Source: Paenibacillus riograndensis SBR5
GTDB lineage: Bacteria; Bacillota; Bacilli; Paenibacillales; Paenibacillaceae
Reading direction: 5' to 3'
Length of the DNA: 64,000 nt
Assembly: GCF_000981585.1 (NCBI RefSeq)
Contig: NZ_LN831776.1
Coordinates: 7,321,216-7,385,215 of the forward strand
In this document: piece after piece, positions 1 through 64,000 of the stretch
How positions within the stretch are numbered: the stretch's first letter is position 1
How the letters are laid out: the number at the start of each line of letters is the position of its first letter
Program-made: the position numbers and the translations under genes
The notes under the pieces: generated by a model
What the model was told of the DNA's origin: nothing
What the model saw: the letters and a program-made list of their open reading frames with translations, nothing else
Databases searched by the model: none

Positions 1-1937
1 GAAAGAAAAACAACGGTTCCTGCAGGATCTTCTTTGGAGCGCCCGGCTCTTCCGGCCATCTGCACCAGTGAAGCTTCGTCAAAGAGGCTGCTGTCCGCAT
101 CCAGAATCAACACATCGCTGCGGGGAACGGTAACTCCCCTTTCAAGTATGGTGGTGGTGACGAGAAGCGAGATTGAACGGCTGCGGAAAGCCGCAACCTT
201 CTCCGTTCTTGCCGGGTCCTGTGATGAGGTGCCCTCCATGGCGGCTCCGGAAAAGCTCTGGCGGAGAAGGGCCAACAATCTTTCAATGTGGGCTATCCGC
301 GACACAAAGAGAAAGATTTGGGCCTCACGGGCGAAGGATTTGCGAAGTGCCTGCAGCAGCTTTGCGGGCAAAGCCCCACGCTGCAAGGATATCTGGAGCG
401 GAGGCACTTCCAAATGCTGCGGCACCGGCAATGGATGCCCGTGGAAGCGGACAGGCACCCTGGCATGCGGCAGCTTGCCGGAACGGGCCAAACGCTGCAG
501 CTCTTCCGGCGGTGTAGCCGACAGATAGATGAATGATCCGCCCGGTTTGCAGGCATGCTCCGCCGCAAATGCCAGCATGGGATCATTATGATAAGGATAG
601 GCGTCAAGCTCGTCGATGATGACGAGGTCAAAGCTCTGGTGGAAGCGCAGCAGCTGATGAGTGGTGGCCAGGGTCAGCTGGCCAGGGATCCAGCGGTCTG
701 CGCTGCCGCCATACAGCACGGCGAGTGTCTCCGCCGGGAATGCCCGTGCGAGCCGCGGCGCCAGCTCCAGCACGACGTCGCGCCGCGGCGTTGCGACGAG
801 TGCGCGGCCTCCGGCGGCGAGCACCGCCTCCAGGAGCGGGAACGTGATCTCCGTTTTCCCCGCTCCCGTAACGGCCCAGAGCAGGAACCGCTCTGGGCTG
901 GATGCGGCGGAGCGCTGCCGCGGCTCCGCCAGGAACCCCAGCGCAGCGCCGGCGGCTCCCGCCTGCGCTGCGCTTAGCCCCCACCGGCGTGCCGCCACGG
1001 TGGGGGAACCCCCGGCCGTGCACTGCACGGCCGGAGAGGACGCGCTGCGCAGCAGCAGCGCGCAAGCCCGGCTGCGCCCGAGTGCGAGGCAGGCCTCGCA
1101 ATAGGCGCAGCCCGCAAGGCCGCACGCGGCGCAGGCCGTGCGGCCCGTGGCAGCGCTGCCGCAGCGCAGGCAGCGCTGCTCCGCGCGGCGGGCGGTGGCC
1201 GCGCCGCGCCGGGGCAGGCGCAGCTGCGGCAGGCGGAGCGCCGCAGCGTGCAAGAAGCGGCCAGCGAGGGCAGGAAGCCGGCCACCGCCTGCGCTGCGAA
1301 GCGCAGGCGTTTTACCCACAGCGGCCTCCAATCTCAGCCGCCCCTGCAGTTGGGCAAGCTGAGCTGCTGCACGCCACTGTCCCGCCAGTCCGGGAAGCCG
1401 TTCCGCAAGGAGTGCTTCCACTTCAGGCTCCAGCAGCGAGCGTCCCTCCAGCACTTTCACCATTAGTTCTGCTGCAGCTCCAAGATCCAGGTTTCTTCCG
1501 CCTGCTACAGCGTCTATCGCCAGTCTGTACTTTTCTGCCTCCATATACGCCTTCCTATGTTGTACAGCGGTAACCTCCGCTGCATTAACCAACGTACAGA
1601 CAGAAACCTCTTGATATAATCTCTCCTCGCACCAGCTTCCACCTGCATCCCGTTCTCCGGCGATCTCTCCCTTAAGAACCTCTGTCATATATTTCCTCCA
1701 GTCTTCTACCTGCCATTGCCGCCCGGCTCGGGTTGAACTCCAGCTCTCTCTCAGCTTCACAGCCCAACCCAGGGGAAGCGCGGAAGAGAGAATCACCAGC
1801 TTGTCCGCAGTCCTGGTATTCCAGCCCTCCCGTTTTTCTCCTGTCCCGCTCCACCATAATCTGTCTACATCCATGTCGAGTGAAACCCGAATCTCCCATT
1901 CCCCACTAAGCTCTACTGCGTATACTGCTGCCTGCAA
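1..1937 (-). CDS. comFA: ComFA-like DNA helicase for competence (3' end cut by window)
   Basis: An ATP-driven helicase/translocase of the DNA-uptake machinery, acting at the membrane during transformation. In order: an N-terminal domain, a cysteine cluster with zinc-finger spacing (Cys at about 256, 259, 269, 272, 277, 280, 283, 292), a Walker A motif (VTGAGKTE, about 356-363), a DEAD-like IIDELDAYP near 440, SATPP, and the motif VI signature QMAGRAGR near 625. The C-terminus runs off the left edge. I chose a TTG start at 1937 because AGGAGG lies 8 bases upstream and the 83 codons before the first good ATG (1688, which also has a GGAGG site) read as normal protein. The frame is closed just upstream at 1950. 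It lies downstream of degSU, as comFA does in Bacillus. The middle is Ala/Arg-rich and GC-rich. Family call is confident; the start less so. Confidence 0.9.
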   Translation of the reverse strand, partial: MQAAVYAVELSGEWEIRVSLDMDVDRLWWSGTGEKREGWNTRTADKLVILSSALPLGWAVKLRESWSSTRAGRQWQVEDWRKYMTEVLKGEIAGERDAGGSWCEERLYQEVSVCTLVNAAEVTAVQHRKAYMEAEKYRLAIDAVAGGRNLDLGAAAELMVKVLEGRSLLEPEVEALLAERLPGLAGQWRAAAQLAQLQGRLRLEAAVGKTPALRSAGGGRLPALAGRFLHAAALRLPQLRLPRRGAATARRAEQRCLRCGSAATGRTACAACGLAGCAYCEACLALGRSRACALLLRSASSPAVQCTAGGSPTVAARRWGLSAAQAGAAGAALGFLAEPRQRSAASSPERFLLWAVTGAGKTEITFPLLEAVLAAGGRALVATPRRDVVLELAPRLARAFPAETLAVLYGGSADRWIPGQLTLATTHQLLRFHQSFDLVIIDELDAYPYHNDPMLAFAAEHACKPGGSFIYLSATPPEELQRLARSGKLPHARVPVRFHGHPLPVPQHLEVPPLQISLQRGALPAKLLQALRKSFAREAQIFLFVSRIAHIERLLALLRQSFSGAAMEGTSSQDPARTEKVAAFRSRSISLLVTTTILERGVTVPRSDVLILDADSSLFDEASLVQMAGRAGRSKEDPAGTVVFL

Positions 1938-2134
1938 TCGTTCCACCTCCTAAAATTTTGCTATCCTAATTTCTTTGAATCAGCTTGGGCAAACCAGCAC
2001 CGAATACCAAACTTAAGTTGCATCATCTTCCTGAAGTGGCCGTTCCACAGCTTTTCTCTTGTTCTTCCGGCTGAACCATAACTAAGAATACAATCGCACT
2101 AATGGATAGGTAAGGGATTATGCCTACACGCCCG

Positions 2135-2320
2135 CATATGTTGTGCAATATGCAAAATCTGTGTCAATTCGGTGTGCTCAAGTAACATATTGTTGTACAA
2201 TTCACAAGATTTTTATTAATTTGGCGTACTCAGGACACAGATTGTTGTAGAACATACAGGATGTTCGCCAATTTGGACTGCTTAAGACATACATTGTTGT
2301 ATACCATGCAAGATTTTTGA
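2135..2320. repeat. Degenerate 52-bp tandem repeat, about four units
   Basis: Four diverged units begin at about 2135, 2186, 2238 and 2290. Each opens with a TTGTTGT core (TTGTGC in the first unit) followed by a CAAGAT-like and then an AATTTGG/GTACTCA-like segment. The rest of the gene-free stretch 1953-2410 shows no open frame with a ribosome site and no recognisable RNA. The repeat could be a Paenibacillus intergenic element; its function is unknown. Confidence 0.7.
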
Positions 2321-2411
2321 TGATTAACGGCAGCCAGGAGAACCCAGGCTTATTTGTGCCGGATTTCTTAGCTTTTTACATTTTTTGAAATGTACATTTT
2401 CCCAAAATAAC

Positions 2412-2449
2412 AAAAAAGCACACTCCCCCAAATTTGGAGAGTGTGCTTC
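2412..2449 (-). terminator. Intrinsic terminator of the 2483-2914 gene
   Basis: On the minus strand, AAGCACACTCTCC pairs with GGAGTGTGCTT around an AAATTTGG loop and is followed by a T-run. It lies about 35 bases past the stop codon of the small membrane protein gene. Confidence 0.85.
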
Positions 2450-2482
2450 ACCCGTTTCCTGCATTACTTGCATATGATATGA

Positions 2483-2914
2483 TTATTCGCCTCGCTTTGA
2501 TCTGCATCCCTTGCTCCACGGCATCTGCAGAAAAGGCAGCGGAACAGCTTGCCCCGGCTCTCTTAAATCCACTATAATGCCTGGCTGAAGCTTGCGGTCT
2601 GATTCCAAAAAGCCGATAGAAGCAGCCGGGGCAAATTCCAGTGCAGAACCGCCCAGGGCAAGCCGTAAGGCTACATCCATCGTCGCATCACTCGACCCGT
2701 CATCCATTAAGGTTACCCGAAGCCTCTTTCCGCTCAGCAAAGCATGGAAGGTCAGCGCCCGGATATACCACTCCACCACATATTCATGATTACGGGTGAT
2801 CAGAATGTAATGAAGCCGTTTGCCAGACTGGCCCCGCTCCCCTTTGTGCAGAATATGAACCAGCAATACCGCAATAGCATAGATGGCCGCAATCCATATT
2901 AACTGGGCTACCAT
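2483..2914 (-). CDS. Membrane-anchored protein with glycosyltransferase-2-like fragment, unknown function
   Basis: A 143-residue protein with one N-terminal membrane segment (about 3-20). A short stretch follows that resembles the start of a family-2 glycosyltransferase fold: a YILITRNHE strand near 36-44 and VTLMDDGSSDAT near 67-78. The latter is the usual UDP-sugar-binding DDGS motif, but the rest of a catalytic domain (DXD, QXXRW) is missing. It is therefore either a remnant or a small protein using only that fold. The ATG has AGGAGG 9 bases upstream. It sits between degU and comFA, where Bacillus carries the unrelated degV. I do not assign a function. Confidence 0.75.
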   Translation of the reverse strand: MVAQLIWIAAIYAIAVLLVHILHKGERGQSGKRLHYILITRNHEYVVEWYIRALTFHALLSGKRLRVTLMDDGSSDATMDVALRLALGGSALEFAPAASIGFLESDRKLQPGIIVDLREPGQAVPLPFLQMPWSKGCRSKRGE

Positions 2915-3142
2915 GGAGATACACCTCCTCTTATACCGACACTATATGCCGATGATAAAAGGTCGGTGACTGCCCAGAGCAGACCCGCGCCTGCCTTCCT
3001 GCCTCACAATATACGGTTTCATCCATTCAGCCTGTACGTATACAGGGGGCTGCCTTTCATCCTTACAGATACAACAACAATACTCTGACTGCAGCAGGGC
3101 AGCTGCAATCATTATATGTAATATTCAAAAACCAGCGGCGGA

Positions 3143-3865
3143 TTAGAGGGTTACCCACCCATATTTAATCGAATTAATGACAGCCTGCGTACGATCGTCA
3201 ACCTCCATTTTTTGCAGGATGCTGCTAACATGGTTTTTGACGGTTTTTTCGCTGATAAAGAGGTATTCCCCAATCATCTTATTGCTCTTGCCCTCCGCCA
3301 TCAGCCGCAGTACTTCCGCTTCACGCCGGGTCAGGGGATTGTTGTCGCCAGCGACAAATTTGACGCCAGCCTCTTTAACCGCAGTTTCTGCAATAGCTCC
3401 TGTCTCATTGAGGTACGTCATGCGGCGCAGCTGGTTAATCAGCTTCCCGGTGACCTTCGGATGAATGAAGGCATGTCCTTCACAGACAGAACGGATAGCA
3501 TTGATCAGCGATTCCGCCTCCATATCCTTCAGCAGATATCCATTGGCCCCCTTGCGCAGTGTTTCAAACACATAGCTCTCATCATCATGAATCGATAAAA
3601 TGATCACTTTGACATCAGGGAACATTTCCCGCAGCTTTTGCGTGGCTTCCACACCATTTTCAATCGGCATGTTGATATCCATCAGTACGATATCCGGTTT
3701 GTTTTCATTACAGAATTCAAGCACCTGGATACCGTCACCGCATTCCCCAATAACCTCAATATCTTCCTCCATATTTAAAATCCGCTTAAGCCCCTCACGA
3801 AACAACTGATGATCGTCGGCCAAAAGAACTTTGATGGGCGACTTGCCAATACTCTGGTTTTCCAT
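3143..3865 (-). CDS. degU: Response regulator DegU
   Basis: A two-component transcription regulator of the NarL/FixJ class, partner of the DegS kinase just upstream. In Bacillus it controls exoenzymes, motility, biofilm and competence. The receiver domain covers about 11-130 with acidic pocket D17/D18, phospho-acceptor D63 (LMDINMP) and K113. A LuxR-type helix-turn-helix spans about 176-238 ([15 protein letters not shown], then [12 protein letters not shown]). I start at the ATG at 3865, which has AAAGGAG 7 bases upstream; an in-frame start 9 codons earlier lacks one. The 240-residue length is close to the 229 of B. subtilis DegU. Only 4 bases separate it from degS, so the two are almost certainly cotranscribed. 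Confidence 0.95.
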
Positions 3866-3869
3866 CACA

Positions 3870-5042
3870 TTACTCCTTTCCTTTTTCCACATTCGTCGGA
3901 ATGTGAATTACGATTGTTGTGCCTTGATTCTCGGCTGACAGGATCTCCATTCTTCCTTCGAGCAGTTCCACGCGTTCCCGCATGCCGACCAGCCCAAAGC
4001 TTTCGCGGTTTGCCTGTTCACTGGTTTTTTTCACATTGAAGCCTAATCCGTTATCCTTCACAACAATCTTGATCAGCTGGGCCTGATAGGTGATTTCCAC
4101 CAATACGTAACTTGGAAAAGCATGCTTGGCCGCATTCGACAACGCCTCCTGCACCAGACGGTATACCGCTGCCTCCATGGCAGATGACAGCCTGTGCTCC
4201 TTGCCCCTTGTTTCAAAAGAGGTTCGGATTTTCGTCTTTTCCTCGTAATCATGCACGTATTTTCGAAGTGTCGGAATTAGTCCTAAATCGTCGAGCGCCA
4301 TCGGGCGCAGATTAAAGATCACCTTCCGCATTTCCTCCAGGCTGTACCTTACCTGCCCTTTCAAGTCTAGTACTTCGTCCTGTACCAACCCAAATTCCTG
4401 CTTTACCAGCATTCTTTCTACAATTTCCGTCCTTAGGACTAGATTCGCCAGCATTTGAGCAGGACCGTCATGAATTTCCCGGGCAATTCTCTTCCGTTCC
4501 TCTTCCTGAGCCAGGATTATTTTTAGTCCGATCATCTGTCTGTTTTTCGCAGATTCGACAATTCTAGTCACTTGTCCTAGTTCTCCGGACAGATATTCCA
4601 AAACAACGCTCATTTGCGAACCGATGGATTCAGCACGCTCTACCGAATTTTCGACACTGCGGACACGCATCTGCAGTTCATCGCGCCTGCTCCGAAGATA
4701 GACCTCCCGCTCCCTGGTCATCATGAGCTCAAGCTGAAGTTCTGTTGCTTTCTCATAAGCGACCCGGATATCCTTCTCGGAGTAGCGGACAAAATCCCGG
4801 CTGACCTCTGTCAGCCGGATCCGGGAGCGGTGGTACTGAAGCTCCAGCTTGTCTACCTTTTGCAATGTTTCATCCGTTTCTTCCATAACCCGCTGCAGTT
4901 CTTTGGTGAGTGCAACAAGCTCATCCCGTGCAACCTGCAATATTTCAAATATCTGATACTTGCTGCTCTCCATCACGTCGATGGTATTCTTAATAACGCG
5001 ATCTATCGCATCGGCTTGAAATTCCACGGATGCTTGCCCCAT
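3870..5042 (-). CDS. degS: Sensor histidine kinase DegS
   Basis: A cytoplasmic histidine kinase that phosphorylates DegU. A long N-terminal coiled-coil sensor region (about 25-165) is followed by the HisKA_3 dimerisation/phospho-acceptor segment EERKRIAREIHDGPAQ with H191. The ATPase domain has an N-box (EALSNAAKHAF, N303) and DNGLGF near 330. No membrane segment is present, as in Bacillus DegS. The chosen ATG has only a weak ribosome site; a GTG five codons in is possible. The length of 390 matches the family. It is the first gene of the degS-degU pair. Confidence 0.95.
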   Translation of the reverse strand: MGQASVEFQADAIDRVIKNTIDVMESSKYQIFEILQVARDELVALTKELQRVMEETDETLQKVDKLELQYHRSRIRLTEVSRDFVRYSEKDIRVAYEKATELQLELMMTREREVYLRSRRDELQMRVRSVENSVERAESIGSQMSVVLEYLSGELGQVTRIVESAKNRQMIGLKIILAQEEERKRIAREIHDGPAQMLANLVLRTEIVERMLVKQEFGLVQDEVLDLKGQVRYSLEEMRKVIFNLRPMALDDLGLIPTLRKYVHDYEEKTKIRTSFETRGKEHRLSSAMEAAVYRLVQEALSNAAKHAFPSYVLVEITYQAQLIKIVVKDNGLGFNVKKTSEQANRESFGLVGMRERVELLEGRMEILSAENQGTTIVIHIPTNVEKGKE

Positions 5043-5085
5043 TTCTATCGGATCGTATTAAAGGCTTTCCTTCAATATTACCATA

Positions 5086-7815
5086 TCACGATTCGATAGT
5101 TACGGTCTTCGTTTTCTGTTCCCATTTTACGGTTAATCCCAGCTGTTCCGAGACTAATCTTAGCGGTACTAAAGTCCTGCCCTGTAGGATTAAAGGCGCT
5201 ACTTCAGCAGTTTGTCGTTTACCATTCAGTACAAATTCCTTTTTGTTAACCGTCAGGTCAAGCGCCTTGGCGCCACGGAGCACCATAATTTTCTTGGTGT
5301 TTTTATCCCATGCCGCACTGCCGCCAAAGGCATCCAACACCACTTTAATCGGCACATAGGTGCTTGCATCTTTGACAATCGGAGCCACATCGATCGCCTT
5401 CTTTGCACCGTTGACCGTTATGGACTTGGAGCCGATGCTCATTGCAGCGGTTCCCTTCGGAAGTCCGGCTTCACTGGAGAGCGAAGGCATTACGAACGAT
5501 ATATTGTCAAAAGCAACCGTACCTGTCTTGGCCCGCTCATCCTGGCCTTCTTCCACATTGACCACATACAGGCGCTTCAGCGCTGCCGGGAATTTGATGC
5601 CGGAGCCTGACAGATCAATATTTAGGCTCTTCCAGCCGTTCCAATCGATTACTTTGGCCAGATCGATATAGGATATTTTTCCGCTTCCGTCTACCACCTC
5701 AGCCCGAAGCCAGTTAAGACTCATATCCCCCATCACATCAAGCGACATGGAGGTTGCCGCAGCAGGAATGTTTTTGCCGCTGGTTCCATTAAGCTGGGCA
5801 TAAGCGTACATCTTACCGCTGCCGGCTGTCATATCATAGCTGAGTGACAGCACTTTGGAGCCAGCCTTCTCTGCGCTGCCAGCCACCACTCCAGCTGTTC
5901 CGGTCACACCGTTAACATTGGATGTAAATGCAATAGGATAGCTTACGTTTTCGAAATTCTCCCATGGGGTGGACGCTGCTGCTGATAGTACAACTGCAGT
6001 GCTGAATCCGTCATAACGGGCGATAGCATAACCTGTCGTCACTCCAGGGTCTACCGAATCAACCGTCAATTTGCCGTCCTGAACACTGCCTTTAAAGCCA
6101 ACAAGCTCCCATTTCAAGGATGCAGGCGGAACGGTAAGCGAGGCTCCATTTTCTGCTAAGGCTGTCACCGGCACTGATACTGATGCTCCGGGGGTGAGCG
6201 GCGCTGTAGCTGTCCCCACCGTCAGGCTGGATAAATTCTCACCACCCAGTACCGTTACCTCGGTCGAGGCGCTGGCTGCGCCGCTGGCAGCCTTTATTGT
6301 CGCTGTACCGGCTTTGACTGCAGTGGCTTCCCCGCCATTTACAGTTACACTGCCGTTGCTTGCAGTCCAGGAAGGGTTGCCTGCTGCTACATCAATTGGA
6401 TTGTAGTAAGTATCATAACCTTTTAAAGAGTACGTTGCCTTTTGCCCGATCAGCAGTACTGTGCTGCCGCTAATCTTGATCCCTTTCACTTCCCCCTTGG
6501 GAGCCGAGGTATAGACACCCAGGCCATTGACGATACTGCGCTGTTCTGTGCCGTATTCAGTATTGAAGGTAAGTGTGGCAGAGGTTTCAGCAAGCGGGCG
6601 GTCTACCATCGTTGTAGAGCCGCCTCCATCCAGATTCATTCCTTTCCAGACACCGATGTTCGCCATGAAGTTTTGCAGCTCTGTCAGCGACATGCCGGCG
6701 CTGTTGGCATTATCCTCCACTGCGACCACGTACACATACTGTCCACTCTGCGAATAACCCAGTGCTGTACGGGCACGAAAGCCGCCGATACTGGAAGTCG
6801 AACGGGAAAAAGACGTCGCCTTTCCATCGTTCACCAGAATGGTATGCCCTCCGATCATCATCTGCAGGCTGGCCGGATCAAGCTCCTGCTGCGTGGATTT
6901 GGACTTCAGGGTGTAGACACTGCTGAGCTTTTGCCCTACAGCGAGGTGATTTTTCACAAACTGCGCCCCAAGCCCGTGTGTCCGCAAGATGTAGGCTCCT
7001 TTGGGAACAGCCATGGACAAGGCCTTATCTGCTGAAATCTGGGTAATGATATCATTCTCTACAAGCACCTCTGTCGGAGTAGTGGAGCTGTTCTTAGGAC
7101 GCTCCAGCGCAGTCCAGGCATCTGTATAGATGTAAGCGGTATTAGCATGACTATACGTTGAACTCCCGTCCTCGGGGCTGTATGCCCCCTTATTGATGCC
7201 TGCCAGCGGAAACTGCGCTCCGTCCTCAGCAGTAAGCAGCCCCTCGAACGAATACTGGTCGATTACGGGCTTGCGGTCCTTGGTCACAGCAAAAGCATAC
7301 ATTCCGTTGAGCTGCGAAGGTGTAGATACTACAACCCCGCCGGATACCTGTCCCCCGATAGGGGCACCTTCACCGCCTGTATTGAAATAGTCGCCGTTTA
7401 CCGCGGCTACCGCTCCGGTCTCCGCAGCCATGCCTCCGGTGCTTTGCCGTGTAGTTAATTTGCCGCCTTTGCCGGTCATTACATCTAGGGATACGTAAGG
7501 ATTATTTAGATCTACGCGGATCACATCTGCCAGACCGGTCGCCTTTTTTCCGGAACGGACCGTTGTGAATTTATACTTCATCATAATAGCCCCTGAGGTA
7601 ATAACCTCTTCACCCAGCTTGGTTACGTTCAGGGAGGAGGCTGCTTGGGCAACCGAGGTCGGTCCCGAAGCCCATTGCGGCAGCCCCTCACTGCCCAGGA
7701 CAGGCATGATCCACAACACGCCGGCTAATGAGGCAGCAATCCATTTTTTAGCCGGCAGCTTATTCATTCCCCGTAACTGCTCTTCTTTTTTCTTCCCCAT
7801 GAAAACTTCATTCAT
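5086..7815 (-). CDS. Secreted phosphodiester-glycosidase-domain protein with Ig-like and copper-amine-oxidase-N-like stalk domains
   Basis: A 909-residue exported protein. An N-terminal signal/anchor segment lies at about 26-45. A domain of the phosphodiester glycosidase (NAGPA/DUF2233) type covers about 90-430, with AAVNGDYFNTGG near 135 and MNLDGGGSTTMV near 395, the latter being the conserved active-site-like loop. A Ig-like (Big_2) domain follows at about 445-525, then a carbohydrate-binding-like beta region at about 630-780. Two copper-amine-oxidase-N type repeats end the protein (from about 795), a stalk module common in Paenibacillus cell-surface proteins. The family removes or trims sugar phosphodiester linkages; a wall or polysaccharide substrate is my inference. 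The start is the first ATG after GGGAGAG. The gene stands alone upstream of degSU. Confidence 0.85.
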   Translation of the reverse strand: MNEVFMGKKKEEQLRGMNKLPAKKWIAASLAGVLWIMPVLGSEGLPQWASGPTSVAQAASSLNVTKLGEEVITSGAIMMKYKFTTVRSGKKATGLADVIRVDLNNPYVSLDVMTGKGGKLTTRQSTGGMAAETGAVAAVNGDYFNTGGEGAPIGGQVSGGVVVSTPSQLNGMYAFAVTKDRKPVIDQYSFEGLLTAEDGAQFPLAGINKGAYSPEDGSSTYSHANTAYIYTDAWTALERPKNSSTTPTEVLVENDIITQISADKALSMAVPKGAYILRTHGLGAQFVKNHLAVGQKLSSVYTLKSKSTQQELDPASLQMMIGGHTILVNDGKATSFSRSTSSIGGFRARTALGYSQSGQYVYVVAVEDNANSAGMSLTELQNFMANIGVWKGMNLDGGGSTTMVDRPLAETSATLTFNTEYGTEQRSIVNGLGVYTSAPKGEVKGIKISGSTVLLIGQKATYSLKGYDTYYNPIDVAAGNPSWTASNGSVTVNGGEATAVKAGTATIKAASGAASASTEVTVLGGENLSSLTVGTATAPLTPGASVSVPVTALAENGASLTVPPASLKWELVGFKGSVQDGKLTVDSVDPGVTTGYAIARYDGFSTAVVLSAAASTPWENFENVSYPIAFTSNVNGVTGTAGVVAGSAEKAGSKVLSLSYDMTAGSGKMYAYAQLNGTSGKNIPAAATSMSLDVMGDMSLNWLRAEVVDGSGKISYIDLAKVIDWNGWKSLNIDLSGSGIKFPAALKRLYVVNVEEGQDERAKTGTVAFDNISFVMPSLSSEAGLPKGTAAMSIGSKSITVNGAKKAIDVAPIVKDASTYVPIKVVLDAFGGSAAWDKNTKKIMVLRGAKALDLTVNKKEFVLNGKRQTAEVAPLILQGRTLVPLRLVSEQLGLTVKWEQKTKTVTIES

Positions 7816-7985
7816 TTCAACGTAACTCTCCCATCTCTATTTTCAAATTTATGCGTCTTTCAGAGGCTGGAAACACGTTCCTAGTTTCCTGCTATACCTT
7901 TAATAGACTGATTTTGAGAGGAAAAGTTGCGAATATTACTAGACTCGGTCCAATTTGGCAGCTGGGTGAAAGGGTTCCCGGCATG

Positions 7986-8013
7986 CAAAGAGGCCCCGTA
8001 TCCACGGAGCCTC
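7986..8013 (-). terminator. Probable terminator of the 8031-12056 gene
   Basis: On the minus strand, GAGGCTCCG and CGGGGCCTC pair around a TGGATA loop and are followed by only three T residues. The short T-run makes this a weak call. It begins about 18 bases after the stop. Confidence 0.55.
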
Positions 8014-8030
8014 AGTACAACATGATTTTC

Positions 8031-11000
8031 TTATAAATATCCGGCCATGGTAAGCATCCGCTGCAGCATAACTGCAGCTTGGGCACGTGTGGCATTCCCC
8101 TGGGGCTGGAATTCAGTGGTTGTCATACCCAAGATAATTCCTTGCTGCACAGCCTTCGCCACAAATTCGGCAGCCTGGTTCTGAATCTTGGAGCGGTCCT
8201 TAAATGCTACCAATGCGGTAGCAGAGGTTCCATTTAGGGTTATTGGACGTCCGGTGTACTCCATAGCCCGGATAATCATAATCGCCAGCTGCTCGCGGGT
8301 GATATTATCATTGGGGCGGAATGTTGCATCCGTATTTCCGGTAATAATCCCCGCTTTGGCGGCCGCACCAATATAATCACCGGTTTGTGTGGAAGGCTGC
8401 ACATCTCTGAACCGCTGGGCCGTCTCGCGGCTCCCTAACAGTCCCAGCCCACGGCTCAGCATGACCGCAAATTCTGCACGGGTAATCTTCTGCTCAGGCT
8501 TGAAGGTGCTGCCATAGCTGCTGTCGATTATATTTTTGGCGGCAAGCTGGGATACAATAGCTTTGCTCCAATGGGTATTCATATCTGTAAAGCTCCGGGT
8601 CGAGAGGAATGTGCCCACGACCTGGTTGCCTATAGTACTGGCTGTAATCACCGTATAACTGCCAGCCGAACTCAGCTTGGTAGGGAGATAAGCGGCATCA
8701 TAATAGGCAAGATCCAGCCGGGCCGCCGAAGCCTGGTCACTATTCAGCGTAGCTGTCGTACGGACCGCGTATTCTGCGGGTACGCTCAACGCGGTAGTGT
8801 TGGCATAATTGCTGCTCACCGCAGCGCTCAAGCGGATATCCATGAGTCCAGTGACGGTCTGAAGCCCCTGTGACTGGAGCTTTTGCTCGAACGGTGTAAA
8901 GGTTCCCGCAGGGACTTTTTCCAGCCGCAGCACAAGCGAAATGTTATTGCTGTCCGCAATCAAAGTCGCGGCAAGGCTGTTCATATTCACATCATTCAGC
9001 GCGAGACGGTATAAATGGTCGCCATGACGCAGAAGAAAAGCAGCCTTACTGTCACGGTTGACTGCATCCAGCAGCGGCTTGAGCGGCACGCTCACATAAG
9101 CTGACAAATCAGTTGAAGGCACCTCAAATGCTAATGCAGAAGTACCTTGTTTGTATACATAATCATAGCTGGCAGCCAGGCGTTCAGCGGTCAGGTTATA
9201 TCTTTTTACAGATTGGCTGTATACTGAACGGTCATCTGCTGCTGTAGCGGAATCCGTTTTGAGCAGAGGATATTCTTTTCCAAACTCACTTGCTGCCAGC
9301 GTTCCCAGATATGATGGACGGCCTGCTGTTGAGGAATTCCCTGCCACCCCCGTCATATTCTGCACCGACAGCGCGGTGAAGGAAGTTAAAAGATTCCCGT
9401 TCTGATCCGAGATTGTCCCTGAACCTGACATGTAGGATAAATCAACCGTTTGACCGCTCTTCACAACACTGGATAACGTCAATTTAAGCGTACTGCCGGA
9501 GATGTAGTAGGATTGTATACCAACCGTGCTGCCGTCAAATCTGACTCCAAATTGATTGGCGTTCAGCCCTGAAGAAGCTTGCATGGTTTTGTTGAATGTC
9601 ACCAGCAGTTCGTCGCCCGTTATTGTTGCTGAACTGATATCTGAAACCGTGGTTCCCGAAATGTTCACGGACTGCTGATTCAAATAGGGAGCGCGGTTAC
9701 CGTTAAGATCGGCGATCCCCGTAGTCCCCGGTACATATGAAACTGTAGTCGGCTGATTAACCGCCAGCGCACTCTGGAGCGTCAAGGTGACTTGAGTGCC
9801 GCCTGCGGCTACTGCCGTAACGTAGTTAGGTTTACTGCCTACCAGGACGGAAAATTGGCTGTTCATTGGAAGACTGCCTGAGGATATTCCCTCGTTATAC
9901 GTCAGTACAATTTTGTTGCCGGAACCGGCCGCACTCTGAAACACCGGTGGCACATTATCACCACTGTTGCGGATATAAAAATCACTGAAATTTGCTACAC
10001 TCTGCCCATTCGTATCCGCTACGGGATAAGAACCCGCAGAATAAGATACACGGATAACCTGCGCGTTCGTTGCAGCGTTGTCTAAACTTAAATTCAACTT
10101 TGCACCACTCGATGATATTGCATTTGTCCCAAGAGAATAACCATCTGCATAGACGCTGAACTGGCTGTAGGCATTGGGATTGACTGCTTGCAGAGTATCA
10201 TTAAAATTCAGCAATACGGTTTTCCCGGTAAGCGTCCCGTCCTTTATAGTAGTCAGTGCGGACTGGACTCCATTCGTTACCTGATACTGTGAGAAGGTAC
10301 TGGCATTATTCCCGCTTAAATCCTGAATGGGGCGCAGCCCGCCTGAATAGCTGACTTTGATAACCTGGCCAACAGTAATCCCTGTACTCAATTTGATATA
10401 AATACTGTCTCCCTGGATAGAAATACTATCAATCGCGCGCTTCTCATCATTAACAGTAACTGCAAAGCTGGAGGGCAGCAGCGCTGCCTCCGTTTTCAGC
10501 GCCTCGTCATAAATCAGACGGATCGTGCGGTTATTATCCACCAGGGCCGTCTTGAGCACGGGAGCAGTCTTGTCCAGAGAATAGGTCTGGAAGCTCCAGG
10601 CATTTTTGCCGCTTAGTCCACCGTAGATCACTTGGCTGTTATTGGCATCCACAAAAGCGCCATTCGCAATATCCAAGTAGTACGTCGTATTATTATCAAA
10701 CGCTGCAGCGGGAGTTACGATGAACTCTTTGGCTGAGGAACCCACTGAGAGGGTTGATTCCAGCTTCGTTCCATCGCCTTTATACAGAATTACCGGACCA
10801 GCCACCGCATTATTAAGAACAACATTCCGGTTAAAGGTAATTTTGATCGGCGGATTTAGACTTACCGATTCGCTGCGGTCTGCCGGAGAAAGGGCCTCGA
10901 TGCCAAACCCCTTGACTTCACTTGTTGTATAACTCCATGTAAGCGGACCTGAAGCCGGGAACAAGTTTCCATCCTGGTCATGAAAGGCTCCTTGCGGCAC

Positions 11001-12056
11001 AGTAACGGTATACATGGTCTTTTCCAACAGGGGATTCGCTTCTGAGGCCGCATCGATTGTAATTGTTGGCGTGCCGCCTCCGGTAACCGCTGTAGAATTG
11101 ACGTTAAAATATCTTGTCCCCCCCGGATTGTTGGCCGGTGTCAGCGAGATCACTCCCGCATTCGGCATCATCGGACGGTCAAAACCTAGCTGAAGATCAC
11201 TAGTAGGATTTACTCCAGTAGAGCCCCCGGCAGGAGAAACGTTGGCGCCTACTCCGGTGCTTTTGGCTGTGAAGCTCCACATGCTGCCGCTGGAAACCCC
11301 GGAAAATGTCCGATTCTCATCATCTTTTAACGCATAGTTATCAATCAATACATAATATGTACTTCCTGGATTCAGCTTACTGGCCAATGTCATACTTACA
11401 GAAGTGGTAGTCCCATCGGTCTGCACATTAACATTAGGTTCTCCGTCCCTGAATTTGAACTCCTGAACAAGCGTGTTATCTGCTGAAGAGATAAGTTTGG
11501 CGGACCCTCCGCCTTTTTGCAATTTTTTGCCCAGCTTGAAGCTTAACTGATTTAGGGCTGCAGAATCCGGCCGCGAGTTGTTCACCGGCGAGAACTCCGT
11601 TATCGATACTCCCTGGCTTGTTTCCGGAGAAGTGGTAAACTCCCAGGAAGCCGCTGATGACTCAGCTCCAGACCCGTCTTTGAACAATCCCTTAGGGATC
11701 GATACGGTATAGCTCTTGTTAGGCTCTAACGGCTTGTCAGCCCCCCATCTGATCTCATAGTAATTAGAGCTGCCGACCAGACCCAGAGTGCCAACAGATA
11801 CAGTGACAAAGGGGTTCCCAGCCTGAGTTATCGTAATATCCCCGCTCTGCGGGTTTACCACACGGTCAAAACTCAAATTGATCGAGGAACCTAAGCTGAT
11901 ATTTTTTTCTCCTGCAGCCGGTGAAGTTGCCGACATTCCAAATTCGCCTGCAGCATAAACTGCCGGTGTCCCAAGTCCAAGTGATGGGGAGACAGTCCCC
12001 AAGAGCAAATCTCCTGCCAGAATGAGTGCTGCCCATATGGTAATTTTCCTTTTCAT
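8031..12056 (-). CDS. Large SLH-domain surface protein with repeated Ig-like (Big_5/SwmB-type) modules
   Basis: A 1341-residue cell-surface protein. The signal peptide ends near AVYAAGEF (about 33-40). Three or so Big_5-type modules follow, each opening with a (S/A)P.(A/G)G or LSPADR motif (from about 45, 270 and 385). Then come at least four SwmB/calcium-binding-like beta modules (LIYDEAL, LLNFNDTL, LTYNEGI, LVTFNKTM cores) and a mixed region. Three SLH repeats end the protein (from about 1155), with ITRAEFAVML, ITREQLAIMI and ATRAQAAVML. SLH repeats bind pyruvylated wall polymer, so this is held on the surface from its C-terminus. The ATG at 12056 follows GAGAGGAG by 11 bases; an in-frame TTG lies seven codons earlier. 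Its binding partner or substrate is unknown. Confidence 0.88.
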   Translation of the reverse strand: MKRKITIWAALILAGDLLLGTVSPSLGLGTPAVYAAGEFGMSATSPAAGEKNISLGSSINLSFDRVVNPQSGDITITQAGNPFVTVSVGTLGLVGSSNYYEIRWGADKPLEPNKSYTVSIPKGLFKDGSGAESSAASWEFTTSPETSQGVSITEFSPVNNSRPDSAALNQLSFKLGKKLQKGGGSAKLISSADNTLVQEFKFRDGEPNVNVQTDGTTTSVSMTLASKLNPGSTYYVLIDNYALKDDENRTFSGVSSGSMWSFTAKSTGVGANVSPAGGSTGVNPTSDLQLGFDRPMMPNAGVISLTPANNPGGTRYFNVNSTAVTGGGTPTITIDAASEANPLLEKTMYTVTVPQGAFHDQDGNLFPASGPLTWSYTTSEVKGFGIEALSPADRSESVSLNPPIKITFNRNVVLNNAVAGPVILYKGDGTKLESTLSVGSSAKEFIVTPAAAFDNNTTYYLDIANGAFVDANNSQVIYGGLSGKNAWSFQTYSLDKTAPVLKTALVDNNRTIRLIYDEALKTEAALLPSSFAVTVNDEKRAIDSISIQGDSIYIKLSTGITVGQVIKVSYSGGLRPIQDLSGNNASTFSQYQVTNGVQSALTTIKDGTLTGKTVLLNFNDTLQAVNPNAYSQFSVYADGYSLGTNAISSSGAKLNLSLDNAATNAQVIRVSYSAGSYPVADTNGQSVANFSDFYIRNSGDNVPPVFQSAAGSGNKIVLTYNEGISSGSLPMNSQFSVLVGSKPNYVTAVAAGGTQVTLTLQSALAVNQPTTVSYVPGTTGIADLNGNRAPYLNQQSVNISGTTVSDISSATITGDELLVTFNKTMQASSGLNANQFGVRFDGSTVGIQSYYISGSTLKLTLSSVVKSGQTVDLSYMSGSGTISDQNGNLLTSFTALSVQNMTGVAGNSSTAGRPSYLGTLAASEFGKEYPLLKTDSATAADDRSVYSQSVKRYNLTAERLAASYDYVYKQGTSALAFEVPSTDLSAYVSVPLKPLLDAVNRDSKAAFLLRHGDHLYRLALNDVNMNSLAATLIADSNNISLVLRLEKVPAGTFTPFEQKLQSQGLQTVTGLMDIRLSAAVSSNYANTTALSVPAEYAVRTTATLNSDQASAARLDLAYYDAAYLPTKLSSAGSYTVITASTIGNQVVGTFLSTRSFTDMNTHWSKAIVSQLAAKNIIDSSYGSTFKPEQKITRAEFAVMLSRGLGLLGSRETAQRFRDVQPSTQTGDYIGAAAKAGIITGNTDATFRPNDNITREQLAIMIIRAMEYTGRPITLNGTSATALVAFKDRSKIQNQAAEFVAKAVQQGIILGMTTTEFQPQGNATRAQAAVMLQRMLTMAGYL

Positions 12057-12189
12057 GTGGTGATAGACTCCTCTCAAGCCAAACTTTCGTTTTTACATAT
12101 ATTCTTTTATTTCGGTTAAAAGGCTTCCAAAGTTTAGAAGACGTCTCAGGCGAAACAAGGCAAATAGAAATCAGTGATTTTTCGGGCAC

Positions 12190-12243
12190 GCAAAAAAACC
12201 CGCAGCAGCTGGCTCCAATGATCGAAGCGCTGTCCTGCGGGCC
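12190..12243 (-). terminator. Intrinsic terminator of metK
   Basis: On the minus strand, CCCGCAGGACAGCG and AGCTGCTGCGGG form a long hairpin followed by seven T residues, about 45 bases past the metK stop. Confidence 0.88.
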
Positions 12244-12287
12244 TGCATATAATAAGGAAGAAATTCTTATAAAAAACCTACAATAGC

Positions 12288-13490
12288 TTATAATCCAGCC
12301 TGACCCCTCAGCATTTCTGCTTTATCCACGCGCTCCCAAGGAAGATCAACATCCGTCCGTCCAAAATGACCATAAGCGGCCGTTTGTCTATAGCGTGGTT
12401 TGCGCAGATCCAGCATTGAGATAATACCGGCTGGCCGCAGATCAAAATTGCTGCTGATCAGCTCAGCCAGCTTTTCTTCACTGATTTTGCCTGTTCCGTA
12501 TGTATCTACATTAATCGAGACAGGGTTAGCTACACCAATCGCATACGCCAATTGAATCTCGCATTTGTCAGCAAGCCCTGCAGCTACTAGATTCTTAGCC
12601 ACATAACGCGCTGCATAAGCTGCGGAACGGTCGACTTTGGTCGGATCTTTCCCTGAAAAAGCCCCGCCTCCGTGACGGGCATACCCGCCATAGGTATCGA
12701 CAATGATTTTGCGCCCGGTTAGACCGGCATCCCCTTGCGGACCGCCAATGACGAAACGGCCAGTAGGGTTAATGAAATATTTAGTGTTCTCGTCAAGCAG
12801 TTCAGACGGGACCACCGGCAAAATGACATATTCCTTAATATCCGCCTGAATTTGTTCAAGTGAGATTTCTTCGGCATGCTGGGTAGAGACAACTATCGTA
12901 TCCACGCGCACCGGTCTTTCATTATCATATTCAATAGTGACCTGGGTTTTGCCGTCCGGACGCAAATAATTAAGCGTACCATCCTTGCGCACCTCAGAGA
13001 GGCGGCGGGCAATACGGTGAGACAAGGCAATGGGCAGCGGCATTAATTCAGGGGTTTCATTTGTCGCAAAACCAAACATCAGCCCTTGGTCACCCGCACC
13101 GATATTCGCCGTTTCTTCGGCAACCTGTGCAGGGTCACGATTTTCCAATGCAGCGTTTACACCTTGTGCGATATCGGCAGATTGCTCATTCAGCGAGGTC
13201 AACACTGCACAGGTATTGTAGTCAAAACCATATTTTGCGCGGGTGTAACCAATCTCCTTGAGGGTATTGCGTACAATTGCCGGGATATCTACATACTCCG
13301 ACTTGGTGCTGATTTCCCCAATAACCAACACCAGACCGGTGGCAACAGCTACTTCGCAGGCTACACGGGCATTGGGATCATTAGCCAAAAATGCATCAAG
13401 GACAGCATCGGATATCTGATCACAGATTTTATCGGGATGCCCTTCTGTTACGGACTCTGAAGTAAACAAATGACGTCCTTTAATAGACAA
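12288..13490 (-). CDS. metK: S-adenosylmethionine synthetase
   Basis: Makes S-adenosylmethionine from ATP and methionine in the cytoplasm; the product feeds methylation and radical-SAM enzymes, including the peptide maturase near 50 kb. The 400 residues match B. subtilis MetK. The diagnostic [13 protein letters not shown] (near 17-29), [10 protein letters not shown] (near 119-128) and [16 protein letters not shown] (near 260-275) are present. Start is a TTG with GGGAGG 8 bases upstream; no ATG fits. The upstream interval to 13653 does not show the SAM-I riboswitch core, unlike metK of B. subtilis. Confidence 0.97.
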
Positions 13491-13653
13491 TACAACAACC
13501 TCCCATATTGTTAGTCTGACACTGTATAAGGGGATGCTTCAACGGCTGCCAGATCAGATGAATTGTGTGATAAAAGAACCGGCAGATCCGCTTTCAACTA
13601 GAATTTATCCATTCCCCAGACTCAATAATCATAGTTGATATTGTCAGATAAGT

Positions 13654-13687
13654 TCAAAAAATGAACCTTTTCCGATTGGAAAAGGTT
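13654..13687 (-). terminator. Intrinsic terminator of the ssp gene
   Basis: On the minus strand, AACCTTTTCC pairs with GGAAAAGGTT around AATC and is followed by ATTTTTT, about 60 bases past the ssp stop. It separates ssp from the metK leader. Confidence 0.9.
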
Positions 13688-13748
13688 TATGGCTTTCCAC
13701 AAAAGTCATATTATCTTATTTACCGGATGGTGTCAATTCAACCCATTC

Positions 13749-14018
13749 TTATTTAAAAAGAGACTGTTCTGCCTGCTTCACAAGCCTCTTGGTAATTTCT
13801 CCTCCAACAGATCCATTGTCCCGGGAAGTGAGATGTCCCAGATATGGAGTACCATACCCTATCGAGCTGCCTGTCACCCCAAGCTCAGAAGCAAATTCAG
13901 TATCAGCCCCTCCGCCATAAGAAGCACCATATAAACCAAACTCAGAAGCAATCTCATACTGCATTTGTTTCAGCATAGCCCTGCTTTCCGGTACCACAGT
14001 GCGATTATTACGTGCCAT
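13749..14018 (-). CDS. Alpha/beta-type small acid-soluble spore protein
   Basis: An 89-residue DNA-binding protein that coats and protects the chromosome in the dormant spore and is degraded by the GPR protease at germination. Both conserved family blocks are present: YEIASEFG near 22-29, which includes the region cut by GPR, a second EFASELG segment near 41-47, and the C-terminal GSVGGEITKRLVKQAEQSL. The ATG at 14018 has AGGAGG well placed; the longer open frame upstream is not coding. A sigma-G-like promoter lies upstream, consistent with forespore expression. Confidence 0.93.
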   Translation of the reverse strand: MARNNRTVVPESRAMLKQMQYEIASEFGLYGASYGGGADTEFASELGVTGSSIGYGTPYLGHLTSRDNGSVGGEITKRLVKQAEQSLFK

Positions 14019-14054
14019 GTCTATTGCACCTCCTGAAGATTTTAAGAATACAGG

Positions 14055-14083
14055 AGTATTGTGTGCCGGCATTGCTGCATTCA
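14055..14083 (-). promoter_or_regulatory. Putative sigma-G promoter of the ssp gene
   Basis: On the minus strand, TGAATG (14078-14083) and CAATACT (14055-14061) are separated by 16 bases, resembling the forespore TGAATA/CATACTA pattern. The -10 is one base off the usual form, so the call is tentative. Position and gene function support it. Confidence 0.45.
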
Positions 14084-14199
14084 GTCGTATCAATCTTTGT
14101 TAGCAGTGGTAATGAGTGCCGCTCAGGTATGATTTTTGCTTAAACAGGCAACATTATTATAGAAATAGAAGCACTCCATGTCGAATCATAAGATAAAAA

Positions 14200-14754
14200 T
14201 TATTTTAATGTATATCTACCACGAACCATTACGACAAGTCTTAAGGTCTGGCCATCTTGCACTTTAATCCCCCGCCCATCGCGAGGAAAAGATAACAGAT
14301 GATTCATGGGAGCAGCTTGTCCATCGGCCAGATCCTTGCCATCGGTCAAATCAGCTACACCATTGGCCGCTTCCGAAAAAATCACGGCTTTGCCTGCACG
14401 TACAATAAATTCAGCACCGGCAGATCCAAATAAAGTCTGTCCTGGTTTGACATCTACAATCACAGCTTCGTTGCTGTTGGCAGGTGCAGATGTCTGTGGA
14501 CTTGATGATGAAGTGGCCGTTGGTGCCGGAGATGCTGTGGCAGTGGCCGCAGGAGGGTTCGTTGCAGTTGTTCCGCCCCCTAATGCTTTCTGAATCTGTT
14601 GATCCACATAGCTCTTGGTGACAACCGGATCATCGGCGGTGCCCGGCTGATTCCCTACACTTGCGCCTTCTGCGGTAAGATTCATCAGTGATCCTGCCCA
14701 TACGGCTCCACCCAACAAGACAACTGCCATCGATACTTTCATTGCTGGTTTCAT
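14200..14754 (-). CDS. Secreted or membrane-anchored protein of unknown function
   Basis: A 184-residue protein with an N-terminal signal/anchor (about 6-30). A DDPVVTKSYVDQQI segment follows near 42-55, then a low-complexity Ala/Thr/Ser/Pro linker (about 62-92), then a compact C-terminal beta-rich domain (about 95-184). The C-terminal part includes VDVKPGQTLFG and ends in VVMVRGRYTLK. The ATG follows AAGGAGG. It lies just below the terminator of the S-layer gene, so it probably has its own promoter. The position suggests a cell-surface role, but I recognise no catalytic motif and assign no function. Confidence 0.75.
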   Translation of the reverse strand: MKPAMKVSMAVVLLGGAVWAGSLMNLTAEGASVGNQPGTADDPVVTKSYVDQQIQKALGGGTTATNPPAATATASPAPTATSSSSPQTSAPANSNEAVIVDVKPGQTLFGSAGAEFIVRAGKAVIFSEAANGVADLTDGKDLADGQAAPMNHLLSFPRDGRGIKVQDGQTLRLVVMVRGRYTLK

Positions 14755-14784
14755 TGCTTTCCTCCTTCAGGGATGGAAATGATT

Positions 14785-14818
14785 AAAAAAAAGAATAGCC
14801 TCCGAAGAGGCTATTCTT
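14785..14818 (-). terminator. Intrinsic terminator of the S-layer protein gene
   Basis: On the minus strand, AAGAATAGCCTC pairs with GAGGCTATTCTT around TTCG and is followed by TTTTTT, about 27 bases past the stop. This is a strong canonical terminator. Confidence 0.93.
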
Positions 14819-14845
14819 TGCTTCGGTAATACACGAGGAACAGTA

Positions 14846-17533
14846 TTATTTACCGGATACTTCATTGAAGGAAGTGATTTTGTTTCCTTCAATGTCTTTG
14901 ATGCTGTTTTCGTATCCTGTAGTAGGATCATTTTCTTTAACCTTAACTGTAATTGTGTTGATGTTGTTAGCGTTAAGGTCTTGAGCGCCAGCAGATGCGG
15001 AGGCATCAATATCCTTTTTATTGAATGTAACATACCATTTATCAGTGCTGTTACCAACCTTATCAAAGGTAAGCGGGGATACCAGCTTATCATTGATACG
15101 GAATTGCAGATCATCTGTCTGAATGTCTTTAACATTCTCAGAGAAGGTTACGATCAGTACAGCAGAATCCGAAGACGATACAGCAGCAGAGTTCAACTTA
15201 GGAGCTACTTTGTCAAGGAGTCTGATTGCTACTTCATTATGAGCTTCAGCACCGTTACCAGCAGTATCAGCTACACCGTTAGCCAAGAACTTATAGTCCT
15301 TAGTTTCACTGATCGAAGATTTAGGGATGTTGATAATTGCAACTCTTGTTGTGGCATTGTCAGCAGCGGATTCAAGTGTAACGAATGATCCTGTTGGCAA
15401 TGCTTTACTGTCCATTGTGTAGCTGTTGTTATCAGTCAGAGAAGCAACGCTAATGCCTGCATTGTCAGTTACAGTTACTTTAACAATGTAGTCGTTGGTG
15501 TTTTCTCCACCATACACAATGCTTGTTACTTTAGGTCTTTCGGAATCGGAAGAAGTAGCGTTTCCTGTTACCGCCACAGTGGTTGCAGCCAGTTTATTTT
15601 TAGCAAAGCTAGCATCAACTACCAGGCCTTCTGGCAGACGCAGTGTATGTGCGCCTACAACACCACCCGGAGTAGCAAAGGTCAAAGATTTACCATCTTT
15701 AGATTTCGCAACTGGGGTAGAGCTGAGCGCTGTACCAACGCCTGTGGAATCTTTGATCAATGTAAGACCGGAAACTCCGGATACAGCATTAACTTCTTCA
15801 GAGAACTTAACAACCAGACCGCTGCCGCTCTTGTAAGTAATGCTTGTTACTGTTGGAGCTACAGTGTCTTTGTTGAAGGTAATAGGCTGAGTTACTGCAG
15901 TACCCAGGTTGTTACCAATGGTATCACGAACAGTTGCACCGAATACGATGCTACCGGAGAATGTACCAGTGGATGGCAACGAACCAAGTGGGCTAGTCAG
16001 TTTGAAAGTTTTGGTGTCGCTGGTAGTGTTAACTGTGAATACGCCTTTGCTTTCGCCATTGGCATCCAACAGACGAACATTACCTACCAAAGAGTTGTAA
16101 TCCACTGCTTTGTTGAACACTACTTCAACTGTTTTGTCACCAATTGCAGTCACTTTTTGAACTACAGGTGCTTGCACATCAGAAGTTACCGTAACAGTTG
16201 TTTTAACTGGGTTAGGTGTAGCCAGGTTGCCAGCATAATCCGAAAGGTTAGTCAGGGACACATCATACGAAGTTCCGCTGTTCAACGTGCCAGTAGTCAG
16301 TGTTACTTCATCCAGTGGCTGGTAAGTATCACGGGAAACACTTGCAGACGCACCGTTAACATAAGCAATCAATCCAGCTGTTTTAACTGGCTCGCTCAGT
16401 TTAACGTATACTTTATTAGTAGTTGTTTTTGCAACAGAAGATACAGAAACTACTGTAGGTGCAACAGTATCAGCTACAGGCAACAATTGAGTGAAAGCAG
16501 GAATTGCTTCACCAGCAGTTGTTTTGATTGTGTCATTCACTACTACAGTATAGTTACCTTTCAGGAAAGTGTTTCCATCCAGGGAAATTGTAGCTTGAGT
16601 TGCGTCATCGCTGATAACAACCTTAGCATCTTTAGCTACATCAACTGTTTTGCCAACTTCAGTTACTTTAACTACACCTTCGATCAGAGTGTTAGTTTCA
16701 ACCAAAGTATCTGGATCGATAGCACGGTTGAACTTAACAACCACTTGCTTGGAGTTAGGAGCTGTAACACTAACAACCTTAGGTGCTTGAAGTGTTACTT
16801 TTGCAGTGTAGTCTTTTTCAAGGTGCTTGAAGTTGATTGTAGTTTCAACGCCTGCTACCAGAGCAGTTGTCAGATCTACGTTTGCAGTTGTTTTATCAGA
16901 GAATGTTACAACTACTTTGGTTGGGCTTACTGCTTCAGCAGAAGCTACAGTCAGTGTAGGAGCTACAGTCTTTTGATCAACTGCATAAGCTGTTTCAACT
17001 ACCAAAGAGCGAGTAGCGTTAGCTTTGAAGTTGGTGGTTTGAGCAACCAGACCAGCGTTGATAACTGCTTGAGCATAGCCCTTAGCCCATGCGGATGCGG
17101 AGTTATCAGTTGTAGATGGTTGTTCCAGTTTCAGAGCGCGGAACAATACAGCCGCTACTTCTTGAACTGTTACTTTACCGTTGTAGTTGAAGATACCTTT
17201 AACAGTATCTTGACCTTGCATATAACCAGCTGCAGTTACAGCTTCGATGTAAGGTACTGCCCAGTTGCTGGCTGTGTAACCTTTGTCTTTGTAAGACAAT
17301 TTGCCGGTTACTTCAGTAAGACCGAACAATTTAGTAACGATCTTAGCGAATTCAGCGCGAGTCAGATCTTTTTCAAGATGTGCTTGACCGTCTGGGTAGC
17401 CGTTAAGGATACCTTTTGCTGCCAAAGCATCAAATTTTGCTTGTGGAGTTGTTGCAGTTTCACCAAACGCTACAGAGGCAAACATCGAGAATGCCATTGC
17501 TGTAGATAATGCTACGGATAAAATTTTCTTCAT
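14846..17533 (-). CDS. Probable major S-layer protein with N-terminal SLH domain
   Basis: An 895-residue exported protein. The signal peptide MKKILSVALSTAMAFSMF is cut near VAFGETA (about 22-27). Three SLH repeats cover about 30-190 (LTRAEFAKIV in the first, a weaker VTVQEVAAVL in the second, ATRSLVVETA in the third). A long array of beta-sandwich modules with Big_5/SwmB-like cores (VVKFNRAID, VEVVFNKAVDYN, LVVKFSEEVNA, LIVTFSENVKD) follows. Codon use is narrow compared with neighbours, typical of very abundant proteins, and leaves a 620-codon antisense frame open. The ATG at 17533 follows AAGGAGGAG by 11 bases. A second in-frame ATG at 17605 has its own AAGGGGG site (see findings). A strong promoter and a terminator bracket it. 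The SLH domain should bind the pyruvylated wall polymer made by the csaB locus. Calling it the main S-layer subunit is inference. Confidence 0.88.
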   Translation of the reverse strand: MKKILSVALSTAMAFSMFASVAFGETATTPQAKFDALAAKGILNGYPDGQAHLEKDLTRAEFAKIVTKLFGLTEVTGKLSYKDKGYTASNWAVPYIEAVTAAGYMQGQDTVKGIFNYNGKVTVQEVAAVLFRALKLEQPSTTDNSASAWAKGYAQAVINAGLVAQTTNFKANATRSLVVETAYAVDQKTVAPTLTVASAEAVSPTKVVVTFSDKTTANVDLTTALVAGVETTINFKHLEKDYTAKVTLQAPKVVSVTAPNSKQVVVKFNRAIDPDTLVETNTLIEGVVKVTEVGKTVDVAKDAKVVISDDATQATISLDGNTFLKGNYTVVVNDTIKTTAGEAIPAFTQLLPVADTVAPTVVSVSSVAKTTTNKVYVKLSEPVKTAGLIAYVNGASASVSRDTYQPLDEVTLTTGTLNSGTSYDVSLTNLSDYAGNLATPNPVKTTVTVTSDVQAPVVQKVTAIGDKTVEVVFNKAVDYNSLVGNVRLLDANGESKGVFTVNTTSDTKTFKLTSPLGSLPSTGTFSGSIVFGATVRDTIGNNLGTAVTQPITFNKDTVAPTVTSITYKSGSGLVVKFSEEVNAVSGVSGLTLIKDSTGVGTALSSTPVAKSKDGKSLTFATPGGVVGAHTLRLPEGLVVDASFAKNKLAATTVAVTGNATSSDSERPKVTSIVYGGENTNDYIVKVTVTDNAGISVASLTDNNSYTMDSKALPTGSFVTLESAADNATTRVAIINIPKSSISETKDYKFLANGVADTAGNGAEAHNEVAIRLLDKVAPKLNSAAVSSSDSAVLIVTFSENVKDIQTDDLQFRINDKLVSPLTFDKVGNSTDKWYVTFNKKDIDASASAGAQDLNANNINTITVKVKENDPTTGYENSIKDIEGNKITSFNEVSGK

Positions 17534-17642
17534 AACCTTTTTTTCTCCTCCTTGGACGTTCATGAACTGAGATTCTTCTTTAGTTGGGTAGCTCATGTCA
17601 CTCATTAGCCGATGCACCCCCTTTCCCGAGTTGAGCATATTA

Positions 17643-17674
17643 AGTATAAATAATGTCTGTGACGGGTATCACAG
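17643..17674 (-). promoter_or_regulatory. Proximal S-layer promoter with CRP/FNR-like palindrome
   Basis: On the minus strand a TATACT -10 element (17643-17648) lies just upstream of the longer in-frame translation start. About 8 bases beyond it sits a perfect palindrome, CTGTGA-N6-TCACAG (17657-17674). It matches the TGTGA-N6-TCACA consensus of CRP/FNR family regulators and overlaps where the -35 would be. No good -35 is visible, so activation or repression through this site is plausible. The rest of the gene-free stretch 17760-18076 is AT-rich with no other element I can support. Confidence 0.5.
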
Positions 17675-17730
17675 AAACTTGTAAGCAGCTTCAAGGCATA
17701 GCAATACTAGATTCCTAATTCTACCTAAGT

Positions 17731-17759
17731 ATTATACAATGTGCCTCAAGTCACGTAAA
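17731..17759 (-). promoter_or_regulatory. Sigma-A-type distal promoter of the S-layer gene
   Basis: On the minus strand, TTTACG (17754-17759) and a perfect TATAAT (17731-17736) are separated by exactly 17 bases. The implied transcript has a leader of roughly 190 bases ahead of the downstream start at 17533, in keeping with the long leaders of known S-layer messages. Confidence 0.65.
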
Positions 17760-18079
17760 GCTAATTTTTCCATTTGGCGTTGTTATTCAATATCATGGTG
17801 ATTAACAATGCCTTATGCAAGTGACTCTACATCTTAAACGCAGGAGTTTCTAGAAAGTTGCGCTTTGTTCAAAAAAAAATTTAAAATTATATTGCGACTG
17901 ACCCCGTCCCAATTAGAAGAGACAATATGTATGTTCTACTAACTATTGTTAATGATGGGTGGCTACGGGAAACAGTATAGCATACAGACTTTCCAAACGT
18001 CATTAAGCAATATTTGTTAAGTAAATAAACATAATCATCCATTTTCAAACCATCTTACCTAATAGTTCTTCAGGACAAA

Positions 18080-18106
18080 ACAAAAGGCGCCGTTTCCGGC
18101 GCCTTT
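18080..18106 (-). terminator. Intrinsic terminator of the 18116-18457 gene
   Basis: AAAGGCGCC pairs with GGCGCCTTT around a six-base loop and on the minus strand is followed by TTTTGTTTTG, directly past the stop codon. Confidence 0.92.
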
Positions 18107-18115
18107 ATCTAAAGT

Positions 18116-18457
18116 CTAACGTATCTTCATGGATAGTTGAATCAGCTCCTGGCGTTTCTCAGGACTTGAATTGACATTCTCGTACATGGCATCTATTGCA
18201 CCGCGGTTCTCCCGGTAGGTCTTCTCATGTTTGATCGTGGTATGCGACCATTCAATTAAAGCATTCTCTGCAGTTACAAGATCATTGTATGCATCATGGA
18301 ACCCGGTAACCTGTACAAGCTCTTCCATAACCTCCTGCGTGATCTCCTGAAGTGCCCGTTTTGCAGCGATCTCCTTCTCCATTACCTTAGCTCTATTCTC
18401 AAACGAATTCTTTGCTTTCATGTAATCCAGCTGTGCTTTTGATAAAATCGGTTTCAT
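18116..18457 (-). CDS. Small predicted coiled-coil protein, unknown function
   Basis: A 113-residue soluble protein, almost wholly charged and helical, with no cysteine, signal peptide or membrane segment. The middle (about 15-85) has heptad-like spacing typical of a coiled coil. The ATG follows AAAGGTG. It is a single-gene unit with its own strong terminator, between two SLH-protein genes and on the same strand. I do not recognise a family, and the location alone does not tie it to the S-layer. Confidence 0.72.
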   Translation of the reverse strand: MKPILSKAQLDYMKAKNSFENRAKVMEKEIAAKRALQEITQEVMEELVQVTGFHDAYNDLVTAENALIEWSHTTIKHEKTYRENRGAIDAMYENVNSSPEKRQELIQLSMKIR

Positions 18458-18557
18458 CGATGGCTTTCACCTTTCAGAAAATATTATTTTCTAAGTTATT
18501 GTAACGTAAAATGGTGCAGATTACAAAGTTTATGTCGAAGACTTTGTAAATTAATTA

Positions 18558-18595
18558 CAAACAACAGGCCCGCGTATAGCTTTCGCGGACCTGTT
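18558..18595 (-). terminator. Probable terminator of the 18611-22528 gene
   Basis: On the minus strand, AACAGGTCCGCG and CGCGGGCCTGTT pair around AAAGCTATA, followed by GTTTGTAATT. The stem is strong but the T-run interrupted. It lies about 15 bases past the stop. Confidence 0.7.
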
Positions 18596-18610
18596 GCTCT
18601 TTTGATTAGC

Positions 18611-21600
18611 TTAATTAAAGGTTTTTGGGAAAATGCTTGTACTCTTCTTCAATAGGGCTACAGAAATCTTTCCGGCTTCCGCTCTAGTCATTTTACCCTT
18701 TGGATTAAAATTATATACCGGTTTGGTTTGACCTGTAATGGTTACTGCGCTGCCCTCCATGATTTTGGCTTTGGACACCGCGTCAATCGCTGGTTTCGAA
18801 TAGAAATCCATGCTTCCCGTATCCACAAATGATTTGGCGAGGGTAGCCTGCAGCTTGGCATCATTAGTAGCCATTTTCAGCTTCAAGGCTCTGGCAATCA
18901 TGACAGCACCCTGCTCTCTTGTGAGCGGCTGGTCCGGACCGAAGAACCCATCACTTAAGCCGGTGACAATCCCAGCTCTAGCCGCAGTCTCGATATGTTT
19001 GAAATCCCATGTCGTAGACACCGCCTCAGGCACGATATCAAAGAAGGTCTGCTGATTATTATTATAGTTCAGAGGAATATTCAGCCCTTTTACCAGCAAA
19101 GTGGCGAATTCACCGCGTGTCGTTGTATCATCCGCTCCGAATTGGTCAAATCTCAGATTTTCCATAATACCTTTGGAGTACAGTCCGTTAAGAATGTTTC
19201 TTGCCCATGGGTGGTTAGTGATATCCGTGTATCCACGACGCAGCTTCATTACTGTATAATACCCAAACTGATCAAAAGGTACTGAGATCGTATGTTTCTT
19301 CGTATCCACCTCACCGCCAATGTTCTCCCACTGTCCCGAATCGGTATAACGGAACACTGTGATTGTCGACCCCACTTCATCCACAATGCTTGAATTAAAA
19401 GTCAATGTGAGTTTTCCCCGCTGGGAAGGAACAATTTTTCGTTCGGCTTCAATTTGCGTAAAGTTTCCTTCTATTGAGTAAGGAGCAATACCATTAGTGG
19501 CTGGTTTATAAAGAGCACTGCCTTGCGTTCCCTTTTCACCAAGTCCGCCGCTAAGCCAATAAATATCCGAAACGCGGGAGAAATTATTGGTTTCTACTGT
19601 CGAGTTAAACCGCAACACTAAATCAGAAGGAATCAGCAGTGTACCGAGGCCGCCAGGTGTACGGGCATCAGCATCCACATTAATTGTATTGCCATAATCA
19701 TTTTTACGTTCGACGACCCCATCTACAGGATCTGCAATACCGAACAGCAGCTTGGTGTCAGGATAGTACTTCGCTGCACCTGAGGTAGTAAAGCCCTTCA
19801 TCAATGTCCCTTTCGGGAACGTGAGCTCAAGCCCTTTGTTAAACACACTATATTTAGCAGCAACTTTCTCAGCCATAAATTGCGTGTCTATTTGAACAGC
19901 ACTTGCATAATAAACAGTGACAGTATCATTTAAGGTTGAATTCCCCCGCACAATTTTAATTTTGATTGAAGTAGCTTTATCCGGTTTTAGTCCTACATAA
20001 TCCAACGTGAACCGGTTCGGCAAGTCAGTGCGTTTCACAGCATCAAATTTGTCGATTACTACCTTCGTGGCACCTTCAGCCTCAATATCAAAACGGACAA
20101 AATTCTTATTGACAACGATTTGTTTCCCTACAGTGGCAACTGGCGATAAGATCCGGTATGGAGAAACTTCACGTACTACTTCCATGCGCTGATTCGTGCG
20201 TGCGCCAGTTTCATTGATCAGCTCCAGATTATAAACAATACTGCCTGCCGTTTCAGCCGGAATATCCAAGATCCGCAGGATAAAATCTTTGCTGCCGCCT
20301 ACAAAATCATAGTAGTAAGTCTTTCCTTTGTAGTCAAAGGCTTCCGGCCCCTTTTTATTTGAAGTATCACCCAGTACTTTGTTATCTAATGAAAGAAACA
20401 GCTCTGATCCCTGATACAGATTAAGCTTGTTTGCTGCTCCGCCTCTAAGAACCAAGTCATAGCTGGTCTGACTTGTAAAAAACTTGTCATCCTTGAACGT
20501 GAATTCTGCAGTTAATCCAAGGATATCATTAAGCTCTTTGTCGGTGTAAGCCTTAATGTCTGTGTGCGAGAGCGCAGCTCTGCCTTTGGACAGCTTGGGA
20601 TGGAATTGTGACAGGTTGGAGACATTGGTATCTACAATATAGAATTTCAGTTCTTTGCGTATTTCTCTTTTGTTGCCTACATTGTCCATGGAGGTTCCTG
20701 TGAATACAAGTTTGTTTTCTCCGTATACCAGTGGCCCTGAGGCTGATATGGTTAAATCAAAGGAGAAAGTCGATTTATTCATCGGATTAAAATCAAGATT
20801 GCTAACCTCTGTCGATTTCAGCTTATCGTTTGAAATACCGTTGACAAAAAATTGTGCGTTGCTGATGTTCTCAAATCCGATATATTCACCTGAGACTTTC
20901 AAAATATTAGAACTGTTAGCCGAGCTAAACGTATAAGTCTGGCCATCATTTAAGTTGGCAACGTAAATGTAGTTCTTGGAGACATAGGCGATGTCTGCAT
21001 TGTAGAAGGATTGCGATCCTGAATATTGAAATTTCACTTTCTGTTGTCCATTCGAGAATCCAACTACTTTATATATAACCTCATTATCTGACAGTCCTGT
21101 AACATTGGTCTGTTTCTCCAATGTAAGCGAAGCGCCCAAAGGCAGATAGGAAGCCAGTAAAGTCTTAGTAGCATCAGGTTTAGCACTTGACTTGACCAGA
21201 ATGTAGAAATCTGATTTTTCAACCTGAGCACCGTTTAAAGCCAGCTTGGATAGTCCTGTACTAGCAATTGCTTCACCATTATATCCAGACAAATAGTACA
21301 TCTCGGTAATAACGTTCTCACCTGATAAATATTTGTAGTTTTCTTTTACAGACGTACTATACGTTCCGTATTTAATTCCTACGGTTACGCTGGACGATCC
21401 CGCTGTAAGTGTGAATGGTGCCGTTGTTTTGAAGGCAATCAGCCGGTATTGAGGGGTTACACCATCCGGAGCCGGAATTACAGTCTCATTCTGTGGTGTA
21501 GTACCCGGAACCGTAGAGACAGTACCATCAGCTGCAACAGTATAAGACTGAAGCACATCCACTGAAACCACTGTATCGTTAATCTTCACTTCATGGTCCT

Positions 21601-22528
21601 CATAAAAGGACTTGGTACTAGCATTATACGGTAAAAGCACTTGTCCTATAATAGTAGCATTGGTGTCTGTTGCAGTAAGCGTAGGGACATTATCAAGTAT
21701 ATTGTATGCTATATTATTGTGAACAATTTTCAAATCGGTAAAAGGCTTGTTGGTGTCAAAATAATAAACCGAACGTTTGATTGATATAGAATCCGCTGCA
21801 TTCTGCACAACGATGTCCAGCGTGTTCTCACCGGACTTCAAGGTTAATGACGGCGTAAAAAAGGTGCCGTCCTCAAGGAGAGAGGTTTGCATTGGAGAAC
21901 CACCATTGAGCGATACGCTAACTTTGGTAGCATTCGTCACATTACCCTGGAGCGTAATCTGCTGATTCGGTACTACAACCTTTGTACCTTCATTTAAGTT
22001 AATGGCAGCAGGGCCTCCTCCAAGCACTTGCAGCGAAGTGACATAAGGAACCTTATCATACAGGACATAAAACGATTCAGAGCGCTGCAATGTCCCCTGC
22101 ATCCCTGAGAAGGTGATTTTATTAAATCCTGTGAACAAGGTGAGTCCGCTTGCAACAAACCGGTTATCCGGGTTAGTAGTGTCGGTAGTTACTGCACCCG
22201 TAGTGGAATGTGTATCATCTGTCACCCATTTGTCCCCACTCTGCGTCATCTGTTGTACAGTAACCTTCATTGTGGAAGCTGTTACCTGTGCGTAAGTACC
22301 TGAAATGGAAAAGTTGGGAGCACTTGTCTTATATACTGTGCTTCTAGTAATAGAATTTGCGACATCCATATTGAGTGCCGCCGTATTCCGCAGCGTGAGA
22401 TCATCCGGACTGAAATAGGTCGTAGTCGCGGTTGCCGCCGAGGCCTGCGGCGTGTATTTGCCTGGGAACATGGAAACGATTAGAGCCGCCAGCAGCAGCC
22501 AAACGAATGGTCTCTTAAAGCGTAACAT
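18611..22528 (-). CDS. Large SLH-domain surface protein with Ig-like beta modules
   Basis: A 1305-residue exported protein starting with the signal MLRFKRPFVWLLLAALIV, cut near PQASAAT (about 27-33). The bulk (about 40-1090) is beta-rich with repeated extracellular modules in which TLQGNVTNATKVSVSLNGG-like strands recur, but no enzyme motif. Three SLH repeats end the protein: WARNILNGLYSKGIMENL, then a repeat with LTREQGAVMIARAL, then one with MTRAEAGKISVALL. The ATG at 22528 has AAAGGAGAG 8 bases upstream; the in-frame extension before it lacks a site. It lies directly downstream of tagO-tagA-csaB genes, which make its presumed wall anchor. Possible roles are structural or adhesive; nothing decides between them. 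Confidence 0.87.
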   Translation of the reverse strand: MLRFKRPFVWLLLAALIVSMFPGKYTPQASAATATTTYFSPDDLTLRNTAALNMDVANSITRSTVYKTSAPNFSISGTYAQVTASTMKVTVQQMTQSGDKWVTDDTHSTTGAVTTDTTNPDNRFVASGLTLFTGFNKITFSGMQGTLQRSESFYVLYDKVPYVTSLQVLGGGPAAINLNEGTKVVVPNQQITLQGNVTNATKVSVSLNGGSPMQTSLLEDGTFFTPSLTLKSGENTLDIVVQNAADSISIKRSVYYFDTNKPFTDLKIVHNNIAYNILDNVPTLTATDTNATIIGQVLLPYNASTKSFYEDHEVKINDTVVSVDVLQSYTVAADGTVSTVPGTTPQNETVIPAPDGVTPQYRLIAFKTTAPFTLTAGSSSVTVGIKYGTYSTSVKENYKYLSGENVITEMYYLSGYNGEAIASTGLSKLALNGAQVEKSDFYILVKSSAKPDATKTLLASYLPLGASLTLEKQTNVTGLSDNEVIYKVVGFSNGQQKVKFQYSGSQSFYNADIAYVSKNYIYVANLNDGQTYTFSSANSSNILKVSGEYIGFENISNAQFFVNGISNDKLKSTEVSNLDFNPMNKSTFSFDLTISASGPLVYGENKLVFTGTSMDNVGNKREIRKELKFYIVDTNVSNLSQFHPKLSKGRAALSHTDIKAYTDKELNDILGLTAEFTFKDDKFFTSQTSYDLVLRGGAANKLNLYQGSELFLSLDNKVLGDTSNKKGPEAFDYKGKTYYYDFVGGSKDFILRILDIPAETAGSIVYNLELINETGARTNQRMEVVREVSPYRILSPVATVGKQIVVNKNFVRFDIEAEGATKVVIDKFDAVKRTDLPNRFTLDYVGLKPDKATSIKIKIVRGNSTLNDTVTVYYASAVQIDTQFMAEKVAAKYSVFNKGLELTFPKGTLMKGFTTSGAAKYYPDTKLLFGIADPVDGVVERKNDYGNTINVDADARTPGGLGTLLIPSDLVLRFNSTVETNNFSRVSDIYWLSGGLGEKGTQGSALYKPATNGIAPYSIEGNFTQIEAERKIVPSQRGKLTLTFNSSIVDEVGSTITVFRYTDSGQWENIGGEVDTKKHTISVPFDQFGYYTVMKLRRGYTDITNHPWARNILNGLYSKGIMENLRFDQFGADDTTTRGEFATLLVKGLNIPLNYNNNQQTFFDIVPEAVSTTWDFKHIETAARAGIVTGLSDGFFGPDQPLTREQGAVMIARALKLKMATNDAKLQATLAKSFVDTGSMDFYSKPAIDAVSKAKIMEGSAVTITGQTKPVYNFNPKGKMTRAEAGKISVALLKKSTSIFPKTFN

Positions 22529-22613
22529 GTGTATATCTCTCCTTTGAGTTATGTTCTCGTTATCCCTCACTTTGTTCTTTATCGGTCAATGCGGCGGGAT
22601 TTTTTAGAAATAT

Positions 22614-22649
22614 CACAAAAAAGCTCACCCTTTTGTAGAGTGAGCTTTG
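22614..22649 (-). terminator. Intrinsic terminator of tagO
   Basis: On the minus strand, AAAGCTCACTC and GGGTGAGCTTT form a hairpin with a short loop followed by a T-run, about 40 bases past the tagO stop. Confidence 0.88.
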
Positions 22650-22690
22650 TCAGATAAGGAAGATAATTGCATGACGCAAATAGATACACT

Positions 22691-23818
22691 TTATGATTTG
22701 GAGCCGCGTTCCGGATTAGCCTTCACCCGCATTCTAAGCAGGAAATCAATCAACGGACGTTTGGTCTTGCTGATGACACCGGTAATCTCTGCGCCGATCT
22801 GTAGGAAGAAGAGCATGACGCAAATGACGACGAAGGTCACCCAGTTGGCTTCATAGAGAGACGCGGACGTCTGGATTACAGCCAAGATTCCAAAGAAACC
22901 AGCAATACCGTATATAATTAATACCGTCTGGCGGTGGCTAAAGCCAAGCTCGCGCAAGCAGTGATGCAGATGGCCTTTGTCCGGAGCAAAAATTGGTTTC
23001 TTCTGCAGCTTCCGGCGGACGATGGCAAAAAACGTATCCGACAGCGGAACTCCGATAATCAAGAGTGGTGTGATAAAGGAGACTACCGCAATCTGCTTGA
23101 AGCCCAGTAGGGCAAGAAGCGCAAGGCAGAAGCCCAAGAACAGCGAACCGGTATCACCCATAAAAATTTTGGCGGGATGGAAGTTGAAGAACAGGAAACC
23201 TAGGATACTGCCAAGCAGAAGCAGGCAAAGCAAGGCAACCATGGTATTGCCCATCAAAAATGCCATGACAGCAATCGTAGCAATCGCAATGCCGGATACT
23301 CCGGCAGCAAGCCCGTCCAACCCGTCAATCAGGTTAACGGCGTTCGTAACCCCGACAATCCAGAAGATCGTCAGCGGAATGGCAATCCAGCTTTCTAATG
23401 ATGAATACGAATTATTAAATGGAATGTTTACAAAATCAACGGTAATCCCGAATCCGAAAACAACGATGCACGCTGCGGCAATCTGGCCCAGCAGCTTCAC
23501 CTTCGCCGAAAGCTCAAAGCGGTCATCCAGTGCACCGATAAGAACGATCAGGCCGCCGCCAGAGAGCAGCGCTTTGATGAAGTTGGCCTCCCGCGGAGTA
23601 AAATCATAAGGAATAATCGGCAATACGGCAAGCAGGCCCAACACAAACGCCAGAAAAATACCTAGTCCGCCAAGGCGGGGCATAATCTTAGTATGCACTT
23701 TACGGGCATTCGGCACATCTGTGGCACCAATCTTAACCGCGAATTTCTTCACGAGTGGTGTCAAAAGCAGTGCAAGTCCCATGCACACGACGAATCCGGC
23801 GATGTATATGATTAACAT
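22691..23818 (-). CDS. tagO: Undecaprenyl-phosphate N-acetylhexosamine-1-phosphate transferase (TagO/WecA family)
   Basis: Transfers GlcNAc-1-phosphate from UDP-GlcNAc to the undecaprenyl-phosphate lipid carrier, the first step in making teichoic acids and other wall polymers. The 375 residues contain about ten membrane segments. Family motifs are present: DVPNARKVHTKIMPRLGG near 35, NLIDGLDGLAAG near 160 (Mg-binding Asp residues), FMGDTGSLFLG near 215 and the C-terminal substrate loop KGHLHHCLRELG. I start at the ATG at 23818, which has GGGGG upstream; a TTG four codons earlier sits too close to it. With tagA, csaB and mnaA it forms the likely secondary-cell-wall-polymer pathway for the SLH proteins. 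Confidence 0.93.
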   Translation of the reverse strand: MLIIYIAGFVVCMGLALLLTPLVKKFAVKIGATDVPNARKVHTKIMPRLGGLGIFLAFVLGLLAVLPIIPYDFTPREANFIKALLSGGGLIVLIGALDDRFELSAKVKLLGQIAAACIVVFGFGITVDFVNIPFNNSYSSLESWIAIPLTIFWIVGVTNAVNLIDGLDGLAAGVSGIAIATIAVMAFLMGNTMVALLCLLLLGSILGFLFFNFHPAKIFMGDTGSLFLGFCLALLALLGFKQIAVVSFITPLLIIGVPLSDTFFAIVRRKLQKKPIFAPDKGHLHHCLRELGFSHRQTVLIIYGIAGFFGILAVIQTSASLYEANWVTFVVICVMLFFLQIGAEITGVISKTKRPLIDFLLRMRVKANPERGSKS

Positions 23819-23934
23819 TTGATCAGTCAACCCCCATTTCTCTACCGCATTGAATTATACGCTGAACGTAAAACAAATTCCAATTCCGTTTTTAGGCTGT
23901 TGCACGGATTTTTACGGTAAATAGCGTCGTTTTG

Positions 23935-24690
23935 CTATACTTTTGTCACTTTATCTTTCTCACGTAGCACTTTTACTGCGAATTTCGGCAGCGCAAGCAT
24001 TCTTTTGTAGCGGGTAGGCTCCTTTAGAAGACGGTATAACCACTCTGCACGGAGTTTCTGGAAGGCTTTTGGCGCCCTGCGGCTCTTGCCCGAGATGACA
24101 TCAAAGCTCCCGCCGACACCCATCATTACCGGTATGTTCAGCCGGGATTTGTATTTGGCGATCCAAGGCTCCTGACTATCGGCTCCTCTGGCGACAAAAA
24201 GCAGATCAGGCTGAGCTTCGATAATTTCACTCACAATTTCCTCGTCCGCTTCCGGCCCGAAAAAGCCGTCATGATATCCCGCTATAATGATACCGGCATA
24301 CTGAGATTGTAACCGGGAGGCGGTCTCGCGAATCACCTCAGGTGTAGACCCCAGCAAATATACCCTCCAATTATAGCTTTCGCCCTGGTGAAGCAATTCA
24401 TGTAACAAATCAAAACCAGCAACACGTTCAGCAACAGGCTGTTGGCAATATTCGGCAGCCCATACAACCCCTGTTCCGTCAGGAACCACCAGTTCGGCCG
24501 ATTTCATAATCTCCATATAAGCCGGATTATCCAGGGCGGTCATCACCATGATCGGATTGGCTGTAATGACCTGATGCGGTTCACGCCTTTGGACGGCTTC
24601 GGTCAAATAGGAAACCGTAGCTTTCATATCGACTCTGGATACCCGGATGCCGAAAATCGGCACCGTGGGGATCACACTTTCTGCTTTCAC
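23935..24690 (-). CDS. tagA: WecG/TagA/CpsF-family N-acetylmannosaminyltransferase
   Basis: Adds N-acetylmannosamine to the lipid-linked GlcNAc made by TagO, giving the ManNAc-GlcNAc linkage or repeat of wall polymers. The 251 residues fit the family (B. subtilis TagA 256). Seen here: TANPIMVMTA near 42-51, VVPDGTGVVWAA near 68-79, the family block GSTPEVI near 115, and GVGGSFDVISGKSRRAP near 190-206. I choose a GTG at 24690 because AAAGGG at the end of csaB is well placed for it; an upstream TTG would overlap csaB. The tight spacing to csaB indicates cotranslation. UDP-ManNAc would come from MnaA (46-47 kb). Confidence 0.92.
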   Translation of the reverse strand: MKAESVIPTVPIFGIRVSRVDMKATVSYLTEAVQRREPHQVITANPIMVMTALDNPAYMEIMKSAELVVPDGTGVVWAAEYCQQPVAERVAGFDLLHELLHQGESYNWRVYLLGSTPEVIRETASRLQSQYAGIIIAGYHDGFFGPEADEEIVSEIIEAQPDLLFVARGADSQEPWIAKYKSRLNIPVMMGVGGSFDVISGKSRRAPKAFQKLRAEWLYRLLKEPTRYKRMLALPKFAVKVLREKDKVTKV

Positions 24691-24697
24691 GTATCTA

Positions 24698-25864
24698 TCA
24701 CCCTTTACGGCGGAAATATTCAATAATTTGCCGGGCTGGCGCTTCGGCCTCCTGGACTAAAGAAGCAATCAACGGCTCACGCTCACGCTTCCATTCATCC
24801 CCTGACTCCAAAAGCTGAAGCACTTCGGCAGCAAGCTTGCCGCCGTCCAGAGAGGACGTATCCCCGATAGGCCGGCAGCCCACCCGCTCCAGAAAATGAT
24901 CAATCTTCGGATCATAAGAAATACCGATAAGCGGCACCCGTCTTCCTGCGGCATAAATCAGGCTGTGCAGCCGCATTCCGATCAAGAGGTCACATGTCCC
25001 TACCTCCCGCAGCATCTGCTGCGGATGCTCAGCATCCTCACATATGCTGATTACTCCACCGTTCTGTGACATCCCCTTTTCCAGCTTCTCCATGATATAA
25101 CGTGAAGGTTCATGGTCAGAAGGATGGTGAAAAGGCAGAAAACGCACATGAAGCGGAGTTCGGGCGCTTGCTTGCAGCAGACCATCGGCGACAGCATCCA
25201 GTTCCTCCCGGGATTGCTCCCAAAAGCGGACCGAAACCCCTACAACCGGAAGATCAGGCCGGGATAACGGAGTCTTCTGAGGAGATGATTCGCCGCCTGC
25301 TTCTGTGCTGCTTCCCTGTCCATCCTCGGGAAGGCTTAATCCCATCACCGGGTCGGGAACGACATCAATCTTGTTCCCGACCAGCCCCATGGATTGCAGC
25401 AGGTCTCGCGACTGCTCATCTCTTACAGAGATATAGCTGCACTTGCGGAAAACCGCTTTAATTAAGGGATGAAAAAGCTTGCGGTTAACCGGACCAATAC
25501 CTTGGGCATAGATAAAGGTCGGCTTGCCCATCCATTGAGCCAGCTTGATGATGCCCAGGTAATATGGGATGGTTTTGCTCCCGGTCACATCCTGCAGCAG
25601 GCTGCCGCCCCCGCTGATCAAACCGGCACTTTCCGAAATTGCGCTGCGCACTTCGCTAAGTTTCATACGGTGTACAGCCTTTACTCCATAGGTCGCTGTC
25701 GTCCATTCCGGATCTATTGACAGCACAACAGGCTCAATGACTGTTCCCGTTGCCAGCGAATGCTTCTGCAGCGCATTTAGAATGGACTGCAGCACCGCCT
25801 CATCTCCGCTGTTCCGGAAACCGTAATAACCGGAGATGATTATTTTTTGAGAAGCGGCGACCAT
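24698..25864 (-). CDS. csaB: Polysaccharide pyruvyltransferase CsaB
   Basis: Transfers pyruvate from phosphoenolpyruvate as a ketal onto the secondary cell-wall polymer, most likely on ManNAc. This modification is the recognised binding site for SLH domains. The 388-residue protein has the family N-terminus IIISGYYGFRNSGDEAVLQSI, LISGGGSLLQDVTGS near 95, FIYAQGIGPVN near 130, and the C-terminal MRLHSLIYAAGRRVPLIGISYDPKI. I start at the ATG at 25864 (GAGGGGTG upstream), which overlaps the preceding membrane-protein gene by 25 bases and so implies coupling. It sits between tagA and the DUF5693-type protein, with SLH proteins on the downstream side: a coherent S-layer-anchoring locus. Confidence 0.94.
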   Translation of the reverse strand: MVAASQKIIISGYYGFRNSGDEAVLQSILNALQKHSLATGTVIEPVVLSIDPEWTTATYGVKAVHRMKLSEVRSAISESAGLISGGGSLLQDVTGSKTIPYYLGIIKLAQWMGKPTFIYAQGIGPVNRKLFHPLIKAVFRKCSYISVRDEQSRDLLQSMGLVGNKIDVVPDPVMGLSLPEDGQGSSTEAGGESSPQKTPLSRPDLPVVGVSVRFWEQSREELDAVADGLLQASARTPLHVRFLPFHHPSDHEPSRYIMEKLEKGMSQNGGVISICEDAEHPQQMLREVGTCDLLIGMRLHSLIYAAGRRVPLIGISYDPKIDHFLERVGCRPIGDTSSLDGGKLAAEVLQLLESGDEWKREREPLIASLVQEAEAPARQIIEYFRRKG

Positions 25865-27876
25865 CGTCTCCAACACCCCTCTGCAAGCTGCCATACCCCT
25901 ACCGCGATCAGCCCGATAATCAGACCAAGACCCAGCCCCAGCAAACCACGGACCAGCGAGATCAGAACCGGAGAGTGAATATGGGCGAAGGTATCAACCA
26001 TTGAAAGCTGCCCGATCACAGCGATGATCATAATAAATGCGGCATTCCGGTATTTATAGGCCATAAAGGCCCCCAGTATAAATAGCGGATGAGCCAGCAG
26101 GAATTCTTTGTTGCGCGGCCGGACCCCCACTGTATTTTCCAAAAAGACGCGGAGAATTTTTTCCGGTGCGCTCACACTGCCGCTGTTGCCCGTCCGGCTC
26201 AAATAATACATCCCGACAATCCCCAGAACACCGGCTGCAATGACCCAAGCCAGCGTAATGGGTGTCCGTAGAAGCTTGCCTGTTTTGCTAAGGACAAACT
26301 CACCACGATAGAGCAGTACGTATACAGCAATCAGTGCAATAGGCGCCAAGTGCAGCAGACTGACACCACGGAACTGGTTAAGGACCAGACTGTAGGTGAT
26401 ATTGTTCAGGAGTGCAATCACAAACGGCACCGCGCTCAGCGAAATCAGCGCTGTTTTGACGTAAAGCACGAGACTGTGAGCCAGGCGGCGCTGCGGAGTC
26501 ATAACCACATAGGTTAAAGCGTTCGCCCGGAGCGGAGGACCCTTCTCATTTATTTTTCGTACCGCCAGAATCATTGCCACTGTTGGTGCGCTGATGGCTA
26601 CAGCGAGTGCCAGAGCCTGCTCGAACAGCTGCGGCTTAATCAGCATCAGTCCGGCGCTTCCCACCAGACCAAGCACCCAGGCAGGCAGCGTAAGCCATGG
26701 AATGAAGTAGGAAACCAGAAGGGCCACCATGGCTACAGCACCGATGACTGCAATTAATTTAAAATAACGCTGGAACGAAGAGTCTACAACATCAAACGCA
26801 GTGGCTTGCCCCAAGGTAAAGCCGTTGCTCTCAATTTTCTCTACCGCGCCCCCGGGCTCGCTAAGGCTGGTGATCAGATTTTCCAGAGTATCCTTAATCT
26901 GCGCCTTTGAAGTGTCCCTCGACGGAATCGTGTTGAGATAGATCATGCGGATGTTGCGGTCTTTCGTTGCCAGTGCAAAGCGGTCCGCTATCGTTTCCGG
27001 AGGAAGGGCGGAATCACCTTCACTGAGCGAGTACAGCCGGGTCACGTTGTAATCCAGCAGATAAGCTAATTTATTGAATCCTTTTTGCTGTGCTTTGATA
27101 TTCTCGATGGCGGCAATCCCGATTCCGCGTTCCTTAAGAAGACCGGCAAAAGCTGTAATACTGTTCAAATCAGCATCATCATTAAATCCTTTAACCGACT
27201 CGCCTTCAAAAAGCAGACGTTTGACTCCAAGCTCCTGATAGCGGTCCAGCAGCTTGGTAACAGCGGCCTCATTGTAAGGCAGGGAATCTACAAGACGGGG
27301 TACAATGTTAAACCCTTTGCTATGCAGCATTTCCAGGGTGAACGGGTCCGGCTGCATCGGCTTCAGCGTGGCATCCTCCAGCGGAGTTTTGATAATAAGC
27401 CCCTGTTGCCCGCGGAAACTCCAGTTTTCGGTTGCTATATTCAGGCTGCTGAAGGTATCACGGATAATCGGCGCGAGGGCTTCACTATTCTCCGGACTGG
27501 TAAAGAGGACATATGTATAGTTCTCATTCTCCGGAATCACGGTATCCGTCAGGTTGGCAATATCAGCCGCTCCCCATATCATCAGCCGGCGGGCCTTGCG
27601 GTAATCCTCCAGCGTGTTTTCATAAATAGCCATACTGCCTACGCCGGCAGATTTTAAAAGGTCAAGCTGCTCTGAAATATAATCCTGCGGATTCGCCCGG
27701 TAGCTGGCCGCTTCCACCAGGTCACGGTAATCAAAAACAAATTCAACCGTTTTGGAAGATTTCTCCGTCTGCAGACGGTCATAGACGACTGGCAATGCGG
27801 CAAGCACACCAATCACCACAACTATCCATAACCACTTTCGTGAAGCGATGTTCCAACGTTGCCATTTCTGCTGCAC
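25840..27876 (-). CDS. DUF5693-type multi-pass membrane protein of the csaB locus
   Basis: A 678-residue protein with one N-terminal membrane segment (about 14-32), a soluble extracellular-type domain of about 330 residues (35-365), then eight or more hydrophobic segments (from about 370 to 670). I recognise it as the DUF5693 type that accompanies csaB in Paenibacillus and related genera; its biochemical role is not known to me. The start is a GTG with GAGGAGG 9 bases upstream. Its stop overlaps the csaB start, so it should be expressed with it. A role in exporting or flipping the pyruvylated polymer, or in supporting CsaB, is inference from position only. Confidence 0.82.
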   Translation of the reverse strand: MQQKWQRWNIASRKWLWIVVVIGVLAALPVVYDRLQTEKSSKTVEFVFDYRDLVEAASYRANPQDYISEQLDLLKSAGVGSMAIYENTLEDYRKARRLMIWGAADIANLTDTVIPENENYTYVLFTSPENSEALAPIIRDTFSSLNIATENWSFRGQQGLIIKTPLEDATLKPMQPDPFTLEMLHSKGFNIVPRLVDSLPYNEAAVTKLLDRYQELGVKRLLFEGESVKGFNDDADLNSITAFAGLLKERGIGIAAIENIKAQQKGFNKLAYLLDYNVTRLYSLSEGDSALPPETIADRFALATKDRNIRMIYLNTIPSRDTSKAQIKDTLENLITSLSEPGGAVEKIESNGFTLGQATAFDVVDSSFQRYFKLIAVIGAVAMVALLVSYFIPWLTLPAWVLGLVGSAGLMLIKPQLFEQALALAVAISAPTVAMILAVRKINEKGPPLRANALTYVVMTPQRRLAHSLVLYVKTALISLSAVPFVIALLNNITYSLVLNQFRGVSLLHLAPIALIAVYVLLYRGEFVLSKTGKLLRTPITLAWVIAAGVLGIVGMYYLSRTGNSGSVSAPEKILRVFLENTVGVRPRNKEFLLAHPLFILGAFMAYKYRNAAFIMIIAVIGQLSMVDTFAHIHSPVLISLVRGLLGLGLGLIIGLIAVGVWQLAEGCWRRWSPLLKK

Positions 27877-27902
27877 TCCAAAGTACCTCCTCTTTCACTT
27901 AA

Positions 27903-27971
27903 AGCCTTCTCAAGGCTAATTTCAAGCAGAAACGGATGCGCGTCCATAGAGGAGCAGTATCCGTTTCGCTT
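27903..27971 (-). terminator. Two stacked hairpins between pgcA and the csaB-locus genes
   Basis: Downstream of pgcA the minus strand can form AAGCGAAACGGAT/ATCCGTTTCTGCTT with a long loop (27924-27971). A second small hairpin, AGCCTTGAGAAGGCT, follows with TTAAG (27903-27917). The second resembles a weak terminator or attenuator. The T-run is poor, so read-through into the DUF5693 gene is possible. Confidence 0.4.
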
Positions 27972-27992
27972 AAATGCTGTATCTTCTATTAT

Positions 27993-29711
27993 TTATTTCC
28001 CGTCAACGCGTGACATAACCTGCTGCGTGAGCGTGGCAACCTTGTCCTTGGCGTTCTGCAGCGATTCTCCGCGCACTGCAAAATACACTTTGATCTTCGG
28101 CTCGGTACCCGACGGACGCAAGCAGAACCAGGAACCGTCAGACAGCAAATATTTCAGCACATTTTCCTTAGGAAGTCCGTTCAGCCCCAGCGAATAATCC
28201 AGAACCTCGCTTACTGCTGCACCGGCAATCTCCTGTGGGGGATTGCTGCGCCAGTCATTCATAATCCCCTGAATCTGCGCCACACCGTCCTTGCCCTTCA
28301 ATGTGCGTGATTCCAGGCTTTCCAGGAAATAGCCAAACTGTTCATACAGCTCCTGAAGCACGTCGTACAGCGTTTTCCCTTGGGCTTTGTAATAGGCTCC
28401 AGCTTCAGCAATCAGCATGGAGGCCAGCACGGCATCCTTGTCACGGGCATAATTCCCGGCAAGGTAGCCATAGCTCTCTTCATAGCCGAACAGATAGGTG
28501 TATTCACCGGACTGCTGGAACTGGGTCATTTTTTCACCGATATATTTGAATCCTGTAAGCGTGTTGAATACGGTAGCGCCATAATGCTCGGCGACAGCTG
28601 CACCCATTTCACTGGTGACAATGGTTTTTACGACAGCACCATTGCTTGGCAGCTTGCCTTGCTCCTGCAGGCGGCTCAAGTAGTAATGGATCATCAGTGC
28701 TCCGGACTGATTGCCGGAGAGAACAACGAACTTGCCTTCATTGTCGCGCACTACAGCACCCATGCGGTCCGCATCCGGGTCCGTACCGATCAGCAGATCG
28801 GCGCCCAGCTCCTCTCCCAGCTTGATTGCCAGGGTGAAGGCTTCCCGCTCTTCAGGATTTGGCGATTTTACGGTAGAAAATTCGGAATCAGGCAACTCTT
28901 GCTCCGGTACTACATGCACCTGAGTAAAGCCGATTTTGCTCAAAACGCTGCGGACGGGAAGATTGCCTGTCCCGTGTAGCGGTGTATAGACAATTTTGAA
29001 ATCACGTCCCAGTGTAGATGTGATTTCATCACGGGCAACGCTGACAGCCGCTACTGTATCGGTGAAGGCTTCATCTTCCTGCTCTCCCAGCCAATGCAGG
29101 AGCCCTCCAGCTTCCGCCTCTTCCTGGGACATGCGTTTTACGCCATTAAAGGAATCCACCTCCAAGATGTAGGAGATGACTTTTTCAGCCTCGTGCGGAA
29201 CAAGCTGTCCGCCTTCAGCATTGTACACTTTGTAGCCGTTGTACTCCGGAGGATTATGGCTTGCAGTAATGACTACACCCCCGGTAGCCTTCAGATGACG
29301 GACCGTAAAAGACAGCTGCGGCGTGGAGCGCAAGGAAGGGAACAGATGAGCCTCAATCCCGTTTCCGGCCAATACCAGTGCAGCCTCAAGGGTGAACTCC
29401 GGCGAAAAGCGGCGGGAGTCATGCGCAATGACAACGGAAGGTCTGCCTTCACCAGTATGCTGTTCAAGGATATAATTCGCAAAGCCTTGAGTCGCTCTGC
29501 CCACTGTATACCGGTTAATCCGGTTGCTGCCTGCTCCTATAACCCCGCGCAAGCCGCCTGTGCCGAACTCCAGATCTCTGTAGAAACGTTCTTCCAGTTC
29601 CTGCGGCTCATTCGCAAGCAGATTCAGTTCTGCCTTCGTGTTCTCGTCAACCGATGGGTCCTGCAGCCAGCGTGACAGTGTTTCTGCGGCTTTTGGGCTT
29701 AATTGAGTCAT
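27993..29711 (-). CDS. pgcA: Phosphoglucomutase/phosphomannomutase, alpha-D-phosphohexomutase family
   Basis: Interconverts hexose 6- and 1-phosphates; in Bacillus PgcA makes glucose-1-phosphate for UDP-glucose and hence lipid anchors and wall sugars. The 572-residue protein shows the four hallmark loops: active serine TASHNPPEYNGYK (S151), Mg-binding DPDADRMG near 309, the sugar loop GYEESYGYLAG near 400 and the phosphate loop RPSGTEPKIK near 535. I start at ATG 29711, with AGGAGAG 7 bases upstream, rather than at a longer in-frame start. It lies directly upstream of the csaB-locus genes, and supply of sugar phosphates to wall polymer synthesis is a reasonable inference. Confidence 0.95.
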   Translation of the reverse strand: MTQLSPKAAETLSRWLQDPSVDENTKAELNLLANEPQELEERFYRDLEFGTGGLRGVIGAGSNRINRYTVGRATQGFANYILEQHTGEGRPSVVIAHDSRRFSPEFTLEAALVLAGNGIEAHLFPSLRSTPQLSFTVRHLKATGGVVITASHNPPEYNGYKVYNAEGGQLVPHEAEKVISYILEVDSFNGVKRMSQEEAEAGGLLHWLGEQEDEAFTDTVAAVSVARDEITSTLGRDFKIVYTPLHGTGNLPVRSVLSKIGFTQVHVVPEQELPDSEFSTVKSPNPEEREAFTLAIKLGEELGADLLIGTDPDADRMGAVVRDNEGKFVVLSGNQSGALMIHYYLSRLQEQGKLPSNGAVVKTIVTSEMGAAVAEHYGATVFNTLTGFKYIGEKMTQFQQSGEYTYLFGYEESYGYLAGNYARDKDAVLASMLIAEAGAYYKAQGKTLYDVLQELYEQFGYFLESLESRTLKGKDGVAQIQGIMNDWRSNPPQEIAGAAVSEVLDYSLGLNGLPKENVLKYLLSDGSWFCLRPSGTEPKIKVYFAVRGESLQNAKDKVATLTQQVMSRVDGK

Positions 29712-29759
29712 ATCAAATCTCTCCTTCTCCATCTATAATATATGATTTTATAACAGGTT

Positions 29760-30182
29760 CTAGCTGAGTGCGAACATAATTTCCCCGGAAGCGACCACTT
29801 TGCCCTCCACCTTCGCGGTAGCCTGCCCTTTGCCAATGCTGCCCTTTAGGCGGGTAATTTCCACTTCAAGCACAAGCGTGTCTCCCGGAACCACCTGGCC
29901 ACGGAAACGGAAGCCGTCTAAGCCTGCCAAAAAACCGATCTTCCCCTTGTTGGCTTCAACTCCCAGTATGGCAACAGCGCCAACCTGAGCCAGCGCCTCG
30001 GTGATCAGAACACCCGGCATTACCGGAAATCCCGGAAAATGGCCGACAAAAAACGGTTCATTCACCGTTACATTCTTGATGCCGACGGCCCGCTTGCCCA
30101 TTTCTATTTCGGTAATTTTGTCCACCAGCAGAAATGGAGGCCGATGGGGGATTATTTCTTGGATTTCATTGATATTCAACAT
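29760..30182 (-). CDS. fabZ: 3-hydroxyacyl-ACP dehydratase FabZ
   Basis: Removes water from 3-hydroxyacyl-ACP in each round of type II fatty-acid synthesis, in the cytoplasm. The 140 residues match B. subtilis FabZ. The hot-dog-fold motif [14 protein letters not shown] opens the protein and the catalytic pair H48 ([11 protein letters not shown]) and E62 is present. I start at the ATG at 30182, with AAGGGAG 10 bases upstream. The frame stays open for 75 more codons upstream, but those codons do not look like FabZ and overlap promoter-like sequence (a TATAAT on the minus strand near 30400). The gene order fabZ - flhP - flhO - mbl is a Bacillus arrangement. Confidence 0.96.
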
Positions 30183-30424
30183 GGATACAAAGCTCCCTTC
30201 GCATATAAACCGCACCCTGGTAATCTGTCTGCCGCTGCAGCGTTTTAGTTTTATTTCCGGCCTGCCTGCATAAATATGGACAGCTTCGGCAAAAACTATA
30301 ATATCCTTCACCACCTGCAGCAGTGGAGGTTGAGATAAGGGGCTTTCTCCACCGCATAAGGCAATATGGCGGAGAGGGCCCTTTTTGCTCTCAGGGGCCT
30401 CCATCATTATACATTTTCCAGTAT

Positions 30425-30459
30425 AAAAAAGAAAACTCCCTTGTACAACAAGGGAGTTC
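30425..30459 (-). terminator. Intrinsic terminator after the EpuA-like gene
   Basis: On the minus strand, AACTCCCTT pairs with AAGGGAGTT around GTTGTAC, followed by TTCTTTTTTA, about 13 bases past the stop. It probably ends the mbl-flhO-flhP-epuA transcript. Confidence 0.9.
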
Positions 30460-30471
30460 TAATATGAACAG

Positions 30472-30714
30472 TTATGGCGCAAACACCAGATCATACACAT
30501 GCTTCCATGTGCTCCACTGAAGCACATCGCTGAATTCTTTTTTGCCCAGAACGACATACCCGGCAACCATGCCACCGCACAGTGCTGCCACCAGCAGCAC
30601 AGGAATCAGGAACCACTGAACGATCGTCCATTTGGAAATTCCGCGCCGCCGTACGGGCTGATGCTGTTCCGCTTCATGTGTTGCTTCCGGCTTGCTGTTG
30701 TTCTGACGAGCCAT
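30472..30714 (-). CDS. EpuA-like small membrane protein (annotated in relatives as RNA polymerase beta-subunit-associated)
   Basis: An 80-residue protein with a basic, Gln/Arg-rich N-terminus (1-27), one membrane segment (about 30-53) and a short C-terminal tail rich in aromatic residues. It resembles the EpuA family, which databases often label DNA-directed RNA polymerase subunit beta because of a short shared segment; there is no catalytic RNA polymerase feature. It lies 8 bases after flhP and just before a terminator, so it is the last gene of the mbl/flh transcript. The true function of the family is not established. Confidence 0.75.
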   Translation of the reverse strand: MARQNNSKPEATHEAEQHQPVRRRGISKWTIVQWFLIPVLLVAALCGGMVAGYVVLGKKEFSDVLQWSTWKHVYDLVFAP

Positions 30715-30722
30715 TCCTTCAC

Positions 30723-31538
30723 CTACCCGCGCATGTTATTAGCCAGGCCGAGCATCTGATCACTTGAGGTGAGTGCCCGGGCGGCAAGCTGATAAGTGCG
30801 TTGAATTTGCATCATTTCTGCGATTTCCTTGCTTAAATCCACATTCGATTGTTCCAGGTATCCGGACCGGACGCCTATAGTGGAAGGCTCCCCTGCTCCC
30901 TTGAACGCCTGCTGAGCCGTGACTCCGTCAGCAAGCACAAAGAAATTCCCGTCCACCGCCTGCAGCGCACTCTTGCTGAGGGGCTCCACGATCATGATGG
31001 TACCGGCTACCCTGGCAGGCGCATTCTCAGCCGTCTTGGTCAGCACCCGGCCGTTCTCATCAATGGCGGCACTTACGTCTGCGGGAACGGTCAAAGGGTT
31101 GCCTTGCGTGTTCAGCACAGGATTCCCTGTGTTGTCCACCAGCATCATTCTATCCGGGTTCGCACTGTCCGGAACAAAGTGAAAATCCCCTTGGCGTGTA
31201 TACGCAGTAGCCCCGTTCACCTGGACGCCAAACAACCCGTTGCCTTGAATGGCCAAGTCTGTCGGATTTCCCGTCTCCTTGAGAGGGCCTTCCTCCCAGT
31301 TGGTTGTCACCGTAGGTACACGGACCCCAAAGCCGATATTAAAACCGAGCGGTGTGCTGCGGCCCGGCTGATCATAATCCTTGGACTGCTGCTGAACACG
31401 GGTCAGCACATCCTCAAAGGAGCCTTGCTTGCTCTTGTAGCCATCGGTATTCATATTGGCAACATTGTCGGCTATAATATCCAGACGCTGCTGGAGACTG
31501 GACATAGAGACGGCTGCGCCTATCGTTGAATTGTTCAT
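30723..31538 (-). CDS. flhP: Flagellar hook-basal body protein FlhP (FlgG-like rod protein)
   Basis: A 271-residue axial protein of the flagellar rod/hook. It begins with the conserved rod signature (SSLQQRLDIIADNVANMNTDGYKS) and has LAIQGNGLFGVQ near 95-106 and RQGDFHF near 114-120. The C-terminal helix ends with YLEQSNVDLSKEIAEMMQIQRTYQLAARAL-type sequence, the FlgG/FlgF terminal motif that packs in the rod. No signal peptide; such proteins are exported by the flagellar type III system. The ATG follows AGGAGG. It is 17 bases below flhO, in the flhO-flhP order known from B. subtilis. Confidence 0.93.
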   Translation of the reverse strand: MNNSTIGAAVSMSSLQQRLDIIADNVANMNTDGYKSKQGSFEDVLTRVQQQSKDYDQPGRSTPLGFNIGFGVRVPTVTTNWEEGPLKETGNPTDLAIQGNGLFGVQVNGATAYTRQGDFHFVPDSANPDRMMLVDNTGNPVLNTQGNPLTVPADVSAAIDENGRVLTKTAENAPARVAGTIMIVEPLSKSALQAVDGNFFVLADGVTAQQAFKGAGEPSTIGVRSGYLEQSNVDLSKEIAEMMQIQRTYQLAARALTSSDQMLGLANNMRG

Positions 31539-31555
31539 ACGTTACTCCTCCTGCC

Positions 31556-32431
31556 CTAGATTCTGCCGACTTCGTTTACAGCCTTCTGCAAGCTGCTGTC
31601 ATAAAACTGGACAACCTTCTGATTCGCTTCATACGCCCGGTAAGCCGCATTCATATCCACGGTCACCTTGGTTGCATCAACATTGGAATTTTCCAGATAG
31701 CCCTGCCGCACCTGCAGATTGTCCGTCCCATTGGCGAAACGGATATCCGCGTTCTCCACATCGTCGGCGTGGAAGACACCGTTACCGTCACGAACCAGTT
31801 CCTGGGGTTTTGTGACCACACTGATGCCTAATCGGGTTCCTGAAGGAAGTCCTGTTGCAGGATTCAAGAGGTTACCCTGTCCGTCTACTTTAAGATTGTC
31901 CTGCGAACCTGTCAAGATAAGCGGATTGCCGTTGCTGTCAACCACCTTGAATCCGCCTGCGCTGAGTACTTCTCCCGCCGCGTTTACTGTGAAGCTGCCG
32001 TTGCGGGTATACAATTGATTACCTTCATTATCCTGAACCGTAAAAAAAGCCTGCGGCCGGTAGATGACCTCGCCATCAGGAGTAATATACTTGCCTGAGC
32101 CGTCAAAATTAATATTGGCACCCGTCGCCGGGTCCGCCACCTGCAGATCGGTGGATAATGCGAAATCCGCCGGCTTGCCGCTTTCAATGAGATCTCCCTG
32201 CAGATATTGGGAAACGGACTGTTCCGCAAATACCCCTGTATTCATTCGGCCTACAGGCTTTATTCTGCCATCGCTCATTGCAGAAATGAGCACCTCGGGA
32301 AAAGCATGGCTGACACTGTCCACCTGCTTATACCCCGTTGTATTCAGATTGGCAATGTTCTGCGTTGCTGTATCATGTCTGCGCTGCTGCGTCACCATTC
32401 CGGCAGCCGCCGTATATAATCCTCTAAGCAT
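31556..32431 (-). CDS. flhO: Flagellar hook-basal body protein FlhO (FlgF/FlgG-like rod protein)
   Basis: A 291-residue rod protein paralogous to FlhP and exported with it. The N-terminal rod motif MLRGLYTAAAGMVTQQRRHD leads into TQNIANLNTTGYKQ near 23-36. A variable middle contains ITPDGEVIY and YTRNGSFTVNAAGEVLS. The C-terminal rod helix starts at QGYLENSNVDATKVTVDM. The ATG follows AAGGGG by about 10 bases. It lies between mbl and flhP on the same strand, an arrangement also seen in B. subtilis. Confidence 0.92.
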   Translation of the reverse strand: MLRGLYTAAAGMVTQQRRHDTATQNIANLNTTGYKQVDSVSHAFPEVLISAMSDGRIKPVGRMNTGVFAEQSVSQYLQGDLIESGKPADFALSTDLQVADPATGANINFDGSGKYITPDGEVIYRPQAFFTVQDNEGNQLYTRNGSFTVNAAGEVLSAGGFKVVDSNGNPLILTGSQDNLKVDGQGNLLNPATGLPSGTRLGISVVTKPQELVRDGNGVFHADDVENADIRFANGTDNLQVRQGYLENSNVDATKVTVDMNAAYRAYEANQKVVQFYDSSLQKAVNEVGRI

Positions 32432-32481
32432 GAGGGTTAATCCCCTTCCTGATTGAGCTGTTAACTTATATTATCGGCAGC

Positions 32482-33480
32482 CTAGAATTTTTTCTTAACG
32501 TTCTTATCCAAATGATCAAGCATTATTCCGGTTCCTTTGACCACACAATGCATCGGATCCTCGGCCACCCACACCGGAACGTGCAGTTCCTCAGAGAGCA
32601 GCTCGTCCAGTCCGTTAAGCAGTGCGCCTCCGCCGGTCAATACGACACCCCGGTCGATAATATCCGCAGACAGTTCTGGCGGTGTGCGCTCCAGCACCGA
32701 TTTGGCCGCAGCCACGATGGAGGAAACCGGGTCCCACAGCGCTTCTTTTACCTCACCCGAGGAAATAGTCAGCGTCTGGGGAAGCCCGCTTACCATATCA
32801 CGCCCTCGGATATCCATTTCGGACTTCATGCCGCCCGGCCGAACCGATCCGATGTTCAGCTTAATATCCTCAGCCGTACGCTCGCCGATCAATAGCTTGT
32901 ACTTCTGTTTAATATATTTTAAAATGGCCTCGTCGAACTTGTCCCCCGCAATTTTGATCGAGGAGGCGGTAACAACGTCGCCCATGGACAGCACGGCTAC
33001 ATCCGTCGTTCCGCCGCCAATATCGACGACCATATTTCCACTTGGCTGATAAATGTCCATGCCCGCGCCTATCGCTGCCGCTTTGGGCTCTTCTTCCATA
33101 AAAACTTCCTTGGCCCCGCTGCGTTCGGCTGCTTCCCGGATTGATTTCTGCTCAACTGATGTAATATTTGTGGGGGCGCAGATCAAAATACGGGGCCTTG
33201 CGTACCAGGAACGGCCGCCTACGCGGTCAATAAAAGATTTCAGCATCATTTCCGTAATCGCAAAATCAGCAATGACACCATCCCTAAGAGGACGGATCGT
33301 CATAATATTTCCCGGTGTGCGGCCTACCATCCGGCGTGCCTGTTCGCCTACAGCAAGGACCTTCTTCGTATCACTTTCGAGCGTGACCACGGAGGGTTCA
33401 TCCAGAACGACTCCCCTTCCCTTGACATGTATGAGCACATTGGCCGTGCCGAGATCGATTCCGATATCCTTGCTAAGCAT
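32482..33480 (-). CDS. mbl: MreB-family actin homologue, Mbl type
   Basis: An ATP-binding actin-like protein that guides side-wall peptidoglycan synthesis under the membrane. The 332 residues match the family. It opens with the phosphate-1 motif KDIGIDLGTANVLIHVKG and has the MreB adenosine-binding segments DIGGGTTDVAVLS near 158-170 and VVLTGGGALLNGLDELL near 284. Its position directly between flhO and spoIIID is the Bacillus location of mbl rather than mreB, and this decides the name; sequence alone would allow another MreB paralogue. The ATG has GGGGG at a suitable distance. Confidence 0.93.
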   Translation of the reverse strand: MLSKDIGIDLGTANVLIHVKGRGVVLDEPSVVTLESDTKKVLAVGEQARRMVGRTPGNIMTIRPLRDGVIADFAITEMMLKSFIDRVGGRSWYARPRILICAPTNITSVEQKSIREAAERSGAKEVFMEEEPKAAAIGAGMDIYQPSGNMVVDIGGGTTDVAVLSMGDVVTASSIKIAGDKFDEAILKYIKQKYKLLIGERTAEDIKLNIGSVRPGGMKSEMDIRGRDMVSGLPQTLTISSGEVKEALWDPVSSIVAAAKSVLERTPPELSADIIDRGVVLTGGGALLNGLDELLSEELHVPVWVAEDPMHCVVKGTGIMLDHLDKNVKKKF

Positions 33481-33709
33481 AATGAAAGAGCCCCCAAAGT
33501 GTTATTTTAAAATAAAAGAAAGTATAAGTTCACATATACTTTAACCTTCTATTTTCTCACTGGAACGGATACCGTCCTCATACCGGACGGCGCAGCCGTT
33601 ACCTCATAAATGAGCGTAATAGTTAGTTAGTCCCAAATTTAAAAATACCATACTTTAGGGGATTGAGACAATAAAATAAACCTGAATTATTGCTTAAATT
33701 CCGACAATC

Positions 33710-33997
33710 TTATGGCTTTGAAGCTACGGCAACCTCGCGTTTTTTTCCTGTTGTTTTTTTATATTTAATTTTTGTGGCTTCTCCCCCCCGAAGATGACGA
33801 ATGGATTTGTGATATTCGAGAATGTGCTTCACCTGATCGGCCAGATCAGGGTTGATCTCGGGCAACCGCTCCGTTAAATCTTTATGCACCGTGCTCTTCG
33901 AAACGCCAAATTCCTTGGCTATGGTCCGGACCGTATGCCTGGTTTCCACGATGCAGCGTCCGATTTTAATCGTCCGTTCCTTGATGTAATCGTGCAC
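33710..33997 (-). CDS. spoIIID: Sporulation transcription regulator SpoIIID
   Basis: A small DNA-binding protein that, in the mother cell, adjusts sigma-E genes and later promotes sigma-K expression. The 95-residue product starts at a GTG with GGGAGG 7 bases upstream (B. subtilis SpoIIID is 93). The helix-turn-helix is clear: TVRTIAKEFGVSKSTVHKDL near 23-42. A basic tail (KIKYKKTTGKKR near 75-86) is the second DNA-contact region. A sigma-E-like promoter lies upstream, as expected for this gene. The conserved neighbour mbl follows downstream. Confidence 0.96.
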   Translation of the reverse strand: MHDYIKERTIKIGRCIVETRHTVRTIAKEFGVSKSTVHKDLTERLPEINPDLADQVKHILEYHKSIRHLRGGEATKIKYKKTTGKKREVAVASKP

Positions 33998-34030
33998 GCT
34001 CCCGCCTCCCAACTGTGGATAGTTTGGTAC

Positions 34031-34058
34031 ATTATATGAGGGGCGGGCCTATATATTC
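34031..34058 (-). promoter_or_regulatory. Sigma-E-type promoter of spoIIID
   Basis: On the minus strand, GAATATA (34052-34058) and CATATAAT (34031-34038) are 13 bases apart. They match six of seven and seven of eight positions of the mother-cell KMATATT / CATACAMT type pattern. The gene is known to be sigma-E-dependent in B. subtilis. The -10 ends about 34 bases before the GTG start. Confidence 0.7.
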
Positions 34059-34143
34059 GCGCTTTCAGGACGTGACAAGCTTCTGAAGGCTCATTTTATT
34101 TCCTGGACAACCTAAAAATGCCCATACAGGCGATGGAATGAGC

Positions 34144-34173
34144 GAAAAGCAGGAGGCTCGGCAGCCTCCTGCT
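34144..34173 (-). terminator. Intrinsic terminator of spoIIQ
   Basis: GCAGGAGGCT pairs perfectly with AGCCTCCTGC around a four-base loop and on the minus strand is followed by TTTTCGC, 13 bases past the stop. Confidence 0.9.
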
Positions 34174-34185
34174 CCATTCCCCGGC

Positions 34186-34929
34186 TTACCGCTGCGGCAG
34201 CAAATCGGAAGGGTTGACCAGCTTGCCATCCTCGTACACTTCGAAGTGCACATGGTTGCCAAGATTCTTCTCGATTTCACTGCGGCCAGCGGTTGCCAGC
34301 ATGTCCCCTTGCTTCACTTCATCGCCCTGCTTCACCTTGGTGTCACCGAGGCTTTGATAGACGGTCTTCACATTGCCTGTGCTTGTGATCTCGACAACCT
34401 TGCCGAATACCGGAACATCTTCAACCCGCGTAACTTCACCACTAAGTGCTGCTTTGACATCAAAAGGCTGATTGTCTTCACGGGCAATGTCGATACCTGC
34501 GTTAGGCACGAAGGTGTCATTATACTGCACCATGGCGGCCACATGATTCTCTTCAGTTCCTTTCTCGTCGTAGAATGGCTTAACAACTTCTACATCAGCC
34601 GGACTGGCTACCGGCCAGACCATGCTTTCGGCCGAAGCAACCACTTCGAGTGCTGCCGGGTCATCTTTGGCTGATCCTGCTTCAGTCCCTGTACCTGCGG
34701 CTTCCTGGGAAACGACAGCTGCGGTGTCCGGCTTCAGCGGCTTCTGGCCTGCGTCCTGATAGACCCACACCAAGGTTAGTATAATTGCCGCTGCCGCCGT
34801 GTAGACTGCCGGGAATACCCAGCGTTTAGATAACATTCTGTTCCATGAAGAAGGCTTGGCGCCTGAATCTCCCTGCTTGTTTTTGAGAGATTCATCATGG
34901 TTTGTCTTGTTTTTGTCTTGTTCATTCAT
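34186..34929 (-). CDS. spoIIQ: Forespore membrane protein SpoIIQ, degenerate LytM/M23 domain
   Basis: A bitopic membrane protein of the forespore that, in Bacillus, forms a channel/zipper with mother-cell SpoIIIAH during engulfment. A basic cytoplasmic N-terminus (1-36) is followed by one membrane segment (about 37-57), a Ala/Thr/Glu linker and an M23 (LytM) fold (about 115-247). The fold shows IDIARED, the 'NHVHFEVYEDGKLVNP' C-terminal motif (H226, H228) and D147. The first zinc ligand, usually His in an HxGID-type motif, is Asn (N143), so the domain is predicted to be inactive as in B. subtilis. The ATG follows GAGGTG. It sits between spoIID and spoIIID and has a sigma-F-like promoter. Confidence 0.93.
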   Translation of the reverse strand: MNEQDKNKTNHDESLKNKQGDSGAKPSSWNRMLSKRWVFPAVYTAAAAIILTLVWVYQDAGQKPLKPDTAAVVSQEAAGTGTEAGSAKDDPAALEVVASAESMVWPVASPADVEVVKPFYDEKGTEENHVAAMVQYNDTFVPNAGIDIAREDNQPFDVKAALSGEVTRVEDVPVFGKVVEITSTGNVKTVYQSLGDTKVKQGDEVKQGDMLATAGRSEIEKNLGNHVHFEVYEDGKLVNPSDLLPQR

Positions 34930-34949
34930 ATGTTTATCACCTCAGTAAC

Positions 34950-34978
34950 CAGTGTTACCGGGCGCTTCGCTTTTATAC
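34950..34978 (-). promoter_or_regulatory. Sigma-F-type promoter of spoIIQ
   Basis: On the minus strand, GTATA (34974-34978) and GGTAACACTG (34950-34959) are 14 bases apart. The second element fits GGnnAnAnTR at every fixed position. spoIIQ is sigma-F-dependent in B. subtilis. The site ends about 20 bases upstream of the start codon. Confidence 0.65.
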
Positions 34979-34990
34979 GTATCTTGCAAG

Positions 34991-36172
34991 TTATTTTTTC
35001 AGGAGAGTTGAGACTTGGTTAAAAGAGATGCCGCTGTAATAGTGTTTGAGAATTTGCGTAGCAGTGCTCCCCTGCTTGGCCATTCCGTTCGCCCCCCACT
35101 GGCTCATGCCGACCCCATGGCCGTTTCCATAGGTTGTAATCAGAACCTTGTTCCCCTTCCGCTTCCAGGTGAACTGGCTGGAACGCAGCCCCAGCTTCTC
35201 GCGCACCTCCCTTCCGGTGAACACCATACCGCCGATCGATATTTTCTGCACCCGGTGTCCGGCTGTCAGGGACAGTACTTCTGCAGGCAGCCCAGAGGCC
35301 GATGAAGAGGAAACGGGCTTCGCTGGTCCAGAAGCTGCAAGATCTCTGGAAGCCGGAAGTGCCGCGGCAGCAATCCCCAGCTTCTGTATCAGCTCAGCAT
35401 TTGAGAATGTATATGTCACCGCCAGATTCGGCGTAATGTCCTGATCCCATGGACTTGCCACACTGCGCAGGTAAGGTACAGCCGCATTCCAGTAATCCTC
35501 CGAATTTTCGGTATAGCCTCCGCTGGAGGCGAAGAAGGATGCCGTGATCGGCTGTCCCTGGTAAGTCATAACCACCCCGCGCGTCTCCAGGACCGCGCGG
35601 CGGACCTTGGCCAGCTCGGCGCTCCTGCCGCCGCGCGTCCACTTCCGTTCCAGCGCAGCCTTGGAGACGTAAGCCTGATGGCTTACCGTATCCGTCACAT
35701 CCGCGCCCGGAACGGGCACGCCGCTGTGGTCGCCGGCCTGCAGGCGGCGCACAATGAAGGTGCGCGCCGCGACGGCTTGCGCTTTGAGCGCTTCCAGCTC
35801 AAAGCCCGGCGGCATCTCGGCCGCAACCACGCCGCTGACGTATTCCTCCAGCGGCAATGTCTCAATTTGTCCGCTGTGCGACAAATAGACGGAGACCTTC
35901 GGCTGCGGGGCTTCCTTCGCAGCCGGTGCCGGCGGCGCCGGGGAGGCCGTGGCCGGCGGCACGGCCGGCAGCGCCGGTTGTCCCCCGCGCAGCGGGACAA
36001 CGGCCAGCGGCAGCAGCAGCCCCGCCAGCAGGGGCGCTGCAAGCCAGGCGGCGGGGGCGAGCCGCCTGATCCGGGGCTTCGCGCGCCGCACGGGCGCGAA
36101 GCGGCGCGGCCGTTCCATTTTGCGCCGCAGCTGTTCTATTCTGTGCCGCAGCAGGTAGCGGAAATCTTTCAT
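34991..36172 (-). CDS. spoIID: Stage II sporulation protein D, peptidoglycan lytic transglycosylase
   Basis: A mother-cell membrane enzyme that cleaves glycan strands and works with SpoIIM and SpoIIP to drive engulfment. A basic N-terminus is followed by a membrane anchor (about 41-62), an Ala/Pro-rich linker (65-90) and the SpoIID domain. The domain begins at LPLEEYVSGVVAAEMPPGFELEALKAQAVAARTF-type sequence with catalytic Glu at E119 (AAEMP). SSGGYTENSEDYW near 218 and GNGHGVGMSQWGANGMAKQG near 350 are further family blocks. Length is 393. The ATG follows AAGGAG. The coding DNA between 35600 and 36100 is notably GC-rich. It is the neighbour of murA and spoIIQ, as in Bacillus. Confidence 0.95.
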   Translation of the reverse strand: MKDFRYLLRHRIEQLRRKMERPRRFAPVRRAKPRIRRLAPAAWLAAPLLAGLLLPLAVVPLRGGQPALPAVPPATASPAPPAPAAKEAPQPKVSVYLSHSGQIETLPLEEYVSGVVAAEMPPGFELEALKAQAVAARTFIVRRLQAGDHSGVPVPGADVTDTVSHQAYVSKAALERKWTRGGRSAELAKVRRAVLETRGVVMTYQGQPITASFFASSGGYTENSEDYWNAAVPYLRSVASPWDQDITPNLAVTYTFSNAELIQKLGIAAAALPASRDLAASGPAKPVSSSSASGLPAEVLSLTAGHRVQKISIGGMVFTGREVREKLGLRSSQFTWKRKGNKVLITTYGNGHGVGMSQWGANGMAKQGSTATQILKHYYSGISFNQVSTLLKK

Positions 36173-36375
36173 CTCTATGTCTCCTTCCCTCAGTCACCGT
36201 TGATTCTTATAGATATGAATTCCGGGCAACTGCTAGAACGCCAATCTGAGAGAAAGAGAGTCTGCTTTTATTTATCCGGCCGACGGGAGTTTTATTGAAC
36301 CGGAATGCGCAGCCGCGTTCCGCTTGAATTCGCCGGGGGTGCTCAGAGTACCGTTCGAACTTACCTGAACAAGCT

Positions 36376-36405
36376 AAAAAGGCCTTACCGCAGCAGCGGC
36401 AAGAC
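36376..36405 (-). terminator. Intrinsic terminator of murA
   Basis: On the minus strand, CTTGCCGC and GCGGTAAG pair around TGCT (one G-U pair) and are followed by GCCTTTTTAG, about 20 bases past the stop. Confidence 0.82.
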
Positions 36406-36424
36406 CATTCCTAGTGTTTTGTTG

Positions 36425-37807
36425 TTAGACCCAGGTGGGCTGAACCTGAAAGCGGGGCTTAACCTCTTCGCTTTTGAAAGATTCGCTGCGGGCGGTTTCC
36501 GGTTTCAGGACCTCTTCCTTCACTGCCGGAGCAGCTGCACCGGATTCTTCCATGGAAATCCGCCATATGTCCGCACCAAGTCCCGACAGCTTCTCCGCCA
36601 AGTTCACGTATCCGCGGTCAATATGATGGGTCCCGCTGACTTCTGTCGTGCCTTCAGCAACAAGGCCTGCCAAAATCAGTGCCGCGCCTGCACGCAGATC
36701 TGTTGCGCATACTTTGGCGCCAACCAGTGCAGCATTGCCGGTTACGATAGCGGAACGGCCTTCAATCTTGATCTCCGCATTCATATTGTGAAATTCATCC
36801 ACATGCATGAAACGGTTCTCAAATACCGTCTCTGTTACTACGCTGGTTCCTTCAGAACGAAGCAATAACGCCATCATCTGGGATTGCATGTCTGTAGGGA
36901 AGCCCGGATAAGGCAGTGTCTTCAAATCCACCGCCTTGAGCGGTTTGTCGCTGATTACACGGACACCATTCTCATCCGGAATAATTGTAACACCCATTTC
37001 TTCCATCTTGGCGATAACCGGGCCGAGGTGGTCCGCAATCGCGCCTTCCACATAGACATCCCCGCCTGTTATCGCCGCAGCCGCCATATAGGTGCCTGCT
37101 TCAATCCGGTCCGGGATGACATGGTGCTTCACGCCATGCAGGCGTTCCACACCTTCAATGCGTATCACTCCGGTCCCTGCGCCGCGCACGACCCCGCCCA
37201 TACCGTTCAGGTAATTGGCCAGGTCGACAATTTCCGGTTCTTTTGCCGCATTCTCAATGACTGTTGTGCCTTCGGCGAGTGCTGCCGCCATCATTATGTT
37301 TTCGGTCGCGCCTACGCTGGCCACATCCAGATATACCTTGGCTCCACGCAGCCGTCCGTTTGATTTCGCTTCAATGTATCCCTGACCCAGGCTGATTTCG
37401 GCGCCAAGCGCTTCAAACCCCTTCAGATGCTGGTCAATCGGTCTAGTTCCGATGGCGCAGCCGCCAGGTAAAGAAATGCGTGTATGACCCAGTCGGGACA
37501 AAAGAGGGCCCATCACCAAAAAAGAAGCCCGCATTTTACGCACCCATTCGTATGGTGCCTCATAGGAAGTAATGTTTCTGGCATCAACCTCAATCACATC
37601 GTTCTGGTATGTAACACCCGCACCCAGAGATTCCAGCACTTTGCTGATGGTCATTACATCGTCAAGCGGAGGTGCGTCCACAATGACGCTGACTCCTTCT
37701 TCTGCCAATAGAGAGGCGGCTATGATCGGTAGTACGGAATTTTTTGCGCCGCTAACTTTCACGCTCCCGGTCAATCTGTTGCCACCGCGGACGATAAATT
37801 TGCTCAT
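36425..37807 (-). CDS. murA: UDP-N-acetylglucosamine 1-carboxyvinyltransferase with extra C-terminal tail
   Basis: Commits UDP-GlcNAc to peptidoglycan by adding enolpyruvate from phosphoenolpyruvate. Seen: [11 protein letters not shown] with K22/N23 and the fosfomycin-target cysteine C117 in [15 protein letters not shown]. The enzyme's usual end is reached near residue 415 ([14 protein letters not shown]). About 43 residues follow (rich in Glu, Lys, Pro) that are not part of the catalytic fold; the total of 460 is longer than the usual 418-436. The ATG follows GGAGGG. It lies between spoIID and the ywzB/atp block, as murAA does in B. subtilis. The tail may be a protein-interaction segment; that is inference. 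Confidence 0.95.
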
Positions 37808-38010
37808 TACGGTTTCCCTCCGCGTCCATTATTTCTGAAATTATTTCTGATATTAATGCTCAGGGTATAATGCATTTCTAACATTGCCTGACCTGCGCCC
37901 GAGGTGCGGGCACGCTCCTTAAACATCAGTGTTGACATAATAAAACCGTATTATTCGACACGTTTCTTACCGCTTAGGGCCTAAGACTGATATAACCAAA
38001 GCGGCCTTTC

Positions 38011-38268
38011 TTAAAACATGTTGCGGATCTGCCCGCTCCAGCCCAGATAATCCAGCAGGAACCCGGCCACGAAGTGGCCCAGTACAATCGCCAGCAACAG
38101 ATGCAGCAGTCTTCCTTGAGGGCTCTTGGGATATCTTATGACCAGATCGAGCTTAAGGTTCTGAAGTGCCCACCAAGATATTGCAACACAAAATAAAGAG
38201 ACGATCATTGAAACTAAACCGCTGGTGCCGATCGAGCTTGACAACTCATCATAGAATCTTGAATCCAT
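38011..38268 (-). CDS. ywzB: DUF1146 (YwzB-like) small membrane protein
   Basis: An 85-residue protein with two hydrophobic segments (about 17-37 and 54-73), joined by a basic loop with LDLVIRYPKSPQGRLL. It matches the YwzB/DUF1146 family that lies between the ATP synthase operon and murA in Bacillus; the function is unknown. The ATG has GGGGGG 5-6 bases upstream. The 200-base gap to murA shows no clear terminator. Confidence 0.85.
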   Translation of the reverse strand: MDSRFYDELSSSIGTSGLVSMIVSLFCVAISWWALQNLKLDLVIRYPKSPQGRLLHLLLAIVLGHFVAGFLLDYLGWSGQIRNMF

Positions 38269-38452
38269 GTTAGCCCCCCGTGTATTAAGTTACTCGGAAA
38301 TCGACTCTTATATCATACTTGCGCAGGGGAAAAGAATCCAGTACTTTTACAAACTTTTAAACATTTCAGACCATGTGAGGATGGATGTTAGCGTATTATT
38401 TACTTTTTCAAGCAGAAATGGAACCCTTGTTCCTTCCTTTATCCATATATCT

Positions 38453-38485
38453 GAAAAAAACGGCCAAGCCCCAGGCTTGACCGTA
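38453..38485 (-). terminator. Intrinsic terminator of the atp operon
   Basis: On the minus strand, ACGGTCAAGCC and GGCTTGGCCGT pair around TGG, followed by seven T residues, six bases past the atpC stop. It ends the ten-gene operon. Confidence 0.93.
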
Positions 38486-38491
38486 CAGCTA

Positions 38492-38908
38492 TTATTGTTG
38501 TCCTTTTCCGGTGGACACTTTGATCCGTGTAACGGCGCGCTGAAGCGCCAGCTCCGCACGGCGGTGGTCAATTTCATCCTGTTTGCTGCGGGATTGAAGG
38601 CGGCGCTGGGCCCGTTCCTTCGCCGCTTCGGCGCGTTCAACATCGATTTCCGTAGGCAGCTCGGCACTTTCGGCCAGAACTGTCACCTTGTCTTTATGCA
38701 CTTCCACGAACCCGCCATGAACAGCGATAGTGACTGTAGCACCATCCGCTTTAATGAACATCGGAGCAACCTGAAGTGGAGTCACAAGCGGAATGTGTCC
38801 CGGCAAAATACCCAGATCGCCATCGGCTCCCTTTACCGTCAGGCTGTTAACCTGCTTGGAGTAAACGAGATGCTCCGGCGTGACAATTTCCAACAGAAAG
38901 GTATTCAC
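38492..38908 (-). CDS. atpC: ATP synthase F1 epsilon subunit
   Basis: The rotor-stalk subunit that also inhibits ATP hydrolysis. An N-terminal beta-sandwich (about 1-85), with TPEHLVYSKQV and GDLGILPGHIPLVTPL, precedes a C-terminal two-helix hairpin rich in Ala/Arg/Glu. I prefer a GTG at 38908 (GAGGAGG 7 bases upstream) over an ATG two codons earlier that sits too close to it; the choice changes only two residues. Last gene of the operon. The intergenic stretch to atpD holds one copy of the atp palindrome repeat. Confidence 0.95.
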   Translation of the reverse strand: MNTFLLEIVTPEHLVYSKQVNSLTVKGADGDLGILPGHIPLVTPLQVAPMFIKADGATVTIAVHGGFVEVHKDKVTVLAESAELPTEIDVERAEAAKERAQRRLQSRSKQDEIDHRRAELALQRAVTRIKVSTGKGQQ

Positions 38909-38922
38909 TTTCATTCCTCCTC

Positions 38923-38960
38923 AGAGCTTTACGAAATAAAGCTCGCATCGAAAGCATTAT
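38923..38960. repeat. Palindromic intergenic repeat copy between atpD and atpC
   Basis: An AGAGCTTT-n-AAAGCTCG inverted repeat is followed by a TCGAAAGCATTAT tail. The same architecture recurs three times between atpG and atpA, so it is a dispersed element inside one operon. Confidence 0.75.
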
Positions 38961-38973
38961 CCATAGTTCAGGG

Positions 38974-41309
<2,336 letters not shown>

Positions 41310-41323
41310 GATTTCACCACCTT

Positions 41324-41445
41324 AGAGCTTTGACGAAGTCAAAGCTAACTTCGAAAGCATAATCTGAGCTTTGACGATAATAAAACTAACTTCGTAAGCA
41401 TATTCCAGAGCTTTGGCTAGGCCAAAGCTCGCTTTAAAGCAGTAG
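41324..41445. repeat. Three tandem palindromic repeats between atpA and atpG
   Basis: Three units of about 40 bases start at 41324, 41365 and 41407. Each opens with GAGCTTTG and ends with a GCATA/AGCAG tail. Units one and three are perfect inverted repeats: AGCTTTGAC-GAA-GTCAAAGCT, and GAGCTTTGGC-TAG-GCCAAAGCTC. Unit two has lost its right arm. In RNA they would form hairpins between cistrons. A related copy lies between atpD and atpC. Confidence 0.8.
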
Positions 41446-41462
41446 TAGAGTTGCCGCAGGGC

Positions 41463-43533
<2,071 letters not shown>

Positions 43534-43537
<4 letters not shown>

Positions 43538-44022
43538 GACCGGCCTCCAACCTCTTTGAGGTACTGGTCAACAAGCGCTTCCTGCTCAGGATCGGAGCTG
43601 ACTTCCTTCTGCAGCAATTTGGACGCAATCTTGACCGATGCCGCTCCAAGCTCGCCGCGCAGTTCTTCAACCGCTTTGTTCTTCTCGTTCTGGATATCGC
43701 GAACTGCCTCTTCCTTAATGCGCGAAGCCTCGACCTTAGCCTGATCAATCAGCTGTTCGGTTTGCTTACTGCTGGTTTGTCTGGACTGTTCAATGATCTC
43801 AAGGGCTTCTTTGCGGGCAGTTTGAAGCGCCTGTTTCTGCTCTTCAACATAAGAAACTGCCTGTTCGCGGGTCTGAGCAGCTTCATTCATCTGCTGCAGT
43901 ACGAGTTCGCGGCGTTTCTCCATAACAGAGAACAACGGTCCGAAAGCGTACTTGTTCAGCAAAAAGTATAAAATCCCGAAGGCAATAATTGCCAGCACGG
44001 AAGATTCCCATACAAAAGACAA
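43534..44022 (-). CDS. atpF: ATP synthase F0 subunit b
   Basis: The membrane-anchored peripheral stalk. One N-terminal membrane helix (about 8-28) is followed by a long charged coiled coil (about 32-150). The 162 residues match the family. The start is a TTG with AAAGGAG 9 bases upstream; no ATG or GTG fits. The gene overlaps atpH. Confidence 0.95.
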
Positions 44023-44120
44023 TGTTAGACACTCCTTTCTGTTGCACGTTCATATCTTAGGTCTTTTCTAAAAAGAAGGCGCGGAGGGCTTTTGCCTTCC
44101 CCGCCAAACATTTGTAAATC

Positions 44121-44375
<255 letters not shown>

Positions 44376-44450
44376 TTAGTGTGTATTATCAGCCAGACTC
44401 GAAATGTATTTCCGCCTTGGCATAAATCTTGTTTCTAACATTTCCAGCGT

Positions 44451-45287
44451 TTAGTGCTCGTCATGGGTTTCAAGCATTTGTGAGAAATACACCATGGTCA
44501 GCATAACGAAGATAAAAGCCTGGATGGTCCCGATGAATATACTGAACCCTTGCCATACAATCAGACCAAGTACAGAAGCGATCCAGCCCCCTACACCAAG
44601 CGCAGCCAATTTGAGGATAACGGATATCAGCACCTCGCCGGCAAAGATATTACCGAAAAGACGCATCCCGTGTGTCAGCAGCTTAGATACCTGCTCAATC
44701 AAATTGATCGGGAAGAAGAATGGGTAAGGTTCAAAATAGTGTTTGAAATAGTTTTTGGTGTTGCGCGTCATACCCACGATATGGGTCATCAGGAAAATCA
44801 TGACTGCAAGTCCCATTGCTACTGCAGGGTCTGCTGTTGGCGATTTCCACCACGCTACGCCTACCTCAGCCTCTTCATGAGAGCCGGTATTTACCGTTCC
44901 CGCTTCAGCATGCAGTTTGTCCAGTTCTTTGGTTACCGAAACGATTTCCTTCCCGAACACCTTGGCATGCTCTGCATCGTGATAATCCGTGACAATCCCT
45001 AACGGAAGCCCGAGGAGGTTGCCGACAAACAAAAACATGATCAGCGCCATACCGAGAGAAAGGAACGGTTTGCCTTTTTTGAGATCCATGGTACTTGAAA
45101 TCAGGCCTTGAACGAATTCAATTGCCCATTCCAGGAAGTTTTGCAGTTTGCCGGGATTCTCGACCGATAGGTTACGCGTTGCCAGAAGCGCGAGCACAAA
45201 AACAATGGTACAGGTCACTAATAGCATCAGCACGATTGAAAGGTCGATATGTAAACCGCCCAGCATAATAATTGGTGATTTATGCAT
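44451..45287 (-). CDS. atpB: ATP synthase F0 subunit a
   Basis: The stator channel subunit that passes protons to the c-ring. The 278 residues contain about six membrane segments. The essential arginine lies in the motif LLTHGMRLFGNIFAGEVL near 207-224, and the last helix has TIQAFIFVMLTMVYFSQML. A longer-than-usual hydrophilic loop (about 105-150) follows the second segment. The ATG follows AAGGGGTGAG. It sits between atpI and atpE. Confidence 0.95.
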   Translation of the reverse strand: MHKSPIIMLGGLHIDLSIVLMLLVTCTIVFVLALLATRNLSVENPGKLQNFLEWAIEFVQGLISSTMDLKKGKPFLSLGMALIMFLFVGNLLGLPLGIVTDYHDAEHAKVFGKEIVSVTKELDKLHAEAGTVNTGSHEEAEVGVAWWKSPTADPAVAMGLAVMIFLMTHIVGMTRNTKNYFKHYFEPYPFFFPINLIEQVSKLLTHGMRLFGNIFAGEVLISVILKLAALGVGGWIASVLGLIVWQGFSIFIGTIQAFIFVMLTMVYFSQMLETHDEH

Positions 45288-45317
45288 TTTTTCTCACCCC
45301 TTTCTCCATTGTAGCCT

Positions 45318-45695
45318 TTAACTTTCTCTACGCGAAAACCCAATTCCTATTATAATAAGAAGAATTGGAGCCAAGAGCAAACTGCCAGCCACCGCAATCA
45401 TATTAAAAACCTGCGGTGTTTTAAAGGCTACCATTACTCCCAAGAGACTAAGCGCAGCACGAGTCAGATACCCCAGGCTTACAAGCCTCTTGCCTTCACC
45501 CGCCATGGTATCTGCCACTTGCCGGACTTTGTAGCCCAGGTAGGTCACATTAATGCATCCAATAGCTCCGCCAAGCGCCATGCCAAAGCCTATACTCCGG
45601 AAATCCGGGAATACGACCGCAGCCAGAACGCATAGAACCACGAAGCAAAGTGTTGCCAATGCCAATACCTTGCGGTATCGAGACATATCATCCAT
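45318..45695 (-). CDS. atpI: ATP synthase subunit I (AtpI)
   Basis: A 125-residue, four-helix membrane protein that helps assemble the c-ring in other species. Helical segments at about 8-28, 33-52, 70-90 and 93-115, with the loop YKVRQVADTMAG. I start at the ATG at 45695, whose GGAGG lies inside the end of the preceding gene, so the two overlap by 8 bases. The ORF could extend upstream but has no ribosome site. Confidence 0.88.
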   Translation of the reverse strand: MDDMSRYRKVLALATLCFVVLCVLAAVVFPDFRSIGFGMALGGAIGCINVTYLGYKVRQVADTMAGEGKRLVSLGYLTRAALSLLGVMVAFKTPQVFNMIAVAGSLLLAPILLIIIGIGFSRRES

Positions 45696-45942
45696 CACTT
45701 TCCTCCATGACAGCTTTAATAATGAAGATGACACCTGCGATCCCGCACAACACACCCACGATGACACCGAGTGCCACCCCGAGTCCGGAGCTGTTCCATT
45801 GATCATCCAGCCATGCTCCCAAGAAATAACCGCCTAATGTAAAGGCGGCCAAATTAACCCCGACAGCGCTGACAAGACTCACAGCTTTGAGCGCGTGACC
45901 CGTCTGTTTATGCGGTTCTGCAGGCTTATTAGGCCCCTTCAT
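45688..45942 (-). CDS. atpZ: AtpZ/AtpI-family small protein, first gene of the atp operon
   Basis: An 84-residue protein with two hydrophobic helices (about 18-42 and 53-74) and the motif GGYFLGAWLDDQW. It is the AtpZ type found ahead of atpI in many operons and proposed to have a role in magnesium or calcium movement or F0 assembly. The ATG has AAGGATG upstream. A strong promoter precedes it. Confidence 0.87.
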   Translation of the reverse strand: MKGPNKPAEPHKQTGHALKAVSLVSAVGVNLAAFTLGGYFLGAWLDDQWNSSGLGVALGVIVGVLCGIAGVIFIIKAVMEESDG

Positions 45943-45969
45943 TTCAACACATCCTTAGAAGTCCCATTC

Positions 45970-45999
45970 ATTTTACTGAATGTTACAAGAGTTTGTCAA
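45970..45999 (-). promoter_or_regulatory. Sigma-A promoter of the atp operon
   Basis: On the minus strand, a perfect TTGACA (45994-45999) and TAAAAT (45970-45975) are 18 bases apart, about 28 bases before the atpZ start. Farther upstream, TACAGTTTTACTGTA (46077-46091) is a perfect palindrome of unknown role. Confidence 0.8.
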
Positions 46000-46136
46000 T
46001 CCAGCGCAAATCATGGCTTTTTCGGATGAAAGTATGAAAATAATCACAGCATAAGATTCCAAAACCATATAAACCGTACAGTTTTACTGTATGTTGATTT
46101 CGGTGCATTCAGAATATCGATTTCAAGCTACTTTGT

Positions 46137-47291
46137 TCATTTTGTGAACATTCTGTGAAACTCTTCCGGACGGTCTTGAATTACACCAAAATGGTGCAAA
46201 ATCGCATTGACAATTCTTTCGGAGGCTTTGCCGTCTCCATACGGGTTGGCGGCCCGGCTCATGGACTGATACAGCTCCTGATCAGTCAATAAAGCATGTG
46301 TCCGTTGATACACCTTCTCCTCGTCCGTGCCCACAAGCTCCAGCGTTCCGGCTTCGATCCCTTCCGGGCGCTCGGTTGTATCACGCAGCACAAGCACGGG
46401 AACTCCAAAGGAGGGAGCTTCCTCCTGCAGGCCGCCGGAATCGGTCAATATCAGGTGGGTATGCGGATAAAAATTATGCAGGTCAACGACATCCAGCGGA
46501 TCAATCAGCTTGATTCTCGGGTGTCCGCCAAGTATCTCATGCGCCGGTTCCTTGACTGCCGGACTCGGATGCACAGGATAGACTATAGCTACATCTTCAA
46601 ATTCATCAGCGATTCTTTTGACAGCACGGAAAATATGACGGTGCGGTTCGCCTTGAGATTCCCTGCGGTGCGCCGTCATTAAAATAAGTCGTTTTCCTGA
46701 AGCAAAATCCAGTACAGGATGCCGATAGTCCGGCTGTACGGTATATTGAAACACATCAGTTACGGTGTTGCCTGTGATATAAATACTTGATTCTTTTTTG
46801 TTCTCGTGTCTCAAGTTACCCGCTGACCAGTCAGTCGGAGAAAAATGCAGATCGGCAAGAACTCCCGTCAATTGACGGTTCATTTCCTCGGGATACGGAG
46901 ACAGCTTGTTCCAGGTCCTGAGTCCTGCTTCTACATGTCCTACCTGAATTTGCTGCAGGAAAGAAGCGTAGCTGGCGAGGAAGGTGGTAAGTGTATCCCC
47001 ATGCACCAGCACCAGGTCCGGCTTCGCTTCCCGAAGCACCGGCTCCAGCCCTTCCAGTACCCGGATCGTAATTTCATTCAGCGTCTGGCGGTCTTTCATT
47101 ACATCCAGGTCATAATCAGGAGTAATCTTGAATACCTCAAGCACCTGATCCAGCAGTTCACGGTGCTGCGCTGTTACGCAAACAACGGATTCAATATGCT
47201 CGGGATGCTTGGCAAGCTCCAGGACCAAAGGCGCCATTTTGATCGCCTCGGGGCGCACACCAAAAATCGTCATCACTTTAATTTTGGACAT
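46137..47291 (-). CDS. mnaA: UDP-N-acetylglucosamine 2-epimerase
   Basis: Interconverts UDP-GlcNAc and UDP-ManNAc. The latter is the donor used by TagA for wall polymers, which links this gene to the csaB locus 20 kb away. The 384 residues carry FGVRPEAIKMAPL, VHGDTLTTFLAS near 83-94, GHVEAGLRTWNK near 105-116, TAHRRES near 205, and the SGGLQEEAPSFG active-site loop near 282. The ATG at 47291 follows AGAGGG. It lies between upp and the atp operon, as in Listeria. Confidence 0.94.
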   Translation of the reverse strand: MSKIKVMTIFGVRPEAIKMAPLVLELAKHPEHIESVVCVTAQHRELLDQVLEVFKITPDYDLDVMKDRQTLNEITIRVLEGLEPVLREAKPDLVLVHGDTLTTFLASYASFLQQIQVGHVEAGLRTWNKLSPYPEEMNRQLTGVLADLHFSPTDWSAGNLRHENKKESSIYITGNTVTDVFQYTVQPDYRHPVLDFASGKRLILMTAHRRESQGEPHRHIFRAVKRIADEFEDVAIVYPVHPSPAVKEPAHEILGGHPRIKLIDPLDVVDLHNFYPHTHLILTDSGGLQEEAPSFGVPVLVLRDTTERPEGIEAGTLELVGTDEEKVYQRTHALLTDQELYQSMSRAANPYGDGKASERIVNAILHHFGVIQDRPEEFHRMFTK

Positions 47292-47372
47292 AACCCCTAC
47301 CCTCTCTTCACAAATCCTCATTATTGTTTGGTCTGTTTGTTTTATTCTATAGTACTACTACTTGATTGAAGT

Positions 47373-48002
47373 TCATTTGGTTCCATACAGCCGGTCTCCG
47401 GCATCTCCAAGCCCGGGCACGATATATCCGTGCTCATTCAGATGATCATCCAGCGCAGCAACATAGATATCTACATCCGGGTGGGCAGCTTGTACAGCGG
47501 CAACGCCTTCCGGAGCGGCAATCAGGTTCATCATCTTGATCTGGGTGCATCCGCGGTTCTTCAGCGAGGTAATCGCAGCAATGGCAGAGCCGCCTGTAGC
47601 CAGCATCGGGTCAATCACAATCAATTCGCGTTCCTGGACATCCGTAGGGAGCTTGATATAATATTCGACCGGCTGAAGGGTTTCCGGATCACGGAACAGT
47701 CCGACATGCCCTACCTTGGCTGCAGGAAGCAGCTTCAGCACGCCTTCAAGCATCCCCAGTCCCGCACGCAGAATCGGAATCAGACCCAGCATTCTTCCGG
47801 AAATCACTTTGCTCTGTGTCTCTGCTACCGGTGTCTGAACGGTGATAGTCTCCAGCGGGATATCCCGCGTAATCTCATATGCCATAAGTGTAGCGACTTC
47901 ATCAACATGCTCTCTGAACTCTTTCGTATTCGTCCGCACGTCGCGAATAAATGTTAATTTGTGCTGAATCAAAGGATGATCGCAAATCACCAATTTTCCC
48001 AT
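47373..48002 (-). CDS. upp: Uracil phosphoribosyltransferase
   Basis: Salvages uracil to UMP using phosphoribosyl pyrophosphate. 209 residues, exactly as in B. subtilis. The PRPP-binding loop [16 protein letters not shown] lies near 127-142, and the uracil-site motif [18 protein letters not shown] ends the protein. The ATG follows GGAGGG. glyA, normally the next gene upstream, is here separated from it by the peptide gene cluster. Confidence 0.97.
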
Positions 48003-48081
48003 TCTTGTCCCTCCGGTAATTGTAAGTCTTATCTATAGCCGCAGAAAGCGCTTTTGCTTCTCCTATGGCTAAATCCTGTCT

Positions 48082-48090
48082 ATTATATCA
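48082..48090 (-). promoter_or_regulatory. Extended -10 promoter of upp
   Basis: On the minus strand, TGATATAAT (a TG one base before a perfect TATAAT) ends about 80 bases before the upp start. The -35 region is poor, in keeping with an extended -10 type. Confidence 0.5.
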
Positions 48091-48094
48091 TCCT

Positions 48095-48500
48095 TAGAGA
48101 TGCATTTCATCCAGCGAAATATACATGCTATCAGAAATATATCTGTGAATAGTTAAATATGCTTAATAAAAAAGTCAAAGTTTTCATTGTTTTTTCTTCA
48201 CTTTCATGAAATTCACATTTTTTTCACTATTTTTATCGAAAATTCCATGAACAATATGTAAATTCCTCAGAATGAATCAGTTTAATTACACTCCTTTTCT
48301 GTGAACATTTATTTAACAATTTAATGAGATATCCATTTTTCCTGAACCTCTTTTTTAGTTAAATTATTTGTATACGTCTAGGCTTTACTTTTGTGCTCAA
48401 TTATAAACTTGGGAATAACATTCTTAATATCCGGATTACATTCTCCATTACAACGTTTTTGTAAGATAAAACTTCTTAAAAAGAATATCATAGTTGACAA
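48095..48500. other. AT-rich intergenic stretch between upp promoter and peptide cluster
   Basis: I see no open frame with a ribosome site on either strand, no tRNA and no clear riboswitch. The sequence is strongly AT-rich. It contains a small near-palindromic TTCATGAAATTCACATT segment at about 48200-48225, of uncertain meaning. It forms the downstream border of the peptide gene cluster. Confidence 0.5.
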
Positions 48501-48502
48501 AT

Positions 48503-48535
48503 TGAAAAGGGCTAACCAGCAACCCGGTTAACCCC
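48503..48535 (-). terminator. Intrinsic terminator of the CXXX-peptide cluster
   Basis: On the minus strand, GGGTTAACC and GGTTAGCCC pair (one U-G) around GGGTTGCT, followed by TTTTCAATTTG. It lies about 70 bases past the precursor stop and closes the cluster. Confidence 0.75.
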
Positions 48536-48604
48536 TGATATCAATATCCTTAGAGCATTTTTATTCAAACTACTTGTGAATACTTGCAATGAATAATTTC
48601 TAAA

Positions 48605-48769
48605 CTACCATATTACTTTCCCGCTACAATTTGTTAAACAACCAATACTACAGGACCAATTGCAGTTCGTATTGCAGCCACCTACGCAACTTCCCCATGT
48701 ACAAGTTCCGCATGCATATCCCTGCACATCGCTTCTTGAGTTACTTGTTTTAGAAAACAAATGACGCAT
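48605..48769 (-). CDS. CXXX-repeat RiPP precursor peptide
   Basis: A 54-residue peptide gene below normal gene-finding size. The first 19 residues (MRHLFSKTSNSRSDVQGYA) form a polar leader without cysteine. The rest is the core, with eight Cys at 20, 23, 28, 32, 36, 40, 44 and 48. From C28 to C48 they fall exactly every fourth residue, with Gly, Asn, Thr, Ser and Trp between. AGGAGG lies 9 bases before the ATG, the best ribosome site in the cluster, and the gene ends at TAG just before a terminator. It lies downstream of the accessory and maturase genes. Its cysteines are the obvious target for thioether (ranthipeptide or sactipeptide) formation; the exact linkage cannot be read from DNA. Alternatively it is a metal-binding peptide, but the maturase neighbours argue for modification. 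Confidence 0.85.
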   Translation of the reverse strand: MRHLFSKTSNSRSDVQGYACGTCTWGSCVGGCNTNCNWSCSIGCLTNCSGKVIW

Positions 48770-48846
48770 TCTCTCTCACCTCCTTTTTAAAGTTTTGCTG
48801 AAGGATTGGTGATCAATGGATTTGATTCCACCTCTAGAACAATCAT

Positions 48847-49143
48847 TTATTCAACTTTGATCAAAAAAATCTCATTTGTATTAAAATCTATTTTCCAACT
48901 TCCGTTTGCAGATGATTTCCAAGTATACTTACGAGCCTTCTCACTCCACCAGTGTTCAAGTTTAACCGTTGTTTTTCCTAAGTCAGCTACAATTTTTTCA
49001 TATATTAATTCTATTTCTGCAATATCATTATTCAAACAAGGTAAAGAGGAAAACAATTCTTGAAGAGCAGTCTTTCTTTCATACAGATTCAATATTTCAT
49101 CTTTTTCCTGCTCTGAAACTATACCTACTTTTTCATTAGACAT
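48847..49143 (-). CDS. Small accessory protein of the CXXX-repeat peptide system
   Basis: A 98-residue soluble protein. A helical first half (KDEILNLYERKTALQELF near 12-29) is followed by YEKIVADLGKT near 47-57. An aromatic C-terminal block contains LEHWWSEKARKYTW and SWKIDFNTNEIFL. This pattern recalls the protein named CXXX repeat peptide modification system protein in database families. A role in binding the precursor leader, like the RRE proteins of other RiPPs, is inference. The ATG at 49143 follows GGGAG and overlaps the maturase stop by 8 bases, so translation is coupled. One Cys only. Confidence 0.75.
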   Translation of the reverse strand: MSNEKVGIVSEQEKDEILNLYERKTALQELFSSLPCLNNDIAEIELIYEKIVADLGKTTVKLEHWWSEKARKYTWKSSANGSWKIDFNTNEIFLIKVE

Positions 49144-51307
49144 TAATTTCACTCCCTTTTAATTTGGTATTATTTCTCTTAGAAAGTATTAATTCAAGCG
49201 GATCAACATAGTTAACTTTCTCAAAGTTGTTGTGTACAATAAATCCATTTTCATTCATCATCAGCTTGAGTTTATGAGAATTATTACGTTCAATGTGGCT
49301 AATCGTGCATTGAACCTTTGACGGTATATTAATTTGGGAGGTTAGTTTTTTATTTAAATATTTACATCTGCTGCAATGATAGGCATCGCATGAGTTGCAG
49401 ATAGGTGATTTTTCAACACTCAGCATTTCTTTATCTTTTATATCTATCCCTATTGTAAGATCACCTATAAAATTTTTCTCATTTTCAAAGTAAAATGCAG
49501 GACAAGTATAAAACTTCCCGTTAGGTGCAAGAGTAAAGGTGTGTTCCCCTGCATCACAATTAGACATTTTATCTAGATGCAATATGTCGGTGAGCACGTT
49601 TAATTCTAATGGTTCCCCGATTCTAGAATAGCTTGAAAGTAAAAATTCAGATAATTTTTGCAATTCATTATCATAACTATCCAAATCTTGTTGACTCCAT
49701 TGTTCTAGATCAGAAATAACCAGGTTTACTCTAGAGAATTTGAGATTTATTTTCACTATTAACTGAGTTAATTCACTTATCTCATTTTTACTTATAATGA
49801 GAATACAATTTTTGCTCTTGGCAGGAATGATCATATCCAACTGTTTAACACTATGATCAAATACTATAATTGAATTTTCTGGATTTTCAGAATTATAGCT
49901 CCCCCCAACTCTTAAAGCACTCCTATTCGACTTGCTAGACGGGATTTCACCTACTAAAACCGGGATCAAATTATTTCTTTCACAGAACTCCAACCCTGCA
50001 AAATAAATATCCTCTTCCATATAGGTGACTTCTTTATTATTCTCTGGTACTAAACAATTGAATGAAGCGTCTGTTGAGAGAATAATTTGAAGATAATTCT
50101 GCCTAGTATTATGTAATCTTCCTTTTTTTCTATCTACAGTCATACCAGTTTTTTCTTCAAATCTACTCCAAAAATAATCATTAGCACGACAATTTGCTTT
50201 GTGCATCTCACAATTAAATGTAGTTCTTTTAAATATAGTCCCTGAATCAGCTACATCGTAATTGTTCCCAACACACCAGGAGCAGCCACTAGCAACACTG
50301 CACTCAATACATTCCTTTGGACTTTGATTTCTTATTGTCAGGACTTCAAAGGGTCTCAATTTATCCCGGTTAAATCCCGAATATATATCTCCAACTGAAT
50401 AACCTTCTCTATTATTCAATGAATAATCAACAAATCTTAGGCAGGGATAGAGCTTTCCTTGATAGTCTATTGCAACCATATTCCCAGTACCGCAATAAGT
50501 AGAATTTAGATCTTCTTCGGTAAAGGGCAACCCAAACGATCCTTTTTGAAAGAACCTAATTTTATGATCTATCCAAAGATCATTTTCTAAAATGTAATCA
50601 GCTAATTTCTTCAATTGGTCTTCAAAAATCAATTCGTCTCCTTCATGCCAAACATCCTCATAAATAATGTTGGCAGATACATCTTTAATTCCTAAATTCC
50701 ACAGACTTATTACACTGTCCATTAAATAGGGAATGTCTTCATGGGAATATGTTGCTTTGGTATGTGTATTCGGAAATTGTTCTTGCCATAAGGGTACATT
50801 TTTCACAACTAAATCATACGATCCTCTTCCATCTGGAAATATTCGCTGCAGATCATGTTTTTTTTGGTTTCCATCAACGCTTATTCCAATACTTACTTTA
50901 TGACGATTTTTTTTAATAAAATTTTGTACTTTTTGAGTTCCATAATATATTCCATTTGATGAGAAGCTAAATCTATAATTTCCAAACCAGGGATGTTCTA
51001 AGGTAAACATTTGAACCTTAATGTAATCACAAATCCTATCAATAAGATCGATCTCAAGAAATGGCTCTCCACCTATAAATTCCCATATTACGGCATCATG
51101 GTTAAAACCTTCCGAGTTTCTTAATATAAAATCAACCGCGTCACGAGCAACTTCAAAGCTCATTTTATTGGTTGTATTTTTTCCAACAATATAACAATAT
51201 TTGCAGGCGAGATTACAATCTTCAGTAATACAAAAAGTTACTACCTGGGCCTCACTATCTCTCCAATCCTTTGTAAACTCGCCCATTTGATATGGAATAA
51301 CAGCCAT
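49136..51307 (-). CDS. Radical-SAM peptide maturase fused to a second cysteine-rich maturase domain
   Basis: A 723-residue enzyme with two halves. The N-terminal half (1-about 390) has the radical-SAM motif CNLACKYC (C31, C35, C38), GGEPF near 80, and a C-terminal SPASM-like cysteine set: STYCGTGN, GKLYPCLRF, KECIECSVASGCSWC and FNCEMHKANC (about 270-380). The C-terminal half (about 400-723) has its own cysteine set: SNCDAGEHTFTLAPNGKFYTCP, then SPICNSCDAYHCSRCKYLN, then SKVQCTISHIERN. This resembles the separate CXXX repeat peptide maturase protein, so here two usually separate proteins appear joined; the names come from memory of the families. The start is one of two adjacent ATGs after GGAGG; I use the second (8-base spacing). 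It is AT-rich, unlike its flanks, and predicted to form thioether bonds on the precursor. Confidence 0.85.
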   Translation of the reverse strand: MAVIPYQMGEFTKDWRDSEAQVVTFCITEDCNLACKYCYIVGKNTTNKMSFEVARDAVDFILRNSEGFNHDAVIWEFIGGEPFLEIDLIDRICDYIKVQMFTLEHPWFGNYRFSFSSNGIYYGTQKVQNFIKKNRHKVSIGISVDGNQKKHDLQRIFPDGRGSYDLVVKNVPLWQEQFPNTHTKATYSHEDIPYLMDSVISLWNLGIKDVSANIIYEDVWHEGDELIFEDQLKKLADYILENDLWIDHKIRFFQKGSFGLPFTEEDLNSTYCGTGNMVAIDYQGKLYPCLRFVDYSLNNREGYSVGDIYSGFNRDKLRPFEVLTIRNQSPKECIECSVASGCSWCVGNNYDVADSGTIFKRTTFNCEMHKANCRANDYFWSRFEEKTGMTVDRKKGRLHNTRQNYLQIILSTDASFNCLVPENNKEVTYMEEDIYFAGLEFCERNNLIPVLVGEIPSSKSNRSALRVGGSYNSENPENSIIVFDHSVKQLDMIIPAKSKNCILIISKNEISELTQLIVKINLKFSRVNLVISDLEQWSQQDLDSYDNELQKLSEFLLSSYSRIGEPLELNVLTDILHLDKMSNCDAGEHTFTLAPNGKFYTCPAFYFENEKNFIGDLTIGIDIKDKEMLSVEKSPICNSCDAYHCSRCKYLNKKLTSQINIPSKVQCTISHIERNNSHKLKLMMNENGFIVHNNFEKVNYVDPLELILSKRNNTKLKGSEINV

Positions 51308-51326
51308 CATGAGTACCTCCATTTGT

Positions 51327-52031
51327 TTAAATATTTATTTTTCTTTTCAATAAAACACCTATATTTCTAGCCTCACCCCCCCTTTCACTTTTTATTTTCG
51401 CTATTTGACCCGTTATATATGCTGCTGCCATACTTGTTCCTCTATAATTTTCGTAGTTGTCTATGTATTTTATATTGGGAATATCCATAACATTATTCGA
51501 AGCAATAAAATACCCTTCTCTGAAATCATATTGATTGCAATTAATATCTCCATCTCCCTTTACAGAAACAACATCTTTAAAGTTCGAAGGAAAAGATATC
51601 TTTCCCGTATTTGAGGCCGCAGAAACTATTATTATTCCATTTTTACAGGCTCTTCTAATTAAAATTTTTAAAGGTAAGTAATACTTCAATTTACTTGTTC
51701 CTAAGCTCATATGAATAATGTCAGGATTTTCTTCAATTGCATGTTTTAAAGCCGATATTAGGATTCGACCGTCCGATTTTAAATCTTTGTCAAGTATGTT
51801 GTGACTATTAAATCTCACACTTTCATGGATATGCCTTATTGCAATTGCTATAATCGTTCCATGGTCATTTGAACAGTTAGCCGCACACTTGAAATCCACA
51901 TGACCTTTTTCATCAATCCAATAATTGAAGGATGAAGCCACATAACAGTTAAGAGCTAGTTTACTCACATCAATTCCGCTATCAATTATTGATATATGGA
52001 TATTTTGGCGATCGTTATCGGAAGTGACCAT
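51327..52031 (-). CDS. Cytoplasmic subtilisin-family (S8) serine protease, probable leader peptidase
   Basis: A compact 234-residue S8 protease. The catalytic triad is visible: D17 in ISIIDSGID, H57 in NDHGTIIA and S200 in RGTSMAAAYITG, with the oxyanion Asn in SAASNTG (N141). There is no signal peptide, prodomain or membrane segment, so it should act inside the cell. In RiPP clusters such proteases often remove the leader, and the exporter next door lacks a peptidase domain, so leader cleavage is the likely job. The ATG at 52031 has AGGAGG 9 bases upstream. The maturase starts 19 bases after its stop. Confidence 0.85.
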   Translation of the reverse strand: MVTSDNDRQNIHISIIDSGIDVSKLALNCYVASSFNYWIDEKGHVDFKCAANCSNDHGTIIAIAIRHIHESVRFNSHNILDKDLKSDGRILISALKHAIEENPDIIHMSLGTSKLKYYLPLKILIRRACKNGIIIVSAASNTGKISFPSNFKDVVSVKGDGDINCNQYDFREGYFIASNNVMDIPNIKYIDNYENYRGTSMAAAYITGQIAKIKSERGGEARNIGVLLKRKINI

Positions 52032-52049
52032 AAACAACAACCTCCTAAC

Positions 52050-53759
52050 TTAAACATACCTCGCATTAACTAAATTAATTTCATCTTCTTTAGACTCAAT
52101 TATTTCTCCATTGTTAATGTAGAAAATATGATCAGCATTGTGTAAATTCGAATAATTGTGAGTTATTACAATTACCGTGTGTTCTCTCGAAAGATTAAGC
52201 ATTATCTCATTAATAAATTGTTGCGATTCTCTATCTAAAGAAGAGGTAGGTTCATCAAATAATAGTATTTTAGATTTTTTCAAAAGTGCCCTTGCAACCG
52301 CAAGTCTCTGTCTCTGTCCCCCCGATAAATTGGAACCTCCGTCCCCAATAACTGTCGAATACCCCTCGGGAAGTGTAATGATAAAATCATGAATATGCGC
52401 TTGTGCACAAATCATATATACATCCTCTAACGAAGCGTCTGCATTTACCAATAACAAATTATTTAATATGGTGTCATTAAAAAAAAATGAATCTTGCGCT
52501 ACTATTGATATCCCCTCACCAATTGTTAATACACTGAGATCATCTATATTAATATCATCGATTTCTATAAGCCCAGAGGATGGTTGATAGAATCGAAGGA
52601 GCAAATTTAAAAAGGTTGTTTTACCTCCCCCACTTGGTCCAATAATCACATTCATACTATTAGGATATATTTCAACATTTATATTTTTAAACACAGGAGT
52701 TCTTATATCATAGGCAAAGCTCACATTTATGAATTTCACCCTTCCCGTCAAGATTTTATGTATGTCACCTGATGTTTCTTCTTTTAAGTCAAAATTTTCT
52801 TGCAAATGTAATATGCGTTGAATAGATACTGCCATTTGCTGCAAACTCGAGTTTAATCCCATTATTTCCATTACAGAAGATGTGAATTGAGAGGAATAAT
52901 TATTAAAAGCTAGAAAAAATGCAATATTAAGCGTTTTATATTTTAATACAAATAAAGATCCTGCAAGAATAATTGCTACTTGCGTGCAAAACATAAAGAA
53001 TTGAGAAATATTCTGAGACAACGCTGAATAGTTTCGGGTCGTAATACTTTTCTTTTTTAGAATATTTAAAATGTTATTAAACTCAAGCTTTCTAACTTCT
53101 TGAATGTTTAGACCTTTAATGGTCTTGATTCCTGTGAATGACTCTTGTATATGAGAAAAGAACTTGTCCTTCAAAACCGATATCGCCATCATCTGTTTCC
53201 TCATAAGTTTGCCTGAAAAGAAAAACAACCCGATTGAAAAAGGAACTAAAGTTAAAGTAACCAGCGTCAACTCAATATGTAAATAAAACATTATAACTAT
53301 AACAGTCAAAAATTTTAAAATGTTCACTAATAATAAAGTGAACTTGTTGATTACAATATCCGCTACAGCTTCAGGATCATATTGTAACCTCGATATCAAT
53401 TCACCTGCCGGGGTATCATCAAATGCCTTCATAGGTAATCCCATAAGTTTGTGATACATTTCACTTTTCAAGTCGAAGGTAATTTCTTCACTTAAATGCG
53501 AAGCCAATAACGATTGTACATAGTTAACCAATGCTTGCAGAAAGTAAAATCCAACCATAAAAGCGCAATATTTATATACTTCTATGAATTCACTTTTAAA
53601 TATAGAGACTATAGTATTAGCCCAAATCAAAGGTTGAACTAGATTTAAAATAACTGAAACTATAACCAGAACTAAATTCAAAGAATAAGTTGTTTGGTGT
53701 TTTTTTATATATTTGGAAGTTTTTTTAAAAGCAGTCGCAAAATTGCTTATTTTATTCAT
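52050..53759 (-). CDS. ABC exporter (fused membrane and ATPase) of the peptide cluster
   Basis: A 569-residue half-transporter. An ABC-B type membrane domain (about 1-325, five or six helices) is followed by the ATPase domain (about 335-569). The latter has Walker A IIGPSGGGKTT, the Q-loop, the signature NLSGGQRQRLAVARAL and Walker B ILLFDEPTSSLD. No C39 peptidase domain precedes the membrane domain, unlike bacteriocin PCAT exporters. The start is ATG 53759 with AAAGGAG 6 bases upstream. It is the first gene of the cluster. Expected role: export of the finished peptide, or immunity; which one is not shown. Confidence 0.88.
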   Translation of the reverse strand: MNKISNFATAFKKTSKYIKKHQTTYSLNLVLVIVSVILNLVQPLIWANTIVSIFKSEFIEVYKYCAFMVGFYFLQALVNYVQSLLASHLSEEITFDLKSEMYHKLMGLPMKAFDDTPAGELISRLQYDPEAVADIVINKFTLLLVNILKFLTVIVIMFYLHIELTLVTLTLVPFSIGLFFFSGKLMRKQMMAISVLKDKFFSHIQESFTGIKTIKGLNIQEVRKLEFNNILNILKKKSITTRNYSALSQNISQFFMFCTQVAIILAGSLFVLKYKTLNIAFFLAFNNYSSQFTSSVMEIMGLNSSLQQMAVSIQRILHLQENFDLKEETSGDIHKILTGRVKFINVSFAYDIRTPVFKNINVEIYPNSMNVIIGPSGGGKTTFLNLLLRFYQPSSGLIEIDDINIDDLSVLTIGEGISIVAQDSFFFNDTILNNLLLVNADASLEDVYMICAQAHIHDFIITLPEGYSTVIGDGGSNLSGGQRQRLAVARALLKKSKILLFDEPTSSLDRESQQFINEIMLNLSREHTVIVITHNYSNLHNADHIFYINNGEIIESKEDEINLVNARYV

Positions 53760-53906
53760 CTTCCACTCCTTTATAATTAATGTCTTATAATCTAACAATA
53801 TCCTTATTCACCCACTTTGTCCACATCAAGTTTTGTAATATAGTTACATTTGTGTGAATATTTAATTTTTTCTTAGTATTTATTACAAAACAATAATTAA
53901 CATAAA

Positions 53907-53957
53907 TAAAAAACCTCACCAATTACTGATTACTTCAATAATCGGTAATTGGTGAGG
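53907..53957 (-). terminator. Long intrinsic terminator of glyA
   Basis: On the minus strand, CCTCACCAATTAC pairs with GTAATTGGTGAGG; the stem extends through CGATTA/TAATCA with one mismatch and is followed by TTTTTTATTTATG. It insulates the peptide cluster from glyA transcription. Confidence 0.93.
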
Positions 53958-54048
53958 AACCTACATGTAATTATTTATTTTTTCCAAGCTTCGTAAAGGA
54001 AATATTGTACCGATACTGTGTTCATACACAACAGTTAGCTTGATCCAA

Positions 54049-55296
54049 TCAGTATTGCAGGCCCGGATAGATCGGATACTGCTCAGTAAGTGCGGCTACT
54101 TCACGGGCAGCCTCGGCGAGTTTGCCTTCATCTTTAGGGTTCTTCAATACGCTGGCGATGATGCGGCCGATGGTTACCATCGCCTGCTCGTTCATTCCAC
54201 GCGAAGTGACTGCAGGTGTACCGATGCGGATACCGCTCGTTACAAACGGGCTCGTTGGATCAAACGGAATAGCATTCTTGTTCACCGTAATGCCGATTGA
54301 ATCAAGGACCTTCTCCGCATCTTTGCCTGTAATATTCAAGTTACGGGTATCGAGCAGCATCAAATGGTTGTCCGTACCGCCGGATACAATGTTGACTCCT
54401 TCGCCGATCAGAGTTTCTGCCAGCACCTTGGCGTTCTTCACTACATTTTCGGCATAGGTTCTGAAAGAAGGCTGAAGAGCTTCACCAAAGGAAACGGCTT
54501 TGGACGCAATCACATGCATCAGCGGTCCGCCCTGCGAGCCGGGGAATACGGCCTTGTCAATCGCCGCCGCCCAAGGCTGTCTGCAGAGAATCATACCTCC
54601 GCGGGGGCCGCGCAGCGTTTTGTGTGTGGTTGTAGTAACAAAATGGGCATGCGGTACAGGGCTCGGATGAAGGCCTGCAGCGACCAGTCCGGCGATATGG
54701 GCCATATCCACCATGAACAACGCGCCTACATCGTTCGCAATCGAACCGAGGGCTTCAAAATCAATTGTACGCGGATACGCGCTTGCTCCTGCTACGATCA
54801 GCTTAGGACGGTGTTTGAAGGCTGCCTTGCGCACTTCATCATAATCAATCAGGAACGTATCCTCCTGCACGCCATAAGCCACAAAATTATACAGCAATCC
54901 GGAAGCATTCACCGGGCTGCCGTGCGTCAGATGGCCGCCATGCGCCAGGTTCATTCCGAGGACAGTGTCGCCAGGATTCAGCGCGGCAAGATAAACCGCC
55001 ATATTGGCCTGGGCACCGGAGTGCGGCTGCACATTGGCATGATCTGCACCGAAGAGCTGCTTGGCGCGGTCACGGGCCAGATTCTCCACGATATCCACAT
55101 CTTCACAACCGCCATAATACCGTTTGCCGGGATACCCTTCGGCATACTTGTTCGTAAGCACAGAACCCATCGCTTCCATTACAGCTTCGCTGACGATATT
55201 CTCCGAGGCAATAAGCTCAATATTGGCACGCTGACGGCTCAGCTCCAGTCCCATCGCTTCCAGTACTGCCGGGTCACTCTTACGCAATTGTTCCAT
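54049..55296 (-). CDS. glyA: Serine hydroxymethyltransferase
   Basis: Converts serine and tetrahydrofolate to glycine and methylene-tetrahydrofolate, a main one-carbon source. The 415 residues match the family. The PLP-binding lysine is K226 in [24 protein letters not shown] near 54-63 and HGGHLTHGS near 119 are also present. The ATG at 55296 follows GGGAGG by 11 bases. The long open extension upstream has no ribosome site. In Bacillus it is followed by upp; here the peptide cluster intervenes. Confidence 0.97.
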
Positions 55297-55388
55297 GATT
55301 CTTATTTCCTCCCTAGTGCTCTTTAGTTTATGTTGCCTGTGTGAAGATGAACTATAATCACAGCATTCCGTCAACTAACTTTGTTTCC

Positions 55389-56042
55389 TTAATCGCAGCT
55401 GCGTGATCCGCTGGTCTCCGGATTACGGTATACCGCGCGTTCCCCGCCAATGAGCGGAGGTCTGCTCCAGGCTGCATTCACCCGGGCCGAACCAATGTAG
55501 CGCAGGCTTGGCCGAAAAGGGACGGCTACCCGGCGCAAATGCATGCCGATCAGCGTCTCGCCGATATCGATACCGGCATGGGCCTCCACGGTTTCCGCCA
55601 GCACAGGATCAGCCATCGAGCGGTACGCAGCGGCAGCCATTGAACCCCCGGCTCCCGGAATCGGCACCGCCGACACTTCCCTCAGCCCTAGCTTCTCCAG
55701 CAGTGAGCGTTCCATCACCAGCGAACGGTTCAAATGCTCGCAGCACTGGTATACCGGATGAAATCCCTTCTCCGCAGCAACCTGGACAATCCCCTCCAAG
55801 AGCTGCTGAGCCACCTCAAGCGCGCCGCCGGTGCCAATACGGACCCCGGCCACTTCACTTGTGCTTGCGCCCACAACAAGAATCTTGCCGGGCCCCAGCT
55901 TCCCGGCGTCTGACAGCTCCCTTACCACAGCAGCGGTTGCAGCCGTTAAAGACAGCTCCGCCCCTGCCGGTTGACCGGCATCCCCGGCTGCATTGCTGGC
56001 TGCCGGATTCACCCGTGAGTCCTGCTTCATGACATGATCCAT
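55389..56042 (-). CDS. ywlG: UPF0340/DUF436 family protein YwlG
   Basis: A 217-residue soluble protein of unknown biochemical function, normally upstream of glyA in Bacillus. Seen: VGASTSEVAGVRIGTGG near 57-73, CCEHLNRSLVMERSLLEKLG near 100-119, and the C-terminal SRPPLIGGERAVYRNPE. An N-terminal extension (about 1-25, Ala/Gly/Asn-rich) is not typical. The ATG at 56042 has GGGAGG 8 bases upstream. Confidence 0.87.
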   Translation of the reverse strand: MDHVMKQDSRVNPAASNAAGDAGQPAGAELSLTAATAAVVRELSDAGKLGPGKILVVGASTSEVAGVRIGTGGALEVAQQLLEGIVQVAAEKGFHPVYQCCEHLNRSLVMERSLLEKLGLREVSAVPIPGAGGSMAAAAYRSMADPVLAETVEAHAGIDIGETLIGMHLRRVAVPFRPSLRYIGSARVNAAWSRPPLIGGERAVYRNPETSGSRSCD

Positions 56043-56067
56043 CACTCAAGCCTCCCTCAAGCAAGTA

Positions 56068-56106
56068 GAAACGGCTTTGCTGTCCCTTTTAGGGCAGTAC
56101 CGTTTC
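56068..56106 (-). other. Strong hairpin in the ywlG leader
   Basis: GAAACGG pairs with CCGTTTC across 39 bases, with an inner CTGTCCCT/AGGGCAG stem, starting about 26 bases upstream of the ywlG start. There is no T-run, so it is not a plain terminator. It could be a leader structure. The gene-free stretch 56043-56366 otherwise holds only the terminator at 56201-56240. Confidence 0.5.
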
Positions 56107-56200
56107 AGCGAGAAATATAAGGATGATTCATAAAGCGAAACATATACATCCTTATATTACTTCGAAAAGCTAAACCTAACAGTATGCTGTATTTTAAACA

Positions 56201-56240
56201 AAAAAGAGCAGTCCGCAGGTGGCTGCGGATGTGCTCTTTT
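56201..56240. terminator. Bidirectional-looking terminator downstream of ywlE
   Basis: AAAAGAGCA-TCCGCAG pairs with CTGCGGA-GTGCTCTTTT around GTGG with one mismatch; A- and T-runs flank it on both sides. It follows ywlE by about 125 bases on the minus strand. Confidence 0.85.
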
Positions 56241-56366
56241 GCCCAGGCGACCGGCCGTTTATTCCAGTGCTCCATCGTGGTTTGATCCACACTTGTCGCC
56301 AGTTACACCGGAACCGGGTAATATTTATTTCATCTTATAGGAATGGCCGCGAAAAATCAACCATGT

Positions 56367-56954
56367 TTATAACCGGCGTAAGGACTCCAGCTTATCCAGA
56401 AGACTGTGCAGCGCTGTTCGGATTTCGGCAGCGGCCAGCTCATAATCTTCCCGCGGGCCTCCGAAGGGATCGGAAATATCAAAGCTTGGAATCCGTTGAC
56501 GGATTTCTATGATCCGCTGCAGATCAGCCGATTTCGGCTCCCCGCCAAGTGCAAGGCTAAGCTCGGCATCGGCATAGAGGCTATCCAGCTCACGGATATC
56601 TGCGTTTACGGCTTCTTCATCGTAGACATATTCTTTTAGGGTATAAGTCTTCGCAACGGCATCAGGAAAATATTGCAGCAAGTGGCGTTTGTGCCCCCCA
56701 GTGAGGGTCAGCACCAGATCCGCCCAGGCTACGGTCTCTGCATTTAGCTGCGTGGACAGGATTTGATCATGAATTCCTTCGTCCCGCAGAATCGCTGCGG
56801 CATGTCTGGACATGGAAGTACCGGAAATGGCGGAAACGCCTGCAGACCGCACTTCGACGTCAATTCCCCGCTCCTTCGCAAGTTTCCGGAGAAGCCCCTC
56901 AGCCATAGGACTACGGCATGTATTCCCTGTGCAGACGAATAAAATATGCAGCAT
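56367..56954 (-). CDS. ywlE: Low-molecular-weight protein-arginine phosphatase
   Basis: Removes phosphate from protein arginine residues, opposing McsB kinase in Bacillus. The P-loop is FVCTGNTCRSPMAE with nucleophile C8 and the Thr at position 12, which in YwlE fits phosphoarginine in place of the Ile of tyrosine phosphatases. The general-acid loop DISDPFGGPREDYE lies near 159-172. The 195 residues exceed the 150 of B. subtilis YwlE, with extra sequence around 85-155. The ATG at 56954 has GGAGG 8 bases upstream. The neighbour genes (mntP, ywlC, ywlG) match the Bacillus order. Confidence 0.9.
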   Translation of the reverse strand: MLHILFVCTGNTCRSPMAEGLLRKLAKERGIDVEVRSAGVSAISGTSMSRHAAAILRDEGIHDQILSTQLNAETVAWADLVLTLTGGHKRHLLQYFPDAVAKTYTLKEYVYDEEAVNADIRELDSLYADAELSLALGGEPKSADLQRIIEIRQRIPSFDISDPFGGPREDYELAAAEIRTALHSLLDKLESLRRL

Positions 56955-57009
56955 ACTTTCCACCTCCATGAAAGAATTAAGCAAAATTTTTGTTGTGCAT
57001 GTTATTGTA

Positions 57010-57582
57010 TCAGAAGATGAACATTAAGCCAAACGCAAGCAGAATCCCTCCGCCCAGCGCCTCACCGTAATCTCCTAATCCACGGCTGACCCTCCGGCCC
57101 AGCAGCAGGCCCGAAATGGACATCAGACCCCCGCAGGCTCCGAAAGCAAGCACGGTTAGTGTTATGCTATTCACAAACATCCCCAAGGAAACCCCTACGG
57201 AGAATGAATCTACACTCACACTGAGTGAAATCAGCAGCATCCCCCAGAATGTGCGGTGATTGACAGGTTCACGGCGGGAATGATCCGCCCGGAAGGAGTT
57301 GAACACCATATGTCCACCCAGCAGCACGAGCAGTCCTCCGGCGGCATAAGTAGTAACTTGTCCGAGCAAATGTCCGACATAGCTCCCTGTAAACAAACCA
57401 AGCAGCGGCATCAGCACATGAAAAAAAGCAATCAGAAGACTGAGCTGCAGCACATGCAAAAGACGGATGCCCTTCATCCCGATGCCCACACCGAGTGAAA
57501 AAGCATCCATCCCCAGTGCGATTGCCATAATGGCAATCGTTACAATCTGGCCCCAGCCAGCATATACTCCCCCCATGTCCAT
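57010..57582 (-). CDS. mntP: Manganese efflux pump MntP
   Basis: Exports Mn(II) across the cytoplasmic membrane. A 190-residue protein with six membrane segments and the two repeated family motifs ALGMDAFSLGVGIGM (about 21-35) and SVSVDSFSVGVSLGM (about 118-132), each with the metal-binding Asp. The ATG at 57582 follows GGAGG by 7 bases; the upstream ORF extension has no site. It lies between ywlC and ywlE. Confidence 0.92.
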   Translation of the reverse strand: MDMGGVYAGWGQIVTIAIMAIALGMDAFSLGVGIGMKGIRLLHVLQLSLLIAFFHVLMPLLGLFTGSYVGHLLGQVTTYAAGGLLVLLGGHMVFNSFRADHSRREPVNHRTFWGMLLISLSVSVDSFSVGVSLGMFVNSITLTVLAFGACGGLMSISGLLLGRRVSRGLGDYGEALGGGILLAFGLMFIF

Positions 57583-57656
57583 GCCCATACCTCCAGAGTC
57601 CGAAAGTCTTGTACCACAACCATATGCGGACAAGAAGGGATTCATGACTGGGCGGG

Positions 57657-58874
57657 TCAGCCTGCGTCGATAACGGTGCCTCCGGCGGCTTTCATCAGCC
57701 GGTTCATGATTGCGGCGCCGAGGCCGGTATCCGGGCAGGCCTCGGCCAGAATATAGGTCGCTCCCGCTTCATCGAAGCGCCGCAGCGCGGCATACAGGGA
57801 GCGCGCCCCTTCCTCCGGCGAGGCCAGCGAGCCGAGGGAAACAACGCAGGCGGCCGCCCCGGCGGGATACAGGGCCTGATGCTCCTCGAAGAGGAGCAGG
57901 CCCGTGATCTCGCCGGCGCGCTGCGCCGCCTGCAGCAGGCCCGCGGCGGCTTCCGCCACGCGCCGCGCGGAAGCCCCGCGCACTACGCCAAGCGCTCCGC
58001 GCGGGGCGTAGTGCGTGTACTTCATGCCCGGCGCGCGCGGCGCCGGGCTGCTGTCCCCGGCGGCCTGCGCCGCGCCGGGGGACCGGGCGGAAGCCGCCGC
58101 AGGCGCTTCCGCAGCTGCCGGAGCCGCAGCGACGGCTCCGGGACCGAGCACCGCCGCGAGCTGCTCGGCGGTGATGCCGCCGGGGCGGAGCACAACGGCC
58201 GTCCCGTCAGGCTGCACCTGCACGACGGTCGACTCCAGGCCGACCCCGGCCGCGCCGCCGTCAAGCACCCCGCCGATATATCCGGCGAGGTCTTCCAGCA
58301 CATGGGCGGCCAGTGTAGGGCTGGGCCGCCCGGAGCGGTTGGCGCTGGGCGCGGCCACCGGGCAGTCTGCCGCGCGGATCAGCGCCAGCGCGAGCGGATG
58401 GTCCGGCATCCGCACGCCAACCGTGTCCAGCCCCGCCGTTACCAGCGGCGATAATACGCCGGGACGGACGGGCAGCACTACGGTTAACGGGCCCGGCCAA
58501 AAAGCGCCGATCAACGCCGCCGCAGAAGGATGCACCTCCGTCACCAGCCTGTCCAGATCGCTCCGCCGGGCAATATGCACAATCAGCGGATTGTCCGAAG
58601 GCCGGCCCTTGGCGGCAAAAACCGCCTCTACCGCAGCCGTGCTGCGGGCATCCGCCCCCAGCCCGTACACCGTCTCCGTCGGGAACGCGACAGTGCTTCC
58701 TTCCCGCAATAGAGCCGCTGCCTCTGCAATGGCTTGCCGGTCACCTTCGCTCTGCGGATAGAGTGCAGGGTCCACGCCAGGTCCTCCTGCCGCTGACAGC
58801 TTCCAGTACCGGGTGGAACGGATTTGGCCGCTGCGGCGCTGGACCGCGAATGAGGAATCTTGGGGTTCTTTCAT
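57657..58874 (-). CDS. ywlC: L-threonylcarbamoyladenylate synthase (Sua5/YwlC type)
   Basis: Makes threonylcarbamoyl-AMP, the first intermediate of the t6A modification of tRNAs reading ANN codons. The 405-residue long form has an N-terminal Sua5/YrdC domain, with VAFPTETVYGLGADA near 62-76, KGRPSDNPLIVHI near 88-100 and PSANRSGRPSPT near 176. A low-complexity Ala-rich linker and a Sua5 C-terminal domain follow from about 260. The DNA around 57800-58350 is strongly GC-rich. No good ribosome site precedes any of the adjacent starts (58883 GTG, 58880 ATG, 58874 ATG). The order spoIIR - ywlC - ywlD(mntP) - ywlE is as in Bacillus. Confidence 0.92.
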   Translation of the reverse strand: MKEPQDSSFAVQRRSGQIRSTRYWKLSAAGGPGVDPALYPQSEGDRQAIAEAAALLREGSTVAFPTETVYGLGADARSTAAVEAVFAAKGRPSDNPLIVHIARRSDLDRLVTEVHPSAAALIGAFWPGPLTVVLPVRPGVLSPLVTAGLDTVGVRMPDHPLALALIRAADCPVAAPSANRSGRPSPTLAAHVLEDLAGYIGGVLDGGAAGVGLESTVVQVQPDGTAVVLRPGGITAEQLAAVLGPGAVAAAPAAAEAPAAASARSPGAAQAAGDSSPAPRAPGMKYTHYAPRGALGVVRGASARRVAEAAAGLLQAAQRAGEITGLLLFEEHQALYPAGAAACVVSLGSLASPEEGARSLYAALRRFDEAGATYILAEACPDTGLGAAIMNRLMKAAGGTVIDAG

Positions 58875-58935
58875 TATCATCACAAGCTTTCTAAATAAGG
58901 TGTTAAATATACAAGTTGAAACGTTATATTCTCAG

Positions 58936-58964
58936 CAAAAGCGGCCCCACCAGGTGGCGCCGCA
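58936..58964 (-). terminator. Intrinsic terminator of spoIIR
   Basis: On the minus strand, GCGGCGCCACC pairs with GGTGGGGCCGC (one mismatch) and is followed by TTTTGCTG, about 60 bases past the stop. Confidence 0.78.
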
Positions 58965-59023
58965 GGAAATCCACTTCAATTCACATTATATCGTAACATA
59001 GGCCGTTATAGATTCATAGAAGC

Positions 59024-59779
59024 TCAGTTGAATAATCCGCTGATCCAGCTCCAGATATTCTCCAGCAGCTCCCAGAAGAAGAAGCGTACTTTCGGCGCTT
59101 CCGGTTCCCCGCCTGCTGCATCGGCTGCGCCAGTATCGGGAGCTGTAACCGCTCCATCCCCCGCTGCCTTCACTTTGGCCCCTTCTCCGGCTGCAGCAGC
59201 CGAGACGGTCTTGGCCTTAGCCGCGGCAGGCGCCGCCGCATCTCCCGAGCCTGCATCAATGAAGCAGAGCGGCGGGAAGAGCACACACCACCAGTTCTGC
59301 CCCCGGCCTGCGCCCAGCGTGACCCGCACCGCTTCATATTCCCCAGCCGGATAGACGGTGCCCCCGTACATTTTGGTCGGGAACGGAACAACGCCCAGCT
59401 CTACTTTATAACCATAATCAATACCCCGTTCCTCAAGCTCCCGGGCCACCAGTGCATTCAGCTCGGGCAAATGGCCCCGGATCAGCGTCCGGGCTTGTTC
59501 CAGACTCTGCGGATCTTCCAGCAAGGCCACCCATTGGTTCATCTGTTCGACTATACTGTCACGGATCTGGCGTTTGACCTGCTGATCACCAGCCGCATCT
59601 GAATTTGCCAGAATGCGCAGCCGTATCGAATCCTGCGGAATTGTCGCCTCCGCTACGGCGGCATCGGTTTTTTGCCCTTCCCAGGCCATCATGAGGATCA
59701 TAAAAAAACAAATTAAAATGGCAGTATACTTAAAAGTTACCCGTAAGGAATCCTGTCTTCCTGTCTTGCTCCGTTCCAT
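59024..59779 (-). CDS. spoIIR: Stage II sporulation protein R
   Basis: Secreted from the forespore into the intermembrane space, where it triggers SpoIIGA to process pro-sigma-E. A 251-residue protein with one N-terminal signal segment (about 19-37) and a conserved core with IRLRILANSDAAGDQQVKRQIRDS-type sequence near 51-74, KVELGVVPFPTKMYGG near 125, YEAVRVTLGAGRGQNWWCVLFPPLCF near 147. An Ala/Gly-rich tail (about 180-225) precedes the hydrophobic C-terminus. The ATG at 59779 has GAGAGGGG 9 bases upstream. It is preceded by a sigma-F-like promoter. Confidence 0.94.
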   Translation of the reverse strand: MERSKTGRQDSLRVTFKYTAILICFFMILMMAWEGQKTDAAVAEATIPQDSIRLRILANSDAAGDQQVKRQIRDSIVEQMNQWVALLEDPQSLEQARTLIRGHLPELNALVARELEERGIDYGYKVELGVVPFPTKMYGGTVYPAGEYEAVRVTLGAGRGQNWWCVLFPPLCFIDAGSGDAAAPAAAKAKTVSAAAAGEGAKVKAAGDGAVTAPDTGAADAAGGEPEAPKVRFFFWELLENIWSWISGLFN

Positions 59780-59816
59780 TTTCAGCAGCCCCTCTCCCAC
59801 AAAACTCTTATGCCCC

Positions 59817-59846
59817 TAGTATGCCCAGGGAAGAGAGACTGCAAAC
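59817..59846 (-). promoter_or_regulatory. Sigma-F-type promoter of spoIIR
   Basis: On the minus strand, GTTTG (59842-59846) and GGGCATACTA (59817-59826) are 15 bases apart. The -10 fits GGnnAnAnTR at every fixed base and the -35 four of five of GYWTA. spoIIR is a known sigma-F gene. The -10 ends about 38 bases before the ATG. Confidence 0.7.
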
Positions 59847-59871
59847 CTATTAATCTATTAATTTATTGCCT

Positions 59872-61038
59872 TCAAAAATATACTGCCGGCGCAGGCAAAT
59901 CTTCCTCCACATCCTGTCCATACAGCAGCACACTCATGGCAATCCCCATACTGGCCATATTAATCACAATAGAGGTCCCGCCATAGCTAATGAAGGGAAG
60001 CGTAATTCCTGTCAGCGGCATCAGGCCGATATACGCCCCGATGTTCTCAAATATCTGGTACAGCAGCATCGCCACAATTCCAATAATCAGAAAAGGCCCT
60101 GCACGTTCCCGGCATTCCAGAGCGATCATAATCATCCGGTGAATCAGAATAAAAAACAGCAGCAGGAGCAATGCCGCCCCTACGAAGCCGAACTCTTCGG
60201 CAATCTGTGCAAATATCGCATCCGTATACAGCACCGGTATTTTACCGGACTGGACCGAGCCGCCCTGCATATATCCTTCTCCGCTGAGCCCGCCCGAGGC
60301 AATGGCTATTTTGGCATTCCGCGTCTGATAGCTGTCGTCGCTGCTGGCCAGCTCCGGGACCAGCCAGGGGTCAAAACGGGCCACAAAATGCTTGCGGCCG
60401 ATGGTCTCGCTGAGAAAACTGGTCATCTGCTCATGATAGTTAATATAGCTGTAAATAAAACCGAATATCGAACCGCCAAAAATAATCAGACCGATCAGGG
60501 CATGGGACCATTTTATCCGGCCAATCCACAGCAGCCCGACCAGAATGACCATGTAGCTCAGCGCGTTGCCCAGATCGTTCTGGATAATGACGACCGCAAA
60601 CGGCAGCAGCGCCACCAGACTGAGCGGCACGACATCACGCCAGAACAGAAGCTCATCCTTGTTTTTGCGGACCAGCAGTGCAGCGAGTGCAAGAATCAGG
60701 ATCAGCTTGAACAGCTCCGCCGGCTGCAGGCTTAACCCTCCGACCTCGAGCCATCCCTTTGCCCCGTTTTTCACTTTACCTACAAAGCTGACCACCACCA
60801 GTATCCCCACACCCAGCATATAAATATAATGTGCATATTTAACCAGAAGCCGGTAATCAAACAGGGACAGTCCAAAAAAAGCAACGAAGCCCACCCCGTA
60901 CCACTTAATCATCTGGATGTGCAATCCATCGTCTTTCCGCCCGTGCGTCACGCTGTATATCGATAAAATACTGATGACCATCAACATAAGCAGCACAACA
61001 ACGATGACACCATCTATCTTTTTGAACCTTTGCAGCAT
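59872..61038 (-). CDS. rodA: RodA/FtsW/SpoVE-family peptidoglycan glycosyltransferase, copy 1
   Basis: A SEDS-family polymerase that assembles glycan strands. The 388 residues form about ten membrane segments. SLQPAELFKLILIL (family PAE motif) lies near 103-116, QNDLGNALSYMVIL near 152-165 with the catalytic-loop Asp, EEFGFVGA near 285 and PLTGITLPFISYGGTS near 345. It is followed by spoIIR and preceded by a second, similar rodA. The two begin alike (KKIDGVIV) and share their motifs in order; a tandem duplication is evident. RodA rather than SpoVE or FtsW is the best reading, since no divIB or murG neighbours exist. Confidence 0.92.
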   Translation of the reverse strand: MLQRFKKIDGVIVVVLLMLMVISILSIYSVTHGRKDDGLHIQMIKWYGVGFVAFFGLSLFDYRLLVKYAHYIYMLGVGILVVVSFVGKVKNGAKGWLEVGGLSLQPAELFKLILILALAALLVRKNKDELLFWRDVVPLSLVALLPFAVVIIQNDLGNALSYMVILVGLLWIGRIKWSHALIGLIIFGGSIFGFIYSYINYHEQMTSFLSETIGRKHFVARFDPWLVPELASSDDSYQTRNAKIAIASGGLSGEGYMQGGSVQSGKIPVLYTDAIFAQIAEEFGFVGAALLLLLFFILIHRMIMIALECRERAGPFLIIGIVAMLLYQIFENIGAYIGLMPLTGITLPFISYGGTSIVINMASMGIAMSVLLYGQDVEEDLPAPAVYF

Positions 61039-61207
61039 GGAACAGACCCCTAACTATGTCCGGATTTAGGCTTGCCCGCTATATATACATTTAAAGCACA
61101 TATTTAGAGCGAAGCCGTTGATTTCCATTTTAAAGCAAGGCGCAGGGTAAATACAATTTTTTTACAACTGTCCACAAAATCCCTGGGCTAAAGATACCTG
61201 CTGCACA

Positions 61208-61250
61208 ATAAAAAACCGCCGGCCCATCATTAGATGAGCTGCAGCGGTTT
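61208..61250 (-). terminator. Intrinsic terminator of rodA copy 2
   Basis: On the minus strand, AAACCGC and GCGGTTT enclose a GCTCATC-TAAT-GATGGGC inner stem and are followed by TTTTTTATTG, about 20 bases past the stop. Confidence 0.82.
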
Positions 61251-61269
61251 CGGGTTAACTGTATTCAGG

Positions 61270-62451
61270 CTATCCCTGCTTGGCCGGGGAGGTGTAGACT
61301 GATGGACTCGGCAGCTCCTCTTCCACTTCCTGTCCGTGCAGGCGCACACTCATAACCAGGCCGATACTGGCCATATTAATCATAAGCGAGGTTCCCCCAT
61401 AGCTGATGAACGGCAGCGTAATGCCGGTCAGCGGCATCAGGCCGATGAATGCGCCGATATTTTCAAAGATCTGATAGAGCATCATGGCGACAATTCCGAC
61501 GATCAGGAAAGGCCCTCCCCTATCCTTGCTCTCCAATGCAATCAGAATCATCCGGTGAATCAGTATAAAGTAGAGCAGCAGCACCAGCGCCGAGCCTACA
61601 AACCCAAACTCCTCGGCGATCTGTACAAAGATGGAATCCGAATAGGTGTAAGGCACCCGGTCCGTCTGCACGGAGCTGCCCTCCATGTATCCTTCACCGC
61701 TCATCCCACCCGAGGCGATAGCCAGCTTGGCATTTTTGGTATGGTAGCTCGCCTTCGCCGTCGCTTCGTCAGGGACCAGCCATGGATCAAACCGCTCCAC
61801 CCAGTGTGAACGGCCGATGTCCGTAAGGAAACCTTTGATTTCATCGTGGTAGTGAATGTAGCTGATAATCCCACCCGCTGCGACACCGCCCATGACCAGC
61901 AGTCCAATCAGCGCATGGGTAAACTTGATATTGCCGATCCACAGCAATCCGACCAGGATTACGATATAAGAAAGGGCGTTGCCCAGGTCATTTTGGCTGA
62001 TGACAATCAGGAACGGCAGCAGGGTAAGCAGTCCCAAAGGAACTACGTCCTGCCAGAACTGCAGCTTGTTTTTGTGCTTACGCACCAGTACGGCCGCCAG
62101 GAACAGGATCAGGATCAGCTTGAACAGCTCCGCCGGCTGCAGACTGAAGCCTCCGAATTTAATCCAGCCCTGTGCGCCGTTCTGCTCCTTGCCGATAAAG
62201 CTGACCAGCACCAGAATTCCAATTCCTGTAACATAAATGTACAGCGCGTACTTCACGAGCAGCCTATAATCCACAAAGGTCAATCCGAAAAAAGCGATGA
62301 TGCCCAGCACATAGAACTTGATCATCCGCAGATGCGCCCCATCCAGCTTATCCCGGCCATGCGTGACGCTGTATATGGAAAAAATACTGACGACCATCAG
62401 CAGCAGTAAAATGATTACGATGACGCCGTCGATCTTTTTAATCTTCTGAAG
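61270..62451 (-). CDS. RodA/FtsW/SpoVE-family peptidoglycan glycosyltransferase, copy 2
   Basis: A 393-residue SEDS polymerase, closely similar to the gene 230 bases downstream. It starts MLQKIKKIDGVIVIILLLLM and keeps SLQPAELFKLILILFL, SQNDLGNALSYIVIL, SGGMSGEGYMEGSSVQ and PLTGITLPFISYGGTS. Differences cluster in the extracellular loop around 200-260 and in the C-terminal tail (TSPAKQG extra). The ATG at 62451 has AAGGAG 7 bases upstream; the longer open frame lacks a site. Its own terminator separates it from copy 1, so the two may be expressed at different times (one growth, one sporulation), which is speculation. Confidence 0.92.
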   Translation of the reverse strand, partial: LQKIKKIDGVIVIILLLLMVVSIFSIYSVTHGRDKLDGAHLRMIKFYVLGIIAFFGLTFVDYRLLVKYALYIYVTGIGILVLVSFIGKEQNGAQGWIKFGGFSLQPAELFKLILILFLAAVLVRKHKNKLQFWQDVVPLGLLTLLPFLIVISQNDLGNALSYIVILVGLLWIGNIKFTHALIGLLVMGGVAAGGIISYIHYHDEIKGFLTDIGRSHWVERFDPWLVPDEATAKASYHTKNAKLAIASGGMSGEGYMEGSSVQTDRVPYTYSDSIFVQIAEEFGFVGSALVLLLYFILIHRMILIALESKDRGGPFLIVGIVAMMLYQIFENIGAFIGLMPLTGITLPFISYGGTSLMINMASIGLVMSVRLHGQEVEEELPSPSVYTSPAKQG

Positions 62452-62676
62452 CATATTCTGTCTCCTTACTCTGTACTGGGTCCTCCGAATTTCTTGTCTA
62501 CGCTGAAGTCCCGTCAATTCCATTGTAAAGGAAGGGGCAGCAAAAATACAATTTTACACGAGAACAGTTCTGCCCCTACACGCGGATGCCTACTCATGCC
62601 GCTAGTTCATAATAGCACGCAGCTTATCCGGCAGGCAGCAGGTAACTCGCATCCCTTACTTATGCGCACTCCATAG

Positions 62677-62868
62677 TTATAAGTGGAAAAAGTAGAACTA
62701 AATCAGCGGTTACCGGGCTTCACATCGTCATTAGTGGGAAAAAGTAGAACTAATCCGGCTGTTTTGAGTAACTAGCCTTGATTTCTTTCGAAATAAGTGG
62801 AGAAATTCCCACTAACTATCAATTTGGGCTGGACTCCTGCCGGATAGGTGGAGATATTCCACCCCAGC
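62677..62868. repeat. Four diverged copies of a TAAGTGGAAAAA-type intergenic repeat
   Basis: Copies begin near 62677, 62729, 62791 and 62842. The first two share GTGGGAAAAAGTAGAACTAA-like sequence; the last two share AAGTGGAGAAATTCC and are partly palindromic. Spacing is 52, 62 and 51 bases. It is part of the gene-free stretch 62452-63233. Between 62452 and 62676 I see nothing else that I can support. Confidence 0.65.
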
Positions 62869-62940
62869 TTCAGAGGTTCGGCCCCGAGCAGAAGCTCGTG
62901 CCCCGAATTCCCTCCGGGCAGGAGAGGCCCGCTGCTTGTC

Positions 62941-63110
62941 CGGTTTGCCTTGTTGTCCGGCTTGCCTGGGTTGCCCGACTTGCCCGGTGTACCCGGATTG
63001 TCTGGTGTACCCGGTTTGTCCGGGTTACTCGGCGTTCCCGGCTTGTCTGGTGTACCCGGTTTGTCCAGCATGCCCGGCTCCCCGGCGTACCCGGCTTGTC
63101 CAACATACCT
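62941..63110. repeat. Degenerate 9-bp tandem repeat with collagen-like coding on the minus strand
   Basis: A (T/G)TTGYCCGG-type 9-base unit repeats about 16 times, giving P-x-x triplets such as KPGTPDKPGTPDNPGT on the minus strand. A 99-codon open frame (62772-63071) covers it, but it has no ribosome site and its other half runs through the intergenic repeat. I treat it as a repeat tract, or the remnant of a collagen-like gene; a live gene is possible. Confidence 0.6.
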
Positions 63111-63233
63111 GAATATGCCCGGCGTACTGACTTAGCCGCTTGCCCGACTATGTCCGGGCAGTCTCTGTCGGCGCTAACTGGCCGCGCTTAACGGGCAATC
63201 ATCGCCAGCAATTAACAGCACTTGGCCGCCTCC

Positions 63234-64000
63234 CTATCGAGCTATGCCCAACACATGGCGGGGAATCCCCGCGAGATCGTCAATGGTGACAATCTCGCTC
63301 CAATGGCCTGCTGCCCGCAGCAGCTTGGCCACCTGCCCGGCCTGACCTTGGCCGAGTTCGAAGCCGACCAGCCGCGGGGGGGCCGGGAGCAGCGGCAGCT
63401 GCTCCATCATGCGGCGGTACGGGTCCAGCCCGTCATCGCCGCCATCCAGCGCGGTGCGCGGCTCATGGTCGCGCACTTCGCGCTGCAGCCCGGCGATATC
63501 CCCGCCGGGAATATACGGCGGGTTGGAGACGAGAATATCCGTCTCCATCCCCGCAAACGGCTCGAGCAGGTCGCCGAGCCGCAGGTCCACTGCCGTGCCG
63601 TGCCGCTGCGCATTGCGCCCGGCCACGGCCAGCGCGCCGGGCGAGATGTCGCCGGCGCAGACCCGCCACGCCGGCGCTTCCGCCGCCAGCGTGACGGAGA
63701 TCGCTCCGCTGCCGGCGCCGATGTCGACGGCGGTCAGCGGACGCGCCGCTCCACCCGGCGCAGCAACCAAGCCGTCCGGCCACAGCTCCGCGCCGTACTT
63801 CAGAATCGCCTCGACGAGCAGCTCCGTCTCGGGCCGGGGAATCAGCACATCGGGCGTTACTTCAAACACCCGCCCGTAGAACTCCTGCTCGCCGATGATA
63901 TATTGCACCGGCTCACCGGCTGCCCGGCGGGTAACCCCGGCCTCCCAAGCCGACCGCGCTTCTGGCGGAAAAGGATCAGCCAACGCCATATAATAGGCCG
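63234..64000 (-). CDS. prmC: Peptide chain release factor N5-glutamine methyltransferase (start outside window)
   Basis: Methylates the GGQ glutamine of release factors RF1/RF2 using S-adenosylmethionine. Visible part: the end of the N-terminal domain (GEPVQYIIGEQEFYGRVFEV), the RPETELLVE segment, the SAM-binding VDIGAGSGAISVTLA and the catalytic VSNPPYIPGGD. The first possible ATG in the window (63989) is internal: the frame continues upstream through AYY to the edge and the usual 30-40 residue N-terminus is missing, so the gene starts to the right. The GC content is high. In Bacillus it follows prfA. Confidence 0.95.
   Translation of the reverse strand, partial: AYYMALADPFPPEARSAWEAGVTRRAAGEPVQYIIGEQEFYGRVFEVTPDVLIPRPETELLVEAILKYGAELWPDGLVAAPGGAARPLTAVDIGAGSGAISVTLAAEAPAWRVCAGDISPGALAVAGRNAQRHGTAVDLRLGDLLEPFAGMETDILVSNPPYIPGGDIAGLQREVRDHEPRTALDGGDDGLDPYRRMMEQLPLLPAPPRLVGFELGQGQAGQVAKLLRAAGHWSEIVTIDDLAGIPRHVLGIAR

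Follow-up and report, generated by a model that had tools for sequence, protein, structure and literature searches.

Within the 64,000 nt stretch of the Paenibacillus riograndensis SBR5 genome analysed here (contig NZ_LN831776.1; "the window", to which all coordinates refer), positions 48605–53759 carry five genes on the minus strand, all with intact open reading frames (Table 1). Gene coordinates were refined by choosing starts with ribosome-binding sites, and the gaps from ABC exporter through S8 protease, maturase and accessory protein to precursor amount to 18, 16, −8 and 77 nt, in agreement with the one-strand cluster with short gaps and overlaps described by a first-pass annotation of this DNA. 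Its labels for exporter and protease hold with the PF00664, PF00005 and Peptidase_S8 matches. The terminator it placed at the end of the cluster is found as a hairpin with z −5.0 against its shuffles, to be read against a terminator pattern scan that as a whole came out close to chance, with 6 hits against 4.4 expected. Likewise, the possible operon promoter comes from a pattern scan without excess over chance (30 found, 29.1 expected). The cassette appears to carry a full set of functions for making, modifying, trimming and exporting a small peptide with cysteine at every fourth residue.

Table 1. Features of the CXXX-repeat locus in window coordinates.
Feature	Position	Strand	Evidence
ABC exporter	52050-53759	-	membrane part PF00664 and ATPase PF00005 (Pfam scan)
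S8 (subtilisin-like) protease	51327-52031	-	Pfam Peptidase_S8, 62.1 bits
Radical SAM/SPASM maturase, 724 aa, with fused degenerate SPASM-like domain	49136-51310	-	TIGR04115 and TIGR04119
Accessory protein ("CXXX repeat peptide modification system protein")	48847-49143	-	TIGR04116; ATG and ribosome-binding site
Precursor peptide, 54 aa	48605-48769	-	TIGR04118; ribosome-binding site aaggaggtg; leader common to relatives
Terminator-like hairpin 3′ of precursor gene	48507-48536	-	z -5.0 against its shuffles
Terminator-like hairpin, glyA/operon interval	53916-53948	-	z -6.6
Possible operon promoter, TGGACA-17-TATTGT	53795-53823	-	promoter pattern scan
Inserted DNA, upp upstream region to glyA end (approximate)	48253-54046	.	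blastn, 14 relatives; GC

In the comparison with NCBIfam that the first-pass annotation had called for, maturase, accessory protein and precursor all scored above the curated cut-offs of CXXX-repeat families, contrary to the lack of similarity that this annotation had set as refuting its reading. The four models concerned are TIGR04115 (545.9 bits, cut-off 350) and TIGR04119 (261 bits, cut-off 150) for the two maturase domains, TIGR04116 for the accessory protein (82.9 bits, cut-off 50, scanned from an upstream GTG at 49152) and TIGR04118 for the precursor (42.4 bits, cut-off 35). Two other CXXX precursor models stayed below their cut-offs for this peptide (TIGR04114, 17.1 against 20; TIGR04117, 10.8 against 50). 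Similar gene sets are found in clostridial genomes, and the CXXX-repeat family is already named in NCBIfam, which restricts novelty to the occurrence in SBR5 and the insertion site. CXXX-repeat systems reportedly go back to a founding in-silico paper, and in the literature searched, mostly readable without journal subscription, neither the term "CXXX repeat" nor TIGR04114–TIGR04116, TIGR04118 or TIGR04119 appeared.

The flanking housekeeping genes upp and glyA, named by the first-pass annotation, are both confirmed. In blastn comparisons homology stops at 48090–48252 in 13 of 14 relatives and restarts at 54045–54074, again in 13 of 14, while GC lies at 27–37% within the insert (about 32% in the operon) against about 50% in the flanks. 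glyA adjoins upp in 23/29 relative loci, with gaps of 253–1014 bp compared to 6046 bp here; in the remaining six, the short locus did not contain glyA. Among 100 genomes of the genus, CXXX-repeat members above cut-off were found in the SBR5 operon alone, which is present as a single copy in its genome and is placed in a mostly clostridial clade, where most members likewise have an S8 gene. We consider it probable that the operon is a horizontally acquired, complete CXXX-repeat RiPP system with the multi-thioether/S8/ABC pathway proposed below; what the sequence itself shows is which genes are present, the families they belong to, the conservation of cofactor-type cysteines and the insertion event. 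Low GC and sole occurrence in the genus sample would also fit a silent or decaying island from which no product is made. However, frames are intact, ribosome-binding sites and tight spacing are kept, hairpins lie at both ends and the maturase retains every conserved cysteine, so that a decayed cluster is disfavoured and a silent or decaying island highly improbable.

The closest fold to the maturase is CteB, a thioether-forming SCIFF maturase (PDB 5wgg, 5why), with fold-search matches mostly spanning residues 17–383, although the score against the SCIFF model TIGR03974 remains at 135.9 bits, below its cut-off of 425. Ten radical-SAM/SPASM-type cysteines are invariant in 21/21 aligned fused maturases. 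The second cysteine-rich domain reported in the first-pass annotation is present and looks like a degenerate SPASM-type domain, in which eight cysteines are invariant in the same 21 fused maturases and in all 11 aligned separate C-halves. Comparison of the two maturase halves by profile is weak (E 0.0011, probability 19.8), with the cysteines nonetheless in register. The match to CteB begins only at CteB residue 93, leaving the CteB N-terminal part, a leader-binding RRE, without counterpart in the SBR5 maturase. The accessory protein was modelled by AlphaFold2 in a 101-aa form (pLDDT 94.8), with a predicted element order of beta-alpha-alpha-beta-beta, and compared with the winged-helix RRE fold; fold searches returned generic helical hairpins alone and no clear match.

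The precursor has cysteines at positions 20, 23, 28, 32, 36, 40, 44 and 48. Its six-cysteine run spaced by four (C28–C48), already pointed out from the sequence, arises in 11/200,000 shuffles of residues 20–54, which rules out chance spacing. The leader comprises about residues 1–18 and ends in DVQGY, followed by a core that starts at residue 19 or 20 and contains all eight cysteines. X positions are mainly small residues, with Gly making up 34–36% at X2. Since residues 20–54 contain neither Asp nor Glu, PapB-type acid acceptors are excluded, and with them Cys–Asp bridges of the PapB type. The PapB/freyrasin system of Paenibacillus polymyxa is similar in combining a radical SAM/SPASM maturase with a Cys-repeat peptide substrate, but the SBR5 maturase scores 225.5 bits with the PapB model NF047865, below the cut-off of 340, carries the extra SPASM-like domain and would act on a core without acid acceptors.

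We infer the thioether nature of the product, as well as its chemistry and activity in general, from sequence, and the 2 Da loss per cysteine anticipated by the first-pass annotation is an upper bound. A modification other than multiple thioethers could be envisaged, e.g. epimerisation or the formation of just one or two bridges, with most cysteines free and available for metal or disulfides and a metal-binding product. The absence of Asp and Glu from the core and the mostly small X residues are compatible with this, as are the 22–126 cysteines of the most Cys-rich open reading frames beside phage maturases (weak locus L219 excluded) and the single thioether identified in one characterised SCIFF despite its six cysteines, according to parts of PMC8326336. 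We nevertheless consider it unlikely, given that the nearest fold, CteB, forms a thioether, that all ten SAM/SPASM-type cysteines are retained and that freyrasin has six bridges, as described in the same parts of PMC8326336, so that many bridges are possible.

For the trimming and export steps, the maturation of QHNDH offers a comparison: sections of PMC7876137 describe radical-SAM thioether formation, followed by QhpE leader cleavage and ABC export. QhpD, QhpE and QhpF, as presented there (PMC7876137), resemble the SBR5 set in comprising a thioether radical SAM enzyme, a cytoplasmic subtilisin-like leader peptidase and an ABC exporter, while the substrate differs and the SBR5 protease reaches 108.8 bits with the QhpE model NF049966, below the cut-off of 165. 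No evident signal sequence was found on this protease, which we regard as a candidate QhpE-like leader peptidase. The ABC exporter shows no C39 peptidase domain in the Pfam scan and scores 244.5 bits with TIGR01193, short of the cut-off of 523.85 for a C39 bacteriocin exporter. Its nearest relatives are the exporter of another CXXX locus and that of the second radical-SAM cluster of this genome. With a Paracoccus candidate QhpF as query, the SBR5 protein came last among the matches listed (78 bits), and with a Pseudomonas candidate it was absent among the best 29 matches listed, both candidates being named by gene position only. Derivation of the export half from a QHNDH operon was rejected, the SBR5 protein not being specially related to these candidates.

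The boundary motif DVxGY, chosen after the sequences had been viewed, occurs in 6/7 precursors with an S8 gene and in 1/12 without one, the latter being L048, which has the motif but no detected S8 gene and was counted in the non-S8 set. Since all seven S8 loci sit in one clade of nine, this association may reflect kinship. L054 from this clade has neither motif nor S8 gene, and L044 has an S8 gene and the leader end DVIAH.

We regard as most likely a pathway in which the maturase would install several thioethers, the QhpE-like protease would trim near DVxGY and the ABC protein would export the peptide. In PapB, the Cys thiol is placed on AC1, according to part of PMC10470005. In SBR5, the maturase would bind the leader, the TIGR04116 protein perhaps substituting for the missing N-terminal leader-binding domain. 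The SAM cluster would generate a 5′-deoxyadenosyl radical, hydrogen would be taken from an acceptor between the cysteines (Thr, Asn, Ser or Gly, no acid), and a thiol on an auxiliary cluster would attack this acceptor, leading to several thioethers. The extra SPASM-like domain with its eight invariant cysteines may hold thiols or relay the electron released in each turnover, either of which could permit many rounds per peptide. The leader would then be cut in the cytosol before export of the mature peptide. Features at odds with this mechanism are a core devoid of the Asp and Glu residues that serve PapB and QhpD as acceptors, the protease score under the QhpE cut-off and the ABC protein not being specially near candidate QhpF.

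The second radical-SAM cluster of the genome (L186, CLI_3235/CcpM) likewise combines a radical SAM enzyme with a QhpE-like S8 protease (82 bits) and with an ABC protein whose identity to that of the CXXX operon is 38% (415 bits); the leader in this cluster ends in TVEAY. It differs in its maturase family (TIGR04068), in added TIGR04066 and TIGR04069-like proteins and in cysteines without regular spacing by four. Its precursor bears the name "CLI_3235 family bacteriocin", and a classical bacteriocin against close relatives would also fit the ABC exporter, the small size and the patchy distribution of the SBR5 system (1/100 genus genomes above cut-off). The word in the family name is, however, a label and not a test, the five-gene set contains no separate immunity gene, and relatives include predicted Tat-exported and phage proteins, which speaks for a role in structure or signalling. 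We consider a bacteriocin rather doubtful.

Homologous clusters, a further check proposed in the first-pass annotation, were found in six relatives (L044–L047, L049 and L118), in which all five gene types lie close together in varying order; in L044 the ABC gene is about 6 kb away on the opposite strand. With a precursor filter of at least five cysteines, 7/82 loci were left without precursor (L033, L053, L102, L114, L116, L119 and L123), including L033, whose four-cysteine precursor was dropped by this filter. The label "split_Tat" of L048 is due solely to its maturase lying in two frames. Single-sequence searches returned no relatives among viral and genome contigs; relatives were found once an alignment was used as query.

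Related modules accompany predicted Tat-exported proteins in Bacteroidota, and pseudo rSAMs are mentioned for Bacteroidales clusters in part of PMC10352776. In phages, such modules accompany giant Cys-rich proteins, in several cases adjoining tail genes; four scanned phage small proteins matched no NCBIfam family. Tentatively, and with more doubt than for the SBR5 pathway itself, CXXX-repeat maturation could be mainly not antibiotic and instead a general route to rigid, multiply cross-linked, cell-leaving Cys scaffolds. The radical-SAM enzyme in bacteria would carry or pair with a second, SAM-less SPASM-like domain, and one and the same module of precursor, accessory protein and maturase might serve three outlets: ABC and S8 for small peptides, as in the SBR5 operon, dedicated TatA/TatC for larger Bacteroidota proteins, and phages, where the giant proteins with 22–126 cysteines may be particle parts.

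Since the SBR5 system is compact, intact and limited to a single precursor, co-expression could directly test the chemistry of this database-named family. The comparison further poses the question of why very Cys-rich repeat proteins stay beside a dedicated radical-SAM enzyme in bacteria and phages. The Tat-linked Bacteroidota modules and the giant Cys-rich phage proteins are a larger surprise than the SBR5 operon itself.

Between glyA (54049-55374) and upp (47373-48002) we found five intact ORFs, all on the minus strand and in the order proposed by the first-pass annotation, from ABC exporter, S8 protease and radical-SAM maturase to a small accessory protein and the precursor. With starts set by ribosome-binding sites, successive genes are spaced by 18, 16, -8 and 77 nt, in agreement with the short gaps and overlaps described there, and the terminator placed at the operon end corresponds to a hairpin 3' of the precursor gene that folds far better than its own shuffles (z -5.0). 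A second such hairpin (z -6.6) lies in the glyA-operon interval. Promoter and terminator scans overall gave counts near chance, and the operon promoter is therefore a mere candidate. Upstream of upp, 22 nt at 48070-48091 are identical in three relatives (L137-L139), perhaps representing a regulatory element.

Coordinates of the cassette genes in the window and of the second radical-SAM RiPP cluster of the same genome
Feature	Position	Strand	Remark
ABC exporter	52050-53759	-	start backed by ribosome-binding site
S8 protease	51327-52031	-	start backed by ribosome-binding site
Radical-SAM maturase	49136-51310	-	start backed by ribosome-binding site
Small accessory protein	48847-49143	-	start backed by ribosome-binding site
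Precursor	48605-48769	-	start backed by ribosome-binding site
L186	G000:C1:6170000-6182000, 2448-8867		CLI_3235/CcpM system, second radical-SAM RiPP cluster, same genome

The HMM search against NCBIfam CXXX-repeat families that had been proposed as a check placed precursor (TIGR04118, 42.4 bits, cut-off 35), accessory protein (TIGR04116, 82.9, cut-off 50) and maturase (TIGR04115, 545.9, cut-off 350; TIGR04119, 261, cut-off 150) above their cut-offs, and Pfam returned Radical_SAM, SPASM, Peptidase_S8, ABC_membrane and ABC_tran domains; because of these scores and domains, the family labels, originally given by recognition, are right. The precursor stays under the cut-offs of the CXXX models TIGR04114 (17.1 of 20) and TIGR04117 (10.8 of 50), as do all cassette matches to the PapB, SCIFF and QhpE models of NCBIfam. 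Judged by sequence, the earlier finding is real and its reading correct, and the cluster is an additional example of an already named, uncharacterised CXXX-repeat kind. It is of interest because it can be tested and because the CXXX module reaches so widely; product, bridges and role remain putative.

glyA adjoins upp in 23 of 29 relative loci, with an interval of 253-1014 bp compared to 6046 bp in the window; in the remaining six (L129, L131, L149-L152) glyA falls outside the short locus extracted. Homology to the window, assessed by blastn against 14 of these 23 loci, stops at 48090-48252 in 13 and restarts at 54045-54074 in 13, and GC content is 27-37% inside the cassette versus about 50% in the flanks. 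On these comparisons, the cassette is an insertion. Among 100 genus genomes only its own passes the TIGR04119 cut-off, with some match at E 0.001 in 24 (own included), and at 1e-25 a phylum sample of 398 genomes yields a match in its own genome alone. The nearest relative, L124 (upp 100% identical), has the longest gap of the 23 (1014 bp), which may hold another insert.

In the 54-residue precursor, Cys occupies positions 20, 23, 28, 32, 36, 40, 44 and 48, confirming the claimed spacing of four from C28 to C48; when residues 20-54 were shuffled 200,000 times, such a run of six came up 11 times. A search at E 0.1 found the precursor as sole match in its own genome. Residues 20-54 contain neither Asp nor Glu, and PapB-type acid acceptors are therefore excluded there. 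Across three groups of CX3 units (56, 68 and 1572), Gly makes up 34-36% of position X2 in each and Ser, Thr or Gly 60-70% of X3, and Asp plus Glu reach 5-12% per position, a composition which argues against acid acceptors family-wide without pinpointing the acceptor residue. Thr (SCIFF) and Asn (NxxcA) are among the published non-acid acceptors (PMC8326336).

For leader removal and export, QHNDH offers a functional precedent: according to PMC7876137, thioethers are installed by QhpD, a 28-residue leader is cut by QhpE in the cytoplasm and QhpF exports the product. Inspection by eye shows no obvious signal sequence in the S8 protein, and Pfam finds no C39 domain in the ABC protein. The latter is not closest to candidate QhpF proteins, but to the ABC proteins of the CXXX locus L047 (419 bits) and of L186 (about 415-416 bits). 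L186 comprises a CLI_3235 precursor, CcpM, TIGR04066, a TIGR04069-like protein (69.6 bits, cut-off 70), a QhpE-like S8 protease (82 bits) and the ABC gene. Scored over the last 12 leader residues, the motif [VT]x[GA]Y, picked after seeing the sequences, closes the leader of 6 of the 7 precursors whose clusters bear an S8 gene (exception L044); among the remaining Firmicutes loci it does so in 1 of 12 precursors (L048), and elsewhere in none of 100; the CLI_3235 precursor of L186 also carries TVEAY, and one QhpC leader examined lacks the motif. We propose that the leader would be cleaved at this motif, though its association with S8 may reflect shared ancestry and the motif is post hoc.

An alignment search of genome contigs gave 401 relatives, the best 80 of which were retained and examined together with L033 (an Anaerococcus plasmid) and L036 (a fragment of faecal origin catalogued as phage, whose maturase clusters with Bacteroidales in the tree of the radical-SAM half). 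All 82 loci have an accessory-like ORF except L054, L071 and L094, the last two ending soon after the maturase. The accessory protein may bind leader or repeats, since it is near-constantly present and the N-terminal domain is missing from the maturase. Its fold, a strand followed by two long helices and a further two strands, is predicted with high confidence (pLDDT 94.8), and no PDB chain stands out in a fold search.

Two layouts were observed. The clostridial maturases are mostly fused, whereas in Bacteroidota the radical-SAM half and a TIGR04119-type half are separate, often adjoined by tatA/tatC-like genes (46 tatA and 44 tatC matches among ORFs of the 82 loci). Outside two Firmicutes groups set apart, an RR-x-F/L type motif is present in 95 of 100 candidate precursors. 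Of the 66 loci concerned, 59 have a candidate at all and 57 have one with the motif. Tat-adjacent clusters with twin-arginine-type precursors comprise L036 and Bacteroidota loci such as L053, L055 and L061, often with several precursor candidates (eight in L085). Export of folded protein would fit cross-linking ahead of export.

S8 proteases like that of the window occur in the clostridial-layout loci L044, L045, L046, L047, L049 and L118, with variable gene order in the latter five and the ABC gene of L044 about 6 kb off on the opposite strand. In the radical-SAM tree (83 rows) these six form, with the window, L048 and L054, a clade of nine (support 95/96), in which the window's long branch leaves its exact placement unsure. 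The assignment of L047 to a Bacteroidales MAG is possibly a binning error. The Clostridium akagii copy L048 looks broken, because its maturase is split over two frames (L048:3776-5800) and a search of the locus revealed no S8 gene. L033 (NC_013164.1, 1-10342), on a plasmid typed conjugative, has class III lanthipeptide genes as neighbours of its CXXX maturase; the latter is accompanied by a precursor-like ORF of 56 aa, in which four Cys are spaced by four, and by a short accessory-like ORF.

Maturase relatives were further detected in 42 viral loci (L187-L228), with a long maturase ORF called in 38 and 30 distinct sequences by the first 200 residues; of three scanned against TIGR04115, two exceed the cut-off (514.5 and 482.8) and one does not (300.6). 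A pattern search found a Cys-rich CX3 ORF within 7 kb in all 42, the top one having 22-126 Cys when L219, whose ORF has only 36 aa, is excluded. Tail proteins are among the neighbours in L040 and L043; of 12 additional loci picked, 10 were scanned, and 3 of these have tail proteins nearby while the other seven gave no tail match. Phage contigs thus hold a giant Cys-rich CX3 protein together with a small TIGR04116-like protein and a CXXX-type maturase (for example L040:6305-9275, L043:3037-7212 and L037:4475-7278), and the giant protein is possibly a radical-SAM-modified phage structural protein. A TIGR04119-type half occurs in one of the 42 viral loci (L213). The small protein near the phage maturase is probably related to TIGR04116, judged from a profile of 16 sequences (E 3.5e-5, probability 71.8); four scanned match no NCBIfam family, and at E 1 a TIGR04116-type profile finds ORFs in no more than 7 of the 42 loci. 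The 795-aa maturase L043:4825-7212 looks intein-bearing, its middle matching parts of unrelated enzymes able to host inteins, and the long maturase ORFs of L214 (821 aa) and L218 (1181 aa) may resemble it in this respect.
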